From Gammaproteobacteria bacterium (GTDB taxonomy: Bacteria; Pseudomonadota; Gammaproteobacteria; Pseudomonadales; Cellvibrionaceae): DNA of 64,000 bases. Within the stretch, counting starts at the first letter, position 1; every line of letters starts with the position of its first letter. Under the pieces are notes generated by a model. The model was not told the DNA's origin. It did not search any database and saw nothing but the letters and a program-made list of their open reading frames with translations. The position numbers and the translations under genes are program-made. Shown here piece after piece: positions 1-64,000 of this stretch. The stretch lies in the NCBI GenBank assembly GCA_004172865.1, contig SEBV01000003.1:62001-126000 (forward strand). Reading direction: 5' to 3'.

Positions 1-528
1 TCGGGGATTGGATTTGCAATTGCCCATGAGTTTGGACATGAGGGAATCACGGGGGAAGCTGCTTATATTTTGAATGACATACGTGCTGGTGTTGCAGCGG
101 AAACTCCTTTTGTGATCACTTTAAAACTCGGCACCACCACAGTTGCAACCTATAACCAAACCATTCGCGTAGCGCCTTACACCAACGACTATTTATTGCC
201 ATCGCACTTAACACATGAAGATGGTTCACCCGTACAATTTGCAAGCTTAAATAATCTTTCAGATGTAGTGGGCCTCGTAAATATCGGAGGAAGCTGGACG
301 CCAAGCGTTAACATACCATCGGGCGCTTCTCGTACAGCAACCTTTGTGGGTGTTTATGATATTAATGGTGCACAGCTAACTTCATGGGATCAGATATGGG
401 CTATAGCAACCAATCCTTTCATTAATAACACTAGCACGATTATCGGAGCTAAATCTTATTACGTAGGCCTTCATGTATACGATAATGCTGGACACAAATT
501 GTCGACGGATAACTACTACGTGCAGTAA
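1..528 (+). CDS. C-terminal part of an unrecognised protein with an HEFGH motif (5' end outside window)
   Basis: The reading frame is open from base 1, so the gene starts left of the window and only the last 175 codons are visible. The first ATG-free stretch encodes an HEFGHE sequence (bases 25-42), which fits the HExxH zinc-binding signature of zincin metallopeptidases, with a further Glu and Gly nearby. The rest is Thr-, Asn- and Ser-rich with alternating hydrophobic residues and few Lys, as expected of an extracytoplasmic beta-rich domain. I do not recognise the family. A single HExxH motif can arise by chance, so a protease role is only a possibility. A strong hairpin with a T-run lies about 90 bases after the stop. 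Confidence 0.6.
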   Translation, partial: SGIGFAIAHEFGHEGITGEAAYILNDIRAGVAAETPFVITLKLGTTTVATYNQTIRVAPYTNDYLLPSHLTHEDGSPVQFASLNNLSDVVGLVNIGGSWTPSVNIPSGASRTATFVGVYDINGAQLTSWDQIWAIATNPFINNTSTIIGAKSYYVGLHVYDNAGHKLSTDNYYVQ

Positions 529-546
529 CAAGTAGATTTGTAAATT

Positions 547-572
547 AAGCGGCTTTCATGAGGAAGCCGTTT
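547..572 (+). terminator. Weak hairpin after the first gene
   Basis: A nine-base stem (AAGCGGCTT paired with AAGCCGTTT, one G-T wobble) with an eight-base loop starts about 20 bases after the stop codon. Only a short T-run follows, so it may simply support the stronger terminator downstream. Confidence 0.4.
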
Positions 573-619
573 AATACCGTTGAAGCACGCACAAAAGTTT
601 TTCAAATATAAATCGATTA

Positions 620-647
620 AGCGAACTTCAGAAGTTCGCTTTTTTTT
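620..647 (+). terminator. Rho-independent terminator
   Basis: A perfect ten-base stem (AGCGAACTTC with GAAGTTCGCT) closes on a one-base centre and runs into a T-run at 640-647. It ends the transcript of the partial gene at the left edge. Confidence 0.85.
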
Positions 648-908
648 GCTCGACGACAATAAAAATTAATTTTTACTAAAGATAAAATGATGAAGAAATT
701 GAAATAAATAACCGCGTTTATCTATCAACGTTACAAGTGAATATCAATTTTATATTTCTAATTTCAAATACTGCATCGAAAAATAAAATCTTCGTAATAT
801 TTTAAGCTGTGATTTTATGGAGGATTTTGATGAGAAAAGCTCTCTCCTGTAAAACAGAAGAGAGCCAAGTAGTTCAAGTCACGTAAAATATTTTTTAATA
901 CAATTACA
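648..908. other. AT-rich intergenic stretch
   Basis: About 260 bases between two converging genes. It is AT-rich. A short inverted repeat around 840-866 (CTCTCCTGT and AGAAGAGAG type complementarity) may act as the terminator of the minus-strand GH3 gene; I see no coding potential. Confidence 0.4.
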
Positions 909-3461
909 TTATGGACAAGCTACGCCTTTACCTGCACCTTTCACCAGGCTTACTTTCGAGAACGAAACATCCAAAGTACCCTCAGTCAATAACGAGAATG
1001 GCTGTAGTACTTGGGTCCAAAATTCAGATGGCGGTTGTTTAACACCGAAGTTTGCGCCGGAATCCGGGAAGCAGCTCAGCGGAATCGTAACTGTCTGCCA
1101 ACTTTTCCCTTCGAAAGATTTTAGCTTCTCTGTCAAGTTGATATCCGATGCGCAGTAAGAACCGCAACCCAAGCGAAGGTAAGTTGTTTTGCTTGGAGTG
1201 CCATCTACTTTGATATCAAATACCAATGCCGAATTTGCTTTTTCATATTTGGTGAAGTCTTTCCGATCCGAAACAGAAAGCGCTACCTGACCAGCACCTT
1301 GACCATTCCATTGAACGCGACGTGCATCCTCCTGAACATTGCGATCAACAGCGGTGATTTGTAGGGACGATACTTTTGCACTTTTACTTTCCATTGCAAC
1401 ACGATCATTTTGAAAACCAATAATTTCTAATTTCCATTCGCCTAACGGACGACGATTAAAAAATTCCAATTGATTTAATACCGCTTCAGCTTTCAAACCT
1501 TGTTCGGATAAGCGATCACCGAGCTTGTCCTTATCACCGTAGCTCAGGCCAAAACCGTAAGGGAAAAGCGGATCATAATTTTTATCGCCAAAGTTTAAGG
1601 ATACTTGATCCGGGCGCTTCGGCCAGGAAAAACTCAAGCGACCCGTTGTATCGTAATTAACCTCACCTTTTGCATTTTTAAAAATAACATCGGCAATACC
1701 TTGGCCTTCAGTACCGGGCAACCAGACAGCTACAAACGCATCAGACGCATTTAATTCGCGATTAACCCACAAAGGGCGACCTGAAATAAATAAAGAAACA
1801 ACGGGAATATTTTTGCTGCGTAATTTTTTCAACAATTCCCAATCACTTGGGTTGCGCGGTTTGTAAGCGAGATCGCTGAGATCGCCCTGCATTTCTGCAT
1901 AAGGGTCTTCACCGAAAACGACAATGGCAACATCTGGTTTTGTATCAAAGGAACCATCCGGGCTCAGCATTGCAGTACCGCCCGCTTCCGATACGACTTT
2001 ATTAATTCCAGCAAAAATAGAAGTCGCTCCGGGGAAATCTGAATTAGCATTTCCGGTACCTTGCCATGACACAGACCAGCCACCGGATTGCTTACCGATA
2101 TTGTCCGCACCGTCGCCAACTACCAATACTTTTTGATTACGCCCGAGAGGCAAAAGATTCTTTTTGTTTTTCAATAGTACAAGCGATTCGCGTACCGCTT
2201 TGCGAGCAATTTCGCGATGCTCCGGCGCGCCGAGTATTGCTCTTTTACCGGCAAGTTCACGGGTGGATGGCGCGCCTTTTTCAAATAAACCTGCGCGCAA
2301 TTTCACGCGTAAAATTCTGCGCACCGCATCATCCAAACGCGCTTTTGCAAGCTCGCCTGATTTTACTTGTGCGATTAAATTTTTATAAAGCTCACGCCAT
2401 TGCGGGTCCGGAACCATATAAATATCCAAACCGGCCATCATGGACGCTGCACAACTTACCACCGTACAACCGGGGATAAACATGTGACCATTCCAATCAC
2501 CAACGACAATGCCATCGAAGCCCATTTGATTTTTTAATACATCAGTCAGCAAATATTTTTGCCCGTGCATGGTCATGCCATCCCACGAACTGAAAGACGC
2601 CATCACAACCTGCACACCAGCGTCAATTGCGCCGAAATAACCTGCACCGTGAATGTCTCGCAATTCTTGTTCTGTGCCTTGGGTTGCGCCACGGTCAACG
2701 CCGTTTAAGGTTCCGCCGTCACCAATAAAATGTTTGGTCGTTGCAATCACTTTACGATTGGTGAACAAGGGTTCAGCACCCGCTTCACCTTGTAAACCTT
2801 TCACCATTTCGCTGGCGAAAGCTTTAACAATACGCGGATCTTCAGACCAGGATTCGTAAGTACGGCCCCATCGGTCATCACGAACAACGGCGACTGTCGG
2901 TGAGAAATCCCAATCCTGACCGGTCACTGCCATTTCGCGCGCCGTTGCATAGCCAATTTCTTTCAGGAGTTTCGGATCATTGGTCGCGCCCAACCCAATG
3001 TTGTGTGGGAACAAGGTTGCACCTACAACATTACCTTGACCGTGAACGGCATCAGTTCCCCACATGATTGGAATACCAATACGTCCATTAGATTTGTCTA
3101 CCGACGCGTTGTAATAGCTGTCCGCCATCTTGATCCAGTCATCAACAGACGCGTGTTTATTGCGGCCAGGTGTACCACCACCGCCATTGAGTACTGAGCC
3201 TATGTGATACTTTTTAACATCTTCAGGAGTGATTTCATTAATTTCCGGTTGAATCACCTGACCAACTTTTTCCTCAAGTGTCATTCGGGCAAGCAAATCT
3301 TCCACGCGTTTTTCAATAGCGGGATCTTTGGCAATGGCGCTTTTCAATACCGGCCATTGTTTACTGGAATCTGCGGTCGGGGCCTGGCCATCGGCAACAG
3401 CCGTTAACGTCGAGCAGAGCATAAGGCTCGACATTAATAAAAGTAGCGATTTTCTCTTCAT
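909..3461 (-). CDS. Secreted GH3 beta-glucosidase / exo-glucanase
   Basis: This 850-residue protein hydrolyses beta-linked glucosides from the non-reducing end. An N-terminal Sec signal peptide (KRKS, then a Leu-rich core to about residue 23) sends it to the periplasm or outside. The GH3 TIM-barrel follows (about 50-390) with the KHFIGDGG substrate-binding motif at 243-250 and the nucleophile Asp322 in VVGDWNGH. The second GH3 alpha/beta domain (about 420-650) carries the acid/base region, and a C-terminal beta domain of the ExoP type (about 680-840) closes the protein. The length and three-part layout match periplasmic glucan glucohydrolases such as the Cellvibrio Cel3 and Pseudoalteromonas ExoP enzymes. 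It is a single gene; the ATG is preceded only by a weak ribosome-binding site. Exact substrate (cello-oligosaccharide or mixed-linkage glucan) cannot be read from sequence. Confidence 0.93.
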   Translation of the reverse strand: MKRKSLLLLMSSLMLCSTLTAVADGQAPTADSSKQWPVLKSAIAKDPAIEKRVEDLLARMTLEEKVGQVIQPEINEITPEDVKKYHIGSVLNGGGGTPGRNKHASVDDWIKMADSYYNASVDKSNGRIGIPIMWGTDAVHGQGNVVGATLFPHNIGLGATNDPKLLKEIGYATAREMAVTGQDWDFSPTVAVVRDDRWGRTYESWSEDPRIVKAFASEMVKGLQGEAGAEPLFTNRKVIATTKHFIGDGGTLNGVDRGATQGTEQELRDIHGAGYFGAIDAGVQVVMASFSSWDGMTMHGQKYLLTDVLKNQMGFDGIVVGDWNGHMFIPGCTVVSCAASMMAGLDIYMVPDPQWRELYKNLIAQVKSGELAKARLDDAVRRILRVKLRAGLFEKGAPSTRELAGKRAILGAPEHREIARKAVRESLVLLKNKKNLLPLGRNQKVLVVGDGADNIGKQSGGWSVSWQGTGNANSDFPGATSIFAGINKVVSEAGGTAMLSPDGSFDTKPDVAIVVFGEDPYAEMQGDLSDLAYKPRNPSDWELLKKLRSKNIPVVSLFISGRPLWVNRELNASDAFVAVWLPGTEGQGIADVIFKNAKGEVNYDTTGRLSFSWPKRPDQVSLNFGDKNYDPLFPYGFGLSYGDKDKLGDRLSEQGLKAEAVLNQLEFFNRRPLGEWKLEIIGFQNDRVAMESKSAKVSSLQITAVDRNVQEDARRVQWNGQGAGQVALSVSDRKDFTKYEKANSALVFDIKVDGTPSKTTYLRLGCGSYCASDINLTEKLKSFEGKSWQTVTIPLSCFPDSGANFGVKQPPSEFWTQVLQPFSLLTEGTLDVSFSKVSLVKGAGKGVACP

Positions 3462-3477
3462 ATTATGGATTCTCTAA

Positions 3478-3493
3478 ATGCGAGTTAACGCAT
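3478..3493. promoter_or_regulatory. Inverted repeat close to the GH3 start codon, possible operator
   Basis: ATGCG and CGCAT arms flank a six-base centre containing GTTAA, 17 to 32 bases upstream of the GH3 start. The position would suit a repressor of a sugar-hydrolase gene, but the centre lacks the CG dinucleotide typical of LacI-type operators, so the call is tentative. Confidence 0.3.
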
Positions 3494-3957
3494 AGTGTTG
3501 GATTCTGTTGGGCGCGGTTTGCTAGCATTTATATACAAGCTCAGCGCCGCAGAACTTTAGTCAAAGAACAGTGTTTTAGCGCTTCACTTTTGCTTTTTGC
3601 ACAACTGGGAATATCAGTTTAAGTCGTTAACACACTTCACATTGCAAACTAGAATTTGCAGAAGCCCCACGGCGGCTGGATAAGTGGGCTTTTTACCTCA
3701 TCACTTCACGCAATTGTAAATAAATGAAAAGCTGAATTTTTGAATGATTGCTAAGGCAGCATGTGCCATTTTTTGTGTGGCCTCATGTCAACATGGGAGC
3801 TTAAAACTCACACATTCGAACGACTTTTTATTGGTGCCGGTTTTAAATATGGCTGCTCGAAAGAATACATGGACGGACCAATAACAACAGCTAAGCTTGA
3901 GCATAGCCGCTGTAAATATTTCAAATAAATAATTAGCACTGCAATTTGGATTTTATT
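3494..3957. other. Divergent regulatory spacer, GH3 / acyltransferase
   Basis: About 460 bases without a gene. It must hold the promoters for both divergent genes. No convincing -35/-10 pair stands out on either strand. The one clear element is the hairpin at 3663-3694. Confidence 0.5.
3663..3694 (+). terminator. Orphan terminator-like hairpin
   Basis: AGCCCCAC pairs with GTGGGCT (one bulged C) and is followed by TTTTT. On the plus strand there is no gene upstream that it could terminate, since the left neighbour is on the minus strand. It could end a short non-coding transcript or be a leader attenuator. Confidence 0.4.
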
Positions 3958-5109
3958 ATGAACATTCCTCAATCAACTACAGGCGTACCCGCAACAAGTT
4001 TTGCAGATACCAAACGTCACTACGCTATTCTTGATGGCCTACGCGGTGTTGCCGCCGTGATGGTGGTTATTTTCCACGTATTTGAAACTCATGCTGCCAG
4101 CCGATTTGAACAGATTATCAACCATGGTTATTTAGCCGTAGATTTCTTTTTCGTCCTGTCCGGCTTCGTTATTGGTTATGCCTATGATGATCGCTGGGGA
4201 AAAATGTCACTCAAAGATTTTTTCAAACGCCGCCTAATACGCCTTCATCCGATGATCATAATGGGCATGGCAATCGGTGCGGTTCTCTTCTACTTCCAAG
4301 GCTCAGAGGGTTTTCCCCTAATCAATAACACGCCCTGGTGGCAGATGTTGATTGTGATGGTGGTTGGCATGACCTTAATACCTTTAACGCCATCAATGGA
4401 CATTCGCGGCTGGTCAGAAATGCATCCGTTGAACGGCCCGGCGTGGTCACTCTTTTTTGAATACGTCGCCAACATTCTCTACGCATTATTTATACGTCGC
4501 TTCACAAATCTAGCCTTGGGCGTTTTAGTTTTTATAGCGGGCTGCGCAACAATTCATCTTGCAGTAACCGGAACCAATGGTGATGTGATTGGAGGATGGT
4601 CGTTTAATACAGAGCAATTGCATATTGGTTTTGTTCGCCTCATGTATCCATTCTTTGCAGGTCTATTATTATCGCGCTTGATTAAACCAGCCACGATTAA
4701 TCACGGTTTCATTTGGTGTAGTTTGCTGCTCATTACCGTGCTATCAATTCCACGACTTGGCAATGAAACGACACTTTGGATGAATGGAATTTACGACTCC
4801 GCTGTGATTATCGTGATATTCCCAATAATTGTATTCATCGGTGCAAGTGGAAAAATAAGCGGCGGAATTCCACAGAAAATTTGCACATTCCTCGGCGAAA
4901 TTTCCTACCCCATTTACATAATTCACTACCCGCTCGTGTACACCTACATGGCATGGGTTCAAAACACCAAGCCAACATTTGCTCACGCATTTCCTTTCGC
5001 CATTTTAACGATTGCTGCCGCCCTTAGCCTCGCCTATATAAGCTTGAAAATTTATGACATCCCGGTGAGACGCTGGCTGACCAATCGGTTTGCAGTTCAG
5101 AAAAAATGA
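3958..5109 (+). CDS. Acyltransferase 3 family integral membrane protein (OafA-like)
   Basis: The 383-residue protein is a multi-pass inner-membrane O-acyltransferase of the acyltransferase-3 family, which moves acyl groups (often acetyl) onto sugars of surface glycans or other small molecules. The N-terminal signature LDGLRGVAAVMVVIFH holds the conserved His40, followed by DFFFVLSGF (62-70) and the basic KRRLIRLHP loop (90-98). About ten hydrophobic segments continue to the C terminus. An in-frame TTG at 3946 would add four residues, but that TTG lies inside the probable Shine-Dalgarno TTTGGA, so the ATG at 3958 is used. The gene stands alone between a GH3 and a GNAT gene, so the acceptor is unknown. 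Confidence 0.85.
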   Translation: MNIPQSTTGVPATSFADTKRHYAILDGLRGVAAVMVVIFHVFETHAASRFEQIINHGYLAVDFFFVLSGFVIGYAYDDRWGKMSLKDFFKRRLIRLHPMIIMGMAIGAVLFYFQGSEGFPLINNTPWWQMLIVMVVGMTLIPLTPSMDIRGWSEMHPLNGPAWSLFFEYVANILYALFIRRFTNLALGVLVFIAGCATIHLAVTGTNGDVIGGWSFNTEQLHIGFVRLMYPFFAGLLLSRLIKPATINHGFIWCSLLLITVLSIPRLGNETTLWMNGIYDSAVIIVIFPIIVFIGASGKISGGIPQKICTFLGEISYPIYIIHYPLVYTYMAWVQNTKPTFAHAFPFAILTIAAALSLAYISLKIYDIPVRRWLTNRFAVQKK

Positions 5110-5111
5110 TT

Positions 5112-5140
5112 CATCTCGAAATCAAGGATGATTCGAGATC
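5112..5140. terminator. Hairpin between convergent acyltransferase and GNAT genes
   Basis: ATCTCGAA(A)TC pairs with GATTCGAGAT just after the acyltransferase stop. There is no long T-run. It lies between two convergent genes and may slow transcription from either side. Confidence 0.45.
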
Positions 5141-5224
5141 TTATTGTTGAAAGGAAACACATATTTATTTTGAGGTTACACTTTCGATCAAAAGCGGACA
5201 TTAATAACAGATGTTAGTAACTTG

Positions 5225-5770
5225 TTATTCGTATTTTTTAGTGCACAGAGTCATTGTAATTTCTGATACTGATTTTCCGTCTATACGGTAGCAATCAGCC
5301 ATCTCACCAATGATTTTAAAACCACATTTTAAATACAAGTTCTTAGCAGGAATATTGTTTGATAGGACGTTTAAATCTAGGCAGTCAATGCCGCTAGTCT
5401 CCTTACAATACTCGATAACTGAGTTTAGGAGCTTCACACCTAAGCCTCGTTTCCTTGCACTATATTCGACTCCCATACCTAACAATACACGATGAAAACT
5501 ATAGTCTCTGCCGTAATGGCGTAAGTCAATATGTCCACGAATATCTCCACTAAAGTCTTTGACCAACCACAATTTTCGCCAACCAAGCTCACCTACATCG
5601 GATGTAAAACCATCTCGAAACTTAGCTCGAAGTTGTTCTGAAATTTGGCAATTTTCTTTAGCAATTGGTTGAAAAAGTGGAGAATAATCCGAAGCATTAT
5701 CTAAAAGCTGCTCACCTAAGTACTCAAAGAAAAGCTCTAAGTCTGAAAACGTTGCTTCTACTATTTCCAC
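5225..5770 (-). CDS. GNAT family N-acetyltransferase
   Basis: This 181-residue protein has the GCN5-related N-acetyltransferase fold. The acetyl-CoA pyrophosphate loop is visible as RKRGLG (106-111) after strand 4, followed by the long helix LLNSVIEYC, and the C-terminal ALNLYLKCGF-like segment (NNIPAKNLYLKCGF) is the usual motif B. Acetyl acceptor is unknown. The start is a GTG with a good GGAGGA Shine-Dalgarno six bases upstream. It is flanked by AT-rich, gene-poor DNA on its promoter side, so it may be a later arrival than its neighbours, but the sequence offers no mobile element to prove transfer. Confidence 0.82.
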   Translation of the reverse strand: MEIVEATFSDLELFFEYLGEQLLDNASDYSPLFQPIAKENCQISEQLRAKFRDGFTSDVGELGWRKLWLVKDFSGDIRGHIDLRHYGRDYSFHRVLLGMGVEYSARKRGLGVKLLNSVIEYCKETSGIDCLDLNVLSNNIPAKNLYLKCGFKIIGEMADCYRIDGKSVSEITMTLCTKKYE

Positions 5771-6318
5771 GTGTCCTCCACGATTGTGTACAGCTTATCG
5801 AGCGCTTAGGCTATGCATTAAAAGCTGATTTCAGTTCCACCCAACATAAAACCATTTGTATAACAGAACCTTAACTTTGCAAGCAAATGAAATTGAGAAT
5901 ATATATTTCAATATATTCGGAAATACACGGCCTAGATTTAGTTGGCATTTCATAAAACAGCCAAAAGCGACATTCGCGTGTCGTGAGCATTTGTCGCCTG
6001 ACCAATCAGTTTGTTTCAGTAGATAGTTGCAGAGTTTCAGTCAACACGGCTCGTGAAATCTGGTTTGATCTGCGCAAACAGCAGGTAGTCTGCCCCGCCG
6101 AAAACACGCTTTAAAAGCCATAATAGACACCTACTGTTCATGGAAGAAATAGTTGCCTTTTGCCTCAAGAAGAAACTACAAACTTCATTTCCCAGAAACC
6201 AAGTCACCGTATTGATGAGTTACTCAAATTCAAAGCTAGTTATTCGCACAAGATAATCTTCGTTTGAATCCAATGAAATAGGCAAACCTCATGCGAGATG
6301 TCAGATTACACCAAACCA
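5771..6318. other. Gene-free AT-rich stretch
   Basis: About 550 bases upstream of the methionine cluster. Frames are short (the longest plausible ATG frame, near 6139, has under 40 codons and no ribosome-binding site). I found no recognisable gene fragment or RNA. A short stretch near 5999-6013 resembles the 3' end of the acyltransferase gene over about 15 bases, which may be chance. Confidence 0.4.
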
Positions 6319-6331
6319 TGAAATTAATTCA
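6319..6331. promoter_or_regulatory. MetR-type box upstream of the mes genes
   Basis: TGAA-N5-TTCA is the classic MetR binding pattern of enterobacteria, here TGAA ATTAA TTCA inside a larger CATGAA/TTCATG dyad (6317-6333). It lies about 165 bases before the DUF1852 start. A MetR-type regulator is encoded at the other end of the same cluster, which supports the assignment. Confidence 0.65.
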
Positions 6332-6376
6332 TGCTTTAGTGAAATAATATCATTTTTATTCATGCAAAGATTCGGT

Positions 6377-6382
6377 TATAAA
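6377..6382 (+). promoter_or_regulatory. Possible -10 of the mes promoter
   Basis: TATAAA lies about 50 bases downstream of the MetR box. No good -35 hexamer sits 17 bases upstream, which fits an activator-dependent promoter. The inferred start would leave a leader of roughly 105 bases. Read by eye only. Confidence 0.3.
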
Positions 6383-6494
6383 ACACTCCTGCCCTTAGTA
6401 AAGCCAATTGGACACAAAGCTATTGTGAAATTGGAAAGTCTAGAGCACGAAATAAATTCAGGTTTTATCTCAGAAATCAGGTTGCAATATCGCA

Positions 6495-7475
6495 ATGAAT
6501 AAAGACTTTAGCTTTACCATCAAAAGCATTTGTTTCGACGAGAATTATCATCCCTCCGAAAATACGCGCATCACTACCAACTTTGCAAATTTGGCCAGAG
6601 GAGCGAGTCGTCAGGAGAACTTACGCAATACTTTGAGGATGATCGACAATCGTTTTAATGCGTTGGCGCATTGGGATAATCCCAAAGGCGATCGCTATAG
6701 TGTCGAACTTGAAATCATTTCCGTTGAAATGAATATTGATGTTGAAAACAGTGGCAATGCCCTACCCCTGATTGAAATATTGAAGCCGAATATTGTTGAT
6801 AGAAAAACCAACGAGCGCATTGAGGGCATTGTAGGAAACAACTTTTCCTCTTACGTGCGAGATTATGATTTTAGTGTTCTATTGCTGAAACAAAATAAAA
6901 ATCAGTCCGAATTAAAAACTCCAGATAATTTTGGAGATCTGCATGGCAAGTTATTTAAGAGCTTCGTGAATTCAAACACGTACAAAGAAAATTTTAATAA
7001 ACCGCCGGTTATATGCATAAGTGTTTCGAGTAGTAAGACTTATCATCGGACTGAAAATCAGCACCCAGTATTGGGCGTTGAATATCTGCAAGATGAGTAT
7101 TCCTTAACGGATGACTATTTCAAAAAAATGGGATTAAAAGTTCGCTATTTCATGCCTCCAAATAGTGTTGCGCCTTTGGCCTTTTATTTTTCCGGCGATT
7201 TGCTTGGTGATTACACTAATCTTGAGCTTATCAGCACCATCAGTACGATGGATACCTTTCAAAAAATTTATCGACCTGAGATTTACAATGCGAATTCTGC
7301 AGCAGGAAAATCCTATCAACCAAGTTTGAAGCATCAGGATTATTCGTTAACTCGAATTGTTTATGATCGAGAAGAACGTAGCCGGCTGGCTATTGAGCAG
7401 GGGAAGTTTGTTGAAGAAAATTTCATCAAACCATACCAGGCAATTCTTGAGCAGTGGTCCGCTAATTACGCTTAA
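6495..7475 (+). CDS. mesX: DUF1852 protein, partner of the MesD methionine synthase
   Basis: The 326-residue soluble protein matches the DUF1852 family by its overall sequence and by its place directly before a core methionine synthase. Published genetics on folate-independent methionine synthases (Price and colleagues) showed that the MesD family needs DUF1852 and oxygen, and needs neither methyl-folate nor cobalamin; I recall the name MesX for it. The biochemical role of DUF1852 is not settled; generating or delivering the methyl group in an oxygen-dependent step is an inference. No signal peptide or membrane segment is visible. The Shine-Dalgarno is weak (an AGG about 13 bases upstream). 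It is first in the cluster, 47 bases before mesD, and a MetR-type box lies upstream. Confidence 0.82.
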   Translation: MNKDFSFTIKSICFDENYHPSENTRITTNFANLARGASRQENLRNTLRMIDNRFNALAHWDNPKGDRYSVELEIISVEMNIDVENSGNALPLIEILKPNIVDRKTNERIEGIVGNNFSSYVRDYDFSVLLLKQNKNQSELKTPDNFGDLHGKLFKSFVNSNTYKENFNKPPVICISVSSSKTYHRTENQHPVLGVEYLQDEYSLTDDYFKKMGLKVRYFMPPNSVAPLAFYFSGDLLGDYTNLELISTISTMDTFQKIYRPEIYNANSAAGKSYQPSLKHQDYSLTRIVYDREERSRLAIEQGKFVEENFIKPYQAILEQWSANYA

Positions 7476-7522
7476 TTAAACCAAATCATATAAGTTCATT
7501 TATTTAGACACGATTATTTATT

Positions 7523-8413
7523 ATGAAAAAATTGTTACCGACTTCAACTGCTGGCAGCTTACCTAAACCCTCCTGGCTTGCAAAACCTGAAACACTTTGG
7601 TCACCCTGGAAATTGCAAGGTGATGAATTAATTGATGGCAAGCAAGACGCGTTAAGCTTGTCATTGCAAGAACAAGAACAAGCAGGTATTGATATTGTTG
7701 GTGACGGCGAGCAATCGCGGCAACACTTCGTCACTACGTTTCTTGAGCATCTCAACGGCGTTGATTTTGAGAAACGTGAGACCGTTAAAATTCGTGATCG
7801 CTATGATGCGAGCGTGCCGACAGTCGTTGGTGCAGTGTCTCGCCAAAAGCCGGTGTTTGTTGAAGACGCTAAATTTTTACGTCAGCAAACCAAGCAACCG
7901 ATTAAATGGGCTTTGCCTGGGCCCATGACAATGATATTTTTTGATGAGGTGAATGATTGGGGAATTGCTACTTTAGAAAAAGCGATTGAAGGACTCAAGT
8001 GCGAAACTGCAGTGCATATTTGCTACGGATATGGCATCAAAGCTAATACAGATTGGAAAAAAACCTTGGGGTCAGAGTGGCGACAATATGAAGAAATTTT
8101 TCCAAAACTGCAAAAATCCAATATCGATATAATTTCACTGGAATGTCAAAACTCTCATGTTCCAATGGATCTCCTTGAACTCATTCGCGGTAAAAAAATA
8201 ATGGTTGGTGCTATTGATGTGGCAACCAATACTATTGAGACTCCGGAGGAAGTAGCCAATACCCTACGAAAAGCACTGCAGTTTGTAGATGCCGACAAAC
8301 TCTATCCCTGCACCAACTGTGGCATGACGCCCTTGTCTCGAAGCGTAGCAAGAGGCAAGCTAAATGCCTTGAGTGCCGGTGCAGAAATTGTCCGAAGAGA
8401 ACTATCGGCCTAG
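7523..8413 (+). CDS. mesD: Folate-independent core methionine synthase MesD
   Basis: The protein (296 residues) corresponds to only the C-terminal catalytic half of MetE, lacking the folate-binding N-terminal domain. It methylates homocysteine to methionine in the cytosol. Zinc ligands can be aligned to those of MetE: His165 and Cys167 in VHICYGYG, Glu207 in ISLEC and Cys266 in CTNCGM. The adjacent DUF1852 gene places it in the MesD family, for which the methyl donor is unknown and oxygen is needed. Spacing to the DUF1852 gene is 47 bases with no strong Shine-Dalgarno. A large stem-loop follows the stop. The alternative label, a MetE-like domain protein of unknown role, is much less likely because all four metal ligands are kept. 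Confidence 0.85.
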   Translation: MKKLLPTSTAGSLPKPSWLAKPETLWSPWKLQGDELIDGKQDALSLSLQEQEQAGIDIVGDGEQSRQHFVTTFLEHLNGVDFEKRETVKIRDRYDASVPTVVGAVSRQKPVFVEDAKFLRQQTKQPIKWALPGPMTMIFFDEVNDWGIATLEKAIEGLKCETAVHICYGYGIKANTDWKKTLGSEWRQYEEIFPKLQKSNIDIISLECQNSHVPMDLLELIRGKKIMVGAIDVATNTIETPEEVANTLRKALQFVDADKLYPCTNCGMTPLSRSVARGKLNALSAGAEIVRRELSA

Positions 8414-8438
8414 CACTCGCCGATGTCTTGATGTGTAG

Positions 8439-8498
8439 GGGTTACTTGGTTTGAAGTGATATAATTCGGCTTGATATTCCCGATCAAACCAATAACCC
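8439..8498 (+). other. Large stem-loop in the mesD to flavin-reductase spacer
   Basis: GGGTTACTTGGTTTGA (8439-8454) pairs with TCAAACCAATAACCC (8484-8498) with one bulged C, and an inner TCGG/CCGA stem (8466-8469 with 8480-8483) stacks on it. No T-run follows, so it is not a classical terminator. It could be an mRNA-stability element, an attenuator or a cis-regulatory RNA for the downstream genes. Confidence 0.6.
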
Positions 8499-8639
8499 TC
8501 ACTTTACTTAAGAAGAATCAGCATTTTTAGTCAGAACTCATTCAGATTATGTGCCTACGCGATGAAACCAAGTGGTGACGAAATCGCGTGGTGTAGCTAC
8601 ATCTAAAGAAAAACGCTACGACTCAATTTAGGCAACGTG

Positions 8640-9131
8640 ATGATTGAAGTAACAGACTTTAGAAATGCAATGTCTTTGTTAACAGGCGCAGTAAATGTTG
8701 TAACCACAACAGGAGCGTCTGGTCGTTATGGATTCACGGCATCCGCCGTATGTAGTGTCACTGATACGCCTCCGACATTGTTAGTATGTATGAATAAAGC
8801 GTCTAACTCACATGCACATTTTGTAGAAAATAAAATTTTAACTGTGAATGTTTTAGGCGCACATCATCAGCCTATTTCTAACGCATTTTCGTCAAAAATA
8901 AATTCCGAAGAGCGTTTTAAATATGGCGTTTGGACAGAATTAAAAACGGGTGCACCCGTTTTAAAAGATTCTTTAGTGAGTTTTGATTGTAAAATTGAGC
9001 AAATTCAAGAAGTCGGAACACATGATATTTTTATTTGCCGAATTGTCGCTATTCAACAAACTCAACAGGATCAAGGTCTTGTTTATTTTAATCGCGCTTA
9101 CCACCATGTAGGACAAACAACTGTTGCTTAA
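8640..9131 (+). CDS. Flavin reductase-like domain protein (HpaC/RutF type)
   Basis: This 163-residue protein belongs to the short-chain flavin reductase family, which uses NAD(P)H to reduce FMN or FAD for a partner oxygenase. The family pattern is clear: FRNAMSLLTGAVNVVTT at the N terminus, GFTASAVCSVTDTPPTLLVC, a central NVL segment and the C-terminal YFNRAYHHV. An in-frame GTG directly precedes the ATG, but the ATG at 8640 has the better spacing to an AGG at 8630. Its place between mesD and the YcaO gene suggests it supplies reduced flavin to the oxygen-dependent MesD/DUF1852 reaction; that is inference from context. Confidence 0.83.
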   Translation: MIEVTDFRNAMSLLTGAVNVVTTTGASGRYGFTASAVCSVTDTPPTLLVCMNKASNSHAHFVENKILTVNVLGAHHQPISNAFSSKINSEERFKYGVWTELKTGAPVLKDSLVSFDCKIEQIQEVGTHDIFICRIVAIQQTQQDQGLVYFNRAYHHVGQTTVA

Positions 9132-9157
9132 ACCCAATCCCCAATCGGACCTATTTA

Positions 9158-11353
9158 ATGGAAATCAAAGTTAATTTTCTCGACAAACTTCGGCTGGAAG
9201 CGAAGTTTGATGATTTCACCGTCATCACCGATCAACCTATTCGCTATAAAGGCGATGGCTCCGCGCCTAGCCCATTTGACTACTTTCTGGCTTCGTCGGC
9301 GCTCTGTGCGGCTTATTTTGTACGTGTTTATTGTTTGGCGCGGGACATTCCCACAGAGAATATTCGGTTGTCGCAAAATAATATTGTTGATCCAGAGAAT
9401 CGATACAATCAAATATTTCAAATTCAGGTAGAGCTGCCGGAAGATATTTCTGAGAAAGATCGGCAAGGTATTTTGCGCTCGATTGATCGCTGCACCGTAA
9501 AAAAAGTGATTCAAACTGGTCCAGAATTTTTGATAGACGCCGTGAATAACCTCGACCAAGACAAGCAAGCTATGTTGATGGCGCAAGCAGATGGCGGTGC
9601 AAGTACTTTTATCTTGGGTAAAGATTTACCACTTGAGCAAACCATCGCCAATATGACGCATATTTTGGCTGACCTTGGGGTAAAAATTGAAATTGCGTCT
9701 TGGCGCAATATAGTGCCCAACGTATGGTCATTGCATGCGCGCGATGCTGCCTCCCCCATGTGTTTTACCAATGGTAAAGGCTCCACCAAAGAGAGTGCGC
9801 TTTGTTCAGCGCTGGGCGAATTTATTGAACGCCTTAACTGCAATTTTTTTTACAATGACCAGTTTTGGGGTGAAGAAATTGCCAACAGTGATTTTGTACA
9901 TTACCCCAGTGAAAAATGGTTTAAGCCCGGCCCCAAGGGTGCGCTACCTAGCGGAATTTTAGACGACTATTGTTTGGCGATTTATAACCCCGATGATGAG
10001 TTGCTAGGCACACATTTGATTGATACTAATTCAGGTATGGTGGAGCGCGGTATTTGTTCATTACCCTATGTGCGTCAGTCCGATGGCGCAACGGTTTATT
10101 TTCCCTCCAACTTAATTGAAAACTTATTTTTAAGTAACGGTATGAGTGCGGGCAATAACTTGCTTGAGGCGCAGGTGCAGTGCCTGTCTGAAATTTTTGA
10201 GCGCGCGGTAAAAAAACAAATTATTGAACAAGAAATTGTGTTACCAGATGTGCCAATGCAGGTGTTAGAAAAATATCCGAATATTCTTGCAGGCATTAAC
10301 GAATTAGAGAAACAGGGTTTTCCAATAGTCGTTAAAGATGCATCTTTGGGCGGGCAATTTCCGGTGATGTGTGTGACCTTAATGAACCCAAAAACCGGTG
10401 GTGTATTTGCATCCTTTGGTGGTCACCCGAGTTTTGAAGTTGCACTAGAACGCAGCCTAACGGAGTTATTGCAAGGTCGCAGCTTTGAAGGTTTAAATGA
10501 TGTGCCGCGCCCCACGTTTAACAGCATGGAAGTTACCGAGCCTGAAAATTTTGTAGAGCATTTTATTGATTCTACTGGAGTAATCTCTTGGCGCTTTTTT
10601 AGTGCGAAACATGATTATGAATTCTGCGAGTGGGATTTTTCTGGAACTAATGCGGAAGAAAGCGCATGTTTGTTAGCTATTTTAAAAGCGATGGGCAAAG
10701 AAGTTTATATTGCAGAACTTTCTGATTTAGGGGCGAGCGCCTGTCGCATACTGGTACCGGATTATTCAGAGGTTTATCCAGTTGAAGATTTAATTTGGGA
10801 CAACACGAATAAAGCGCTCGACTACCGCGCTGACATTTTAAATATTCATGAACTCAGTAAACGAGGCGTGATTAAATTACTTCGTCGTTTGGACGATAAC
10901 CAATTAGATAACTACACAGATATAAGAACACTCATTGGTATTGAATTCGATGACAATACCGCGTGGGGCCAGCTAACGATTCTTGAGCTAAAAATTCTTG
11001 GCTACCTATCTATTGGAGATCACCAAGAGGCAATTGATTTAGTGGCAGACTTTTTACAGTACAACACCAATACCTTGGCGCGTAACTTATTTTATCAAGC
11101 GGTACATGCAGTGCTTGAAATCACTTTGGATGAAGAGCTGGAACTTGAAGACTTTATCACCAATCTTAACCGTATGTTCGGCAAAGAAGTTATGGACAAT
11201 GTAGTCGGCTCAATAACCGGAGAAGTTAAATTCTACGGCCTCACCAAGACCAGCATGAAACTCGAAGGGCTAGACAAACACCAACGACTCATCGATAGCT
11301 ATAAAAAAATTCACCAAGCCCGTGCGAAATATGCAGAAAATATTGCTCGCTAA
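9158..11353 (+). CDS. OsmC-YcaO fusion protein
   Basis: The 731-residue protein joins an OsmC-type domain (about 1-135) to a full YcaO protein (about 145-731). The OsmC part keeps both reactive cysteines of the family, Cys50 in SSALCAAYF and Cys112 in IDRCTVKK, expected of a thiol peroxidase. The YcaO part follows E. coli YcaO closely, including FTNGKG, the ATP-binding SALGEFIER and QCLSEIFER helices, SNGMSAGN, and a C-terminal TPR-like region. YcaO enzymes activate amide backbones with ATP; E. coli YcaO assists RimO in methylthiolation of ribosomal protein S12. It starts 26 bases after the flavin reductase stop, so it is probably co-transcribed with the methionine genes. Its substrate here is unknown. 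Confidence 0.88.
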   Translation: MEIKVNFLDKLRLEAKFDDFTVITDQPIRYKGDGSAPSPFDYFLASSALCAAYFVRVYCLARDIPTENIRLSQNNIVDPENRYNQIFQIQVELPEDISEKDRQGILRSIDRCTVKKVIQTGPEFLIDAVNNLDQDKQAMLMAQADGGASTFILGKDLPLEQTIANMTHILADLGVKIEIASWRNIVPNVWSLHARDAASPMCFTNGKGSTKESALCSALGEFIERLNCNFFYNDQFWGEEIANSDFVHYPSEKWFKPGPKGALPSGILDDYCLAIYNPDDELLGTHLIDTNSGMVERGICSLPYVRQSDGATVYFPSNLIENLFLSNGMSAGNNLLEAQVQCLSEIFERAVKKQIIEQEIVLPDVPMQVLEKYPNILAGINELEKQGFPIVVKDASLGGQFPVMCVTLMNPKTGGVFASFGGHPSFEVALERSLTELLQGRSFEGLNDVPRPTFNSMEVTEPENFVEHFIDSTGVISWRFFSAKHDYEFCEWDFSGTNAEESACLLAILKAMGKEVYIAELSDLGASACRILVPDYSEVYPVEDLIWDNTNKALDYRADILNIHELSKRGVIKLLRRLDDNQLDNYTDIRTLIGIEFDDNTAWGQLTILELKILGYLSIGDHQEAIDLVADFLQYNTNTLARNLFYQAVHAVLEITLDEELELEDFITNLNRMFGKEVMDNVVGSITGEVKFYGLTKTSMKLEGLDKHQRLIDSYKKIHQARAKYAENIAR

Positions 11354-11705
11354 TGTTTAAGAGAGAAAATTCCGCACATATTTTTTTAATTTTGATGCGG
11401 TTAAGATCTTTTGGAAGTTGCCTCAAGCGTTTCGATAAAGACTAAATAAATTGTTCACCGATACATAGAAAAATTATGAACTCTGAGAATCTCCAAAAGT
11501 TAAATATCCAATTACGAGTTAAAAAAAAGTTTGCAGTTAATAACAGGTTAGAAGCTACCAATAGGCCAAAATATATTTCAAAAGCTAAACGCAAAAAAAA
11601 GTCTTTGTGAAGATGTGAGTATCTTGAGCCTGTTTATTTATGACTAAAAATGGTATTTTTTTCAGAAACCCATTAATTTTATTCATGTGACTTTACGAGA
11701 TTACG
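11354..11705. other. Spacer before the MetR-type gene
   Basis: About 350 AT-rich bases. No TGAA-N5-TTCA box, no strong hairpin and no reading frame with a ribosome-binding site. It presumably holds the promoter of the regulator gene. Confidence 0.4.
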
Positions 11706-12602
11706 ATGCTTGAACGTAGCCATTTAGCAGTAGTGCGGGAAATCGAGCGCCAAGGATCTTTGACCGGCGCGGCTGAAGCGTTATTCCTGACGCAATCAGC
11801 AATTAGCCATACCGTAAAAAAACTCGAACAAAATTTGGGCATTGAGATATGGCGACGCGAAGGACGTAGCCTAACGCTCACTCAAGCGGGCCAGTATTTA
11901 CTGGCAGTTGCTAACCGCGTACTACCACAACTGGACTATGCACAAGAACGTCTCCGCCAGTATGCACAAGGCGAATGCGGGGCGTTGCGAATTGGCATGG
12001 AGTGTCACCCCTGTTACCAGTGGCTACTCAAATTGGTTTCACCGTTTCTTTCTGCATGGCCAAATGTGGATGTTGACGTTAAGCAGAAATTTCAATTTGG
12101 TGGAATTGGTGCACTGTTTGGCTATGAAATAGATTTGCTAGTAACGCCCGACCCGCTCTACAAACCGGGGTTACGTTTCGAACCTGTTTTTGATTACGAG
12201 CAAGTACTTGTGGTGAACGGAAAGCATGCATTAGCCAAAGCAAAATATGTAGAGCCTGAACAATTAAAAACAGAAGTATTAATTACTTATCCAGTCACGA
12301 TTGAGCGTTTGGATATCTACAATCAGTTTTTGTTACCCGCTGGTATTAGCCCCAAGCGTCACAAGCCAATTGAAACCACCGACATCATGTTGCAAATGGT
12401 TGCCAGTGACCGAGGCGTGACTGCATTACCTCGCTGGCTTGTTGAAGAATATGCGAGCAAGCTCGATATAGTGCCGATACAGCTCGGTAAAGTAGGAATA
12501 CATAAACAGATTTTTCTCGGTATTCGCGAAGCCGATATTGAAATCGATTATGTAAATGCATTTGTAAAACTCGCGCACGAATTTCGCGATGTCACTGAGT
12601 AA
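11706..12602 (+). CDS. metR: LysR-family regulator of the MetR type
   Basis: The 298-residue protein has the LysR winged-helix domain (about 3-61; helix-turn-helix GSLTGAAEALFLTQSAISH) and a periplasmic-binding-like effector domain. The effector domain aligns with E. coli MetR in its most characteristic places: LRIGMECHPCYQWL (95-108), FDYEQVLV, TYPV..ERLD, FLLPAGISP, and IMLQMVASDRGVTALPRW. MetR senses homocysteine and activates methionine-synthase genes. It is the last gene of the cluster, in the same direction as its likely targets, and a MetR-type box lies before the DUF1852 gene. The start ATG has only a weak Shine-Dalgarno. Confidence 0.9.
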   Translation: MLERSHLAVVREIERQGSLTGAAEALFLTQSAISHTVKKLEQNLGIEIWRREGRSLTLTQAGQYLLAVANRVLPQLDYAQERLRQYAQGECGALRIGMECHPCYQWLLKLVSPFLSAWPNVDVDVKQKFQFGGIGALFGYEIDLLVTPDPLYKPGLRFEPVFDYEQVLVVNGKHALAKAKYVEPEQLKTEVLITYPVTIERLDIYNQFLLPAGISPKRHKPIETTDIMLQMVASDRGVTALPRWLVEEYASKLDIVPIQLGKVGIHKQIFLGIREADIEIDYVNAFVKLAHEFRDVTE

Positions 12603-12890
12603 GTAATATGGATAACAATGACGAGTTTTAGCCTAATCTTTAGGTTGCGTTTATTCATTGCGTGCACCAATAAACACCGCCTTGCGAATAGTCGAGAGCA
12701 CGTTAAATTGGCTGTTCTTTACTAGGGGAAATCAAACATTACCTTATCGGAAAAGTTAGCGGCTTTAGCATTTTGAGTTACAGAAATTTTAAGATAACCA
12801 TGAAACCCGTCTTATTTTTTTTACGACACTCTTTTTTGATTTATCTGAATTCAAACCTCTGAGTAAGCTGCGGAAAATAAATATAGCAAA
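12603..12890. other. Convergent spacer
   Basis: About 290 bases between the MetR-type gene and the minus-strand RNase H-like gene. A short stem CCTAA/TTAGG near 12632-12644 could be a weak terminator. No gene is visible. Confidence 0.35.
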
Positions 12891-13400
12891 CTATTTCGAT
12901 ACAGGGCTTCTGCAACGAAAACTTCGTAAGGCCAGCCTGGAAGCCTTATCGACTAAGGTAAATATTTTATCGATATGATTCTTTTCATGCAGAGGCCTAT
13001 GACCATCTACTTTAATAATGTGGCAGTCATATAGATCTGCAATGCTATAAAATTGTTGATAAAGATTGGCATTCTTTAATCGTTTACCGCTATTCGCGCA
13101 ATAATCACGCTGCTCTAATTTTTTTCGTCGCGTTAATAGACCTAAAATATTTTGCGAGTCCGTATAGATTATTAATCTTACTGTCTTTTCTTTATTTGAA
13201 AAAATTCCATCATCGATAGCCCACAATAAGGTTTGTAACTCCAGTAGAGTTGAAGATGTATTTTCAAACTGTTTAGTTTTTACTTTCGCGATTAAATCAA
13301 CAGCAAGTGTTTCTACATTTTCGATTGCAAGATAAGCACCAAAACCAATATGGGTTTTGTTATCTACACTGCCATCTGTAAATAGAATTATATTGTTCAC
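12891..13400 (-). CDS. RNase H-fold protein
   Basis: This 169-residue protein has an RNase HI-like fold. The four acidic active-site residues can be placed at Asp9 (LFTDGS), Glu54 (LLELQTLLWAI), Asp81 (IIYTDSQ) and Asp151, with His134 in the position of the mobile catalytic His of RNase HI. It is therefore probably an active nuclease on RNA in RNA-DNA hybrids, but it is diverged from canonical RnhA and lacks the usual WVKGH stretch, showing KVDGH instead. It starts with GTG. It lies 16 bases downstream of the next small gene and in the same direction as hflX, suggesting a three-gene transcript. Confidence 0.75.
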   Translation of the reverse strand: MNNIILFTDGSVDNKTHIGFGAYLAIENVETLAVDLIAKVKTKQFENTSSTLLELQTLLWAIDDGIFSNKEKTVRLIIYTDSQNILGLLTRRKKLEQRDYCANSGKRLKNANLYQQFYSIADLYDCHIIKVDGHRPLHEKNHIDKIFTLVDKASRLALRSFRCRSPVSK

Positions 13401-13416
13401 TCAAACTGTCTCTGAA

Positions 13417-13704
13417 TCATCCTCTTTTAATACGCACGACTTTCATAACTTCAAAGGTGATGCCCGCGACAACTTGTTGTTCCGGATAGTAGGTAATGTT
13501 CACTCTGGCACCTTTTAAGCTTTGGTATTTACCTTTGCGCTTGAATTTAAACGGCACATCACAAGCCTCCACCATCAGCGTGTGCAAAATCCACTCACAT
13601 TCTTCTCGTTGAATGTGTGATACCACTTTCAACAGTTCGGAGTGATTGAGAGTGTTGTGTTTCTCTACCAGTTTTTTGGAGTCTGATTGCATAATCGTAT
13701 TCAC
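13417..13704 (-). CDS. Small protein of unknown function
   Basis: A 95-residue basic protein without a signal peptide or membrane segment. I do not recognise the family. The C-terminal half is rich in beta-type residues with Lys/Arg (FKFKRKGKYQSLKGARVNI), which could bind nucleic acid. The start shown is GTG with an AGG nine bases upstream; an in-frame ATG at 13692 would give 91 residues. It sits 19 bases after hflX and 16 before the RNase H-like gene, all on the minus strand. Confidence 0.65.
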   Translation of the reverse strand: MNTIMQSDSKKLVEKHNTLNHSELLKVVSHIQREECEWILHTLMVEACDVPFKFKRKGKYQSLKGARVNITYYPEQQVVAGITFEVMKVVRIKRG

Positions 13705-13723
13705 GGATTAAAGCCTGGATAAA

Positions 13724-15049
13724 TTATTTAGATCGGCGCGCATCGTCTGCGAGTTTACTCAGCTTGGCGACTATGTCAGGTGTAGCGCGTAAACGAAAAA
13801 ATGCACCCGTTGCATCAGCACGTTCTTCAATCACGTCGCACGAAGCAAAGATTTCGCCACGTAATTCTTGTGCTGACCAGGGTAAAAATATTTCTGACTC
13901 AATCAAATCTTTTTGAAAAAATTGCACAATGGTTTGATGCAAATTTTTTATATCGTCCTCACGCTGCGCGCTTAGCACAATACAACCGGGATAATGTAGC
14001 TGCAGCTCTGCGATACGCTCTGCTTGTGCGGCCGCATCACTCAGATAATCAATTTTATTGAACACGCGAATGCGTGGCACAGTATCGGCGCCAATCTCGG
14101 CCAACACTTTATCGGTAACTTCTAGCTGCGCCTCATATCCTGGGTCGCCAGCATCAATAACATGTAACAACAGTGATGCGTTGAGGGCTTCGTCCAAGGT
14201 CGATTTGAAGGAAGCCACCAAATCATGAGGTAAGTTTTTGATAAATCCCACAGTGTCACTCACTAATATTTTGGGCACACTTTCCGGGTGCAAGGTGCGC
14301 ACCTTAGTGTCGAGTGTCGCAAACAATTTATTGGCGACCAATACCTCTTTGCCGGTCAATGCGCGCATCAACGTCGATTTACCCGCATTCGTATAACCGA
14401 CTAAAACCACTTGTGCTAGCGCTGTTTGTCCCTGACGTTGTGCTCGCTGGGTTTCGCGCCCGGCCTCCATCGCATCAATTTCTTTTTGCAGCTCGGCAAT
14501 ACGGTCGCGCACCTTGCGGCTGTCCATTTCGCTACGTGACTGACCTGAACCACGCCCACCGGTTCCGCTACGCTGCCTTCCTGAAGGGCCTTCGCGCTTG
14601 GCTGCCTCACGCAGGCGCGGCGCCATATAGGTCAGGCGTGCGATTTCAACTTGTATCCTTGCGGCATGTGAGCTGGCGTTACGGTGAAAAATCTCAAGGA
14701 TGACAACCGTACGATCCATCACCTCGCAACCCACTTCGTTTTCAAGATTGAGCGCTTGAGACGGCGAGATTTCATGGTCAACAAGAACAAACTCCACCGC
14801 ATCATCTGATGCCTCTTCCTGCCCTTGTATGAATTGTTTTAGCTCTTCCCGTTTACCAACGCCGATATAGGCTGCCGAGTCGAAGGATGCACGCTTCTGT
14901 GTAAATTGACCAACCACCTCAAGGCCCAAGGTCTTTGCCAACTCAGCCAATTCGACCAACGACGAATTAAATTCAGTATCGCTAACACCGTCTAAATGCA
15001 CGGCGACGATTAGAGCACGCGGACGACGCGTTTCTTCGGGGTTTAACAT
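13724..15049 (-). CDS. hflX: GTPase HflX
   Basis: HflX is a ribosome-associated GTPase that splits stalled or heat-damaged 70S ribosomes. The 441-residue protein has the N-terminal HflX domain (about 10-135), a coiled linker rich in Gly/Ser/Arg (about 150-205), and the G domain with GYTNAGKST (218-226), switch segment TLDTKVRTL, DTVGF and NKID. Usually hflX follows hfq; here there is no hfq, and instead a small unknown gene and an RNase H-like gene follow. This may be a second copy in the genome. The ATG has a weak upstream ribosome-binding site. Confidence 0.92.
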   Translation of the reverse strand: MLNPEETRRPRALIVAVHLDGVSDTEFNSSLVELAELAKTLGLEVVGQFTQKRASFDSAAYIGVGKREELKQFIQGQEEASDDAVEFVLVDHEISPSQALNLENEVGCEVMDRTVVILEIFHRNASSHAARIQVEIARLTYMAPRLREAAKREGPSGRQRSGTGGRGSGQSRSEMDSRKVRDRIAELQKEIDAMEAGRETQRAQRQGQTALAQVVLVGYTNAGKSTLMRALTGKEVLVANKLFATLDTKVRTLHPESVPKILVSDTVGFIKNLPHDLVASFKSTLDEALNASLLLHVIDAGDPGYEAQLEVTDKVLAEIGADTVPRIRVFNKIDYLSDAAAQAERIAELQLHYPGCIVLSAQREDDIKNLHQTIVQFFQKDLIESEIFLPWSAQELRGEIFASCDVIEERADATGAFFRLRATPDIVAKLSKLADDARRSK

Positions 15050-15422
15050 GGAGTAATTTCTCTAGGGATGGGAGCGCGAACGTTTTCGAATAGCGTCACG
15101 AGATGAAGTGTACACAATTATGGATAAACCCGATTATGGATGAGCCATTATGGACGGGAGTAAGTGCCGTGGGAATGCATCTTTTAGCTTCGTTCAATAT
15201 TAAGTGAAGCTTCGCTGCGAGTTCATCGCAAGTGTAGAATTCAAACCATCAAAATAATTTTCGAAGTTTTCTACACCACCTGCAATTAACACTTCATAGT
15301 TTCAAATCATTCATGCGAATACTCAACAACTATTTTGATGGGATTAAAATTTAGTAAAACTATTTTAGTTTCTTCTACGATGGAGCAATCATCCTCGTTA
15401 CCGTTAAAAATTCTAATTAACC
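15050..15422. other. Spacer upstream of hflX
   Basis: About 370 bases between the hflX start and the end of the GH8 gene. It should contain the hflX promoter on the minus strand. Short repeats of TTATGGA occur near 15119-15153. No gene or RNA is recognisable. Confidence 0.35.
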
Positions 15423-15463
15423 ATCACATTAAGTATTTCGTTTTACGAATTACTTAATGTGAT
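15423..15463 (-). terminator. Long hairpin after the GH8 gene
   Basis: Two 19-base arms (15423-15441 and 15445-15463) pair with a single mismatch around a three-base loop. It begins 14 bases after the GH8 stop on the minus strand. There is no immediate T-run, so it may protect the mRNA 3' end as well as stop transcription. Confidence 0.65.
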
Positions 15464-15476
15464 AAAACGCTGTCGG

Positions 15477-16946
15477 TTACCTGGCAACCTTTCGCGGCTC
15501 AATGATGCGGAACTCACCACTCAGGTGCATCATGCTCATGATGTACAACATGCCATCAAAATAGCGCTGCTCTCCTACTGGCAATGGGGTTTCCCAAAGC
15601 TCTTTCAGAAACGCGTCTGAGATTTCTCCTTGAGTCGCCGCCAAACCGCCGACTGCGGTCGCCGCGACCATTCCAACTGAGTGACGATCTGACATGGGTT
15701 TGCCGTCGAGCGTGTATTTGTCGGCAAACGTATGGATACCTTGTTTGAACAGAAATCTCTGAACGCGATTACTGAGAGCCGTTTGGCGTGGGTCTTTTGC
15801 AAACCAGCTGTAATCCATCGCCATATTACTCACGGTACGCCAGCTGTCGTAAGCAAAACTGCTTGGCTTGCCATCCCAACCCATGGAAGGCGTGCCGTCA
15901 TAATCTGTGCGGTCGGGTGAAAGCCCAGTTTCAGAATGTGCCGCTTTGTGAAAAAGATCGCGACTCGATTCAGCTGCCCTCGCCCAAAATTCTCGTTCTT
16001 CTTTTGGCGCCCAACGTGCCCAGAGTTCGTAAAACCCCGGCAAATGGTAAGACGGATCAGTGCCCGGAAGGTTGGTTTCCGGCACGAAGCGAACCATCGC
16101 ATGTTCTTCGTCAATCATGGGGCCAACGCTAACTTCACGCGGTGTATTGTTCGGTTTATAGCTCGGCCACGGCTTACCCTCTTTTACGGCTTTCGCCTGC
16201 TCGGCACGATTGTTGGGGCTTGGCCAAGGACTGGCTGGCTCTATAAACGCAGGTTCGTCGGAATGGATTCGAAAAGGCGTGGTGCCGGTCAAGACACCGT
16301 GATGGCGCATGCCGTGCAATATGGTGTCGGCTTCTTTTTGATAGTTATAAATGCCTTTACCGTTGCCCCAGCGGTGAGCCGCAAAATATAGCGCCATTGC
16401 ATAATATTCTTCGCCATCAGGCGCCGCGCTAGTTGATCGAGGTCTACCGTCTGTGCTCATCGACCAGGCAAAATAGCCGCGCGATGGATTGGCGGGGTCG
16501 GTATTAAGCATGTATGTTTTCGACCAATTCCACAGCGCATCAAACTCGCGTTTCTTATTCAATTGCACCGCGATCATCATTCCGTAACTCATACCTTCGC
16601 TGCGCGCATCGTTGTTGGCCCAGTCAGTAACGTACGCCAGCGTGCCGTTTTCGTTAGCGCCCGTCTCGAAATAAATTCGCTCTTCTTGTCCATCGCCGTG
16701 AAAAAATTGCTGGAATGCGTGTTCGATGCGCTCGTGGGTTTCGGCGGGTGTTTTATTCAAACGCTCAACAAATAAATTCGCGTAACGACCGGTTTTATAA
16801 GCACCCGCACCGTCGTCAAGACGTGTAGCCACATGCGTTGAACCTGTAGGAATTTCAGCAGCAATTACTTGCGTAGCCTGTATCGCACTTGCAACAAGCA
16901 CCAGAGTGGAAACAATACCAAGGGTTTTAAGTTTATATTTAAACAT
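15477..16946 (-). CDS. Secreted GH8 enzyme, probably exo-oligoxylanase or xylanase
   Basis: The 489-residue protein has a Sec signal peptide (about 1-30, ending VIAA) and a GH8 (alpha/alpha)6 barrel. The general acid is Glu117 in DARSEGMSYGMM and the probable base is Asp367 in FAYDSWR. The sequence pattern (YFETG.. .AYVTDWANNDARSEGMSYG, EEYYAMALYFAAHRWG, the MSDRHSVG region) is that of the GH8 subgroup containing reducing-end xylose-releasing exo-oligoxylanase and cold-active xylanase, and differs from bacterial cellulose-synthase-linked BcsZ. So xylo-oligosaccharides are the likely substrate; endoglucanase activity is the alternative. The gene is isolated, with a long hairpin after it. Confidence 0.85.
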   Translation of the reverse strand: MFKYKLKTLGIVSTLVLVASAIQATQVIAAEIPTGSTHVATRLDDGAGAYKTGRYANLFVERLNKTPAETHERIEHAFQQFFHGDGQEERIYFETGANENGTLAYVTDWANNDARSEGMSYGMMIAVQLNKKREFDALWNWSKTYMLNTDPANPSRGYFAWSMSTDGRPRSTSAAPDGEEYYAMALYFAAHRWGNGKGIYNYQKEADTILHGMRHHGVLTGTTPFRIHSDEPAFIEPASPWPSPNNRAEQAKAVKEGKPWPSYKPNNTPREVSVGPMIDEEHAMVRFVPETNLPGTDPSYHLPGFYELWARWAPKEEREFWARAAESSRDLFHKAAHSETGLSPDRTDYDGTPSMGWDGKPSSFAYDSWRTVSNMAMDYSWFAKDPRQTALSNRVQRFLFKQGIHTFADKYTLDGKPMSDRHSVGMVAATAVGGLAATQGEISDAFLKELWETPLPVGEQRYFDGMLYIMSMMHLSGEFRIIEPRKVAR

Positions 16947-17596
16947 GGGATTTTCTCGTTATGTAATTTTATGCCGGCGTGGAAAGTCTTATTGTTCTTA
17001 AAAAGTACTAGTGCGCAAGCTAAAGCTTCTACAACTTTTTTACCATGTTGTTTTCTAAAAATTCACATCTCTTTACATAGGATTACAACTTGAATTCAGC
17101 ACCTGTTATTTCATAACCATACTGATGCACTGATTTTTGTGATCCAGCTTAGCGGCTTGTCCAAAGTTATCAAGAGCCGAATTCACTACACGTCCACCTT
17201 AACTAGATCTTACTTAAAAGCTCAAGGCAATGACCTAAAAACTGCAAGCTACTTACGGGGAATCCCATTAAAAGAAATGAAGCTGCGCCCGTTATCGCAA
17301 AACGAATTGAACTGTACAACTCAATGAAATCGCAAGGCGCATCTGATGTAGATGTTTTTAAAAGCGGTTTTAAATTTTAATAGCAATCAGCCCGTGCAGT
17401 ATCAAATTAAAACTGGGTTTTGGAAATTGGATGTCACAGCCTAGACAATATTTCAAAAATATATTTGTATTTTTAAATAATCTCATGACAGATCACACTT
17501 TCAATGTAGACTTCAAGGCAGTCATAATCCGACACTTTTTTCAAATCGCTATAAAAATTGCCCATCCTCACTTCGCACCCCAAAGGAAAAAACCTC
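16947..17596. other. Divergent spacer GH8 / Rossmann-fold gene
   Basis: 650 bases with no gene I can support. A 62-codon frame at 17139-17327 has no ribosome-binding site and no recognisable motif. AT-rich overall. It must carry the promoter of the GH8 gene, but I found no LacI-type operator like that before the GH26 gene. Confidence 0.4.
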
Positions 17597-18271
17597 ATGA
17601 AAATAATTATTTTGGGCGCGACAGGAATGGTTGGCCAAGCGGTGCTGCGTGAATGTCTGTTAGCATCTGATGTCGAGCTGATTACAAGTATTGGACGTAC
17701 TGCGTTTGACAATACTGACCCAAAAATAAAGCAAATCACTGTTCCAGATTTAATGAATGCATCCGCACAGCTTGAATCACTGCGTGATTACGATGCCTGT
17801 TTTTTCTGTTTGGGTGTTTCGGCAAGTGGAAAAACCGAAGCGGAGTATTCACATTTAAATTTTGAAATTCCGCTAACAATTGCCACTGCACTTTCAAAGC
17901 ATAATTCTAATATGACTTTTGTTTATGTATCGGGTGCTGGCACAGACAGCACTGAGCAAGGCAAGACTATGTGGGCCAGAGTAAAAGGGAAAACCGAGAA
18001 CGCGCTTTTGACGCTTCCGTTCAAAGCGACATATTTATTTCGGCCCGGTGTTATTCGCCCACTGCATGGCATTCGCTCTAAAACCAAGGCCTATTATCTT
18101 TTTTATCTCCTTGCAAATCCGTTGCTGGGATTACTGAAATTTATTTTGCCGGAGCATATCTTAAGTACTGATATTATCGGCAAAGCTATGCTTGAAGTTG
18201 CCCGTCATGGCGCACCCACAGCAATTCTTGAATCACCTGATTTGTATAAACTTGCGCAAGAAAAAAGTTAA
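17597..18271 (+). CDS. NAD(P)-binding Rossmann-fold protein (atypical SDR)
   Basis: The 224-residue protein has an N-terminal dinucleotide-binding motif, ILGATGMVGQ, and the atypical short-chain dehydrogenase layout related to HTATIP2/YbjT-type proteins: FFCLGVSASGK, FVYVSGAGTD, and a YLFRPGVIRP segment. The catalytic Tyr-x3-Lys is not obvious, so enzyme activity is uncertain. The ATG at 17597 is chosen because AAAGGAAAA lies seven bases upstream; a longer frame from 17558 lacks such a site. The next gene starts 15 bases after its stop, so the two form an operon. Confidence 0.8.
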   Translation: MKIIILGATGMVGQAVLRECLLASDVELITSIGRTAFDNTDPKIKQITVPDLMNASAQLESLRDYDACFFCLGVSASGKTEAEYSHLNFEIPLTIATALSKHNSNMTFVYVSGAGTDSTEQGKTMWARVKGKTENALLTLPFKATYLFRPGVIRPLHGIRSKTKAYYLFYLLANPLLGLLKFILPEHILSTDIIGKAMLEVARHGAPTAILESPDLYKLAQEKS

Positions 18272-18286
18272 CACTGGGTAAATTTA

Positions 18287-19498
18287 ATGAGCAAAACTTT
18301 CAATGTTAAACGCGTTATTGGACGCGGCTTTGCGTTTATTTTGTTAATCACAATTCTGCTTATTGGAGTTGTTGTTGCCATGGCATTTAGCGATTTTGGC
18401 CAACAACCGCAAGGCGAATACACAAGCCGAATTAAATCCTCACCCGAGTGGCATGATGAACATTTTAAAAATATTCATCCTATGTGGACCAACGCAAAAG
18501 ACGCCTTATTAGGTTCAATTCTGCATTCAAATCCCGATGCACAACCCGCTGAATTTTCACTACCAGCGCCGAGTGCGCCATTTTCCAGCCCACCCGCAAC
18601 TGGTTTGCGAATTACCTGGATGGGGCATTCGTCGCTCGTGGTTGAAATTGACGGCGTTAATGTATTAATTGACCCTGTGTGGAGTGATCGCGTTTCGCCT
18701 ATCAACTGGATTGGACCGAAACGATGGTACGGCCCTACTCTTGCGCTGGAAGATTTACCGCCAATCGACGTGGTGCTTATTTCCCACGATCATTACGATC
18801 ATCTCGATCACAATACGATTGTGAAAATGAAAAATTGGAAGGCGCATTTTGTTGTGCCGCTGGGTATTGGTGCGCATTTGCGCTATTGGGGAATTCCGGA
18901 AGATCGCATCACTGAATTAGATTGGTGGCAATCCACGAAAATTAAACAACTCGATATAGTCTCTACGCCTTCGCGTCATGCGTCCGGCCGTTTATCTCCA
19001 GATAGCGACAAGACACTGTGGTCGGGCTTCGCGCTGCATGGCGACCAAAACCGCGTTTACTATTCGGGTGATACCGGCTTTTTTCCTGAATTTAAAGAGA
19101 TCGGTGAAAAGCTTGGGCCCTTCGATGTGACCATGATTGAAGTGGGCCAATACGATGCCGATTGGCCGGACTGGCATTTAGGGCCAGAACAAGCGGTGCA
19201 AGCGCATCGTCTGGTTAAGGGAAATATGTTGCTGCCGGTGCATTGGGGATTATTTAAATTAGCGCAACACGGTTGGACTGAACCAGTTGAACGGGTGCTC
19301 GCCGCTGCAAGTTGTTATGACATTAACGTCCTCACACCAAAGCCTGGACAAAGTTTTGAGCCACGCCAGCACCCAACGCTGAAACCTTGGTGGCCACAAA
19401 CTCCTTGGCGAACTGCGGAGCAAAAACCTATAGTAGCGACATTGAATGGCAATAAAGCAGAACGAATATCGCCACCAAATTGTGCAGATGTTGATTGA
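18287..19498 (+). CDS. Membrane-anchored metallo-beta-lactamase-fold hydrolase (NAPE-PLD/UlaG-like)
   Basis: A 403-residue protein with one N-terminal membrane segment (about 12-33) and an MBL-fold domain (about 105-370). The metal site is visible as SHDHYDHLD, with later His in RHASGR, the Asp in YYSGDTGFF and the His in LLPVHWG. The arrangement matches bacterial homologues of N-acyl-phosphatidylethanolamine phospholipase D, which also carry the GPKRWYGP-type segment before the motif. The substrate is probably a phosphodiester or lactone at the membrane; this is inference. It shares a transcript with the Rossmann protein. Confidence 0.85.
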   Translation: MSKTFNVKRVIGRGFAFILLITILLIGVVVAMAFSDFGQQPQGEYTSRIKSSPEWHDEHFKNIHPMWTNAKDALLGSILHSNPDAQPAEFSLPAPSAPFSSPPATGLRITWMGHSSLVVEIDGVNVLIDPVWSDRVSPINWIGPKRWYGPTLALEDLPPIDVVLISHDHYDHLDHNTIVKMKNWKAHFVVPLGIGAHLRYWGIPEDRITELDWWQSTKIKQLDIVSTPSRHASGRLSPDSDKTLWSGFALHGDQNRVYYSGDTGFFPEFKEIGEKLGPFDVTMIEVGQYDADWPDWHLGPEQAVQAHRLVKGNMLLPVHWGLFKLAQHGWTEPVERVLAAASCYDINVLTPKPGQSFEPRQHPTLKPWWPQTPWRTAEQKPIVATLNGNKAERISPPNCADVD

Positions 19499-19731
19499 AG
19501 AAATTAATCACTAATAAATAAGGTACTTAAGCTCGGAATCCATAATTCCGTCCAATTTTGCATAGCTAACTAAAACACGTTACTTGCGACGTTTTACTGT
19601 GAGCGCACCCAAGGGTTTGTTAGAATCTCCCGCCTGTTAATCGCCCTACTTATCTGTGATCGATTCACAACAAAATGCCATCCGCGCCGCCGCTTACCTG
19701 TCAACTTCAAGACCTTAGAGAACGATAAATA

Positions 19732-22365
19732 ATGATTGAAAACAACGATGTACAAATCAATCAAGAATCCATGCATACGCCAATGATGACCCAATACTTG
19801 CGCATCAAAGCTCAGCACCCGCACGAGCTGGTGTTTTATCGCATGGGCGATTTTTACGAATTGTTTTTTGATGATGCAAAAAAAGCGTCTGAGATTTTAG
19901 ACATCACCCTGACCGCGCGTGGCAAATCCAACGGTGAGCCAATTCCCATGGCGGGGATTCCCTTTCACTCAGCAGATGGCTATCTCGCCAAGCTGGTGAA
20001 AGAAGATATCTCAGTCGCACTTGTTGAACAGATTGGCGACCCCGCGACCAGTAAGGGCCCGGTTGAACGTAAGGTAATGCGAATTGTTACTCCCGGTACG
20101 GTGAGTGATGAAGCACTGCTGGACTCGCGCCGCGATAACTTACTCGTAGCATTGCATCAATCTGGCGAGAATTATGGGATTGCTTCTCTAGATATGGCTA
20201 GCGGCCGCTTTTTAGTGCTGGAAGTTATCGGATTGGATGCTGCGTTAGGCGAGCTACAACGGCTAAATCCCGCTGAATTGCTGTTGAGCGATCACCTTAC
20301 TACACCTGTATTGATTGAGAATCGTAAGGGCTTACGTCGTCGTGGACCATGGGAATTTGATTATGAAACGTCACATCGTCTGTTGATCCAACAATTTGCC
20401 ACCAAAGATTTGGCTGGATTCGGTTGCGAGCATTTAAAAATTGCGCTTTGTGCTGCCGGCTGCTTGTTGAGCTATGCCCGCGAAACCCAGCGTACCGCAC
20501 TGCCCCATGTGCGCAGCCTGGCTCATGAAAACCGCGATGAAACTGTCATTCTGGATGCAGCAACACGTCGCAACCTTGAGCTGGACATTAATCTTAATGG
20601 CGGCGATGAACACACGTTATTTTCGGTATTGAATCGCTCGGCAACCAGCATGGGCAGCCGTTTGTTGCGTCGCTGGTTAAATCGCCCGCTGCGCGACATT
20701 GATTTGCTTAATGCACGTCAGGATGCAATCACCAGACTTTGCCATAACTACGCGTTTGAGGTTATCAACGGAATTTTGAAACAAGTCGGTGATATGGAGC
20801 GGATTCTAGGTCGCCTCGCACTGCGTTCGTCACGCCCGCGCGATCTTTCACGCTTGATGATGTCGATTGCCTGCTATCCGGAATTGCAATCTGAATTATC
20901 TAAACACCAATCTCCGCTATTGAATTCGTTGGCAGTACAGATCAGCACTTTTCCAGGCTTAGTCGATTTGTTGTCACGCGCGATTATAGAAAATCCGCCA
21001 GTTGTAATTCGTGAAGGTGGCGTAATTGCTGATGGCTATGATGCCGAATTGGACGATTTGCGGAACATCAGTACCAACGCAGGCCAATATCTATTGGATC
21101 TGGAGACTCGCGAGCGCGAGCGCACTGGCATCCCAACATTGAAGGTCGGTTATAACCGTGTACATGGCTATTTTATTGAGCTGACTAGTGCGCAATCGGA
21201 AAAAGCGCCGGCAGATTACATTCGTCGCCAAACGCTTAAAAATGCCGAGCGTTACATTACGCCTGAACTAAAAGAGTTTGAAGACAAAGCGCTTTCCGCC
21301 AAGAGCCGTGCGTTAGCGCGCGAAAAAGCGCTTTATGATGAGCTGCTGGATATCCTTAACGAACAACTTATTCCGCTGCAAAATTCGGCCAATGCGGTCT
21401 CTGAGCTGGATGTGTTGGCAACACTGGCAGAACGCGCTGACGCTCTGGGATTCGTCCGTCCTAAACTCACATTAAATGCGGGAATAAATATCCAAGGCGG
21501 CCGTCATCCAGTAGTGGAACAAGTTACGTCTGCTCCGTTTGTGCCTAACGATCTGCTATTCCATCGCGAACGCCATATGTTGATTGTTACTGGCCCGAAC
21601 ATGGGTGGTAAGTCGACTTATATGCGGCAGGCGGCGTTGATCGTACTGCTTGCACATATCGGCAGTTTCGTTCCAGCGCAAAGCGCTGAAATCGGCATAG
21701 TTGATCGTATTTTCACTCGTATCGGTTCATCTGATGATTTGGCCGGCGGCCGCTCAACCTTTATGGTTGAAATGACTGAAACTGCAAATATCCTGCACAA
21801 CGCGACTGCGCGTAGCTTGGTATTAATGGATGAGATCGGGCGCGGCACCAGTACATTTGATGGGCTTTCATTGGCGTGGGCGTGTGCCAAACATCTCGCT
21901 GAAAAAGTTAATGCCTATACACTTTTTGCTACACATTATTTTGAAATCACAAGCTTGCCGGAAACTATTCCCGGCATCGCCAACGTTCACTTAAATGCTA
22001 CTGAACATAACGACAACATCGTTTTCTTACACAAAGTGCAGGAAGGCCCAGCAAGCAAGAGTTATGGATTGCAAGTTGCCAAACTCGCGGGCATTCCCGC
22101 TGAAGTTCTCGCGCAGGCTCAAGCGCAGCTGAACTTACTTGAGCAAGGCGTTCACCCTGAACACTCGGCAAAAAACATGGAACAAGCTGTGACTGTATCG
22201 GTCACCACTTCAGTCATTGAGTCTCCGCTACAATCCGGCCTATTTGATGCGCTGCCAGATCCCGCGATTGAAGCCTTGAAAAAGATTAATCCCGATAACC
22301 TTTCGCCGCGCGAAGCGCTGGATCAACTCTATCGCCTGAAAGAGATATTGAAGAAAGGACGCTAA
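19732..22365 (+). CDS. mutS: DNA mismatch repair protein MutS
   Basis: MutS recognises mismatches and recruits MutL. At 877 residues it has the usual length. The N-terminal domain holds the Phe-x-Glu mismatch-probing motif (Phe41, Glu43 in GDFYELF). The core and clamp follow, and the ATPase domain shows the Walker A motif GPNMGGKST (621-629), the Walker [13 protein letters not shown] and the HYFE helix. A short C-terminal tail ends in a beta-clamp/tetramer-type helical region ([14 protein letters not shown]). It runs toward fdxA and rpoS, as in pseudomonads, but the recA-cinA pair sometimes found nearby is not seen. Confidence 0.98.
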
Positions 22366-22471
22366 GGCTCGGAAACTCTGCGTGCAAACTGCTATCCAAA
22401 ACAGCCCAGCCTGTTTAGAATGCGCGCTTCTGGATTTCAGTAATTATTTTTAGTCGTTTGGGGAGTCAACT

Positions 22472-22795
22472 ATGACTTTTGTTGTTGGGGAAAACTGCAT
22501 TAAATGTAAGCACACAGATTGTGTGGAAGTCTGCCCGGTAGATTGTTTCTACGAAGGCCCCAATTTTTTGGTAATTCACCCGGACGAATGTATTGATTGC
22601 GCATTGTGCGAGCCTGAATGCCCGGTAGGCGCAATTTTCTCTGAAGATGAATTACCGGAAGATCAAGCCGAATTCCTTCAACTCAATGCTGAACTCGCCG
22701 AAATTTGGCCAAACATCACCGAGATTAAAGAATCACCTGCTGATGCTGAAAAGTGGGATGGCGTACCGGGTAAGTTGCAATATCTGGAGCGTTAA
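22472..22795 (+). CDS. fdxA: Seven-iron ferredoxin FdxA
   Basis: A 107-residue [3Fe-4S][4Fe-4S] ferredoxin. Cluster-binding cysteines are at 9, 12, 17, 21 and 40, 43, 46, 50, with the Asp/Lys replacements around the first motif typical for the 3Fe site. The acidic C-terminal extension is normal for proteobacterial FdxA. It serves as an electron carrier in the cytosol. A GGGGAG Shine-Dalgarno precedes the ATG, and a terminator follows. Its neighbours rpoS and mutS are the standard ones. Confidence 0.97.
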
Positions 22796-22817
22796 TCGCT
22801 ACGAGAAATACTGAAAG

Positions 22818-22840
22818 ACCGCGCTAGTCGCGGTTTTTTT
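22818..22840 (+). terminator. fdxA terminator
   Basis: ACCGCG pairs with CGCGGT around a five-base loop and runs into seven T residues, 23 bases after the fdxA stop. Confidence 0.9.
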
Positions 22841-22877
22841 ATGCCCGCGATTTGTGTAACCAATTTCGCAGAAAAAT

Positions 22878-22899
22878 AAAGGCAGCCGAAGCTGCCTTT
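22878..22899 (-). terminator. rpoS terminator
   Basis: AAAGGCAGC pairs with GCTGCCTTT around a stable four-base loop. On the minus strand, after rpoS, it is followed by a T-rich stretch (TTTATTTTTC), so it ends the nlpD-rpoS transcript. Confidence 0.88.
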
Positions 22900-22919
22900 T
22901 GTATTACGTCAAGATCTGA

Positions 22920-23921
22920 TTAAGCGCTGAAAAGAGCCGCACTATCCAAACCTTGTTTTTCCATAATATCGCGTAGGCGTTTTAAGGCCTCAACTTGAAT
23001 TTGACGCACGCGTTCACGAGTCAAACCAATTTCATGACCCACTTCTTCCAAAGTGCTTACTTCATGGCCACGCAACCCGAAACGACGAGAAAGCACTTCA
23101 CGTTGTTTTTCGGTCAACTCATCTAACCAGGAATCAAGGCTCATGGTTAGATCGCGATCTTGCAGAATGGCAGCAGGATCAGATACATGAGTATCAGCAA
23201 TGGTATCAACGATAGTGCGATCAGATGATGGGCCGATTGGAGTGTCAATGGAAGTTACACGTTCGTTCAAACTCAACATGCGCTCAACATCGGCAACAGG
23301 TTTTTCAAGCAGACGGGCAATCTCTTCTGGAGATGGCTCGTGATCAAGTTTTTGCGAAAGTTCGCGTGCAGCACGTAGATAAATATTTAATTCTTTCACA
23401 ACATGGATTGGCAAACGAATCGTACGTGTCTGATTCATGATGGCACGTTCAATCGTTTGGCGAATCCACCAGGTTGCGTAAGTCGAGAAACGGAAACCAC
23501 GCTCTGGATCAAACTTTTCGACCGCACGAATCAACCCGAGATTGCCTTCTTCGATCAAGTCTAAAAGCGCTAAACCACGGTTTACATAACGACGGGAAAT
23601 TTTTACTACCAAACGAAGGTTACTTTCAATCATGCGCTTACGAGCGGCTTCATCGCCTTTCAGTGCTTTGCGTGCGAAGAAAACTTCTTCTTCAGCACTT
23701 AATAATGGGGAAAATCCGATTTCGTTGAGATAAATCTGAGTTGCATCGAGGGTCTTATTAAACTTGTCATCTACAATTCGTTCACTTCCTGCTGAGCGCG
23801 TTGCTTTCGGTACTTCATCTTCTTCCGCCAGTAACATATCACTTTCATCAAAATCTACTTCTTGCGCCATGAACACATCGTCGCGATCAAAAACGCTTGA
23901 TTCTTTAGTTTGCAAAGTCAT
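22920..23921 (-). CDS. rpoS: RNA polymerase sigma factor RpoS (sigma 38)
   Basis: RpoS directs the general stress and stationary-phase response. The 333-residue protein shows region 1.2 ([15 protein letters not shown]), region 2 with the -10 recognition and core-binding segment ([12 protein letters not shown], then [33 protein letters not shown]), region 3, and region 4 with the [11 protein letters not shown] helix-turn-helix. Regulation is likely through a promoter inside the upstream nlpD gene, as is known in other gammaproteobacteria. The start has a GGGG-rich Shine-Dalgarno. Confidence 0.97.
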
Positions 23922-24069
23922 TTTTCAGCCCCTTAAATCGTAAAATTTAGCTAACTTTTTGCTAGCTTACCCAAGCCATACTTCCCTTCAGCCTACTTCT
24001 TGTTTTTGGATCAGGATGTTGAGTCGCTTCACAGACCCCTCTTATCTTTACTTATCGAATGTGTGAACT

Positions 24070-24864
24070 CTATGGTCGCTTGGGTAAATATTTCAGTGGA
24101 TCCACTGGGCTACCGTCGCTACGAATCTCAAAGTGAAGCTTAACTCTATCAGTACCGCTTGAACCCATATCGGCAATTCTTTGCCCACCTTTAATAAAAT
24201 CTCCTTCTTTTACCAACAATTCGTTGTTGTGTGCGTAAGCACTTAAGAAGATTTCATTGTGTTTAATGATGAGCAATTTACCGTACCCGCTCAGCCCACT
24301 TCCTGCGTAAACAACCCGCCCGGATGCTGCTGCCAGCACAGGCTCCCCCAATTTCCCGCTAAGATCAATACCCTTATTAAAGCCAGAATCGCCCTGAAAA
24401 GAAGCAATCAATTTGCCAGAACTCGGCCATTGCCACTTGAGAGGGCCTTGAATTTCTCCTTTTGCGTTCAATTCATAAGAGTTTTTTGCTTCTTTTTTTG
24501 AACGATCAGAGACGACAAGGGTAGCGTCATTTCGGTTAGAACTAGCAGATTTCGGGGTAGCGGATGACGAGCTTACTTTTGCATTTTTATTGGCAATATC
24601 AAGCCGAATTTTTTGCGATGGATAAATAGTATAAGGTGGCTTTATATCGTTAAAAGCAGCTAATTTTTTAAGATCAACACCATATCGCCAAGCGATTGAA
24701 AAGAGTGTTTCACCGCGGGAAACTGTATGTATCCTGCCATTATATTTTTCTTCATTCGCGTTAGAGTGCCCACTAGACGAGCAGGCTGTCAAAAATAACA
24801 TAATGGTCAATATACTAACCAACATTAATAAACTAGCTGAACTTTTTCGAGGACTTATCAACAT
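24070..24864 (-). CDS. nlpD: Lipoprotein NlpD, amidase activator
   Basis: NlpD activates the cell-wall amidase AmiC at the septum. The 264-residue protein has a lipoprotein signal with lipobox LTAC (Cys28), a LysM peptidoglycan-binding domain (about 44-90), a Ser/Lys linker and a C-terminal LytM domain (about 150-262). The LytM metal site is degenerate: the expected His of HxxxD is replaced in FNKGIDLSG, and AYAHN replaces HxH, which is normal for NlpD and fits an activator without protease activity. It lies between pcm and rpoS, the conserved position. A later ATG (MLVS) would give a shorter signal peptide. Confidence 0.95.
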   Translation of the reverse strand: MLISPRKSSASLLMLVSILTIMLFLTACSSSGHSNANEEKYNGRIHTVSRGETLFSIAWRYGVDLKKLAAFNDIKPPYTIYPSQKIRLDIANKNAKVSSSSATPKSASSNRNDATLVVSDRSKKEAKNSYELNAKGEIQGPLKWQWPSSGKLIASFQGDSGFNKGIDLSGKLGEPVLAAASGRVVYAGSGLSGYGKLLIIKHNEIFLSAYAHNNELLVKEGDFIKGGQRIADMGSSGTDRVKLHFEIRSDGSPVDPLKYLPKRP

Positions 24865-25048
24865 GGTGCAGCGCTTAAATAGTGGTTAATTTTTGATCTT
24901 TTTTATAACTTTCAGTGCTTAATATATAAAATTTATCGTAAAATTATCTAATATTTTCATATAAATATGCACCAGATCTGATTAATAAAGCATCAGGTGT
25001 GTATTTTCTTCCTATTTTGGCAAATTTCATGCACAAGTTGGACGCGAA

Positions 25049-25072
25049 TTCAGAGAGTTCAGAGAGTTCAGA
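25049..25072. repeat. Short tandem repeat TTCAGAGAG
   Basis: Two complete copies and one partial copy of the nine-base unit TTCAGAGAG lie in the pcm to nlpD spacer. It may be a slippage product and has no known role. Confidence 0.7.
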
Positions 25073-25116
25073 ACAAATAAATCCTGAAAATCTTCATTAA
25101 ATTAATAGGATTTTTA

Positions 25117-25788
25117 TTAACGAGATGTGCCCGAAACCAGAGGGACAAACTTGACCGGTTCAATAATACGAGTGACAAAATTATCCGTATCGCCGTCGCG
25201 CATGATGAGATGCAAATGTTGCTCACGACCACCTAGAGGAATAACTAGCACGCCAGATGGCGCTAACTGCTTAAGAAGCTCTTCAGGTACTGCATGTGGA
25301 GCTGCCGTGCTAAGAATACCTTCATATGGCCCCATTTCAGGCCAACCAAAGCCTCCGTCAGCGTGCCTCAAACTCACATTGCGCAATCCTAGCTGACGCA
25401 GACGATCACGCGCTTTTTCTTGCAAAGGTTTTATGCGCTCAACGCTATAGACGTGAGGCACCAATTGGGCGAGAACCGTGGTTTGATAACCTGATCCAGT
25501 TCCAACTTCCAATACTTTCTCTAATCTACCAGCGGCGCCTAACAATATTTCAGTCATGCGAGCGACCGTATAAGGCTGGGATAAAGTTTGGCCGTGACCA
25601 ATGGGGAGAGCTGTGTCTTCGTACGCGCGATGAGATAAAGCTTCATCAAGGAAAATATGGCGAGGCGTGTTGCGCATAACATCGAGCACGCGCATATTGG
25701 TAACGCCCTGCTCCACCAATCGCTGTATTAAACGATCACGAGTTCGGGCGGACGTCATGCCAATACCTTGCAACATCAAGTCACTCAT
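25117..25788 (-). CDS. pcm: Protein-L-isoaspartate O-methyltransferase
   Basis: Pcm methylates isoaspartyl residues with S-adenosylmethionine to start repair of aged proteins. The 223-residue protein contains the SAM-binding motif [10 protein letters not shown] (93-102), the substrate motif [10 protein letters not shown] (64-73) and the conserved ending. An AGGAGGG Shine-Dalgarno precedes the ATG. It usually overlaps surE; here truD is the direct neighbour, 72 bases away, and surE is missing. Confidence 0.97.
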
Positions 25789-25860
25789 TTCAGCCCTCCT
25801 CGTTTGATCTAACTTACGATTATTTAATAATTTAGCAGTGAAATTATGGGTTCAACTATA

Positions 25861-26847
25861 TCACACAGAATCAGCTTCTGTTTTTATCACCGAGTTTAAA
25901 ACCGTTAATTCACGCAATATTGTTGTCGCAAATTCGCCACTGCCCAAGGTAAAACTAAGTTCTAAATCTTGCTCGATCCAACGCCATGAAGATAACTCGG
26001 GCTTGAGAATTAATGACCTTCGCTCTTGCGATAAACCAGCGTGTTCCAAACCATCGCGCCATGAGACCCAAGGTTCAAGTGCGTCAGCTTCGATTGCAAG
26101 AGTTTCATCCGTTGCCGCTGAACGGCCACGCCCCCATAGCGGAGCTGTGGGCACATCACCCGGTTCACCACCGAGAACAGATTGCCAATTATTAGTCAGC
26201 ACACGCGCAGCAAGAACCTGATTAAATAAATAAGAGCGTGCAGCAGAGAGCATCAGGCCGCGTTTTTGTTTGTCGCGAATGCGCTTGCCATCAACAAGAA
26301 TAGCCTGGGCTTCTGGCAAATTATTCGCATTGCGTCCAAAACGTTGCTCACCGTAATAATTAGGGACGCCCTGACTTAGAACTACAGCAATTTTTTGTTC
26401 GAACGAGTTTCTATCTGCAACTAAAAAATCGCGAAGTCGAATAATAAAACGATTAGTTTGGTGATCACCACGGCGCAATTTATGTTGATGGCGGCTGGCA
26501 GATAATATTTTTATAGAGTCAGAATTTAATGCCGTCCAATCCGGTTCAGATTCTTTTTTTGGAAGATAAACACTAAACCATTGCGTAGTCACAGCATGAC
26601 GATCTTTTCGGCCACAATAGCCAACATCCATTGGAGCAACGCGAGCAAACTCAGCAATTTTTTCTGCAACCCAAGCTGTATTTTCGCCGCGCTTCCATAC
26701 ATGCAAGTAAACGTGCTCACCCTCGCCTATTGGAGGGAAGCCCAAATTTTCGTCTACCTGGAAATCTTCTGGTTCAGTACGAAAATTCGCGGTAGCTTCT
26801 GGCGCACCATAAGCGTAAGGAAAATCCAGTGAAAAAGTTGGTTGCAT
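25861..26847 (-). CDS. truD: tRNA pseudouridine(13) synthase TruD
   Basis: TruD makes pseudouridine 13 in tRNA-Glu. The 328-residue protein has the catalytic Asp82 in GYCGRKDRHAVTTQW, the PNYYGEQRFGR motif and the inserted TRUD domain. The order ispF-truD-pcm is conserved except for the lost surE. A terminator separates it from ispF, so truD needs its own promoter or read-through. The ATG start follows a short AT-rich leader. Confidence 0.96.
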   Translation of the reverse strand: MQPTFSLDFPYAYGAPEATANFRTEPEDFQVDENLGFPPIGEGEHVYLHVWKRGENTAWVAEKIAEFARVAPMDVGYCGRKDRHAVTTQWFSVYLPKKESEPDWTALNSDSIKILSASRHQHKLRRGDHQTNRFIIRLRDFLVADRNSFEQKIAVVLSQGVPNYYGEQRFGRNANNLPEAQAILVDGKRIRDKQKRGLMLSAARSYLFNQVLAARVLTNNWQSVLGGEPGDVPTAPLWGRGRSAATDETLAIEADALEPWVSWRDGLEHAGLSQERRSLILKPELSSWRWIEQDLELSFTLGSGEFATTILRELTVLNSVIKTEADSV

Positions 26848-26877
26848 AGTTTAAAATTTCTGAAAGATAAAATAAAA

Positions 26878-26908
26878 AATCCAATATTCAGACACTGAAT
26901 ATTGGATT
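26878..26908 (-). terminator. Terminator after ispF
   Basis: Two perfect 14-base arms with a three-base loop. On the minus strand it is followed by ATTTTTTATTTT, a clear T-tract. It ends the ftsB-ispD-ispF transcript. Confidence 0.9.
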
Positions 26909-26932
26909 CACATTATTGCGCAACAAACGCAA

Positions 26933-27406
26933 TTAAATTTTCGATAATAAAACAACTGCGTAGGCTGCGATGCCTTCTTCGCGCCCCGTAAAACCTAATT
27001 GCTCTGTGGTAGTTGCTTTAACATTAATTTGATCGTGAGCAGACTGTAAATCTGCAGCGATGTTTTGCACCATATGCGGAATATAAGTTGCCATCCGCGG
27101 TTTTTGCGCAACAATAGTCATGTCCGCATTTTCCAGCTTCCAGCCTTTTGCTTTAACTTTTCCATAAACCATACGCAACAACGAACGGCTATCAACGTTG
27201 CGGTATTGCATGTCTGTGTCTGGGAAATGTTTTCCTATATCACCAAGTGCTGCAGCACCTAGGAGCGCGTCGCACAATGCGTGCAACAAGACGTCACCAT
27301 CTGAATGTGCAATCAAGCCGCGAGAATGTGGAATAACGGCGCCACCGATGACAATTTTGTCGCCTTCACCAAATGCGTGCACGTCGTAACCGTGACCGAT
27401 TCTCAT
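26933..27406 (-). CDS. ispF: 2-C-methyl-D-erythritol 2,4-cyclodiphosphate synthase
   Basis: IspF makes the cyclic diphosphate in the non-mevalonate (MEP) isoprenoid pathway as a zinc-dependent trimer. At 157 residues it has the family's length, with the metal ligands Asp8 and His10 in GHGYDVHAF, the [17 protein letters not shown] segment and the [13 protein letters not shown]-terminal motif. It overlaps ispD by four bases (ATGA), which indicates translational coupling. Confidence 0.97.
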
Positions 27407-28119
27407 AGATTTTTCTCTTGTTGTTTTAAAATAAATTCTGCCAACATTAAATCATCAGGCCGGGTTATTTTGATGTTATCTGTTCTACCCTCTATTACTT
27501 TTGGAACATAACCGCAAAGTTCAACAGCGGAAGATTCGTCGGTAATAGTTTCATTGCGCGCAAGCATTTGTGTAAGACAATCACGTAGCAATTTATAACG
27601 GAAAGCTTGCGGTGTTTGCGCTTGCCATAATGGGCGACGATCTATGGTGGCTTGGATTTCGTTTTTATTAATAACCTGTTTGAGAGTATCGCTAACGGGT
27701 ACAGCAAGAATTCCGCCGACGTCACTTTCAATAAGCTCATCGCATAGTTTTTTAATGGTAGATAAGGTTACACAAGGGCGTGCAGCATCGTGCACTAAAA
27801 CCCAATCATCCACGGCGATTTTGTCTGCCAAATAATCCAAACCATTTAAAACGGAATCAGCACGTTCTTTGCCGCCGCTCACAGTATGTATAAGCGGGTT
27901 TTGTCTGATGGATAGAGATGTCCAATATGAATCTTCTTTACAGATTGCCACAACAATTCCCGCCAAATTTGGCATGGTTAAAATGCGCTCTAACGTGTGT
28001 TCGAGAATCGTTTTATCGGCGAGTAATAAATATTGTTTCGGTTTATCAGCATTCATGCGTGCGCCAACACCGGCAGCAGGAATAACAAACCAATAACGAG
28101 GAAATTTTGAAGAAGGCAT
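27403..28119 (-). CDS. ispD: 2-C-methyl-D-erythritol 4-phosphate cytidylyltransferase
   Basis: IspD couples CTP to methylerythritol phosphate in the MEP pathway. The 238-residue protein has the nucleotide-binding [18 protein letters not shown] start, VHDAARPC in the centre and the QTPQAFR motif. Its start overlaps the ftsB stop (TAATG) and its end overlaps ispF, giving an ftsB-ispD-ispF operon, the standard gammaproteobacterial order. Confidence 0.97.
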
Positions 28120-28406
28120 TATTTTTCAGGTTTTTTCTTGGCGGGAATCATAAAAAAAGTTTCGTCTTTTTTAATCATACCTATATCGTTGCGTGCGCGT
28201 TCTTCAACGCTATCCGCTCCCGATTTTAAATCCTGAACTTCTACATCAAGTATACGATTGCGTTCACGCATACGATCATTTTCAGCTTGTTGCTGCTTAA
28301 TATCGCGCTCAAGTTTTGTTGCGTGCGTAAAGCTTCCTTCACCTTGCCAAAGGCGATATTGAAGTGCTGCAAGCAATATCAACAAAACTGCAAAAAGCCA
28401 TTTCAT
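28119..28406 (-). CDS. ftsB: Cell division protein FtsB
   Basis: FtsB is a small bitopic divisome protein that binds FtsL and FtsQ. The 95-residue chain has one membrane helix (about 2-20) and a periplasmic coiled coil (about 28-65, ending in the ARNDIGMIKKDE motif). It is a little shorter than E. coli FtsB at the tail. A terminator after eno lies just upstream, so ftsB probably has its own promoter in the short AT-rich gap at 28407-28443. Confidence 0.95.
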   Translation of the reverse strand: MKWLFAVLLILLAALQYRLWQGEGSFTHATKLERDIKQQQAENDRMRERNRILDVEVQDLKSGADSVEERARNDIGMIKKDETFFMIPAKKKPEK

Positions 28407-28443
28407 AACATTATTATATATTCGTAAATTACAAAATAAAAAA

Positions 28444-28468
28444 TGCGGGCCGCTTTAATCGGCCCGCA
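28444..28468 (-). terminator. Terminator after eno
   Basis: TGCGGGCCG pairs with CGGCCCGCA around seven bases. On the minus strand a T-rich run follows (TTTTTTATTTTG), marking the end of the eno transcript. Confidence 0.9.
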
Positions 28469-28476
28469 CTTTTATA

Positions 28477-29805
<1,329 letters not shown>

Positions 29806-29917
29806 TCATATACTTATTTCATCAATCTTGTTTGTACTATTTAGACATCTTCTTCCAGATATCTTTTTCGGTGTAGTTAGCTTTACCGAATTTTTATTTC
29901 AGTTTTTTAATTAAAAT

Positions 29918-30787
<870 letters not shown>

Positions 30788-30836
30788 TTATTCGTTTTAC
30801 TGTCATGCCCTGCGGGATGATGGCAACATATAATAT

Positions 30837-32477
<1,641 letters not shown>

Positions 32478-32624
32478 TTAATTAAGAGCTGTAAAGCGAA
32501 GCAGATGGAGATAAACGATCAAATTTGCACCCGTTGCGGGGCGTGAGGTTTATCTTTCAGGACGGGGCGCCAGTCTACCCGAATGTACTCTTTGGCTCAA
32601 TGAAAAGGTGGGCTTTTAACAGAC

Positions 32625-33956
32625 TCAAGCCAAATGGATAAGCTGGTAACCCGAGTTATTGGCTTGATAGCCCTCGCAAACCCAGAGATCACCAACTGCC
32701 ACCAGTTGGTCACCACTATAGATTAAGGGTAGGGAATCACGAAGCCAGGGCGCAACATCATACTCTTGCAGCAGCTTCTTTAGGGTTTGCGAATGGGCGC
32801 GGCCAGTAGGTTGGCAACGTTCCCCGCCCTGCCGAAAACGAATATTAAGGTTTGGTAGATCAGCTTTTAAAAGTGGCAACTGCGAGATCTCTTTCCAATC
32901 AAACACCAAGGCTTTACTTGTCGGTAACGCAAGCGACAACTTATCACTCAAAATAAAAGTAGCAGGCTCTGACGGAATTGTTGTTAAGCGGGATAAATCT
33001 GATAACGGCAGTGCAAACAGTCGGTTGCAATGCACTCTTAAAGAAACCTCTCCAAAATTAACCTGGGTTTGAGCATCTTCTCGACCCAAAATAATCTGCT
33101 GTTCAATCTGGATAAAGTGATGCTGCTCGGGAATGCTTAATTGCCCTGATCGCAGCCAATGGCGTAATAAATTTTGGCGGCGTGCCATGGATAAACTCTG
33201 CAAATAAGCTAGGCTAATACTGGTACCAATAAACTCCGAGCCATGATTCGCCAACATCAAATCCTGAGCTGCCAGCTCTTCAATCAAAGCTTCATTACTT
33301 GCACAGAGCTCGGCGGTTTGTTGCCACTTTTGCGCGAATCGCGGCCAGCGTTCACGCAATAAAGGCATCACCTGATTGCGTAGAAAATTGCGGTCATAAT
33401 CATCATCGCTGTTGCTCTCATCATCTACCCACCGCAAATGATGTGCACTCGCGTACTCTTCGAGTTCTGCGCGCGTGAAATTTAGCAGAGGACGATGCAA
33501 AGTCCCGTCACCCAAAACTCGCGATTGCGCCATAGCCGCCAAACCACGTGGCCCAGTACCGCGCATGAGCCGTAGAAGCAAAGTCTCTGACTGATCATCC
33601 GCATGATGTGCCGTCAGTAAATAATCACCCGCTTTTACATGATCTTTAAATACTGCATAACGCGCATCGCGAGCGGCGTCTTCGATGCCCCGTCCGCTGT
33701 TTATAACCTTTACTTTTACTGCCGAAAACGGGACATTTAATTGCGCACAAAAGGCATTGCAATGCTGTTCCCAATCATTGGCATTAGGGGAAATTTGATG
33801 ATTAATATGTAGCGCGTGGAACGTAACGGGCAGTTTCAAGGCAACAAGCGCATGCAACAAAACACTTGAATCCAACCCGCCGGATAACGCGACCCACCAA
33901 ACGCCGGAATCGGCTTGGGGTAAATAATGTTGTAATAAGGTTGATGAAAACGGCAT
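32625..33956 (-). CDS. tilS: tRNA(Ile)-lysidine synthase
   Basis: TilS puts lysidine on C34 of the minor tRNA-Ile so that it reads AUA. The protein has the PP-loop SGGLDSS (25-31), the LLTAHHADDQSETLLLRLMRG segment, and the C-terminal substrate-binding domains with RFRQGGERC. The frame extends 19 codons upstream to a TTG at 34013, but those residues do not align with the family, so the ATG at 33956 is used (443 residues). The order tilS-pyrG is as in pseudomonads. Confidence 0.93.
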   Translation of the reverse strand: MPFSSTLLQHYLPQADSGVWWVALSGGLDSSVLLHALVALKLPVTFHALHINHQISPNANDWEQHCNAFCAQLNVPFSAVKVKVINSGRGIEDAARDARYAVFKDHVKAGDYLLTAHHADDQSETLLLRLMRGTGPRGLAAMAQSRVLGDGTLHRPLLNFTRAELEEYASAHHLRWVDDESNSDDDYDRNFLRNQVMPLLRERWPRFAQKWQQTAELCASNEALIEELAAQDLMLANHGSEFIGTSISLAYLQSLSMARRQNLLRHWLRSGQLSIPEQHHFIQIEQQIILGREDAQTQVNFGEVSLRVHCNRLFALPLSDLSRLTTIPSEPATFILSDKLSLALPTSKALVFDWKEISQLPLLKADLPNLNIRFRQGGERCQPTGRAHSQTLKKLLQEYDVAPWLRDSLPLIYSGDQLVAVGDLWVCEGYQANNSGYQLIHLA

Positions 33957-34097
33957 CGATATCGACTTTGTTGAAAAGCTGTAAATAGATTGACCATTAA
34001 ATCGGAAAACCAATCAAATAAAAACTCCTATGCAAAGGTTGTAAAAGAATTTACGAAGCCGCCACAATGCAAGCATTAACAATTTGGATTTTCAGTT

Positions 34098-35981
34098 ATG
34101 ACACAAACCTACGCCTACGGCCATTGGCCATCGCCCTTTAGTGCTGATTTACTAACCGCGCAAAATCTTCGCATCAGCGAACCTCAACCGTTCGGCGATG
34201 ATATATTTTGGCTGGAATCGCGCCCTGCAGAAAAAGGTCGTAATGCACTTGTGCAATTATCTGCAGATGGACAACGTAAAGACGTGGTGGCCGACAGCAT
34301 TCGCACGCGCGCTCATGAGTACGGCGGCAGTAGCTACCTGGTAACAAGCACACGAATTTTTTGTGTTGTGGATAGCGATCAGCGAATTTATATTTTTGAC
34401 CGCGCCACCTCCCACTTCAGCGCGCTTTCTCCAGAAGGTAAGTTTCGCTACGCTGATTTTTGCTGGGATGAAAAACACAATCGCCTACTTTGTGTGCGAG
34501 AAGATCATTCTCATGTTGACCACAACACACAACCTAAAATTGAAGAACGCAGCGAAATTGTCGCCATCGATTTAAAAGGTAATGTGCAAGTTTTAGTTAG
34601 CGGTGCAGACTTTTACAGCAATCCACGATTAAATCCTGCTGGGGACAAACTCAGCTATCTATGTTGGAACCATCCACAGATGCCGTGGGATGGCACTGAG
34701 TGTTATATCGCAGATGTAAATTCCGCCGGCGAAATAATTGCAACACAATTAATTGCGGGAAGCAAAACGGAATCTATTTTTCAACCACAATGGTCGCCGA
34801 CTGGCGAATTATTTCTTGTGTCGGATCGCACTAACTGGTGGAATATTTATCGTTACACGAATCAAAAAACCGAAGTTGTATGTGCAGTAGCCGCTGAATT
34901 TGCAACTCCACAATGGGTGTTTGGCATGAGCACTTATGGTTTTTTAAATGAGAATGAAATTTTTTGCTGCTTTAGTCAAAACGGGCAATGGCAGCTCAGT
35001 CTAATCAATATCGCGACAAATTCATGGCGAATGATTGAAAGTAACTTTAAAGATATATCTGGTATCTTCTGCAAAAATCAGCGAGCGTATTTTTTGGCAG
35101 CAAGCGCGACCGAATCTTCGGCACTATATTGCTTTCACGACAATAAAATAGAAAAAATTTCGCAAGGTAGTAATCAGTTATTTAAACCAGAAGATATTTC
35201 ACAACCGCAAGCGATTGAGTTTTCAACTAGCGATAGTGAAACTGCATACGGTTTTTACTATCCACCCCAAAATTCATACGTAACGCCACCAGCCAATACG
35301 CTGCCGCCGTTAATTGTTATGTGTCACGGCGGCCCCACAGGTGCAACCGAAACATCCCTCAATATTAAAATACAATTTTGGACGAGCCGTGGTTTTGCAG
35401 TATTGGATGTTAACTATCGTGGCAGCACAGGCTACGGGCGTTTATATCGCGATAGATTGAAAAATAATTGGGGCATTACCGACGTAATTGATGTTTGTAG
35501 TGGAGCAAATCATTTAATTGAACGTGGTCTTGTCGATAAAAATAAAGTCGCTATTCGCGGTAGCAGCGCCGGTGGTTACACAGTACTTGCAGCCCTAACC
35601 TTTAGTGATAATTTCAAAGCCGGTGCGAGTTTATACGGCATCGGCGATTTGGAAGCGCTGGCAAAAGATACGCATAAATTTGAGTCGCGCTATCTGGATT
35701 CTTTAGTCGGCGAATATCCTGCCCAGCAAGCGATTTATCGAGCGCGTTCACCTATTAATCATATCGACCAACTGAATTGCCCAGTTATTTTTTTACAGGG
35801 GTTAAAAGATAAAGTTGTTCCGTCCAATCAAGCAGAAGTCATGGTTGCAGCACTAACGAAAAAAGGAATTAAAAATGCCTACGTGACTTTTGCAGAAGAA
35901 GGACATGGATTCAGGCAAGCAGACAATATTAAACGTGCAATAGAAGCAGAATTGGAATTTTATTTGGATGTGTTTGAATAA
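34098..35981 (+). CDS. S9 family peptidase (prolyl oligopeptidase type)
   Basis: The 627-residue protein has an N-terminal beta-propeller (about 30-380) and an alpha/beta-hydrolase domain with nucleophile Ser490 in RGSSAGGY, an Asp in QGLKDKVV and a His in EEGHGF. This is the acyl-aminoacyl-peptidase/dipeptidyl-aminopeptidase branch of family S9. There is no signal peptide, so it acts on peptides in the cytosol. It diverges from tilS and converges on the MBL gene, with a bidirectional terminator between them. Confidence 0.88.
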   Translation: MTQTYAYGHWPSPFSADLLTAQNLRISEPQPFGDDIFWLESRPAEKGRNALVQLSADGQRKDVVADSIRTRAHEYGGSSYLVTSTRIFCVVDSDQRIYIFDRATSHFSALSPEGKFRYADFCWDEKHNRLLCVREDHSHVDHNTQPKIEERSEIVAIDLKGNVQVLVSGADFYSNPRLNPAGDKLSYLCWNHPQMPWDGTECYIADVNSAGEIIATQLIAGSKTESIFQPQWSPTGELFLVSDRTNWWNIYRYTNQKTEVVCAVAAEFATPQWVFGMSTYGFLNENEIFCCFSQNGQWQLSLINIATNSWRMIESNFKDISGIFCKNQRAYFLAASATESSALYCFHDNKIEKISQGSNQLFKPEDISQPQAIEFSTSDSETAYGFYYPPQNSYVTPPANTLPPLIVMCHGGPTGATETSLNIKIQFWTSRGFAVLDVNYRGSTGYGRLYRDRLKNNWGITDVIDVCSGANHLIERGLVDKNKVAIRGSSAGGYTVLAALTFSDNFKAGASLYGIGDLEALAKDTHKFESRYLDSLVGEYPAQQAIYRARSPINHIDQLNCPVIFLQGLKDKVVPSNQAEVMVAALTKKGIKNAYVTFAEEGHGFRQADNIKRAIEAELEFYLDVFE

Positions 35982-35995
35982 CTGACAAGGAAGAC

Positions 35996-36046
35996 AGCAT
36001 CACAAGAAAATAATTGCTAAACGCAAATTCTGTTTCTTGTGATGCT
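35996..36046. terminator. Bidirectional hairpin between convergent genes
   Basis: Two perfect 14-base arms (35996-36009 and 36033-36046) enclose a 23-base loop, 14 bases after the S9 peptidase stop and 8 before the end of the MBL gene. The T-tracts are short, but the location between converging genes supports a shared terminator. Confidence 0.65.
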
Positions 36047-36053
36047 CGTTAAT

Positions 36054-36971
36054 TTATTTACCTTCTTTGATTGAAGTATATAGCCAGCGAACAAAACGCT
36101 CTGCGCTTTGCGGAGTAGCGCCATCTACTTTTGAATCAAGTTCTGCAAGGGGTTTTGATTCCACTACTTCTTCAATAGTTTTACCTTGTTTCACTAATGG
36201 CGCAACTTTATCGCGTCCCGCTAAAATTAAATCGCGGCCTGCAATCAAACCGTTGCGATCTGTAATCGGGCCGTGGCCTGGGATAATTTTAGTATTTGGG
36301 CCAGCGCGACCGATAGTTACCGCCAAGCCTTCCAATATACCTTGCAAGGTTCCGCCGTTAATTAAATCAACAACGGGGTAGCCTGTGCTACGGAAATAAT
36401 CGCCAGCAGCTAGAACATCATGCTTTACAAATTGAACGAGCGTGTCGCCGTCGGTGTGAGCCTGGCGCACTGGAATCAATTTCACTTCTTCGCCGTTGAG
36501 GTGCAATACGACGGTATTATCGTAAGTAACAACGGGCAGCGCTTTTTCAGGAGCAGGGTTGCCTGGCGTGCCATCTGCAGCAGGTCTTGGGTGCTCCAAA
36601 CGGTCACGTAATTGTTCACGACTAAAAATAGTTGCACCAAGTTTTGCAAAATTTTCGTTACCGCCGGTGTGATCACCGTGAACATGAGTGTTCACCAAAT
36701 AACGCACTGGCTTGTCTGAAATTTTCTTCAGCGCTGCCACTAATTTATCAGTAAGCGGTGCGAATTGTGAATCCACCAAAAAAATACCATCTGGCCCTGT
36801 CAACGCGCTTATGGTTCCACCCGAACCTTCCAGCGTATAAAAATTATCACCAATTTTGGTTGTTTTGATTTCTACTTTACTGTAATCGGTTTGCTGCTGT
36901 GCGTGTGTAAAATTTGTAAGCGCTAAAGCACCAGCCAATACAATAAGATTGGATAAACGAAAAACTTTCAT
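36054..36971 (-). CDS. Periplasmic metallo-beta-lactamase-fold hydrolase
   Basis: A 305-residue protein with a Sec signal peptide (about 1-24, ending THA) and an MBL domain. The metal site is HVHGDHTGG, with later His in RQAHTDGD, an Asp in AAGDYF and a His in IIPGHG. This layout is widespread in periplasmic hydrolases of unknown substrate, including relatives of subclass B lactamases; the sequence does not show that it destroys beta-lactams. The gene is single, with the terminator hairpin after it. Confidence 0.85.
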   Translation of the reverse strand: MKVFRLSNLIVLAGALALTNFTHAQQQTDYSKVEIKTTKIGDNFYTLEGSGGTISALTGPDGIFLVDSQFAPLTDKLVAALKKISDKPVRYLVNTHVHGDHTGGNENFAKLGATIFSREQLRDRLEHPRPAADGTPGNPAPEKALPVVTYDNTVVLHLNGEEVKLIPVRQAHTDGDTLVQFVKHDVLAAGDYFRSTGYPVVDLINGGTLQGILEGLAVTIGRAGPNTKIIPGHGPITDRNGLIAGRDLILAGRDKVAPLVKQGKTIEEVVESKPLAELDSKVDGATPQSAERFVRWLYTSIKEGK

Positions 36972-37144
36972 GGAATTTCCTTAAGAATAAAATGGACGTA
37001 ACAAAGACCATTTAGCAACCGTTGTGCCAAAAAAATTAATATTATCTGCACAGGTTTACAGGAAAAAGGAGGATTACTGTTTATTAAGTAACAATTATTG
37101 TGCTGGGTGTTTATTTTTAAACTTTAAATGCGTTGAAATTCCAA

Positions 37145-37876
37145 CTAGTTTTTTACATTTAAATTGCGAACCTGATCGATATAATCCAATTCTGCAATGG
37201 CTTTTTTATTATCAGGATCGAACTTTAACGATTCATAAAGTGCGAGCTCGGCATCATCATATTTGTAGAGCGCAACAAAGGCTTCACCCAAACCACGATA
37301 AGCGCGTGCCTTTTGTATATTGGTAATACAAGCAGGTGTATTTATAAGATGGTTGTATTCTGGAATCGCCAATTCTGGCTGCTTGATACGATTGTAAAGA
37401 TTAGCTTTTTCATACAACAAAGTTGGCTGATCCGGCTCAAGTTCAAGACCTTTGTTTAAATTAAACAGCGCGTTTCTGTAAGGATTATTTCTGGACTCAA
37501 GCGCAATAAAGGCCAACAAATAATAGGCTTTCGAATAGGATGCATCTAACATCGGCTCCATTTTTTTACCGTGCGACGCAACAATTTCAAATAAACCACA
37601 CTCAGCCAGTTGCTCTTTATCCCAAAAAAACACACGCGCCTCATGCTTACTTTCTATTCTGTGCGACCAGTTGGCAGGCACCGTATCTACGTAATCGTCT
37701 AGTGCTTTTTTAGCATCAACATAATTATTTTTTTCGATCAAATCTATGGCTTCAACCAGCGGCCCCGGTGGCGAAGCAGATACTTCTGATTCCGATGATG
37801 CAACATCTTTTTTTGCACCTGTTGAACAGCCCGCCACGCTCAATACACATATTACTAGGAATAGCTTTTTAATCAT
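37145..37876 (-). CDS. TPR-containing lipoprotein
   Basis: The 243-residue protein starts with a lipoprotein signal (lipobox VAGC, Cys17) and contains several tetratricopeptide-like repeats (about 105-235, for example ALFNLNKGLELEPDQPTLLY and ALYESLKFDPDNKKAI). It should sit in the outer membrane facing the periplasm and mediate protein contacts. No partner can be told from the neighbours greB and the MBL gene. Confidence 0.82.
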   Translation of the reverse strand: MIKKLFLVICVLSVAGCSTGAKKDVASSESEVSASPPGPLVEAIDLIEKNNYVDAKKALDDYVDTVPANWSHRIESKHEARVFFWDKEQLAECGLFEIVASHGKKMEPMLDASYSKAYYLLAFIALESRNNPYRNALFNLNKGLELEPDQPTLLYEKANLYNRIKQPELAIPEYNHLINTPACITNIQKARAYRGLGEAFVALYKYDDAELALYESLKFDPDNKKAIAELDYIDQVRNLNVKN

Positions 37877-38057
37877 GACTCAACTCTGGGAAGTTATTGA
37901 TCTGCTTTTCTTGGTTTTTGGATTTTATTCAAGCAGAGCAATAAATGCACCACTTATGCATTACTTTTTATAAACTGGTAGATAATTTCAACTCGTTCCA
38001 AAGCTCCTGCTTGAGAATGCATATCTACGCAGCCAAGTTGGAACAATGAATAAACAG

Positions 38058-38531
38058 CTACTTTTGATATGCAATCTTAGTCACATACCAAACAAACTCG
38101 CCCGCTTCTGTTCTCACCACCGCATCATCATCCACTTCTTTTTTAATGAGTGCTCGGGCCATAGGTGAATCGATTGAGATGTAATCTTTGGTATCAAAAA
38201 TTTCGTCATAGCCCACAATACGAAAACGCTTTTTATCGCCATCATCATTTTCAATTTCCACCCAAGCACCAAAAAAAACTTTTCCCTCTTGCACGGGCGA
38301 ATAATCGACGACTTTTAAATCTTCGATACACTTGCGCAAATAACGAACACGACGATCAATTTCTCGCAATCGCTTTTTATTGTATTGATAATCCGCGTTC
38401 TCTGACCGATCACCTAGGCTCGCGGCCCATGAGACTTTCTGAGTTGTATCCGGGCGTTCAACACGCCACAGATGATCTAACTCTTGTTTTAGTTTTTCTA
38501 AACCTTCTCTTGTTATTAGCTGTGTTTTCAT
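38058..38531 (-). CDS. greB: Transcription elongation factor GreB
   Basis: Gre factors enter the RNA polymerase channel and stimulate cleavage of backtracked RNA. The 157-residue protein has an N-terminal coiled coil with acidic tip residues Asp41 and Glu44 in LGDRSENADYQYNKKR and a C-terminal FKBP-like domain. The sequence REIDRRVRYLRK and basic patch point to GreB over GreA. It is divergent from the copper operon. Confidence 0.95.
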   Translation of the reverse strand: MKTQLITREGLEKLKQELDHLWRVERPDTTQKVSWAASLGDRSENADYQYNKKRLREIDRRVRYLRKCIEDLKVVDYSPVQEGKVFFGAWVEIENDDGDKKRFRIVGYDEIFDTKDYISIDSPMARALIKKEVDDDAVVRTEAGEFVWYVTKIAYQK

Positions 38532-38636
38532 AAGATATGTGCAAAGTCAGATAGGAAATTTAAAATAATCTTTCAGAGACTTATAGTAATTACTTCAGGC
38601 TCAAGAATACCGACCGAATTGTATCATTGATTAAAT

Positions 38637-38667
38637 ATATCCAACCAAGGTGCATTAGGTTGGATAT
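38637..38667. promoter_or_regulatory. Hairpin/dyad before the copper operon
   Basis: ATATCCAACC and GGTTGGATAT form a perfect ten-base dyad around eleven bases, about 85 bases before the first copper gene. There is no T-run, so it could be an operator or a leader structure. Confidence 0.4.
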
Positions 38668-38677
38668 TGTGTCACCC

Positions 38678-38701
38678 CTAGGTTTGGCACTGGACTCCTA
38701 G
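38678..38701. promoter_or_regulatory. CTAGG-N14-CCTAG dyad before the copper operon
   Basis: A wide-spaced palindrome at -50 to -72 relative to the first copper gene, overlapping a TTGGCA that could be a -35. Such dyads are bound by dimeric metal regulators, but this one does not match the CueR or CusR consensus I know. Confidence 0.3.
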
Positions 38702-38749
38702 ACATCAATTGCTCTATGCTTTCAAAATCTCAATCTTACATACACCACT

Positions 38750-39172
38750 ATGTCACTGACTCGCTGTAGACAACTTATCGTCACTTTGCTGCTATTGGTT
38801 TTCACCAACCAATCCTTAGCCGCATTGACGATGATGTGCGAGCAGCAAAAAGCAGTTACTACGTCTTCTGCCGCTGGTCATATGCAACATGAAATGAGTT
38901 CTGATCATCATGATATGGGCGATATGAATCAGCATATGCATCACGATATGAGCAACATGAATGCTACTGGGCACTCTCAAAAAAATCACTTAAGCTTTGA
39001 TTGCTGTAAAACTGCAGGCCATTGTTTATTTAGCAATTGTTCATTGGCTGCGTTTGATGATGCGATGATATTTTTTGCGTTTTCTTCATCACCTCAAGCT
39101 TCAGATTTTTACACCAGCAACTTCCCCGCCCCGCTCGCCTCTGCACTTTATCGACCACCCATTTTCAGCTGA
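38750..39172 (+). CDS. CopL-like His/Met/Cys-rich protein
   Basis: This 140-residue protein has a signal peptide (about 1-24) followed by a Met/His/Asp-rich stretch (about 42-76, HMQHEMSSDHHDMGDMNQHM style) and a Cys pattern DCCKTAGHCLFSNC. It precedes copA and copB by 107 bases in the same direction. In xanthomonads a comparable small gene, copL, sits before copAB and is needed for copper induction, so a CopL-like sensor or buffer is the best guess. A simple periplasmic copper chaperone is the alternative. Confidence 0.65.
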   Translation: MSLTRCRQLIVTLLLLVFTNQSLAALTMMCEQQKAVTTSSAAGHMQHEMSSDHHDMGDMNQHMHHDMSNMNATGHSQKNHLSFDCCKTAGHCLFSNCSLAAFDDAMIFFAFSSSPQASDFYTSNFPAPLASALYRPPIFS

Positions 39173-39279
39173 CATAGGATAAATCCGTCCAGAATTTGGC
39201 CTAGCCAATTTAAGATGGAATTCCATCGCTTAGCATTTAAAAAATATTTCATTTCCTATGAGCTGATTTAGGAGGCTCT

Positions 39280-41235
39280 ATGAAAAACCTAACCTCGTTG
39301 ACCCGTCGGCGATTTGTATTAGGCGCGAGTTCGGCGTTGGCTTTTGGCACAGTGGCGCAAAATGTATTTGCAGATTTCACTAGCACTGCAGACTCAAAAG
39401 TTTTAAGCGGCAATAAATTTAATTTAAATATCGATTACCAGACGGTGAATTACGCCGGTAAAAAACGCGTTGCTACGACCGTGAATGGTGGCCTACCCGG
39501 GCCAACTTTGCGCTGGAAAGAAGGCGAACGAGTCACCTTGCGCGTAACTAATAATCTCAAGGAAGACAGTTCCATTCACTGGCACGGAATTGTGTTGCCA
39601 TCGACAATGGATGGTTCACCCGGGTTTGATTTTGATGGCATTCAACCGGGCGAAACCTTTGAATATGAATTTGAAGTAAAACAAAACGGCACTTACTGGT
39701 ATCACAGCCATTCCGGTTTTCAGGAACAAACGGGGTTGCTTGGCGCAATCATTATTGATCCCAAAGAAGCTGACCCCGTAATTTATGATCGGGATATGGT
39801 GATTGTGTTATCGGATTGGACCAACACGGCGCCGGAAAAGATTTACACCAATCTCAAAAAAATGAGTCATTACTACAATTATCGTGAACGCACTGTCAGC
39901 GATACGTGGAGAGATATTAAAAACAAAGGAATCGCCCGAACCTGGAGTGAACGCGCCATGTGGAATCAAATGCGCATGAGCGATACGGATATTGCCGACG
40001 TCACTGGCTACACCTATCTCATTAACGGCATCACGTCAGAACAAAATTGGCTCGGCTTGTTCAAACCTGGCGAAAAAGTGCGCTTGCGTTTTATTAATGG
40101 CGCGGCCATGACGATGTTCGACGTACGCATACCCGGTTTAAAGATGACGGTAGTTGCTGCCGATGGCCAAAATATTCAGCCTGTTGAAATTGATGAATTT
40201 CGAATCGGCAATGCTGAAACTTATGATGTGATAGTTTCGCCCGAAGCAGATCGCGCTTACACATTGTTTGCGCAGACAATTGATCGAACTGGTTTCGCAC
40301 GCGGCACAATTACTACCAACCCAAATCTGCAAGCTGAAATTCCCGCACTCGATCCTGCACCTATTTTGAGTCATCAAGATATGGGCATGGATATGGCGAG
40401 TATGGATCACAGCAGTCATGAAACTACAGCCGTTGATCACAGCGCTCATGAATCGCACGATATGAAAAATATGGATTCAACGGATCACATTCATCATGAC
40501 ATGAGTTCTATGGGAAATATGGAAGGTATGGATCACAGCGGTCACGACATGAGCGCGATGGGCGATATAGCGGGAATGAATAATAGCGGCCATGATATGA
40601 GCGACATGGCAGGCATGGATCATAGCACTCACGACATGAATGCCATGCAAGCTTCTCAAACAAATTTAGCTAAAGCGGGATTCGGCAGTAATTTCGATAG
40701 CGGCACAAAAGTTACTCATAATAAAACTGAGTTTGGAGCACATGTCGATAATCGCTCGGAGGCGCCTGCCAGTGGTCTAGCTGATCCCGGTGTAGGTTTG
40801 CGCGATCATCAAAAAAATTATGGTCGAAAAGTTTTAACCTACGCCGATCTACGCAGCCTTTCTCCTACACGTGACAAGCGCGAACCTTCACGCGAAATTG
40901 AATTGCATCTCACTGGCAATATGCACCGCTACATGTGGTCCATCAATGGCCAAAGTTTTATGGAGGCAGCGCCGTTGCAATTAAAATATGGCGAGCGCAT
41001 TCGTATTATTCTGATCAACGACACCATGATGACCCACCCTATTCATTTGCATGGAATGTGGAGTGAAATTGAAACCGGCGATCCGGATTTTATTCCTCGC
41101 AAACACACTGTGCTGGTGCAGCCCGGTTCAAAAATCAGTTATTTACTAACAGCCGATGCAAAAGGCAGCTGGGCATATCACTGCCATTTGCTTTATCACA
41201 TGCTCGGTATGATGCGTATGGTTGTGGTGAAATAG
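39280..41235 (+). CDS. copA: Copper resistance multicopper oxidase CopA
   Basis: CopA is a periplasmic multicopper oxidase that binds copper and probably oxidises Cu(I). The 651-residue protein starts with a Tat signal (SLTRRRFVLGASSALAFGT) and has three cupredoxin domains with copper motifs HWHGIVLPSTMDG, HSHSGFQEQTG, HPIHLHGMW and HCHLLYHMLGMM. Between the second and third domains is a long Met/His/Asp-rich insert (about residues 365-460). It is second in the copper operon; AGGAGG precedes the ATG. Confidence 0.96.
   Translation: MKNLTSLTRRRFVLGASSALAFGTVAQNVFADFTSTADSKVLSGNKFNLNIDYQTVNYAGKKRVATTVNGGLPGPTLRWKEGERVTLRVTNNLKEDSSIHWHGIVLPSTMDGSPGFDFDGIQPGETFEYEFEVKQNGTYWYHSHSGFQEQTGLLGAIIIDPKEADPVIYDRDMVIVLSDWTNTAPEKIYTNLKKMSHYYNYRERTVSDTWRDIKNKGIARTWSERAMWNQMRMSDTDIADVTGYTYLINGITSEQNWLGLFKPGEKVRLRFINGAAMTMFDVRIPGLKMTVVAADGQNIQPVEIDEFRIGNAETYDVIVSPEADRAYTLFAQTIDRTGFARGTITTNPNLQAEIPALDPAPILSHQDMGMDMASMDHSSHETTAVDHSAHESHDMKNMDSTDHIHHDMSSMGNMEGMDHSGHDMSAMGDIAGMNNSGHDMSDMAGMDHSTHDMNAMQASQTNLAKAGFGSNFDSGTKVTHNKTEFGAHVDNRSEAPASGLADPGVGLRDHQKNYGRKVLTYADLRSLSPTRDKREPSREIELHLTGNMHRYMWSINGQSFMEAAPLQLKYGERIRIILINDTMMTHPIHLHGMWSEIETGDPDFIPRKHTVLVQPGSKISYLLTADAKGSWAYHCHLLYHMLGMMRMVVVK
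40379..40650 (+). repeat. Met/His-rich MDHSxHDM repeats inside copA
   Basis: At least seven degenerate copies of an MDHSGHDM-like unit, spaced by MSxMG-type linkers, lie in this segment of copA. Such repeats bind many copper ions in the plasmid-borne CopA proteins. The number of copies may vary between strains because the DNA units are similar. Confidence 0.85.
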
Positions 41236-41244
41236 GAGATGCAT

Positions 41245-41988
41245 ATGAATTCTTTTTTTTGTAAAAAAACCTATCGAAAATTGCCACGCTCTTTATTTTC
41301 AGTCGCATTATTTTACGCAGTAACTTTAAGCCATGCTGCACAAGCTCACGAACATGATGACCCCGTTATTGCGCGAGTAATGCTAGATGAGTTGGAAGTG
41401 CGAAACGGCGATGGAGAAAACCCCACGTCATTAGAGGCGCAAGCTTGGGTCGGCAAAGATTTAAATAAGCTGTGGCTCAAAGCTGATGTAGAAACGCACG
41501 ACGGCAAAGCTGAAGAGTCAGAATTACAAGTCTTGTACAGCCATGCAATTGCGCCTTATTGGGATTTGCAAACCGGAATGCGACAAGATATCAAACCAAC
41601 ACCAAGTCGCACATGGGGAGTGCTAGGTGTTCAAGGACTTGCGCCGTATTTTTTTGAAATAGACGCTGCATTCTTTATTGGCGAAGCTGGCCGTACTGCC
41701 GCGCGTTTTTCAGTGGAATATGATTTGCTGATCACCCAGCGATTAATTCTTTCGCCAAGCTTAGAAGTTAACTTTTACGGGCAGAATGATATTGAAACAG
41801 GAACTGGTTCGGGGTTGTCTGATGCAAATGCCGGCTTACGTTTGCGTTATGAAATTTATCGCGAATTTGCGCCTTATATTGGAATTAATTGGGAAAAGAA
41901 TTTCGGCGCAACGGCAGATTTTTCAAAAGTTACCGGAGAAAGCGATGGCGAAACAGAATGGGTTTTAGGGTTGCGCGCCTGGTTTTAG
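41245..41988 (+). CDS. copB: Outer-membrane copper resistance protein CopB
   Basis: CopB is an outer-membrane beta-barrel that works with CopA in copper sequestration. The 247-residue protein has a signal peptide (about 1-34) and beta-strand repeats ending in an aromatic residue, LGLRAWF. The copper family pattern WVGKDLNKLWLK.. and YWDLQTGMRQD is clear. It lacks the long Met/His stretch of some CopB. The start at 41245 is used because AGGAG ends directly before an earlier ATG at 41239, leaving no spacing there but six bases to 41245. It starts ten bases after copA. Confidence 0.92.
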   Translation: MNSFFCKKTYRKLPRSLFSVALFYAVTLSHAAQAHEHDDPVIARVMLDELEVRNGDGENPTSLEAQAWVGKDLNKLWLKADVETHDGKAEESELQVLYSHAIAPYWDLQTGMRQDIKPTPSRTWGVLGVQGLAPYFFEIDAAFFIGEAGRTAARFSVEYDLLITQRLILSPSLEVNFYGQNDIETGTGSGLSDANAGLRLRYEIYREFAPYIGINWEKNFGATADFSKVTGESDGETEWVLGLRAWF

Positions 41989-41994
41989 GCGCGC
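41973..41994 (+). terminator. GC-rich hairpin over the copB stop
   Basis: GCGCGCC pairs with GGCGCGC around an eight-base loop and spans the copB stop codon. A T-run is missing, so intrinsic termination is uncertain. Confidence 0.4.
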
Positions 41995-42015
41995 TTCAAC
42001 ATAGGATACTAAAAC

Positions 42016-42708
42016 TTAATCCAGCAGATCTTCATATGCAATCGTTTGATAATTCGCTACCGCATTCCAGGGAAGTTTTGCGGGAGCAGCTGCAATCGCG
42101 AGAGTTATTTTATTATCTATAGTGCCATCAAAACGTCCACTTTCTATGGATAAAGGCACTTGATTAGCTTCATCCCACAACACGCGGGTAAATTCTTCGG
42201 TATTTTTCTTTTCGTACCAAGTCGCACCTTTAGGGGCTTCCTGCTTCAAGACTGTCATTTTTTTTAATGCGTCGCGGTTTACAAGGTAGTAAGCCGTTTC
42301 CCATTCGCCGTTGAATCCCAAGGTTCCGTATTCAGTTGTACGTGGTTCGATAATTTTCTTTTCATTATTTCTTACAAATCTAAACGTAATCTGGTTGTTG
42401 CTATCTTTCACCAACCATTTTGCGGCTGTTGCAAAATTTAAATCGTGTTCGTGATCTTCTTCCCCAGCATGAGAATGCTGTGGAGCTGTTTTGGTAAGAA
42501 CACGCTCGGTCCATACTACATTTGCATCGCGAATAAATTTTTCCTGAAATTGCGTTTGTTTTTTTACGCCTTCAGATGTCATCGTCATGCTTTCAAATGT
42601 CATTATCGCGGATAAAGGAGCGGCCAATACACACTGCGCAAAAAATGACGCTGTAATGACTAAAGCACATTTAATAAAAGAATATTTTCCAGCAAGGTAG
42701 TTGTTCAT
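42016..42708 (-). CDS. Secreted protein of unknown function next to alkaline phosphatases
   Basis: A 230-residue protein with an N-terminal signal peptide (about 1-29, ending VLAA). The mature part is mixed alpha/beta with a His/Glu/Asp stretch HSHAGEEDHEHD (about 78-90) that could bind metal. I do not recognise the family. It follows the alkaline phosphatase genes on the same strand but beyond a terminator, so it may be expressed separately. It converges on copB with 27 bases between them; the His-rich stretch leaves a copper or zinc link open. Confidence 0.72.
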   Translation of the reverse strand: MNNYLAGKYSFIKCALVITASFFAQCVLAAPLSAIMTFESMTMTSEGVKKQTQFQEKFIRDANVVWTERVLTKTAPQHSHAGEEDHEHDLNFATAAKWLVKDSNNQITFRFVRNNEKKIIEPRTTEYGTLGFNGEWETAYYLVNRDALKKMTVLKQEAPKGATWYEKKNTEEFTRVLWDEANQVPLSIESGRFDGTIDNKITLAIAAAPAKLPWNAVANYQTIAYEDLLD

Positions 42709-42731
42709 AATGTTCTCGACAAAAAATTAAA

Positions 42732-42755
42732 AACACCTGATCGAAATCAGGTGTT
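42732..42755 (-). terminator. Terminator after the alkaline phosphatase genes
   Basis: AACACCTGAT pairs with ATCAGGTGTT around a tetraloop, and on the minus strand T-rich sequence follows (TTTTTAATTTTTTG). It ends the two-gene phosphatase transcript. Confidence 0.88.
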
Positions 42756-42788
42756 GATAAAAGCTCAGGTATATTTAAAAATTAAAAC

Positions 42789-44216
42789 TTAAAAACCGAA
42801 GGCTGAGGTTAACAAACCAAATACTTTGGTATTGTCGATAGTTCCTTTGAAAGTTTTGGACGCAGCACCCGCACCAGTCGCAAACAACATAACGTCGCCG
42901 CCACCGTGAGATTCACCACCCAAGCCAACTTTTACTGCAGCTTCTTGCAAATAATCGTCATGTAAAACTTGTGTAGCATCTGCATTACCTTCAACTAAAG
43001 TGGCGCGAGTTGCAGGGCGATTTGGGCCATTACCAAATACTAGTGCAGTGTAATTTTTGCCATTCACATCCAGTAACTCTTTACCGTCTTTATAATTTTT
43101 AACGGTGCCTAGAACATCGCTACCGCGCTTACCGTAACCGTTAAAGGTCATGGTGTGATCATGGTCAGCAGTGACAACAATTAAGGTATTCGCTAAACCT
43201 GGATCACGTTTTTGCATTTCATCCAATGCCGCTTTAATCGCATCATCAAATGCAATCGTATCTTCCATCACGCGTTTTGCATTGGTGCCGTGCAATGCGT
43301 GGTCGATACGTCCGCCTTCAACCATGAGGAAAAAACCACCGGAGTTTTTGCCCAACACATCAATGGCTTTCAAAGTCATGGTGGTGAGGCTTGGTTCGTC
43401 GATAGATTTTTTAACGCGATCTAATTCATATTCCATATGGCTTGCGTTAAAAAGACCAAACAATTTATTAGTCGTTTTGCCATCTACTGCGCTCAACGCC
43501 GAACCGCTATTTACATAGGTGTAGCCTTGGGTAACTGCTTCAGCGGTTAAATCGCGGCCATCAGTGCGTTTACCTTTTGCAGCACCAACACCGGTTGTTG
43601 GCAAAAAGTAATCGCGACCACCACCTAACAAAACATCCAAACCTGTACCAAGTTTAGCGTTGTAACCAGCACCGCCAACAATAGCTTGTGCAGCAATATT
43701 ATTTTCAGCATCGCGATGACAAATGTGCGAATAAGTTGCAGCTGGTGTTGCGTGAGTAATACGCGCTGTGGATACGGCACCGACTGCTTTTCCTTTCGCT
43801 TTTGCAATTTCCAAAATGGTGTCAACTGGAGTTCCGTTGCCAGTTGCAGGGCAATTTGAATCTGCACCTGTTGGTTTAATTGCTTTGGTGTCGGGTGACA
43901 TCGACAGCACTTCGTTGTTCATCTTAACGCCGGTCATGTAAGCGGCCATTGATGGTGCTGAGTCAGTTGTTTGTGCATCGTTTGAATAAGTTTTTACGCG
44001 AGCGGTACGAGTTTTACCGTCGAGTTTTTCCATATTCAATTCGCCCTCTTCTTTGTATTTGTAAATACGAGCAGCGGTTACTGTAGTTGGACCCATGCCA
44101 TCACCTAAAAAGAAGATGACATTTTTTGCTTCGCCCGCTGCAAATGCGCTTGGTGCAATTGCAGGTAAAAGCGCAGCGCTTGACAGCAACAAGGTGTTAA
44201 TAAGTAATTTTTTCAT
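42789..44216 (-). CDS. phoA: Periplasmic alkaline phosphatase (PhoA type)
   Basis: The 475-residue enzyme releases phosphate from phosphomonoesters in the periplasm. It has a signal peptide (about 1-28), the metal-binding FFLGDGMGP, the nucleophile Ser in TTDSAPSMAAYMTG, EGGRIDHALHG and the VTADHDHTM motif with metal-binding Asp/His, and GESHGGGDV. A TTG two codons upstream is also in frame, but the ATG at 44216 has AGGA seven bases upstream. It lies 25 bases after a second, related phosphatase gene. The pair looks like a tandem duplication. Confidence 0.94.
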   Translation of the reverse strand: MKKLLINTLLLSSAALLPAIAPSAFAAGEAKNVIFFLGDGMGPTTVTAARIYKYKEEGELNMEKLDGKTRTARVKTYSNDAQTTDSAPSMAAYMTGVKMNNEVLSMSPDTKAIKPTGADSNCPATGNGTPVDTILEIAKAKGKAVGAVSTARITHATPAATYSHICHRDAENNIAAQAIVGGAGYNAKLGTGLDVLLGGGRDYFLPTTGVGAAKGKRTDGRDLTAEAVTQGYTYVNSGSALSAVDGKTTNKLFGLFNASHMEYELDRVKKSIDEPSLTTMTLKAIDVLGKNSGGFFLMVEGGRIDHALHGTNAKRVMEDTIAFDDAIKAALDEMQKRDPGLANTLIVVTADHDHTMTFNGYGKRGSDVLGTVKNYKDGKELLDVNGKNYTALVFGNGPNRPATRATLVEGNADATQVLHDDYLQEAAVKVGLGGESHGGGDVMLFATGAGAASKTFKGTIDNTKVFGLLTSAFGF

Positions 44217-44241
44217 GATCAATTCCTGTCGGCCTCTGTGA

Positions 44242-45747
44242 TTACAGGTCTACTGCGCTACGAATCAGCGTGAAGACTTTGGTGTTGTCCATTACCCCTG
44301 CAAAGGAGTCGGCATTTTTACCCATCGCACCCAGGAACACGTTAGTTCCACCGTGAGTTTCACCACCGGCAGCAACTGGAATTACCGCTTCTTGATGGTA
44401 GGTATCTGCAAACACTTGCGCGTCAGTTAATGCAGGGAAATTTTTGCGGTCATCAGCAGGACGATTTTCACCATTACCAAAACCGATAATGCTGAACGGC
44501 ATACCTTCTGAATCTTTTGCGATAGAACCGTCGGTGTAATTTTTCAATAAACCAAGCACGCCTGGATTATTTGCGCTGGTTTTACCCGTTCTTGCCGCAT
44601 AACCATTCAACACCAACGTATGATCGTGGTCAGCAGTTACAACGATTAATGTATTTGCTAAAGTCGGATCGATTTTTTTAATTTCAGCGATACCGGCTTT
44701 AATTGCCTCGTCAAACGCAATTGTGTCTTGCAGTGCTTTAATTGCCGTAGTTTCGTGCAACGCGTGATCGATGCGTCCGCCTTCAACCATCAAGAACATG
44801 CCTTTTTTATTGCTTTTCAAAACTTGAATGGCTTTCACAGTCATGTCAGACAAACTTGGCTCGTTAGTTCCTGCACGTACCAAATCGTAGGTCATATGAC
44901 TTGAATTAAACAAACCAACAACTTTCGTTGCTGTAGCGGGATCGATTGCGTCAAGTTCTGCTTTAGTGCTCGCATAACTATATTTTTGCGTTTTCAACTC
45001 AGCGATAAGATCGCGACTGTCTGTGCGTTTACCGCCTGCTGCTGTCGATTGGAAAAATTGACGGCCACCACCTAATACAACATCAATACCATCACCTAAT
45101 TTCGCATTGAAACCAGCACCGGCTGGAACCATTTGCGCCGCAATTGTATTTTCACCATCGCGATGACAAATGTGCGAATAAGTTGCTGCTGGCGTTGCGT
45201 GAGTTACGCGAGTGGTAGTGACTACGCCTGTTGCCAAACCTTTTTCTTTAGCAATTTCAAGCAAGGTAGTTACTGGTGTGCCGTTAGTAGTTGGGCAAGT
45301 ACTGTCAGTACCGCTCAAATAACTTGCACTGGTAGAATCAAACGCTTTTGTATCTGCACTCATGGAGATAACTTCGTTATTCATTTTTACGCCGGTCATG
45401 TAGGCAGACATTGATGGCGCTGAGTCAGTTACTTGCGCATCATTTGAATAGGTTTTAATAAATGCAGTTTCAGGAAATGTATCTATAGTTAATTCACCAT
45501 CTTCGCCAGCGCCATAAATTCGTGCCGCAGTGAGCGTGGTAATTCCCATACCGTCACCCAAGAAAAACACTACGTTTTTCGGTGTTGCAGCAACACTTGA
45601 ACTTGAGCTGGAACTTATTGATGAAACAACCGAGCTAGAGGCTACGCTTGAACTGGTTGGAGTTGGGCTTGGGGATTTCGAGTTTGAATCGCCGCCGCAA
45701 GCTGTTAATGCCAAGGTGATGGCAGTACACAATACGAGTTTTTTCAT
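44242..45747 (-). CDS. Alkaline phosphatase lipoprotein with serine-rich linker
   Basis: The 501-residue protein is a paralogue of its neighbour with the same catalytic motifs (FFLGDGMGI, TDSAPSMSAYMTG, EGGRIDHALHE, VTADHDHTL, GETHGGTNV). It differs in the front: a lipoprotein signal with lipobox LTAC (Cys17) and a Ser/Pro/Val linker (about 22-52) of the type seen in Cellvibrio surface enzymes. It is thus probably anchored at the outer membrane. It is the first gene of the pair and has a PhoB-box-like direct repeat upstream. Confidence 0.93.
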   Translation of the reverse strand: MKKLVLCTAITLALTACGGDSNSKSPSPTPTSSSVASSSVVSSISSSSSSSVAATPKNVVFFLGDGMGITTLTAARIYGAGEDGELTIDTFPETAFIKTYSNDAQVTDSAPSMSAYMTGVKMNNEVISMSADTKAFDSTSASYLSGTDSTCPTTNGTPVTTLLEIAKEKGLATGVVTTTRVTHATPAATYSHICHRDGENTIAAQMVPAGAGFNAKLGDGIDVVLGGGRQFFQSTAAGGKRTDSRDLIAELKTQKYSYASTKAELDAIDPATATKVVGLFNSSHMTYDLVRAGTNEPSLSDMTVKAIQVLKSNKKGMFLMVEGGRIDHALHETTAIKALQDTIAFDEAIKAGIAEIKKIDPTLANTLIVVTADHDHTLVLNGYAARTGKTSANNPGVLGLLKNYTDGSIAKDSEGMPFSIIGFGNGENRPADDRKNFPALTDAQVFADTYHQEAVIPVAAGGETHGGTNVFLGAMGKNADSFAGVMDNTKVFTLIRSAVDL

Positions 45748-45799
45748 ATAACCCTCCTTTAAGGTTGGACGCTAAGGTAGGAGGTTAAGATGAATTTTT

Positions 45800-45826
45800 T
45801 AAGACAAAAAAATGACGGTTTTGTGA
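45800..45826 (-). promoter_or_regulatory. PhoB-box-like repeats
   Basis: On the minus strand ATCAC, GTCAT and GTCTT occur at exact eleven-base steps with T/A-rich spacers, like the direct repeats of a PhoB box (CTGTCAT-type halves). They lie about 55-80 bases upstream of the phosphatase lipoprotein start. Phosphate starvation would then switch on both phosphatases. Confidence 0.5.
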
Positions 45827-45915
45827 TGATTTAAAAGACAAACATTGATTGGCTGATAATTAACCCGATTAAGTATCTGCTAATATTCATAGATTTTATT
45901 GAACGGAGAATTGAA

Positions 45916-46119
45916 ATGAAAATAAAACCATTAGCATTCTTATTAGTAATCGCCGTGATACTTAGCTCATGCTCACCCAAAAATCCCGAGGAAAAACCGC
46001 AAGGCGTATTGAGCGATGCCCAACAACATACACTGGACAAAGCTAAAGAAACTGAAGATGTTCTTAAGAAAGCAGATGAAGAAAGGCTTAAAAAATTAGA
46101 CGAAGTCGAAGGAAAATAA
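45916..46119 (+). CDS. Small lipoprotein
   Basis: A 67-residue protein with a lipoprotein signal (lipobox LSSC, Cys19) and a short charged helix rich in Lys, Glu and Asp (about 32-67). A GGAG Shine-Dalgarno lies seven bases before the ATG, which supports it as a real gene. The function is unknown. It is divergent from the phosphatase genes and converges on the HD-GYP gene with 14 bases between stops. Confidence 0.75.
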   Translation: MKIKPLAFLLVIAVILSSCSPKNPEEKPQGVLSDAQQHTLDKAKETEDVLKKADEERLKKLDEVEGK

Positions 46120-46133
46120 TGATGAAATTCACA

Positions 46134-47333
46134 TTAGCTAAGCGCTAAACCTTGCTCACGGTAGTCTTTAATAAACACACCAAATTCACCATCTTTAAGC
46201 GCGCGTTTGATTAGGAAAGATTTATCCATTTTATTTTTTTCTACATCCGCCAGATCTACCAGTACATTTTTTCCAAGCGCTTTATCCTGGTTTTTTACCA
46301 CGATAATTTTTGGCAAATGGCGATATTTTAAATTGGTTTCGAAAACAATTGCTACCAGTCCATTCACCAACTCGACAATCGTTCCCGGCGGATACAGACC
46401 AACACTCTTAATAAATTCAAGCGCAAGCCGATCATCAAAATGTGTACCGCGGTCTTTAAAAATAATTTTTAAAGCTTCAGTGGAAGGCATGCTTGGCGAG
46501 TAGCAGCGATTGGCGGTCATTGCATCATACGCATCCACGATAGCAATAATTTTTGCTAGCTCAGAAATACCCGCTGCTTTTAATCCACGCGGATAACCTG
46601 TGCCATCTACCTTTTCGTGATGACTGTAAGCAACATCAATAGTGCTATTAGGAATACCTGGCGACGCCATTAATAAATTGCGCCCGTGAGTAGAATGCGC
46701 GCGCATGATGTCGCGTTCTTTGTCAGTCAAAGACGACGGCTTGTTTAAAACGTTAGGATCTACGCGCATCTTGCCCACATCATGCAGCAGGCCGCACATG
46801 CCAATTTTTTCTAAATCGCCCTCGCCCATCCCTAAATGTCGCGCAAAAGCGATAGCAAGGATACAAACATTCAAGCAGTGCTCTGCGGTGTATTCATCCT
46901 GGCTGCGAATTTTGGACATCCACAATAATGCATCGGAATTGCGCAAAATGCTGTGTACGCAATCTTTTACCGTAGTTTTTGCCTGCTCGGTATTAATGAC
47001 TCCGCCCAAACGAATGTCATCCAATATTGTGCGAGTAATACGACGGGCAGCGCGATAGGTTTCGAGTGCGGCTGAATGCTCAGCCTTAGCGTCGATTTTA
47101 TTAATATAAGTGACTTTTTTAGATTGCCCGGTCAGAACGGCTCGTTCATCCGGCGGTACCCATTCATCGGCAACGGCATCAATCCACACATGCTGGGAAT
47201 ATTCTGAAATGGCATTGATATCATCCAGCGTTTCAACCACAAAACCTTGCATCAGAAATGGAGTTTCCAACCAGGGCCGGTCTAGTTTGGATACAAACAT
47301 ACCAATTTTGAGTTCGGATATATGAATCTTCAT
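46134..47333 (-). CDS. HD-GYP domain protein with DUF3391 N-terminus
   Basis: The 399-residue protein has a DUF3391 domain (about 1-130) and an HD-GYP domain (about 145-310). The catalytic residues are visible: HD at 184-185, HHE at 238-240 and GYP at 246-248, so cyclic-di-GMP hydrolysis is likely. The C-terminal extension is of unknown role. The frame reaches a TTG at 47435, but MKIHISELKIGM at 47333 is the usual beginning of DUF3391 and is chosen. There is a weak Shine-Dalgarno. The window also encodes a diguanylate cyclase, but not beside this gene. Confidence 0.9.
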   Translation of the reverse strand: MKIHISELKIGMFVSKLDRPWLETPFLMQGFVVETLDDINAISEYSQHVWIDAVADEWVPPDERAVLTGQSKKVTYINKIDAKAEHSAALETYRAARRITRTILDDIRLGGVINTEQAKTTVKDCVHSILRNSDALLWMSKIRSQDEYTAEHCLNVCILAIAFARHLGMGEGDLEKIGMCGLLHDVGKMRVDPNVLNKPSSLTDKERDIMRAHSTHGRNLLMASPGIPNSTIDVAYSHHEKVDGTGYPRGLKAAGISELAKIIAIVDAYDAMTANRCYSPSMPSTEALKIIFKDRGTHFDDRLALEFIKSVGLYPPGTIVELVNGLVAIVFETNLKYRHLPKIIVVKNQDKALGKNVLVDLADVEKNKMDKSFLIKRALKDGEFGVFIKDYREQGLALS

Positions 47334-47581
47334 CGTTTTATCAGACGACTTCACATAACCTGGGCGTACTTTATTAAAGTCCAAGCTAACCTCGTTATAC
47401 GTCAAGTGCCGGGCCGGAACAGCCCAGGGTAACAAAGCACTTTGCTATTATTAGATATGTCACAGTTATATCAGTGTAGCGCTGATCACAACATGTGTTG
47501 GAAATAAAAAAGCCTAAGGAGGTAGGAATCTAGATCAAAATTGCTTGATGTTAGTGAATCAAAAGTTACTCTAAAGCTGCT

Positions 47582-48388
47582 TTATTTTAGAGCCAATTTG
47601 CTTTCATCCCATAAGACCGTCATTTCTTCAATAGTGGATTCTGAAAGCGGCTTTGTACTATTGTTCTCAATGTAATTAAATCGACTTTCAAATTTCTGAC
47701 TCGCCTTACGCAAAGCCAATTCAGGATCAATTTTTAAATAGCGACTGACATTCACCACCGCAAAAAATAAATCGCCTAACTCTTCTTCAATGGCTTGTTC
47801 ATCATCAGCAATTAAGGCTTCTTCTACTTCAATTAATTCTTCACGTACTTTTGCAATAGGGCCCTGAACATCCAGCCAATCAAAACCAACGCTGGCGGCA
47901 CGCTTTTGCAATTTGGCCGCGCGACTTAATGCAGGTAAATTCAACGGTACATCGGCCAATAAACTTTGCGCGCCTTTATCATCACGTTCTTGCTGCTTAA
48001 TCGCTTCCCAACGTTCTTTTACATCCGCTGGCAAGGTGTGACGATTATCAATTTTGCTTTGCAAAGTTCCGTCAGGAAAAACATGTGGATGGCGGCGCAC
48101 CAATTTTTCGACCAGATCAGAAACAACTCCCGCAAAATCAAAATGATTTTCTTCTTTGCCCAGTTGGCTGTAAAAAATCACTTGAAATAACAAATCACCA
48201 AGCTCTTCTTTGAGATGCACAAAATCCTGTTTCTCTATTGCATCAACAACTTCGTAAGCTTCTTCCAATGTTGAAGGCGCAATAGTTGAGTAATCTTGTT
48301 TGATATCCCAAGGGCAACCAGTTTGTGGATCGCGTAAGCGCGCCATTAGGTATAAAAGATCGTCGGTGGAATATTTATAATTGGTCAT
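47582..48388 (-). CDS. mazG: Nucleoside triphosphate pyrophosphohydrolase MazG
   Basis: MazG hydrolyses NTPs and dNTPs, including aberrant ones, to monophosphates. The 268-residue protein has two MazG domains with the metal-binding ELGDLLFQV and EELGDLFFAVVNV motifs and the start LMARLRDPQTGCPWD. It is in the usual length range. It is the last in a minus-strand run downstream of acyltransferase-dinG-yqcC. Confidence 0.96.
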   Translation of the reverse strand: MTNYKYSTDDLLYLMARLRDPQTGCPWDIKQDYSTIAPSTLEEAYEVVDAIEKQDFVHLKEELGDLLFQVIFYSQLGKEENHFDFAGVVSDLVEKLVRRHPHVFPDGTLQSKIDNRHTLPADVKERWEAIKQQERDDKGAQSLLADVPLNLPALSRAAKLQKRAASVGFDWLDVQGPIAKVREELIEVEEALIADDEQAIEEELGDLFFAVVNVSRYLKIDPELALRKASQKFESRFNYIENNSTKPLSESTIEEMTVLWDESKLALK

Positions 48389-48449
48389 GGGATTTTCCAG
48401 AATATTGTTCGAGCTAGCACGACTGAAAGTTTTAGCTCAAGAAAAAAAT

Positions 48450-48773
48450 TTACTCAGAGAGTAACTTATCTATACAATCCAAATGCAAAATCAACGGATT
48501 ACTATTTAATGAGAGCACTTGAAAATATTCCTCCGCCATAGGTTTTACGCCGCTAACACTCGGCAATGGCAGATTCTGCTCAACCATAAAATACAAACGT
48601 GGAATAAAAATAAATTGGAGCCACTGCGGGAAAGTTAATGTGTCAATCGCAAACGGTTGTGTACTTGTTAGCGCGTCTTCAGATGGAGATTCAGATTCCC
48701 ACAGGCGCAATTGTCGCAACTCTTTTTCAATATCAATTAGAATTTCGGCAACAGCAATATATTTTGATGTCAT
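48450..48773 (-). CDS. yqcC: YqcC family protein (DUF446)
   Basis: A 107-residue protein that follows E. coli YqcC in its central segment: STQPFAIDTLTFPQWLQFIFIPR and the LPLP element. The biochemical function is unknown; in enterobacteria yqcC lies next to truC. The frame continues to a TTG at 48803, but the ATG at 48773 matches the family start and avoids overlap with dinG, which ends 16 bases upstream. Confidence 0.85.
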   Translation of the reverse strand: MTSKYIAVAEILIDIEKELRQLRLWESESPSEDALTSTQPFAIDTLTFPQWLQFIFIPRLYFMVEQNLPLPSVSGVKPMAEEYFQVLSLNSNPLILHLDCIDKLLSE

Positions 48774-48789
48774 TTTAGATGCGCCAATA

Positions 48790-50928
48790 TTATTTATGCA
48801 CAACTTGAGTGAAAGGCGGCAACGAGTTCAAAATCGCTTTACCGTAACGTTTGGTAAGAATACGGCGATCCAACAAACTGATTTTTCCAGTATCTGTTTC
48901 CGTACGCAATAAACGCCCGCATGCTTGAACTAATTTTAATGACGCATCGGGCACAGTGATATCCATAAACGGATTTCCACCGCGCGACTCTACCCATTCT
49001 GACAATGCAGATTCAATGGGGTCATCCGGCACCGCAAAAGGTAATTTCGCAATAATAACGTGGCGGCAGTAATCGCCAGGTAAATCCACACCTTCGGAAA
49101 AACTCGCGAGGCCAAATAAAATACTGCCTCCGCCATCATCAATTTTTCGTTTGTGTTGCGTGAGCATTTCCTGTTTGGAATTGTCGCCTTGAATTAAAAT
49201 TAAATCACGAATGGATTCTGGCATTTCATCGTAAACTTCCTGCATTTGGCGGCGCGATGAAAACAATACCAAAGTGCCCTCTGTTTTATTGAGCAATTTG
49301 GGAAGATGATCAATCAAGGAAATGGTGTGAACATCTGCATTACTTGCATCGACTGCAAACGCAGGAATTTCCAAGGTCGCCTGCGCAAAATTAAAAGGGC
49401 TTGGCACAATTTGATAATTCGCATTATTGGGTGTACCTGCGCGCATTTGGAAGCGCTGAAAATTCCCTAGTGCAGTTAAAGTTGCCGAGGTAATTACTGC
49501 ACCGCAGCATTTATCCCACAAACTATACTGCAACGTTTTTGAAGCGAGAATGGGGCTTGAACATACTTCAATATCCATATTGCCCGAATTATCGACCGGT
49601 GCTAACCAGCGTGCTTTTGGTACCGATGTATTCGCATCGGGCACCGCATAACTTGCCCACAATTCGCGATTGGCTTCTGCGCGTGATTGCCATATGCCAA
49701 TCAATGGATAATTATTTTCCAAATCAATTTTCGGCACGGGACAATGTGCGTCTTCCATGGCTTCATTTAATTCGCTACACATTTTGCTGAGCAAATCTGT
49801 GAGCCGATCAAAACTGCGCTGTAATTCTACGGACGGCAATAATAACGATTGCGGCACAATGCCATCTTTAAAACGATAATTGGATTGGCGATCATCCAGC
49901 GAAATGGTTTGCACCAAAGCTTCTAAAATTGGATACAACTGATCGAGTTGCTGCTTGCAATCGATAAACGCCGCAGGTAATTGCTCCGCGTATCTATCTA
50001 CATTCCCCGCACCGCTGATTTGCCCGAGAATTGCGCCCAAACCTTTATTACATTGATCCAACCATTTACTAGTCGAAGTCATGCGGCTGTGATGCGCAAA
50101 ATGGCTCAGCGCTTTTTGCGGCAGATGATGACCTTCGTCAAAAATGTAAAGCGTATCTTTTGGATCGGGTAAAATTGCACCGCCACCCAAGGCTAAATCG
50201 GCGAGCACTAAATCGTGATTAGTGACAATACAATCCACATTGTGCAGCGAATCGCGTGCTTTAAAAAAACTACAGGATGAAACATTAGAGCAGCGGCGTC
50301 CGGTACATTGACGATGGTCAGTGGTAATAATTTGCCACTCATCTTGATCCAAGGCTTGCGGCCAGGTATCGCGCTCGCCGGTCCATTTGTTAGAAGCCAG
50401 CGCATCCATCATGGATTGATAAAGTTTCACGCCTTGTGCGGTTACACTCGGCAATTCATCTTCATACAATGCACGCGTTGGATTCAAACCGCTTTCATAT
50501 TCAGCCAATAAATTATCCAGCTTACTCAAACACAAATAGCGGCCGCGACCTTTAGCGAGCGAAAACGTAAAAGATAAATCACTATGGCGTAAAAGCTCGG
50601 GTAAATCTTTACTGACAATTTGTTCCTGCAGCGCAACTGTCGCTGTGGATACCACTAATTTCTTGCCCATAGATTTTGCTATGGCCAGCGCCGGCAGTAA
50701 ATAAGCGATGGTTTTACCGGTGCCTGTGCCTGCTTCCACAACGCAAATATGATTTCCAGATTTATCGGAAACTTCGCGTAGATTTTCTTCGTCAAGTTCG
50801 ATATTGCCGAAGGTTTTGGCGATTTCGGCAATCATCATTTTTTGGCCGAAACGAGACTTTAAATTTTTGTTTTCCAAAAATTTACTGTAGGCACTTTGAA
50901 TTTGCTTTTTAACCAAATCGGTTAACAT
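48790..50928 (-). CDS. dinG: ATP-dependent DNA helicase DinG
   Basis: DinG is an iron-sulphur XPD-type helicase acting on R-loops and damaged forks. The 712-residue protein has Walker A AGTGTGKT (66-73), a Cys cluster in HRQCTGRRCSNVSSCSF for a 4Fe-4S centre, the DEGH box, and the C-terminal helicase motifs SFSEGVDLPG and QACGRLLRTETD. Its start overlaps the stop of the upstream acyltransferase gene by one base, so the two are translationally coupled. Confidence 0.94.
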   Translation of the reverse strand: MLTDLVKKQIQSAYSKFLENKNLKSRFGQKMMIAEIAKTFGNIELDEENLREVSDKSGNHICVVEAGTGTGKTIAYLLPALAIAKSMGKKLVVSTATVALQEQIVSKDLPELLRHSDLSFTFSLAKGRGRYLCLSKLDNLLAEYESGLNPTRALYEDELPSVTAQGVKLYQSMMDALASNKWTGERDTWPQALDQDEWQIITTDHRQCTGRRCSNVSSCSFFKARDSLHNVDCIVTNHDLVLADLALGGGAILPDPKDTLYIFDEGHHLPQKALSHFAHHSRMTSTSKWLDQCNKGLGAILGQISGAGNVDRYAEQLPAAFIDCKQQLDQLYPILEALVQTISLDDRQSNYRFKDGIVPQSLLLPSVELQRSFDRLTDLLSKMCSELNEAMEDAHCPVPKIDLENNYPLIGIWQSRAEANRELWASYAVPDANTSVPKARWLAPVDNSGNMDIEVCSSPILASKTLQYSLWDKCCGAVITSATLTALGNFQRFQMRAGTPNNANYQIVPSPFNFAQATLEIPAFAVDASNADVHTISLIDHLPKLLNKTEGTLVLFSSRRQMQEVYDEMPESIRDLILIQGDNSKQEMLTQHKRKIDDGGGSILFGLASFSEGVDLPGDYCRHVIIAKLPFAVPDDPIESALSEWVESRGGNPFMDITVPDASLKLVQACGRLLRTETDTGKISLLDRRILTKRYGKAILNSLPPFTQVVHK

Positions 50929-52094
50929 TAATTCTGCTCTGGCTTTAACTTCGCCAATTTACTAACCACAGGATTTGCATAAATCGCCAAAGCAATTTCG
51001 CGTTGCTCAGCGGGAATTGCGTCCATTCTGGCTACGAATGCAGCCTTTTCTTCAACAACTACAGAAGGATCGTAGGGGATGTTTTTTTCGGTGTAATTTA
51101 TCGATGGTACAACACCATGCAAAATTTCATAAGCAATACAATTACTCGCATGTAACACATAATTAGTCACGATTTGATGGTCAATTTCAGCGACTAGTTG
51201 ATCAGTATCGTCATAATGTCCGTTCAGTATTTTTCCAAACGCAACATGCACGTGGCCCTTTTGGCCAGCGATACCCATAGCAATACTTTTTACATCTTCA
51301 TGTTCTTCTTTTTGATATCCGCCCAAATTGCGTTGGTGGTGGAGCTCGCGCGCTTTTGCGGCATCACACGGGTCCAGCTCGTAAGAAATTGACACGGGAA
51401 CTATACGCAACTCTTTTACGTATTCGCTAAAATCCTGAGTTTTGGGTTTGTTAAGCGTAATCATACCGAGCACGGCAGAATTGGTTTTATCAAAACCATC
51501 TTTCGCACGACCTTCGCGCTGTGCGATCCAAATACTGGAATCTTCATTTGCAATTGAATGGTGAATATAAGCCGACAAATGTTTTGCCGCTTTTAATTTT
51601 TCGCGCGGCGCTTTTGCAGAACGATTAACAATAAAACTTTTATTCAAGCGCATTAAATCGGCAACATACGGCTTGGTAAGCAAGTTATCGCCGATGGCGA
51701 TGCGCAACGTATTGCAGTCGTTATGAAACAAACTCCAATTCACAAACGCGGGGTCCATGGCTATGTCGCGGTGATTACTGATAAATAAATAGGATTGATG
51801 ATGTTCAAGATCGTCCAATCCGGAAATCGTTACCGCGGTAGTGGTTTCCGCTATCATGCCGGACATGTAACGCTCTACAACTTCCTGAAAGCCGCGAACG
51901 TTTTGCACTTGCGCCAGTTGTTGCGATAACTTTTTCTTTACCACCGGTTTAACCATCCAGCCCAACCAACGGGTGAGTTTTGGAAATCTTAAACGCGCGA
52001 CCGCATCAGCCAATTCCGGGTCTGCCAGAATACGGTCAATAGTTGGGCGCACTTCAGCGTCGTGGTAGGGGCGAATATCGTCAAACTGGGTCAT
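50928..52094 (-). CDS. PlsC-like 1-acylglycerol-3-phosphate acyltransferase
   Basis: The 388-residue protein belongs to the glycerolipid acyltransferase superfamily. The signature is NHRDIAMD, in which His and Asp are separated by five residues instead of the usual four, a variant I recall from related proteobacterial and Bacteroidetes proteins. A second block, VNRSA, follows. The frame extends to 52178 but residues before MTQFDDIRPYHD do not look like family sequence, so the ATG at 52094 is used. It is first in a run with dinG and faces ychJ. Confidence 0.82.
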   Translation of the reverse strand: MTQFDDIRPYHDAEVRPTIDRILADPELADAVARLRFPKLTRWLGWMVKPVVKKKLSQQLAQVQNVRGFQEVVERYMSGMIAETTTAVTISGLDDLEHHQSYLFISNHRDIAMDPAFVNWSLFHNDCNTLRIAIGDNLLTKPYVADLMRLNKSFIVNRSAKAPREKLKAAKHLSAYIHHSIANEDSSIWIAQREGRAKDGFDKTNSAVLGMITLNKPKTQDFSEYVKELRIVPVSISYELDPCDAAKARELHHQRNLGGYQKEEHEDVKSIAMGIAGQKGHVHVAFGKILNGHYDDTDQLVAEIDHQIVTNYVLHASNCIAYEILHGVVPSINYTEKNIPYDPSVVVEEKAAFVARMDAIPAEQREIALAIYANPVVSKLAKLKPEQN

Positions 52095-52196
52095 GAAGCT
52101 CACTTTAATAACATGAATGGTAGCGGCGGCCAGGTAATCATTAATCGGCTTGGCCGAGCAAAAATAGCCGCACAACATACCGAAAAGAGGTCAAAA

Positions 52197-52616
52197 ATGC
52201 CACCAACAAAACCGGTAGACTCAGAATCAATCTGCCCTTGCGGAAGCAATCAATCATTAGCCAGCTGCTGCCTGAATTATGTGAAAGGCAAATCCCCGGC
52301 ACCAACGGCTGAAGCGCTGATGCGTTCGCGCTACACGGCCCATGCTCTCCTCGAAATCGACTACCTATGGGAAACCTGGAGCCCGGAAGAACGTGTACGT
52401 TCGAGCAAAGCAGATATTGAGGCGTGGGCACGCAATTGCGAGTGGCTGGGACTGAAAATTACTGGAACCAAGGCTGGCGGTAAAAAGGACAATCACGGCT
52501 TGGTTAGCTTTGTCGCGCTATATCGACAAGACGGAGAGTTACAGGAACATCAAGAGGTATCTGTTTTCACAAAAACGCCCCAAGGTGTCTGGCTTTATGT
52601 TGACCACAAAAAATAA
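52197..52616 (+). CDS. ychJ: YchJ family SEC-C zinc-binding protein
   Basis: A 139-residue protein with the N-terminal SEC-C-type motif CPCGSNQSLASCC (13-25) and the conserved PTAEALMRSRYTAHA segment, as in E. coli YchJ (UPF0225). The Cys residues should hold zinc. Its function is not known. The frame runs to 52062, but the ATG at 52197 has AAGAGG seven bases upstream and fits the family. It is divergent from the acyltransferase gene. Confidence 0.9.
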   Translation: MPPTKPVDSESICPCGSNQSLASCCLNYVKGKSPAPTAEALMRSRYTAHALLEIDYLWETWSPEERVRSSKADIEAWARNCEWLGLKITGTKAGGKKDNHGLVSFVALYRQDGELQEHQEVSVFTKTPQGVWLYVDHKK

Positions 52617-52643
52617 TTTTATGGATGAATCGCAAAACTAGGC

Positions 52644-52660
52644 GCCAAGTGTGACTTGGC
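52644..52660 (+). terminator. Short hairpin after ychJ
   Basis: GCCAAGT pairs with ACTTGGC around three bases, 27 bases after the ychJ stop. No T-run follows. Confidence 0.35.
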
Positions 52661-52842
52661 TTGCGAAGCGAAGAAATACTTACCTCCCATCGCCCTTTAT
52701 AATCGACTCGTCACTAATAGCGCCTTAATATCGCTCAAAGAGAATAAACTGCAGCCTAAAAAATATCGGCTACACTCAGCTGAAAGCAATCGATTGTCCT
52801 GATTCCCCCTTAAAACATACTGACGATAAGCTTCCTTTATAG

Positions 52843-54123
52843 ATGAAGATCCTCCTTGTAGAAGATAGCGCCACCCTTCGCTACGCCATGCGCAATTACA
52901 TTATTGAGGCTGGACACACTCCCCTCATCACCCAAAGCGGTGAAGAGGCTCTGCAAATGCTCGAAACTACTCCCGTCGACATGATCATTATGGATGTCGA
53001 AATGCCGGGGCTTAACGGTTTTGAAACCACCCGATTAATTCGCGAATGGCTTGGCGGCCACTGGATTCCGATTATTTTCGTAACTGGTCGCAATGAAGAT
53101 GAAAGTTATCGCGAAGGCATTGAGGCAGGCGGCGATGACTATTTGATCAAACCCGTCAGCGCTATGATCATCAAAGCAAAAATTCGCGCGATGGAACGCA
53201 TCACTGAAATGCGCGACCAGTTGCATCAGCTTAATGCTGAGCTGGAGGCGCTTAGCCAGCTGGATAGTTTGACGCAAACCTACAACCGCCGTACCTTCAA
53301 CGAAATGGCCCAGCAGCAATGGCTATTGGCGTCGCGCCAGCAAAATCCAATCAGTGTGCTTATGATTGACGTCGATCATTTCAAACTCTACAACGATCAC
53401 TACGGTCACCCTGCTGGCGATTCCTGCTTGAAGAAAATCACGCAGGCGATCCGCGATTGCTTGAATCGCCCTTTCGATATATTGGGCCGTTATGGCGGTG
53501 AAGAATTTATTGTGTTGTTGCCGGATGCCGATAGCCTTGGCGCCTTGCGCGTAGCAGAGTCGATTAATGCAACGCTGGAAAATGCGTTGTTACGTCACGA
53601 AGTATCGCCCACTCACAAATACGTCACGGTGAGCATCGGCGGTGCAAGTTGTGTGCAAACCGGGTCTTATTCACTGCAAGATTTAATCAAGCGCGCAGAC
53701 CGCGCACTTTATAAAGCCAAACATAGTGGCCGTAATCGCTCGTTGGTGGACGATATTGCCGTGCACAAAACAATTTTAGTGGTGGAGCAAGACATCGCTG
53801 AGACTAAATTGCTGATTCAAATGCTAACGCCGCAATACAATATTTTGTACACCGAAAATGCCGAAGAAGCGTTGGATATTTGTTTAGATATTCACCCTGA
53901 CGCTATCATTTTGGACACAATTATTGCTGATGAAAATGAAGAACGCTTGTGCCGCCAATTAGCGCGCAATCCAAAAACCCAGGCAATTCCCATTGTGTTA
54001 ATTTCGGATAACAACTGCAATTTGCGCCCTATTTCTGACTCAACAATTGGCATTCGCGGATGCCTGGAAAAACCTCTCAACAAAGATTCATTGTTGCAAA
54101 AGATGCAATTTCTAATTAATTAA
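52843..54123 (+). CDS. REC-GGDEF-REC diguanylate cyclase
   Basis: The 426-residue response regulator makes cyclic di-GMP. The first receiver domain (1-120) has phospho-acceptor Asp51 and Lys103. The GGDEF domain (about 138-300) has an intact GGEEF at 218-222 and an RxxD inhibitory site (Arg209-Asp212) exactly five residues before it. A second receiver domain (about 309-426) has Asp358 and a conserved Lys near the C terminus. PleD of Caulobacter has the order REC-REC-GGDEF, so this one is rearranged. It is a single gene without a histidine kinase next to it. The ATG has a weak Shine-Dalgarno. Confidence 0.93.
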   Translation: MKILLVEDSATLRYAMRNYIIEAGHTPLITQSGEEALQMLETTPVDMIIMDVEMPGLNGFETTRLIREWLGGHWIPIIFVTGRNEDESYREGIEAGGDDYLIKPVSAMIIKAKIRAMERITEMRDQLHQLNAELEALSQLDSLTQTYNRRTFNEMAQQQWLLASRQQNPISVLMIDVDHFKLYNDHYGHPAGDSCLKKITQAIRDCLNRPFDILGRYGGEEFIVLLPDADSLGALRVAESINATLENALLRHEVSPTHKYVTVSIGGASCVQTGSYSLQDLIKRADRALYKAKHSGRNRSLVDDIAVHKTILVVEQDIAETKLLIQMLTPQYNILYTENAEEALDICLDIHPDAIILDTIIADENEERLCRQLARNPKTQAIPIVLISDNNCNLRPISDSTIGIRGCLEKPLNKDSLLQKMQFLIN

Positions 54124-54147
54124 TTTTTTCCCGTTCGGAAAATAAAA

Positions 54148-54181
54148 AACCAGCTTTCCGGTAAAGAAAGCTGGTTTTTTT
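54148..54181. terminator. Bidirectional terminator
   Basis: AACCAGCTTTC pairs with GAAAGCTGGTT around seven bases, with T residues after it on the plus strand and A residues before it. It serves both the diguanylate cyclase gene and the converging lptG gene. Confidence 0.9.
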
Positions 54182-54200
54182 ATTAAGCACTAATAATTTT

Positions 54201-55259
54201 TTAACGGGATCGTCGCAATAAAACCAACCCAATACCTATACAAACACAAATAGGGAAAAGTACCGCAAGTAACGGCGAGAAACCGAAAACAACACTCGAA
54301 GGACCAAATAATCGTTGTGCAATTAGGAAGGCCACACCAAACATAACGCCCGTAAAAACCCGTTGTCCCATGGTCACGCTACGTAGCGGGCCGAACACAA
54401 ACGAGATTGCAATTAATACCAAGCTCGCCGTCGCTAAAGGCTCTAAGGCTTTTTTCCAAAACGCCAAACTGTAATCATTATTTTCAATTTTTTGTTCACG
54501 CAAATAATTGGTGTAGTAGTACAAGTTACGAATAGAAAGTGTCTCTGGGTCTAACACCAACACATTTAATAAATCTGGCGTTAATTGCGTTTCCCACCGG
54601 CGAGATACCACTTTTTCGATGCGCGTAGATTCTGGCTCGATGTGGGTAATTGCAACATCTTCCTCCTGCCAGTGATCGCCTTGGTAGACAGCTTGTTTGG
54701 TAAAACTCGCTGACTTCAATTGATAGTCGTCATTTAATTCATAGCGACTTAAACCATAAATAACGCCACTCGGCAAGACCGCATCAAAGTGCATAAACTC
54801 ATTGGTTTCGTGATTCCATAATTTTTGCTGTGTTTGTTTGACACCCGAACCCACGGCAATGGCTTTTCGATTAACAGCCATTTGCTCAGTATAAGGCGCG
54901 ACAAATTCACCGAGACAAAATTGCAATACCATAAACGCAAATGCTGGCCGCAATGCCATCCATACGATACGTTTGGTGGATACGCCCGCAGCGCGCATTA
55001 TTACTAATTCACTGGACGTTGCTAAAGATCCCAAACCTGCGATACAACCAATCAAACATGAAAAAGGAATTAACGTATTCATGCCCGCTGGCGTGCGTAG
55101 CAACACGTTGATAAACGCTTCATAAGCCGTATATTTATCATGCAATGAACTTAATTGATCGATAAGCGTGAAAATAAAAAACAATGACAGAAAAACAAAC
55201 AACGTCATTGCAATCGCATTAAATACGGTGACTGAAACATAGCGAGTAAGTTTACGCAT
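54201..55259 (-). CDS. lptG: LPS export permease LptG
   Basis: LptG forms with LptF and LptB the ABC transporter that extracts lipopolysaccharide from the inner membrane. The 352-residue protein has an N-terminal membrane helix pair, the TSSELVIMRAAGVS coupling helix (about 80-95) that meets LptB, a periplasmic beta-jellyroll domain, and C-terminal helices. The start overlaps the lptF stop by eight bases. Confidence 0.96.
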   Translation of the reverse strand: MRKLTRYVSVTVFNAIAMTLFVFLSLFFIFTLIDQLSSLHDKYTAYEAFINVLLRTPAGMNTLIPFSCLIGCIAGLGSLATSSELVIMRAAGVSTKRIVWMALRPAFAFMVLQFCLGEFVAPYTEQMAVNRKAIAVGSGVKQTQQKLWNHETNEFMHFDAVLPSGVIYGLSRYELNDDYQLKSASFTKQAVYQGDHWQEEDVAITHIEPESTRIEKVVSRRWETQLTPDLLNVLVLDPETLSIRNLYYYTNYLREQKIENNDYSLAFWKKALEPLATASLVLIAISFVFGPLRSVTMGQRVFTGVMFGVAFLIAQRLFGPSSVVFGFSPLLAVLFPICVCIGIGLVLLRRSR

Positions 55260-56361
55260 GGGCAGTTTTCCCCGCTGCGGCTGAACGTCGCGATTGGCTT
55301 AATCTATCCCAATTAAATAATAACCAGCCAAGCCCCAGAAAGGCGGCATGCACTACCCAAAGGCCAGGATAAATAGACCACTTGCCCTGTTCCATCAAAC
55401 CTTTAATTGTGCTTAGAAAAATAAAATAAAATACAAAAATTAAAATCGCTGGCAGCATTTTTAAATAACGGCCCTGACGCGGATTTGTTTTACTGAACGG
55501 AACCGCCAATATAGTCACAATAAAAACCATGACCGGCAGCGATATACGCCATTGCAACGCTGTGCGTAGAGCTTGGTCATTTGATTTGAAAAGTTCAGCG
55601 GTGGATTTTGCATCAGTCTCGTTGGCGTAATCACCAGAAAGAACTACAGGGGGCATATATTGCCCATAACTTGCAAATTGCGTGATACGAAATTCCGCAG
55701 TACCGGGCTGACCTTTATATTGATAACCATCTTTTAATACGAGATAACGCTGGCCGTAGTCGGGATTGTCTAGCTGCTCACCATGACGCGCAAGAATAAT
55801 CGTAGGCGCGGATTGTGAGGTACCATCGCGAGCGATAAAAACATCATTTAAGCGCGTATGGTTTTCCACAATTTGTTGCACGTAAGTAACTGTTTGGCCC
55901 TGCCCTATATTTTGAAAACGACCTGCATTCAAAATATCAAATTCGCTGCGATTTTTTTGTTCATCCAAAATTTTTGCGTAGTGCGCTGAGCCTGATGGCC
56001 CTAGCCAAAAAGTAAAAAGCGCAACGAGAAATGCGATCAGTGCAGCGGGTACCAAAGTGATGCCCAACAATTGGCGCTGACTTACGCCGCAGGCAAATAA
56101 CACCACCATCTCACTCTCTACATACAGACGACCGTATGCCAATAAAACTGCAATATAAAACCCGAGCGGTAGAATAATTTGCACAAAACCCGGCATGCGG
56201 TAAAAAATCATTTCAAGCAATACGTTTACCGCATATTTACCCGCCGCCGCACCGGCCAATAAATTTACAAATCTGAGACTCAAGAAAATAAGCAAGAGTG
56301 CCAAACACACCGCAAAGGCATTTACCAAAACTTCTTTCGTGAGATAGCGAAAAATAATCAC
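55252..56361 (-). CDS. lptF: LPS export permease LptF
   Basis: LptF is the partner of LptG. The protein (369 residues) starts with MIIFRYLTKEVL, which is the family's usual beginning, and contains the coupling segment VESEMVVLFACGVS and the periplasmic domain. The frame continues to a TTG at 56391, but the GTG at 56361 has GGGGAA upstream and matches LptF starts. It faces pepA across a 258-base promoter region, the normal pseudomonad arrangement. Confidence 0.96.
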   Translation of the reverse strand: MIIFRYLTKEVLVNAFAVCLALLLIFLSLRFVNLLAGAAAGKYAVNVLLEMIFYRMPGFVQIILPLGFYIAVLLAYGRLYVESEMVVLFACGVSQRQLLGITLVPAALIAFLVALFTFWLGPSGSAHYAKILDEQKNRSEFDILNAGRFQNIGQGQTVTYVQQIVENHTRLNDVFIARDGTSQSAPTIILARHGEQLDNPDYGQRYLVLKDGYQYKGQPGTAEFRITQFASYGQYMPPVVLSGDYANETDAKSTAELFKSNDQALRTALQWRISLPVMVFIVTILAVPFSKTNPRQGRYLKMLPAILIFVFYFIFLSTIKGLMEQGKWSIYPGLWVVHAAFLGLGWLLFNWDRLSQSRRSAAAGKTAHA

Positions 56362-56619
56362 GCAGTATTCCCCAACAATTTTTAAATGCAAAAATATTTT
56401 ATTTTTGCCTAATTTTTAGCCTTTACTATAAAAAGCCAAGCGATAATTAGTAGTCTAAACACACATACTGCTTACTCGCTAAGTGCCCGCAAAAAGTCGC
56501 TAAACATGGGCGCAGAAAGTGTGGCATTATCACGCACCTGCACGGGTTTGTCTTGAGACTTTTCAGTTTTAAAACTAACGCCCGCGAACTACCTGGATGC
56601 CTTGACGGAGAATTACATC

Positions 56620-58113
56620 ATGCAAATTACGACTAAAATTCTGGATGCAGTTAAACAATCCACTCAATGTCTTATTGTTGCCAGCTTCGATGGCGGCAAA
56701 TTGTCGGCTGCCGCCAATGCAATCAATGTTGCTGATGCAAGGCAATTAGAGACATTACTCAAGCGCGAAAAGTTCGACGGCAGGACTGCCCAATCACTTC
56801 TGTTGTTAATTCCCCAAGGCATCGCCGCTGATCGTCTTTTAATCATTGGCTTTGGCGCGCAAGACAAACAAGGCAATGTGAGTGCTGATAATTTCCGTAA
56901 AGCGCTGCAAAAAATCGCCGACGCGCTCAAATCAACTCCTTGCTCTGAAATCAGTATTGTCCTCGGCGATGTTAGCGTTGCAGATAAAGATGCCGAGTGG
57001 CAAGCACGTCAGGCCGTCGAAATTCTTATCGCCAGCCAAGACCGTGCGGACAGTTTAAAAAGCAAACCTGCTGAACCTAGTTTTGTCCTTTCAAAAGTTA
57101 CTCTCGGTTTCCCTAAAGCAAACGCGACTGCTGCGGCAAAAGGTATAAAAATCGGCCAAGCCATTGCGTCGGGCGTGAGTCTCGCGCGTATCTTAGGAAA
57201 TCTGCCTGGCAACATCTGTACGCCGACATACCTAGCAAGTGAAGCGAAGAAGCTGGCACGTGGACAAAGCCTACTAAGCGTGAAAGTACTCGAAGAAAAA
57301 GCCATGCAGGAATTAGGCATGGGCTCGCTGCTCTCAGTTTCTGCAGGTAGCGATCAACCTGCAAAACTTATCGTGCTGGAGTACAAAGGCGGCAATAAGA
57401 AAGATGCGCCTATCGCATTAGTTGGTAAAGGCATTACGTTTGATACCGGCGGCATCAGCCTGAAACCAGGCGCTGGTATGGACGAAATGAAGTTCGATAT
57501 GTGTGGCGCCGCCAGTGTTCTCGGAACCTTTAAAACACTCGTAGAACTACAACCCGCAATTAACGTTGTCGGCGTTGTCGCCGCCAGCGAAAATATGCCC
57601 AACGGCAACGCCACCAAGCCGGGCGATATAGTCACCTCCATGGCCGGCCTCACCATTGAAGTTCTTAACACCGATGCTGAAGGTCGTTTGGTGCTGTGCG
57701 ATGCACTCACCTACACCGAGCGTTTTAAACCGAAAGCAGTTATCGATATTGCAACGCTAACTGGCGCTTGTGTTGTAGCGCTGGGAAATCACGCGAGCGG
57801 ATTATTCAGTAACAATGAAGCATTGGCTCAAGGGATTTTAAAAGCGGGCCAAGCTGCACATGATCGCGCATGGCAAATGCCATTATGGGATGACTACCAA
57901 AAACAATTGGATAGTAATTTCGCTGACATCGCCAACATTGGTGGGCCAGCTGGCGGGAGTATTACTGCAGCCTGTTTCCTCTCACGCTTCACCAAAAACT
58001 TTGCCTGGGCACATTTGGATATCGCAGGAACTGCATGGCTTTCTGGCGGCGCTAAAGGTGCGACTGGTCGCCCTGTTCCACTCCTTGTGCAATACCTACT
58101 CGACAATCAATAA
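56620..58113 (+). CDS. pepA: Leucyl aminopeptidase PepA
   Basis: PepA is a hexameric two-metal aminopeptidase of family M17. The 497-residue protein has the metal-binding motifs GKGITFDTGGISLKP and MDEMKFDMCGAA, and NTDAEGRLVL. The N-terminal domain (about 1-170), which in E. coli also binds DNA, is present. An in-frame TTG at 56602 is passed over since GGAG at 56607 serves the ATG at 56620. holC follows 36 bases later. Confidence 0.96.
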   Translation: MQITTKILDAVKQSTQCLIVASFDGGKLSAAANAINVADARQLETLLKREKFDGRTAQSLLLLIPQGIAADRLLIIGFGAQDKQGNVSADNFRKALQKIADALKSTPCSEISIVLGDVSVADKDAEWQARQAVEILIASQDRADSLKSKPAEPSFVLSKVTLGFPKANATAAAKGIKIGQAIASGVSLARILGNLPGNICTPTYLASEAKKLARGQSLLSVKVLEEKAMQELGMGSLLSVSAGSDQPAKLIVLEYKGGNKKDAPIALVGKGITFDTGGISLKPGAGMDEMKFDMCGAASVLGTFKTLVELQPAINVVGVVAASENMPNGNATKPGDIVTSMAGLTIEVLNTDAEGRLVLCDALTYTERFKPKAVIDIATLTGACVVALGNHASGLFSNNEALAQGILKAGQAAHDRAWQMPLWDDYQKQLDSNFADIANIGGPAGGSITAACFLSRFTKNFAWAHLDIAGTAWLSGGAKGATGRPVPLLVQYLLDNQ

Positions 58114-58149
58114 GCTAATTTTTCAATCGCAGGAAACCTGTAACGCCAA

Positions 58150-58578
58150 ATGACTCAAGTTGATTTTCATATCTTGCAAGAGACCAGCGTGGAAGCGCGC
58201 TGGTTATATGTGTGCCGTTTTATTGAAAAAGTTGAACGTCTCGGCCATAGTATTTTAGTGATTGTGAATACCATGGAAGAAGCACAAGAGCTTGACGATT
58301 TACTGTGGAGCTTTAAACCGGAAAGTTTTATTCCACACCAAATTCTGGGTGGCGATGAAGAAGCCAAAGTTGAAATTACTTTTTTAGCGAACGCCGCCGA
58401 TACCAGCGCGCATCACGATGTTTTGATTAATCTTGGCAGCCAGATTCCAGAGTATTTTAGCCGCTTTGCGCGTGTCGCAGAAATTGTGATTCAAGAACCA
58501 AAAATTTTAGAAAATACTCGCGAACACTATAAATTTTATAAGCAGCGCGGTTATCCTATTACTCAACATCAACGCTAA
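58150..58578 (+). CDS. holC: DNA polymerase III chi subunit
   Basis: HolC links the clamp loader to single-strand-binding protein. The 142-residue protein follows the family start (VDFHIL.. and the ARWLYVCRFIEK helix), the LDDLLWSF block and the C-terminal YKFYKQRGYP motif. It sits after pepA as is usual, but valS does not follow. Confidence 0.93.
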   Translation: MTQVDFHILQETSVEARWLYVCRFIEKVERLGHSILVIVNTMEEAQELDDLLWSFKPESFIPHQILGGDEEAKVEITFLANAADTSAHHDVLINLGSQIPEYFSRFARVAEIVIQEPKILENTREHYKFYKQRGYPITQHQR

Positions 58579-58604
58579 TCTAATAAATATATTTTGAGGC
58601 CGGT

Positions 58605-59312
58605 ATGGGCGAAAATAAAAATAAAACCAAAGCAGCTATGTTGAATGAATTGGAATCTATTAAAGGCCTGCTGTTGGAAGAAGATGACATTCCTATTTTG
58701 CAAGAAGTGATTGAACAACAAGTAACGCCAGCTGCCAGCCCTGAACTCTCGTTATTTCAAAACGAGTCGATTCAAAAAAAGCCCGTGCAAGACTTAAATA
58801 TTCCTGCGAAAGCTGTTGTGGAATCCAAAACTATCTATGAAGAGCAGCAAGATTTTTTCAGTTCTCTATTGCCCGATGATTCAAGTCATTTCGATGACGA
58901 CGAAGGGTTGTTAGACACTCTGGATGAACTCGAAAAACATACTGCAGAAGTCACCGCTAATAAATTTTCCAGCGATGCAAATAAAGCAGCGACTCGACCT
59001 AGCCTTGCTAAAGCTACCGGTGAGAATCCATTTCTACCCGAACACATTCGCGCACGCTTGCACGGCAATAATCCACCGCCATTGTTTGCCAAAGAAACCG
59101 CGCGAAAAATTGCCACTTCAAGTATTCCGAGCAGACAATTAGGCAATACCTTCTCGGTTACAAACACGCATAGCGCTAAACCGATCAGTAGCCATCAGCA
59201 GGATATTATTGATAGCATCATTGACAAGATGATGCCGGAGATTGAAAAAGAATTACGCAATAGATTGGAGATTATGAGTAAAAATTTGTTGGATGATTTA
59301 GATAAAGAATAA
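58605..59312 (+). CDS. Protein of unknown function downstream of holC
   Basis: A 235-residue acidic protein with two conserved-looking ends: an N-terminal LNELESIKGLLLEEDDIPIL block (about 14-33) and a C-terminal helical block (about 200-235, ending LDDLDKE). The middle is low-complexity and probably disordered. Similar proteins occur in pseudomonads next to holC, to my recollection, without a known role. It starts 26 bases after holC, so they share a transcript. Confidence 0.72.
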   Translation: MGENKNKTKAAMLNELESIKGLLLEEDDIPILQEVIEQQVTPAASPELSLFQNESIQKKPVQDLNIPAKAVVESKTIYEEQQDFFSSLLPDDSSHFDDDEGLLDTLDELEKHTAEVTANKFSSDANKAATRPSLAKATGENPFLPEHIRARLHGNNPPPLFAKETARKIATSSIPSRQLGNTFSVTNTHSAKPISSHQQDIIDSIIDKMMPEIEKELRNRLEIMSKNLLDDLDKE

Positions 59313-59339
59313 TCTATTTAGCTTAAGTATTTTGACAAG

Positions 59340-59885
59340 TTATAAAAAAGTATCGTCACCATCGCGTGGAAAATAACGCTCCGCTTTAACATCATCCAAG
59401 TCGATCTGGCCCGCTAACAAACCATTTACATCTGCAAGTACACGATCAATCAGTGCCAATTCCTGATCTCGCTTTATAGATTCAATCAATGCATTGCCCC
59501 ACACCACAACATGTCGTAACAGAATGCGACGATCTTTTTTATTTTTCGCCCACTCGCACGCAATACCCTCACCGATCAAACCCATTTTGGTTCTTATCTC
59601 TAACGCAAGTGCGGGGTCGGTTACCCCGTGAAGCGAATCCTCAGTTACTTTGGTCCAACCGTTGTGGTACAACTCCCAGCCTTTATAAAAACGCAGAACC
59701 CACATTAAATATTCGTCTAGATCCTGACCAGGTTTATTGTCGAGATCGGACTCATAGTGTGCGACAAAAAATGCGCGACTGGGAATATCTTTTGGCCAAT
59801 TTTCATCTTGGGGAGGACGAGTCACGCACGATGAAAGCAGCACGAAAATCATAAATACAAAGCTTAATAAAAATCTGGATTTCAT
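59340..59885 (-). CDS. Lipoprotein of unknown function
   Basis: The 181-residue protein starts with a lipoprotein signal (lipobox LSSC, Cys20). The mature chain has Trp-rich segments (YLMWVLRFYKGWELYHNGW) and an ending with acidic residues. I do not recognise a domain. It converges on the gene after holC, with 27 bases between the stops, and stands apart from the flavoprotein gene upstream. Confidence 0.72.
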   Translation of the reverse strand: MKSRFLLSFVFMIFVLLSSCVTRPPQDENWPKDIPSRAFFVAHYESDLDNKPGQDLDEYLMWVLRFYKGWELYHNGWTKVTEDSLHGVTDPALALEIRTKMGLIGEGIACEWAKNKKDRRILLRHVVVWGNALIESIKRDQELALIDRVLADVNGLLAGQIDLDDVKAERYFPRDGDDTFL

Positions 59886-59949
59886 AGTATTCAGTAATAA
59901 TTAAAATGAAGATAACGAAAGCTTACTCAAGCAAGATTACAAACACATG

Positions 59950-61152
59950 TTATACAAATTGCGCCGCTGCATAGCCAGACGCCCACGCCCATTGAAAATT
60001 AAAACCACCCAGATGGCCGGTGACATCAATGACTTCGCCGATAAAAAATAATCCCGGCTGCGTTTTTGCTTCCAGGGTTTTCGATGACAGACAATCTACA
60101 TCCACTCCACCCAAAGTGACTTCCGCTGTACGATAGCCCTCAGTGCCTGCAGGAATAATTTCCCACGCGTGAAAAATATCCGCGATAGCTTGTATTTCTT
60201 TGGGCGTGTATTGATTGATGGGGCGAATTTCCGCAACACTATTGCAAAAGGCTTGTGCAATACTTTTGGTGAGCAGCTCGCTCATAAGCGTTGTCAATAA
60301 AACCTTAGGACGATTTTGTTGTTGCGTAATTAAATAATCGTTCAAATTTATATTGGGCAGCAAATCAATACGCACAAATTGCCCAGGCGACCAATATGAT
60401 GAGATTTGTAAAATCGCTGGCCCGCTTAAACCACGATGAGTAAATAATAAATTTTCGGTGAACGATTGTTCGCCACAACTCACGCGTACTTCAGCAGCAT
60501 TTCCTACACAATCTTTAAATTGTTCAAGCTGTGTTGGCGATAAAGTAAAAGGCACCAAGCCCGCAGTACGCGGTTTCAGAACCAACCCAAATTGCTCTGC
60601 GACTTGATAACCAAACCCTGTTGCGCCCATTGTCGGGATGGATAGTCCACCCGTTGCAATGACCAACGACTCGCAAAAAACATCACCCATGCTTGTCGCA
60701 ACTTTGTAACGCAAAGCCAATTTTTCTTGATCAAGCGCGGCAATAGTGTTGATTTCACAATTAGCGTAAATTTTTGCTCCGGCTTGATCGCATTCGTTGA
60801 GAAGTAGATCCAAAATATCCTGCGCTTTATTATCGCAAAATAATTGCCCGAGTTTTTTTTCGTGATAAGCCACGCCGTGTTTTAATACCAGCCCGATAAA
60901 ATCCCATTGCGTATAACGCGCAAGTGCGGATTTGCAAAAATGTTCGTTAGCAGAGAGATAATTTTTCGGCAGAATTTCCATGTTGGTAAAATTACAACGC
61001 CCACCACCGGACATGAGGATTTTTTTACCGACTTTATTGGCGTGATCCACCACCACAACTTTACGTCCGCGCGCAGCTGCATTGGCGGCGCACATTAAAC
61101 CTGCTGCGCCAGCACCAATAATAAGAACATCTGTTTGTTGAGGTAAAGACAT
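59950..61152 (-). CDS. yhiN: HI0933/YhiN family flavoprotein
   Basis: The 400-residue protein binds FAD through the N-terminal GAGAAGLMCAANAAARG motif and has the family pattern KVGKKILMSGGGRCNFTN and the C-terminal GEVIDVTGHLGGFNFQWAWASG. E. coli YhiN is its counterpart; the reaction is not known, but related proteins are linked to tRNA modification or hydroxy-flavin reactions. A stable hairpin lies between it and dcd. Confidence 0.93.
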   Translation of the reverse strand: MSLPQQTDVLIIGAGAAGLMCAANAAARGRKVVVVDHANKVGKKILMSGGGRCNFTNMEILPKNYLSANEHFCKSALARYTQWDFIGLVLKHGVAYHEKKLGQLFCDNKAQDILDLLLNECDQAGAKIYANCEINTIAALDQEKLALRYKVATSMGDVFCESLVIATGGLSIPTMGATGFGYQVAEQFGLVLKPRTAGLVPFTLSPTQLEQFKDCVGNAAEVRVSCGEQSFTENLLFTHRGLSGPAILQISSYWSPGQFVRIDLLPNINLNDYLITQQQNRPKVLLTTLMSELLTKSIAQAFCNSVAEIRPINQYTPKEIQAIADIFHAWEIIPAGTEGYRTAEVTLGGVDVDCLSSKTLEAKTQPGLFFIGEVIDVTGHLGGFNFQWAWASGYAAAQFV

Positions 61153-61162
61153 AGATGTTACT

Positions 61163-61187
61163 GAGCCGCCAGCGATGCTAGCGACTC
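61163..61187 (-). terminator. Hairpin between dcd and the flavoprotein gene
   Basis: Two eleven-base arms pair fully if two G-U pairs are allowed, around a three-base loop, shortly after the dcd stop. There is no T-run; a processing or attenuating role is as likely as termination. Confidence 0.45.
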
Positions 61188-61194
61188 AAATCTC

Positions 61195-61764
61195 TTAAGT
61201 GCGAGGGAGGGTGACGCCGCGTTGACCTTGATATTTTCCGCCACGATCTTTGTATGATGTTTCACATACTTCATCGCTTTCAAAAAATAACATTTGCGCC
61301 ACGCCTTCGTTCGCATAAATTTTTGCTGGTAGCGGAGTAGTGTTAGAAAACTCAAGAGTTACGTGCCCTTCCCACTCTGGCTCAAGCGGCGTTACGTTAA
61401 CGATGATTCCGCAGCGCGCGTAAGTCGATTTACCAAGACAAACCGTCAAAATTGAGCGTGGAATACGAAAATATTCTACGGTTCTTGCCAATGCAAAAGA
61501 ATTGGGCGGAATTATGCAGACGTCACTTTTAACATCGACAAAACTTTTTTCATCGAAGTTTTTCGGGTCAACAACGGTGGAGTGAACATTGGTGAAAATC
61601 TTGAACTCATCTGCACAGCGAACATCGTAGCCATAGCTGGATGTACCGTAAGAAATTAAACGGCTACCGGCTGCGTCATAGCGCACTTGATTCGGCTCAA
61701 AAGGTTCGATCATGCCGTTTTGCTCCGCCATGCGGCGCATCCACTTGTCGGATTTGATGCTCAT
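61195..61764 (-). CDS. dcd: dCTP deaminase
   Basis: Dcd turns dCTP into dUTP for thymidylate synthesis. The 189-residue protein contains the catalytic Glu in [18 protein letters not shown], the nucleotide-binding [12 protein letters not shown] and the C-terminal KYQGQRG motif. A GGGAGAA Shine-Dalgarno precedes the ATG. It is in the usual length range and is the clear dCTP deaminase type, not the bifunctional dUTP-forming kind. Confidence 0.96.
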
Positions 61765-61972
61765 TGCTTCTCCCGGATTGAGTTGTTGAGTGCTGCGAAA
61801 GCCAGCCGTGCGTTAGGGGCGGCATCATAGCTGTTTTCTGCGTTGTAAAAAACCGGATTTGCCGATCAATGTTCTGAAGTGTCAACCGAACCGTAAAAGT
61901 GCTCGCAAAGCTAGCCAGTTTACGCCCCGCATCTTTACACAGCTAAATACCGCCACGAGCTGGCAGATTTAT
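61765..61972. other. Divergent spacer dcd / GH26
   Basis: The first two thirds of a 313-base gap. It holds the dcd promoter on the minus strand; no gene is visible. The GH26 control region follows from 61973. Confidence 0.4.
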
Positions 61973-62001
61973 ATGACAATCGATATACTCAAAAATGTAA
62001 T
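61973..62001 (+). promoter_or_regulatory. Promoter of the GH26 gene
   Basis: ATGACA (61973-61978) and TGTAAT (61996-62001) are one mismatch each from the sigma70 consensus and 17 bases apart. The -10 overlaps the first LacI-type operator. Confidence 0.6.
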
Positions 62002-62009
62002 CGTTTACA
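61996..62009. promoter_or_regulatory. LacI-type operator 1 for GH26
   Basis: TGTAATCGTTTACA, a 14-base near-palindrome with central CG, matches the TGTAAnCGnTTACA pattern of LacI/GalR regulators. It covers the -10, so a repressor here would block transcription. Confidence 0.65.
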
Positions 62010-62022
62010 TAAACCGGTTACA
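62009..62022. promoter_or_regulatory. LacI-type operator 2 for GH26
   Basis: ATAAACCGGTTACA follows directly with 13 bases between the centres. It matches 11 of 14 bases of an ideal TGTAACCGGTTACA palindrome. Two sites suggest co-operative binding. Confidence 0.5.
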
Positions 62023-62077
62023 TTTAACCAATACCAATAAAAACTCATAAACATAATCAAATATCCCGGAGAAGATA

Positions 62078-64000
62078 ATGAGATTTACCAGTCAATTCGC
62101 CCTGGCTTTAGCCATTGGGTGCGGCTTAAGTGCGTGCGGCGGTGGGAGCGGCAGTACGAAGCCTGCACCTGTTACGAGCGTTAGCAGTGTTTCAAGCTTA
62201 ACCGCAACAAGTCAGGCCACGTCGAACTCAAGTCTTTCTACTGCAAGTATTGAAAGTAGTTCCAGCGGTAAAAATTCATCCAGTCTCACGACCGGCGCAG
62301 CTTCAAGCAGCACATCCGCAGCTAACACTACCAGTCTAATTTCACCGCCCAGTGTGGATGCAGGAAAAGATCAAACGGTATTAAGCGGTAGCAGCGTTTC
62401 GTTGACAGCAACTTTATCAGGCGATGCCCCTGCTCCTCTCAATTACCAGTGGACTCAAATCAGCGGCGCAACAATCACATTGACTAATGCAACGAGCGCA
62501 TCTGCCAGCTTCACTGCACCTGCAGCCGTCACGCCTTTTAGCGCGTTATTCAAAGTATCGGTGACAGATAAAAATGGAGCTGCCTACAGCGATACAGTGG
62601 CAATTTCCATAAGCTCGGCAAATGTTCGCTATGAAGCGGAAGATTCAGTAGTCGCCACCCTCGCTAACGGTGCAAAAGTCGATAGCACTTTAACCGCAGG
62701 TCGATCTGGAACCGGCTACGTGAACGGCTTCACCAACGATAACCCGAACGCAACGTTAACCTGGTCCATCGCAATTACTGAAGCGGCTTACTATAAAATT
62801 GACTTGGGATTCCAACTGAACGATAGCCCTAAGGGTTTTGATTTTGTGATTGATGGCACTACGCAGTTGTCAGGAACAATGACCGCTGCCGACAAAAACT
62901 TTCACGCGACCAGTCTTGGCCGCCAATGGTTAACTGCAGGCACCCATACATTTACCGTTAAAAACGGTTGGCGCTATTACAACATTGATTATCTTGAACT
63001 CACCAAGGTCGTCTCGCCCGTTAAACCGCAAACGCTCGATCCTCTGCCGGTTGACTCTGCGGCGACTGCAAAAGCTAAAGCCCTGAAAAAATATATCAAC
63101 GATAACTACACTAGTAAGACACTTTCAGGCCAGCACAATGCGGCAGAGATCGACACAATATTTACGCGCTCGGGCCAACGCCCCGCTATTTATGCCATTG
63201 ATCTCTTAAATTATTCATCGCTCGCGGTTAAAAGTTCAGGTAGCACGCCTGCAAGCGAAACTGAAAATTTTATCGAGAAAGTCAAAAATACTAGTGGCAG
63301 CAATAGTTATATCGCCAGCCTTATTTGGCACTGGCATTCGCCGGCTGATGCCAAAAGTATCACGTGTACAGGCACAGGCGATGATATGCACTGTTGGTGG
63401 AATAGTTTTTACACCGCGCATACCAATTTCGATTTGGCCGCTGCATTAGCTGATCCTACGGGTGACAAATACAAAGCATTAATTGCGGATATAGATTTAA
63501 TTGCCGTGCAACTTAAAAAAGCGGATGCCGCCGGAATTCCCGTTCTATGGCGTCCGCTGCATGAAGCAGATGGTGCTTGGTTTTGGTGGGGCGCAAAAGG
63601 GCCAGAGAGTTTCAAAAAATTATGGCGAATTATGTATGACCGTCTAACTAACTATCACCAAATTCATAATTTAATTTGGGTACTGACAAATGAAACACCT
63701 TCGTGGTATCCCGGTGATGATGTTGTCGATGTGGTTGGTATAGATGCTTACCCAACTGATAAACATGACGCCTTGACCGTGATCTGGGAAAAAATGCTGG
63801 AGCGTTATGACGGTCACAAAATAATTGCACTCACCGAATTTGGCGGTGTGCCAATTATAAACGAAATGCAAACTAAAGGGGTATGGTGGGCGTGGTTCGC
63901 CAGCTGGAATGATACAGACACGACTAATCCACTAGGCCCCAAGAAAATGACAGTGGAAGAAGTAAATAGTATTTACAATTCGCCAGAAGTTATTTCCTTA
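62078..64000 (+). CDS. GH26 beta-mannanase lipoprotein (3' end outside window)
   Basis: The frame is open for 641 codons to the window edge. It starts with a lipoprotein signal (lipobox LSAC, Cys20), then a Ser/Thr linker (about 22-88), a PKD/REJ-like beta domain (about 89-182), a CBM35-like carbohydrate-binding domain (about 183-310, VRYEAEDSVV to YNIDYLEL) and the GH26 catalytic barrel from about 330. The general acid is Glu496 in WRPLHEADGAWFWWG and the nucleophile Glu587 in LTEFGGVP. Endo-beta-mannanase on mannan or galactomannan is expected at the cell surface. GGAGAAG lies before the ATG. Confidence 0.92.
   Translation, partial: MRFTSQFALALAIGCGLSACGGGSGSTKPAPVTSVSSVSSLTATSQATSNSSLSTASIESSSSGKNSSSLTTGAASSSTSAANTTSLISPPSVDAGKDQTVLSGSSVSLTATLSGDAPAPLNYQWTQISGATITLTNATSASASFTAPAAVTPFSALFKVSVTDKNGAAYSDTVAISISSANVRYEAEDSVVATLANGAKVDSTLTAGRSGTGYVNGFTNDNPNATLTWSIAITEAAYYKIDLGFQLNDSPKGFDFVIDGTTQLSGTMTAADKNFHATSLGRQWLTAGTHTFTVKNGWRYYNIDYLELTKVVSPVKPQTLDPLPVDSAATAKAKALKKYINDNYTSKTLSGQHNAAEIDTIFTRSGQRPAIYAIDLLNYSSLAVKSSGSTPASETENFIEKVKNTSGSNSYIASLIWHWHSPADAKSITCTGTGDDMHCWWNSFYTAHTNFDLAAALADPTGDKYKALIADIDLIAVQLKKADAAGIPVLWRPLHEADGAWFWWGAKGPESFKKLWRIMYDRLTNYHQIHNLIWVLTNETPSWYPGDDVVDVVGIDAYPTDKHDALTVIWEKMLERYDGHKIIALTEFGGVPIINEMQTKGVWWAWFASWNDTDTTNPLGPKKMTVEEVNSIYNSPEVISL

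Follow-up and report, generated by a model that had tools for sequence, protein, structure and literature searches.

We consider it likely that the stretch of DNA analysed here (the window, 64,000 nucleotides) holds a mesXD methionine cluster of the known type in which MesD has lost its function, with methionine made through MetH and imported B12 and with an OsmC-YcaO gene that was acquired separately. Five genes, coding for MesX, MesD, a flavin reductase, the OsmC-YcaO fusion and a LysR/MetR-like regulator, follow each other on the plus strand with intergenic gaps of 47, 223, 26 and 352 bp. All were present in the direction and at the positions given by the sequence-only reading, which overlooked an in-frame loss of 46 codons in mesD. 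The features of the region are as follows:

6318-6332, no strand assigned: predicted MetR-type operator ATGAAATTAATTCAT, an exact ATGAA-N5-TTCAT
6495-7475, plus strand: mesX (DUF1852, PF08908), coding for 326 aa, a putative oxygenase acting with MesD
7523-8413, plus strand: mesD, coding for a 296-aa core methionine synthase from which 46 internal residues are missing
7934-7937, plus strand: junction of the mesD deletion, between Ile138 and Phe139
8438-8499, plus strand: long hairpin in the gap that separates mesD from the flavin reductase gene, from the fold of 8414-8640
8637-9131, plus strand: flavin reductase (RutF/HpaC-like), 164 aa
9158-11353, plus strand: OsmC-YcaO fusion, 731 aa, judged to be probably an acquired single gene
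11706-12602, plus strand: MetR-like regulator of the LysR type, from a subfamily that also neighbours mesXD in other genera

A DNA alignment with 10 relatives of the genus places the missing 138 bp at about 7934-7937. The lost stretch lies in one open frame in all 10 of these relatives and in 79 of the 80 named loci (the best 80 of at least 593, L079 included), and MesD is accordingly 296 aa long in the window versus 340-342 aa in the relatives. The protein scores 581.8 bits against NF006589 (cut-off of 392), with the match split into two stretches, the better of which pairs residues 138-295 with profile positions 184-341, an offset of 46. The match to structure 3RPD is likewise in two pieces, and our reading of the alignment to this structure, which has been called a MesD (Price 2021, PMC7857596), would make NF006589 the MesD type. 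Asp188 of 3RPD is a substrate contact, one of three homocysteine-binding residues (Price 2021, PMC7857596), and it falls in the stretch missing from the window. Hence, of the substrate-binding Ser22, Glu73 and Asp188 (3RPD numbering, for which chain index and PDB number differ by 3, a shift that fits all three), the window keeps the first two, as Ser12 and Glu63, and lacks Asp188. His165, Cys167, Glu207 and Cys266 are all present and are invariant in 38 MesD. By motif (Price 2021, PMC7857596), these four are the putative zinc ligands.

Outside the deletion the gene is well preserved, with 1 deviation in 245 conserved columns (a count made without four rows, L103, L080, L097 and L105) and with nonsynonymous and synonymous codon changes of 11/41 on the window branch versus 9/33 on the sister branch. 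The loss looks recent because the remainder of the gene is still conserved. MesX shows 1 deviation in 152 conserved columns (91 sequences), and a broad decay of mesX and mesD was rejected, as both remain constrained. An assembly or strain-mixture artefact, with the organism's own gene intact, would fit such a fully constrained remainder and a draft assembly of 229 contigs with 3.56% contamination; yet the gap is in frame, and by our reading of the alignment the relatives carry no long repeat bordering the lost stretch that an assembler could have collapsed, so we regard this as unlikely. Also unlikely is that the shortened MesD still works, with the barrel tolerating the loss, another group replacing the aspartate and the cluster remaining active. 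Against it, conservation reaches 90% or more in 41 of the 46 lost columns (38-row alignment, with the window as the sole gap), the substrate contact is among the missing residues, and the predicted structure, made for the shortened MesD only (mean pLDDT of 72.3), scores poorly at the junction and across several loops, with pLDDT below 50 at residues 22-28, 89-91, 93-95, 138-142 and 169-175. We infer that MesD function is lost in this bacterium and that the mesXD pathway is probably off. The genome holds no PF01717 match besides MesD. It does code for MetH (1245 aa, 2199.7 bits) and MetF, while searches of the genome for MetE and CobB found neither. Methionine synthesis probably runs through MetH alone, on imported B12, and the strain would be B12 dependent.

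MesX matches PF08908 over its full length (633.6 bits, profile positions 1-323 of 323), and its AlphaFold model is of good quality (mean pLDDT of 86.5, pTM of 0.88). A sequence search against the PDB gave no relative (best E of 0.89) and a fold search against the PDB gave no clear match, where absence from the match lists excludes no family. A plasmid search for MesX returned 209 records, background only. In relatives, MesX and its oxygen dependence have been shown by others, MesX has been predicted to use flavin and oxygen, and the mesX-mesD pair of Sphingomonas koreensis functions in E. coli under air (Price 2021, PMC7857596).

To see which genes travel with mesX, 89 relative loci were counted, the named ones being the best 80 of at least 593 and leaning to close relatives for that reason; L079 was left out as the same genome as L017, many loci share a genus (23 Pseudomonas labels), and the genus labels include non-genera (Moraxellaceae, a Pseudomonadota bin). 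MesD follows MesX in 89/89 loci. A flavin reductase lies near mesX in at least 50 of them, spread over 18 of 35 genus labels, and none was seen in the other 39, the count being a lower bound because little sequence is available downstream in L066, L085 and L097. In 23/89 a LysR/MetR-type gene of at least 45% identity is nearby, and OsmC-YcaO is beside mesX in 0/89. The sequence-only reading had tied both the reductase and YcaO to DUF1852: the reductase is indeed a common neighbour (50/89), while YcaO does not occur there at all. Four parts belong together, and OsmC-YcaO does not. Among the same loci (named ones the best 80 of at least 593), a TauE/SafE sulfite-exporter-like gene of two divergent types lies by mesXD in 11/89. 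MTHFR-like genes, weak relatives of MetF, lie beside mesXD in 9/89 under five genus labels and looked like a lead to the methyl donor.

The flavin reductase scores 131.6 bits against PF01613 and 217.6 bits against the RutF model, the latter under the cut-off of 254.75. Reductases in the same slot fall into three divergent groups, with 77-82%, 41-46% and 25-29% identity to that of the window. The reductase link holds because the gene is a frequent neighbour and three divergent groups occupy the same slot; a flavin reductase near mesX-mesD had already been noted (Price 2021, PMC7857596). The enzyme belongs to the family that includes the reductase parts of two-component flavin monooxygenases (RutF, HpaC), whereas MesX showed no PDB sequence relative or clear fold match. 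A flavin/O2 step as the methyl-group chemistry is unproven. Between mesD and the reductase gene, region 8414-8640 folded whole at -61.3 kcal/mol (z of -3.0), with 2 of 200 shuffles equally good. No known riboswitch family reached the Rfam gathering score, either in the window or on the metH stretch, and riboswitch control by a known family was rejected for both. A promoter and terminator scan was uninformative, with 14 and 8 sites versus 17.5 and 7.0 in shuffles.

The predicted operator lies 162 bp before the mesX start codon, and its inner motif, TGAA-N5-TTCA, spans 6319-6331, the first base being where the sequence-only reading began its cluster. The motif follows the MetR consensus of Leyn 2014 (PMC4239095), in which PF08908-metE2 is listed in the predicted MetR regulon. 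TGAA-N5-TTCA occurs at four sites in the whole window, no more than chance. Within 300 bp upstream of mesX, exact copies were found in 41 of 90 loci (the 89 relatives plus the window, many of them related and the named ones the best 80 of at least 593), versus a mean of 0.81 and a maximum of 3 in 100 rounds of a Markov-1 control. The genome has eight exact ATGAA-N5-TTCAT boxes, six inside ORFs, one before another ORF and one before mesX, this last being the only one to precede a gene recognised as methionine related. Own exact operators were rejected for ycaO (no TGAA-N5-TTCA before it), for metH (its 16 kb stretch has a single copy, situated behind metH) and for metF (none on the 3.8 kb metF locus).

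The regulator itself scores 212.6 bits against NF011950 MetR, under the cut-off of 382, and is 69-79% identical to regulators beside mesXD in betaproteobacteria. In a tree it joins a clade apart from ordinary MetR with 100/100 support, where only five ordinary MetR-type rows were included and a long-branch warning applies. The box and the nearby MetR-like gene resemble the PF08908-metE2 arrangement of Leyn 2014 (PMC4239095), but the window regulator is of a separate subfamily and shares 37-40% identity with the genus's ordinary MetR copies. The gene had been proposed as a MetR-type regulator linked to the cluster: the link is borne out by its occurrence in 23/89 loci and by the boxes upstream of mesX, and the name can be kept as MetR-like, for a protein outside the ordinary MetR sampled. 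It may work like MetR, and would bind the mesX box and sense homocysteine.

OsmC-YcaO is a full-length equivalog match to TIGR03549 (1463.3 bits, cut-off of 900) and also matches NF040716, the E. coli YcaO type (865.9 bits, cut-off of 700). Its YcaO and C-terminal domains align with E. coli YcaO (4Q84) over residues 149-725 (E of 1.5e-168), and both proteins are acidic (pI of 4.68 in the window, 4.69 for its YcaO part), whereas the window protein has an OsmC domain fused in front. Positions 9116-11410 show 91.7% DNA identity to a genome of the genus in which mesX was not found. Three genomes of the class have both mesX and OsmC-YcaO, and the two are adjacent only in the window's own. A plasmid search for OsmC-YcaO gave 27 records, background only. 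A single methionine pathway of all five genes, with OsmC-YcaO handling sulfur or peroxide from MesX, would suit the 26 bp that separate the same-strand reductase and ycaO genes and the three conserved cysteines of the OsmC part. It is nevertheless highly improbable, as OsmC-YcaO is found in none of the 89 mesX loci (named ones the best 80 of at least 593), is present in a genus genome where mesX was not found, and has no neighbour family in common among nine other copies (within four ORFs on either side, or fewer where a contig ended). OsmC-YcaO was rejected as a pathway member on these grounds. The five-part pathway of the sequence-only reading is therefore unsupported, its YcaO link failing, and the synthase is damaged here.

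Judging from these sequence comparisons, OsmC-YcaO is probably a separately acquired single gene that landed behind the flavin reductase. Going by its relatives, it would most likely thioamidate the ribosomal protein uL16. E. coli YcaO has been identified as the uL16 thioamidation enzyme, with the chemistry shown for relatives and the P. aeruginosa YcaO also tested, and the sulfur source was left open (Rice 2026, PMC13063428). That paper was not among the four found to contain both words OsmC and YcaO, and the main text of Price 2021 (PMC7857596) makes no mention of either protein. One could speculate, as a very doubtful reading, that capture behind a homocysteine-responsive operon ties uL16 thioamidation, which takes place at a methionine close to the ribosome's catalytic centre, to methionine status, with OsmC and its three conserved cysteines carrying the sulfur.

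Earlier papers already contain the MesX-MesD core, the idea of a flavin reductase and control by MetR (Price 2021; Leyn 2014). Where intact, the cluster would be switched on by the MetR-like homocysteine sensor acting at the box before mesX; MesX would make or carry the methyl group in an oxygen-dependent step, perhaps with reduced flavin from the neighbouring reductase, and MesD would transfer it to homocysteine. As in the MesD/MesX loci of Acinetobacter baylyi and S. koreensis (Price 2021, PMC7857596), mesX adjoins mesD with a flavin reductase nearby, while compared with the S. koreensis pair, the window's MesD is short of 46 residues, a substrate contact among them.

The window offers a natural MesD without one substrate contact, and a plausible five-gene pathway has been divided into a group of parts that recur together and one part outside that group. 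MesX, with no clear known fold, and the TauE/SafE gene by mesXD are leads on the methyl donor, and if the doubtful reading of OsmC-YcaO were true, its fused domain would hint at where uL16 thioamidation gets the sulfur. Strains with only the cobalamin-dependent synthase were nitrous oxide sensitive as predicted, and two strains with MesD appeared to escape (PMC13059711). If MesD function is indeed lost, the strain should require B12 or methionine and be sensitive to nitrous oxide.

The source of the window is a 5.25-Mb draft genome, and the five genes that the sequence-only reading had tentatively joined into one oxygen-linked, folate-independent methionine pathway were all found there, in one direction, on the plus strand:

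6495-7475, plus strand: mesX (DUF1852), strong match to PF08908
7523-8413, plus strand: mesD, strong match to NF006589
8637-9131, plus strand: flavin reductase gene, strong match to PF01613
9158-11353, plus strand: OsmC-YcaO fusion gene, strong match to TIGR03549
11706-12602, plus strand: LysR-type gene, MetR-like, below the MetR cut-off

Neighborhoods were compared at 89 nonduplicate mesX loci from relatives, which carry 35 genus labels (genus relatives and named loci, the best 80 of at least 593 relatives), and MesD adjoins MesX in every one. The proposed single set holds for the flavin reductase, which lies downstream in 50 of the 89 (18 genus labels), and for the regulator, as a LysR gene at least 45% identical to ours is close by in 23 (12 genus labels), but not for OsmC-YcaO, which occurs at none of the 89 and, among 274 class genomes, adjoins MesX solely in the window's genome. 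The mesX-mesD core is already known, and its links to the flavin reductase and to the regulator had been published before. Within the literature searched for MesX, DUF1852/PF08908, and MesD, we found no paper naming a methyl donor, and the matches listed included no MesD/MesX biochemistry later than Price 2021 (PMC7857596).

Reductases in the slot after mesXD split into three groups, with 77 to 82%, 41 to 46%, and 25 to 29% identity to that of the window, which speaks for a gene that would have been recruited to this position repeatedly. Expression values in PMC12892962 go in the same direction as the neighborhood link: with B12, the DUF1852 gene is down by ca. 8 log2 units in two strains of Acinetobacter baumannii, and the table for AB5075 gives a decrease of 2.5 for a flavin reductase gene whose locus tag is two away. 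A long hairpin (8438-8499) lies within the 223 bp separating mesD from the reductase gene; the entire stretch has a z of -3.0, and the left arm is single copy in the window.

Other neighbors were also seen. TauE/SafE genes (sulfite exporter-like) are near mesXD in 11 of the 89 loci, after the flavin reductase in all four other genus loci with a reductase (L015, L017, L018, and L024) and in L078 and L081, not after the close-type reductase of four Acinetobacter loci, and in divergent form (35 to 39% identity) in Colwellia and Grimontia (L102, L106, L110, L115, and L117). These neighbors hint at a sulfur-containing by-product of MesX. Weak methylenetetrahydrofolate reductase relatives lie beside mesXD in nine of the 89 (L043, L044, L045, L047, L065, L068, L093, L095, and L105). 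A record titled Bacillus subtilis SK6B4 (L087) has a MesX very near that of Pseudochrobactrum and is probably a mislabeled or contaminated assembly.

Between the end of the candidate MetR box, ATGAAATTAATTCAT, and the mesX start lie 162 bp. Over the whole window, the inner motif of the box has 4 sites versus a shuffle mean of 2.42 and so is no rarer than expected by chance. Across 90 mesX loci (window included), which are not independent, it is exact in 41 upstream regions versus a Markov-1 mean of 0.81 (maximum, 3), absent as an exact site from 49, and found in two gene starts. Genome-wide there are eight exact 15-bp boxes versus four for the reversed pattern; the mesX box alone precedes a gene recognized as methionine related, six others being inside ORFs and one ahead of an ORF not recognized as such. 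PF08908-metE2 had already been assigned to the MetR regulon by Leyn et al. 2014 (PMC4239095). In the tree, the window regulator forms a clade separate from five ordinary MetR-type sequences, two from the same genus. Copies with 81 to 84% identity to it occur in three genus genomes that have mesXD and the reductase, there on a different contig from mesXD, and the close type occurs in 4 of 11 genus genomes with MesX versus none of 10 without.

The full OsmC-YcaO protein is present in 2 of 21 genus genomes, the window's and G018, which is 96% complete and in which MesX was not found. The DNA shared with G018 spans 9116 to 11410 (91.7% identity), which suggests that the gene and 42 bp of upstream DNA moved as a unit; an extra shared piece covers 60 bases (11539-11598, 78%). 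In G018 (L037, 9255-10121), the fusion, 95% identical to that of the window, lies directly behind an MTA phosphorylase gene, one instance of what may be another sulfur-methyl context. The 274 class genomes (window's included) contain the full fusion in nine, MesX in four, and both in three. Nine other OsmC-YcaO copies have no neighbor family in common with one another. Over almost its full length, the YcaO part can be aligned to the YcaO of E. coli. According to Rice et al. 2026 (PMC13063428), E. coli-type YcaO thioamidates uL16, with the sulfur source left open, and acidic pI is one criterion; the window's protein has a pI of 4.68. Three cysteines of its OsmC part recur at matching places in eight of the nine other copies, and L155, the remaining one, has two of them, the third being beyond the stretch viewed.

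MetE was not found in the window's genome, as the sole PF01717 matches are the two halves of its MesD. MetH is intact (1,245 aa) and MetF is present; a search for CobB, which marks B12 synthesis, did not find it. Among the 21 genus genomes, 20 have a PF01717 match (the other is 77% complete), 12 have MetE (one split in two pieces, one as a short frame), 10 have intact MesD, and 3 have both; the window's genome lacks a whole copy of either. In Bowmanella yangjiangensis (L103, 9007-9982), frame changes also interrupt mesD, as they do near its end, possibly by sequencing error, in Pseudomonas sp. M47T1 (L080, 3300-4326); mesX is open in both. Loss of mesD may have happened on more than one occasion. 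At C1, 2175963-2176446, G244 carries MesX in two fragments, of which one contains an in-frame stop, and it has a whole MesX elsewhere. The damaged MesD is the local news of this locus, and from the gene content of the genome we predict that this bacterium would depend on external B12 or methionine.
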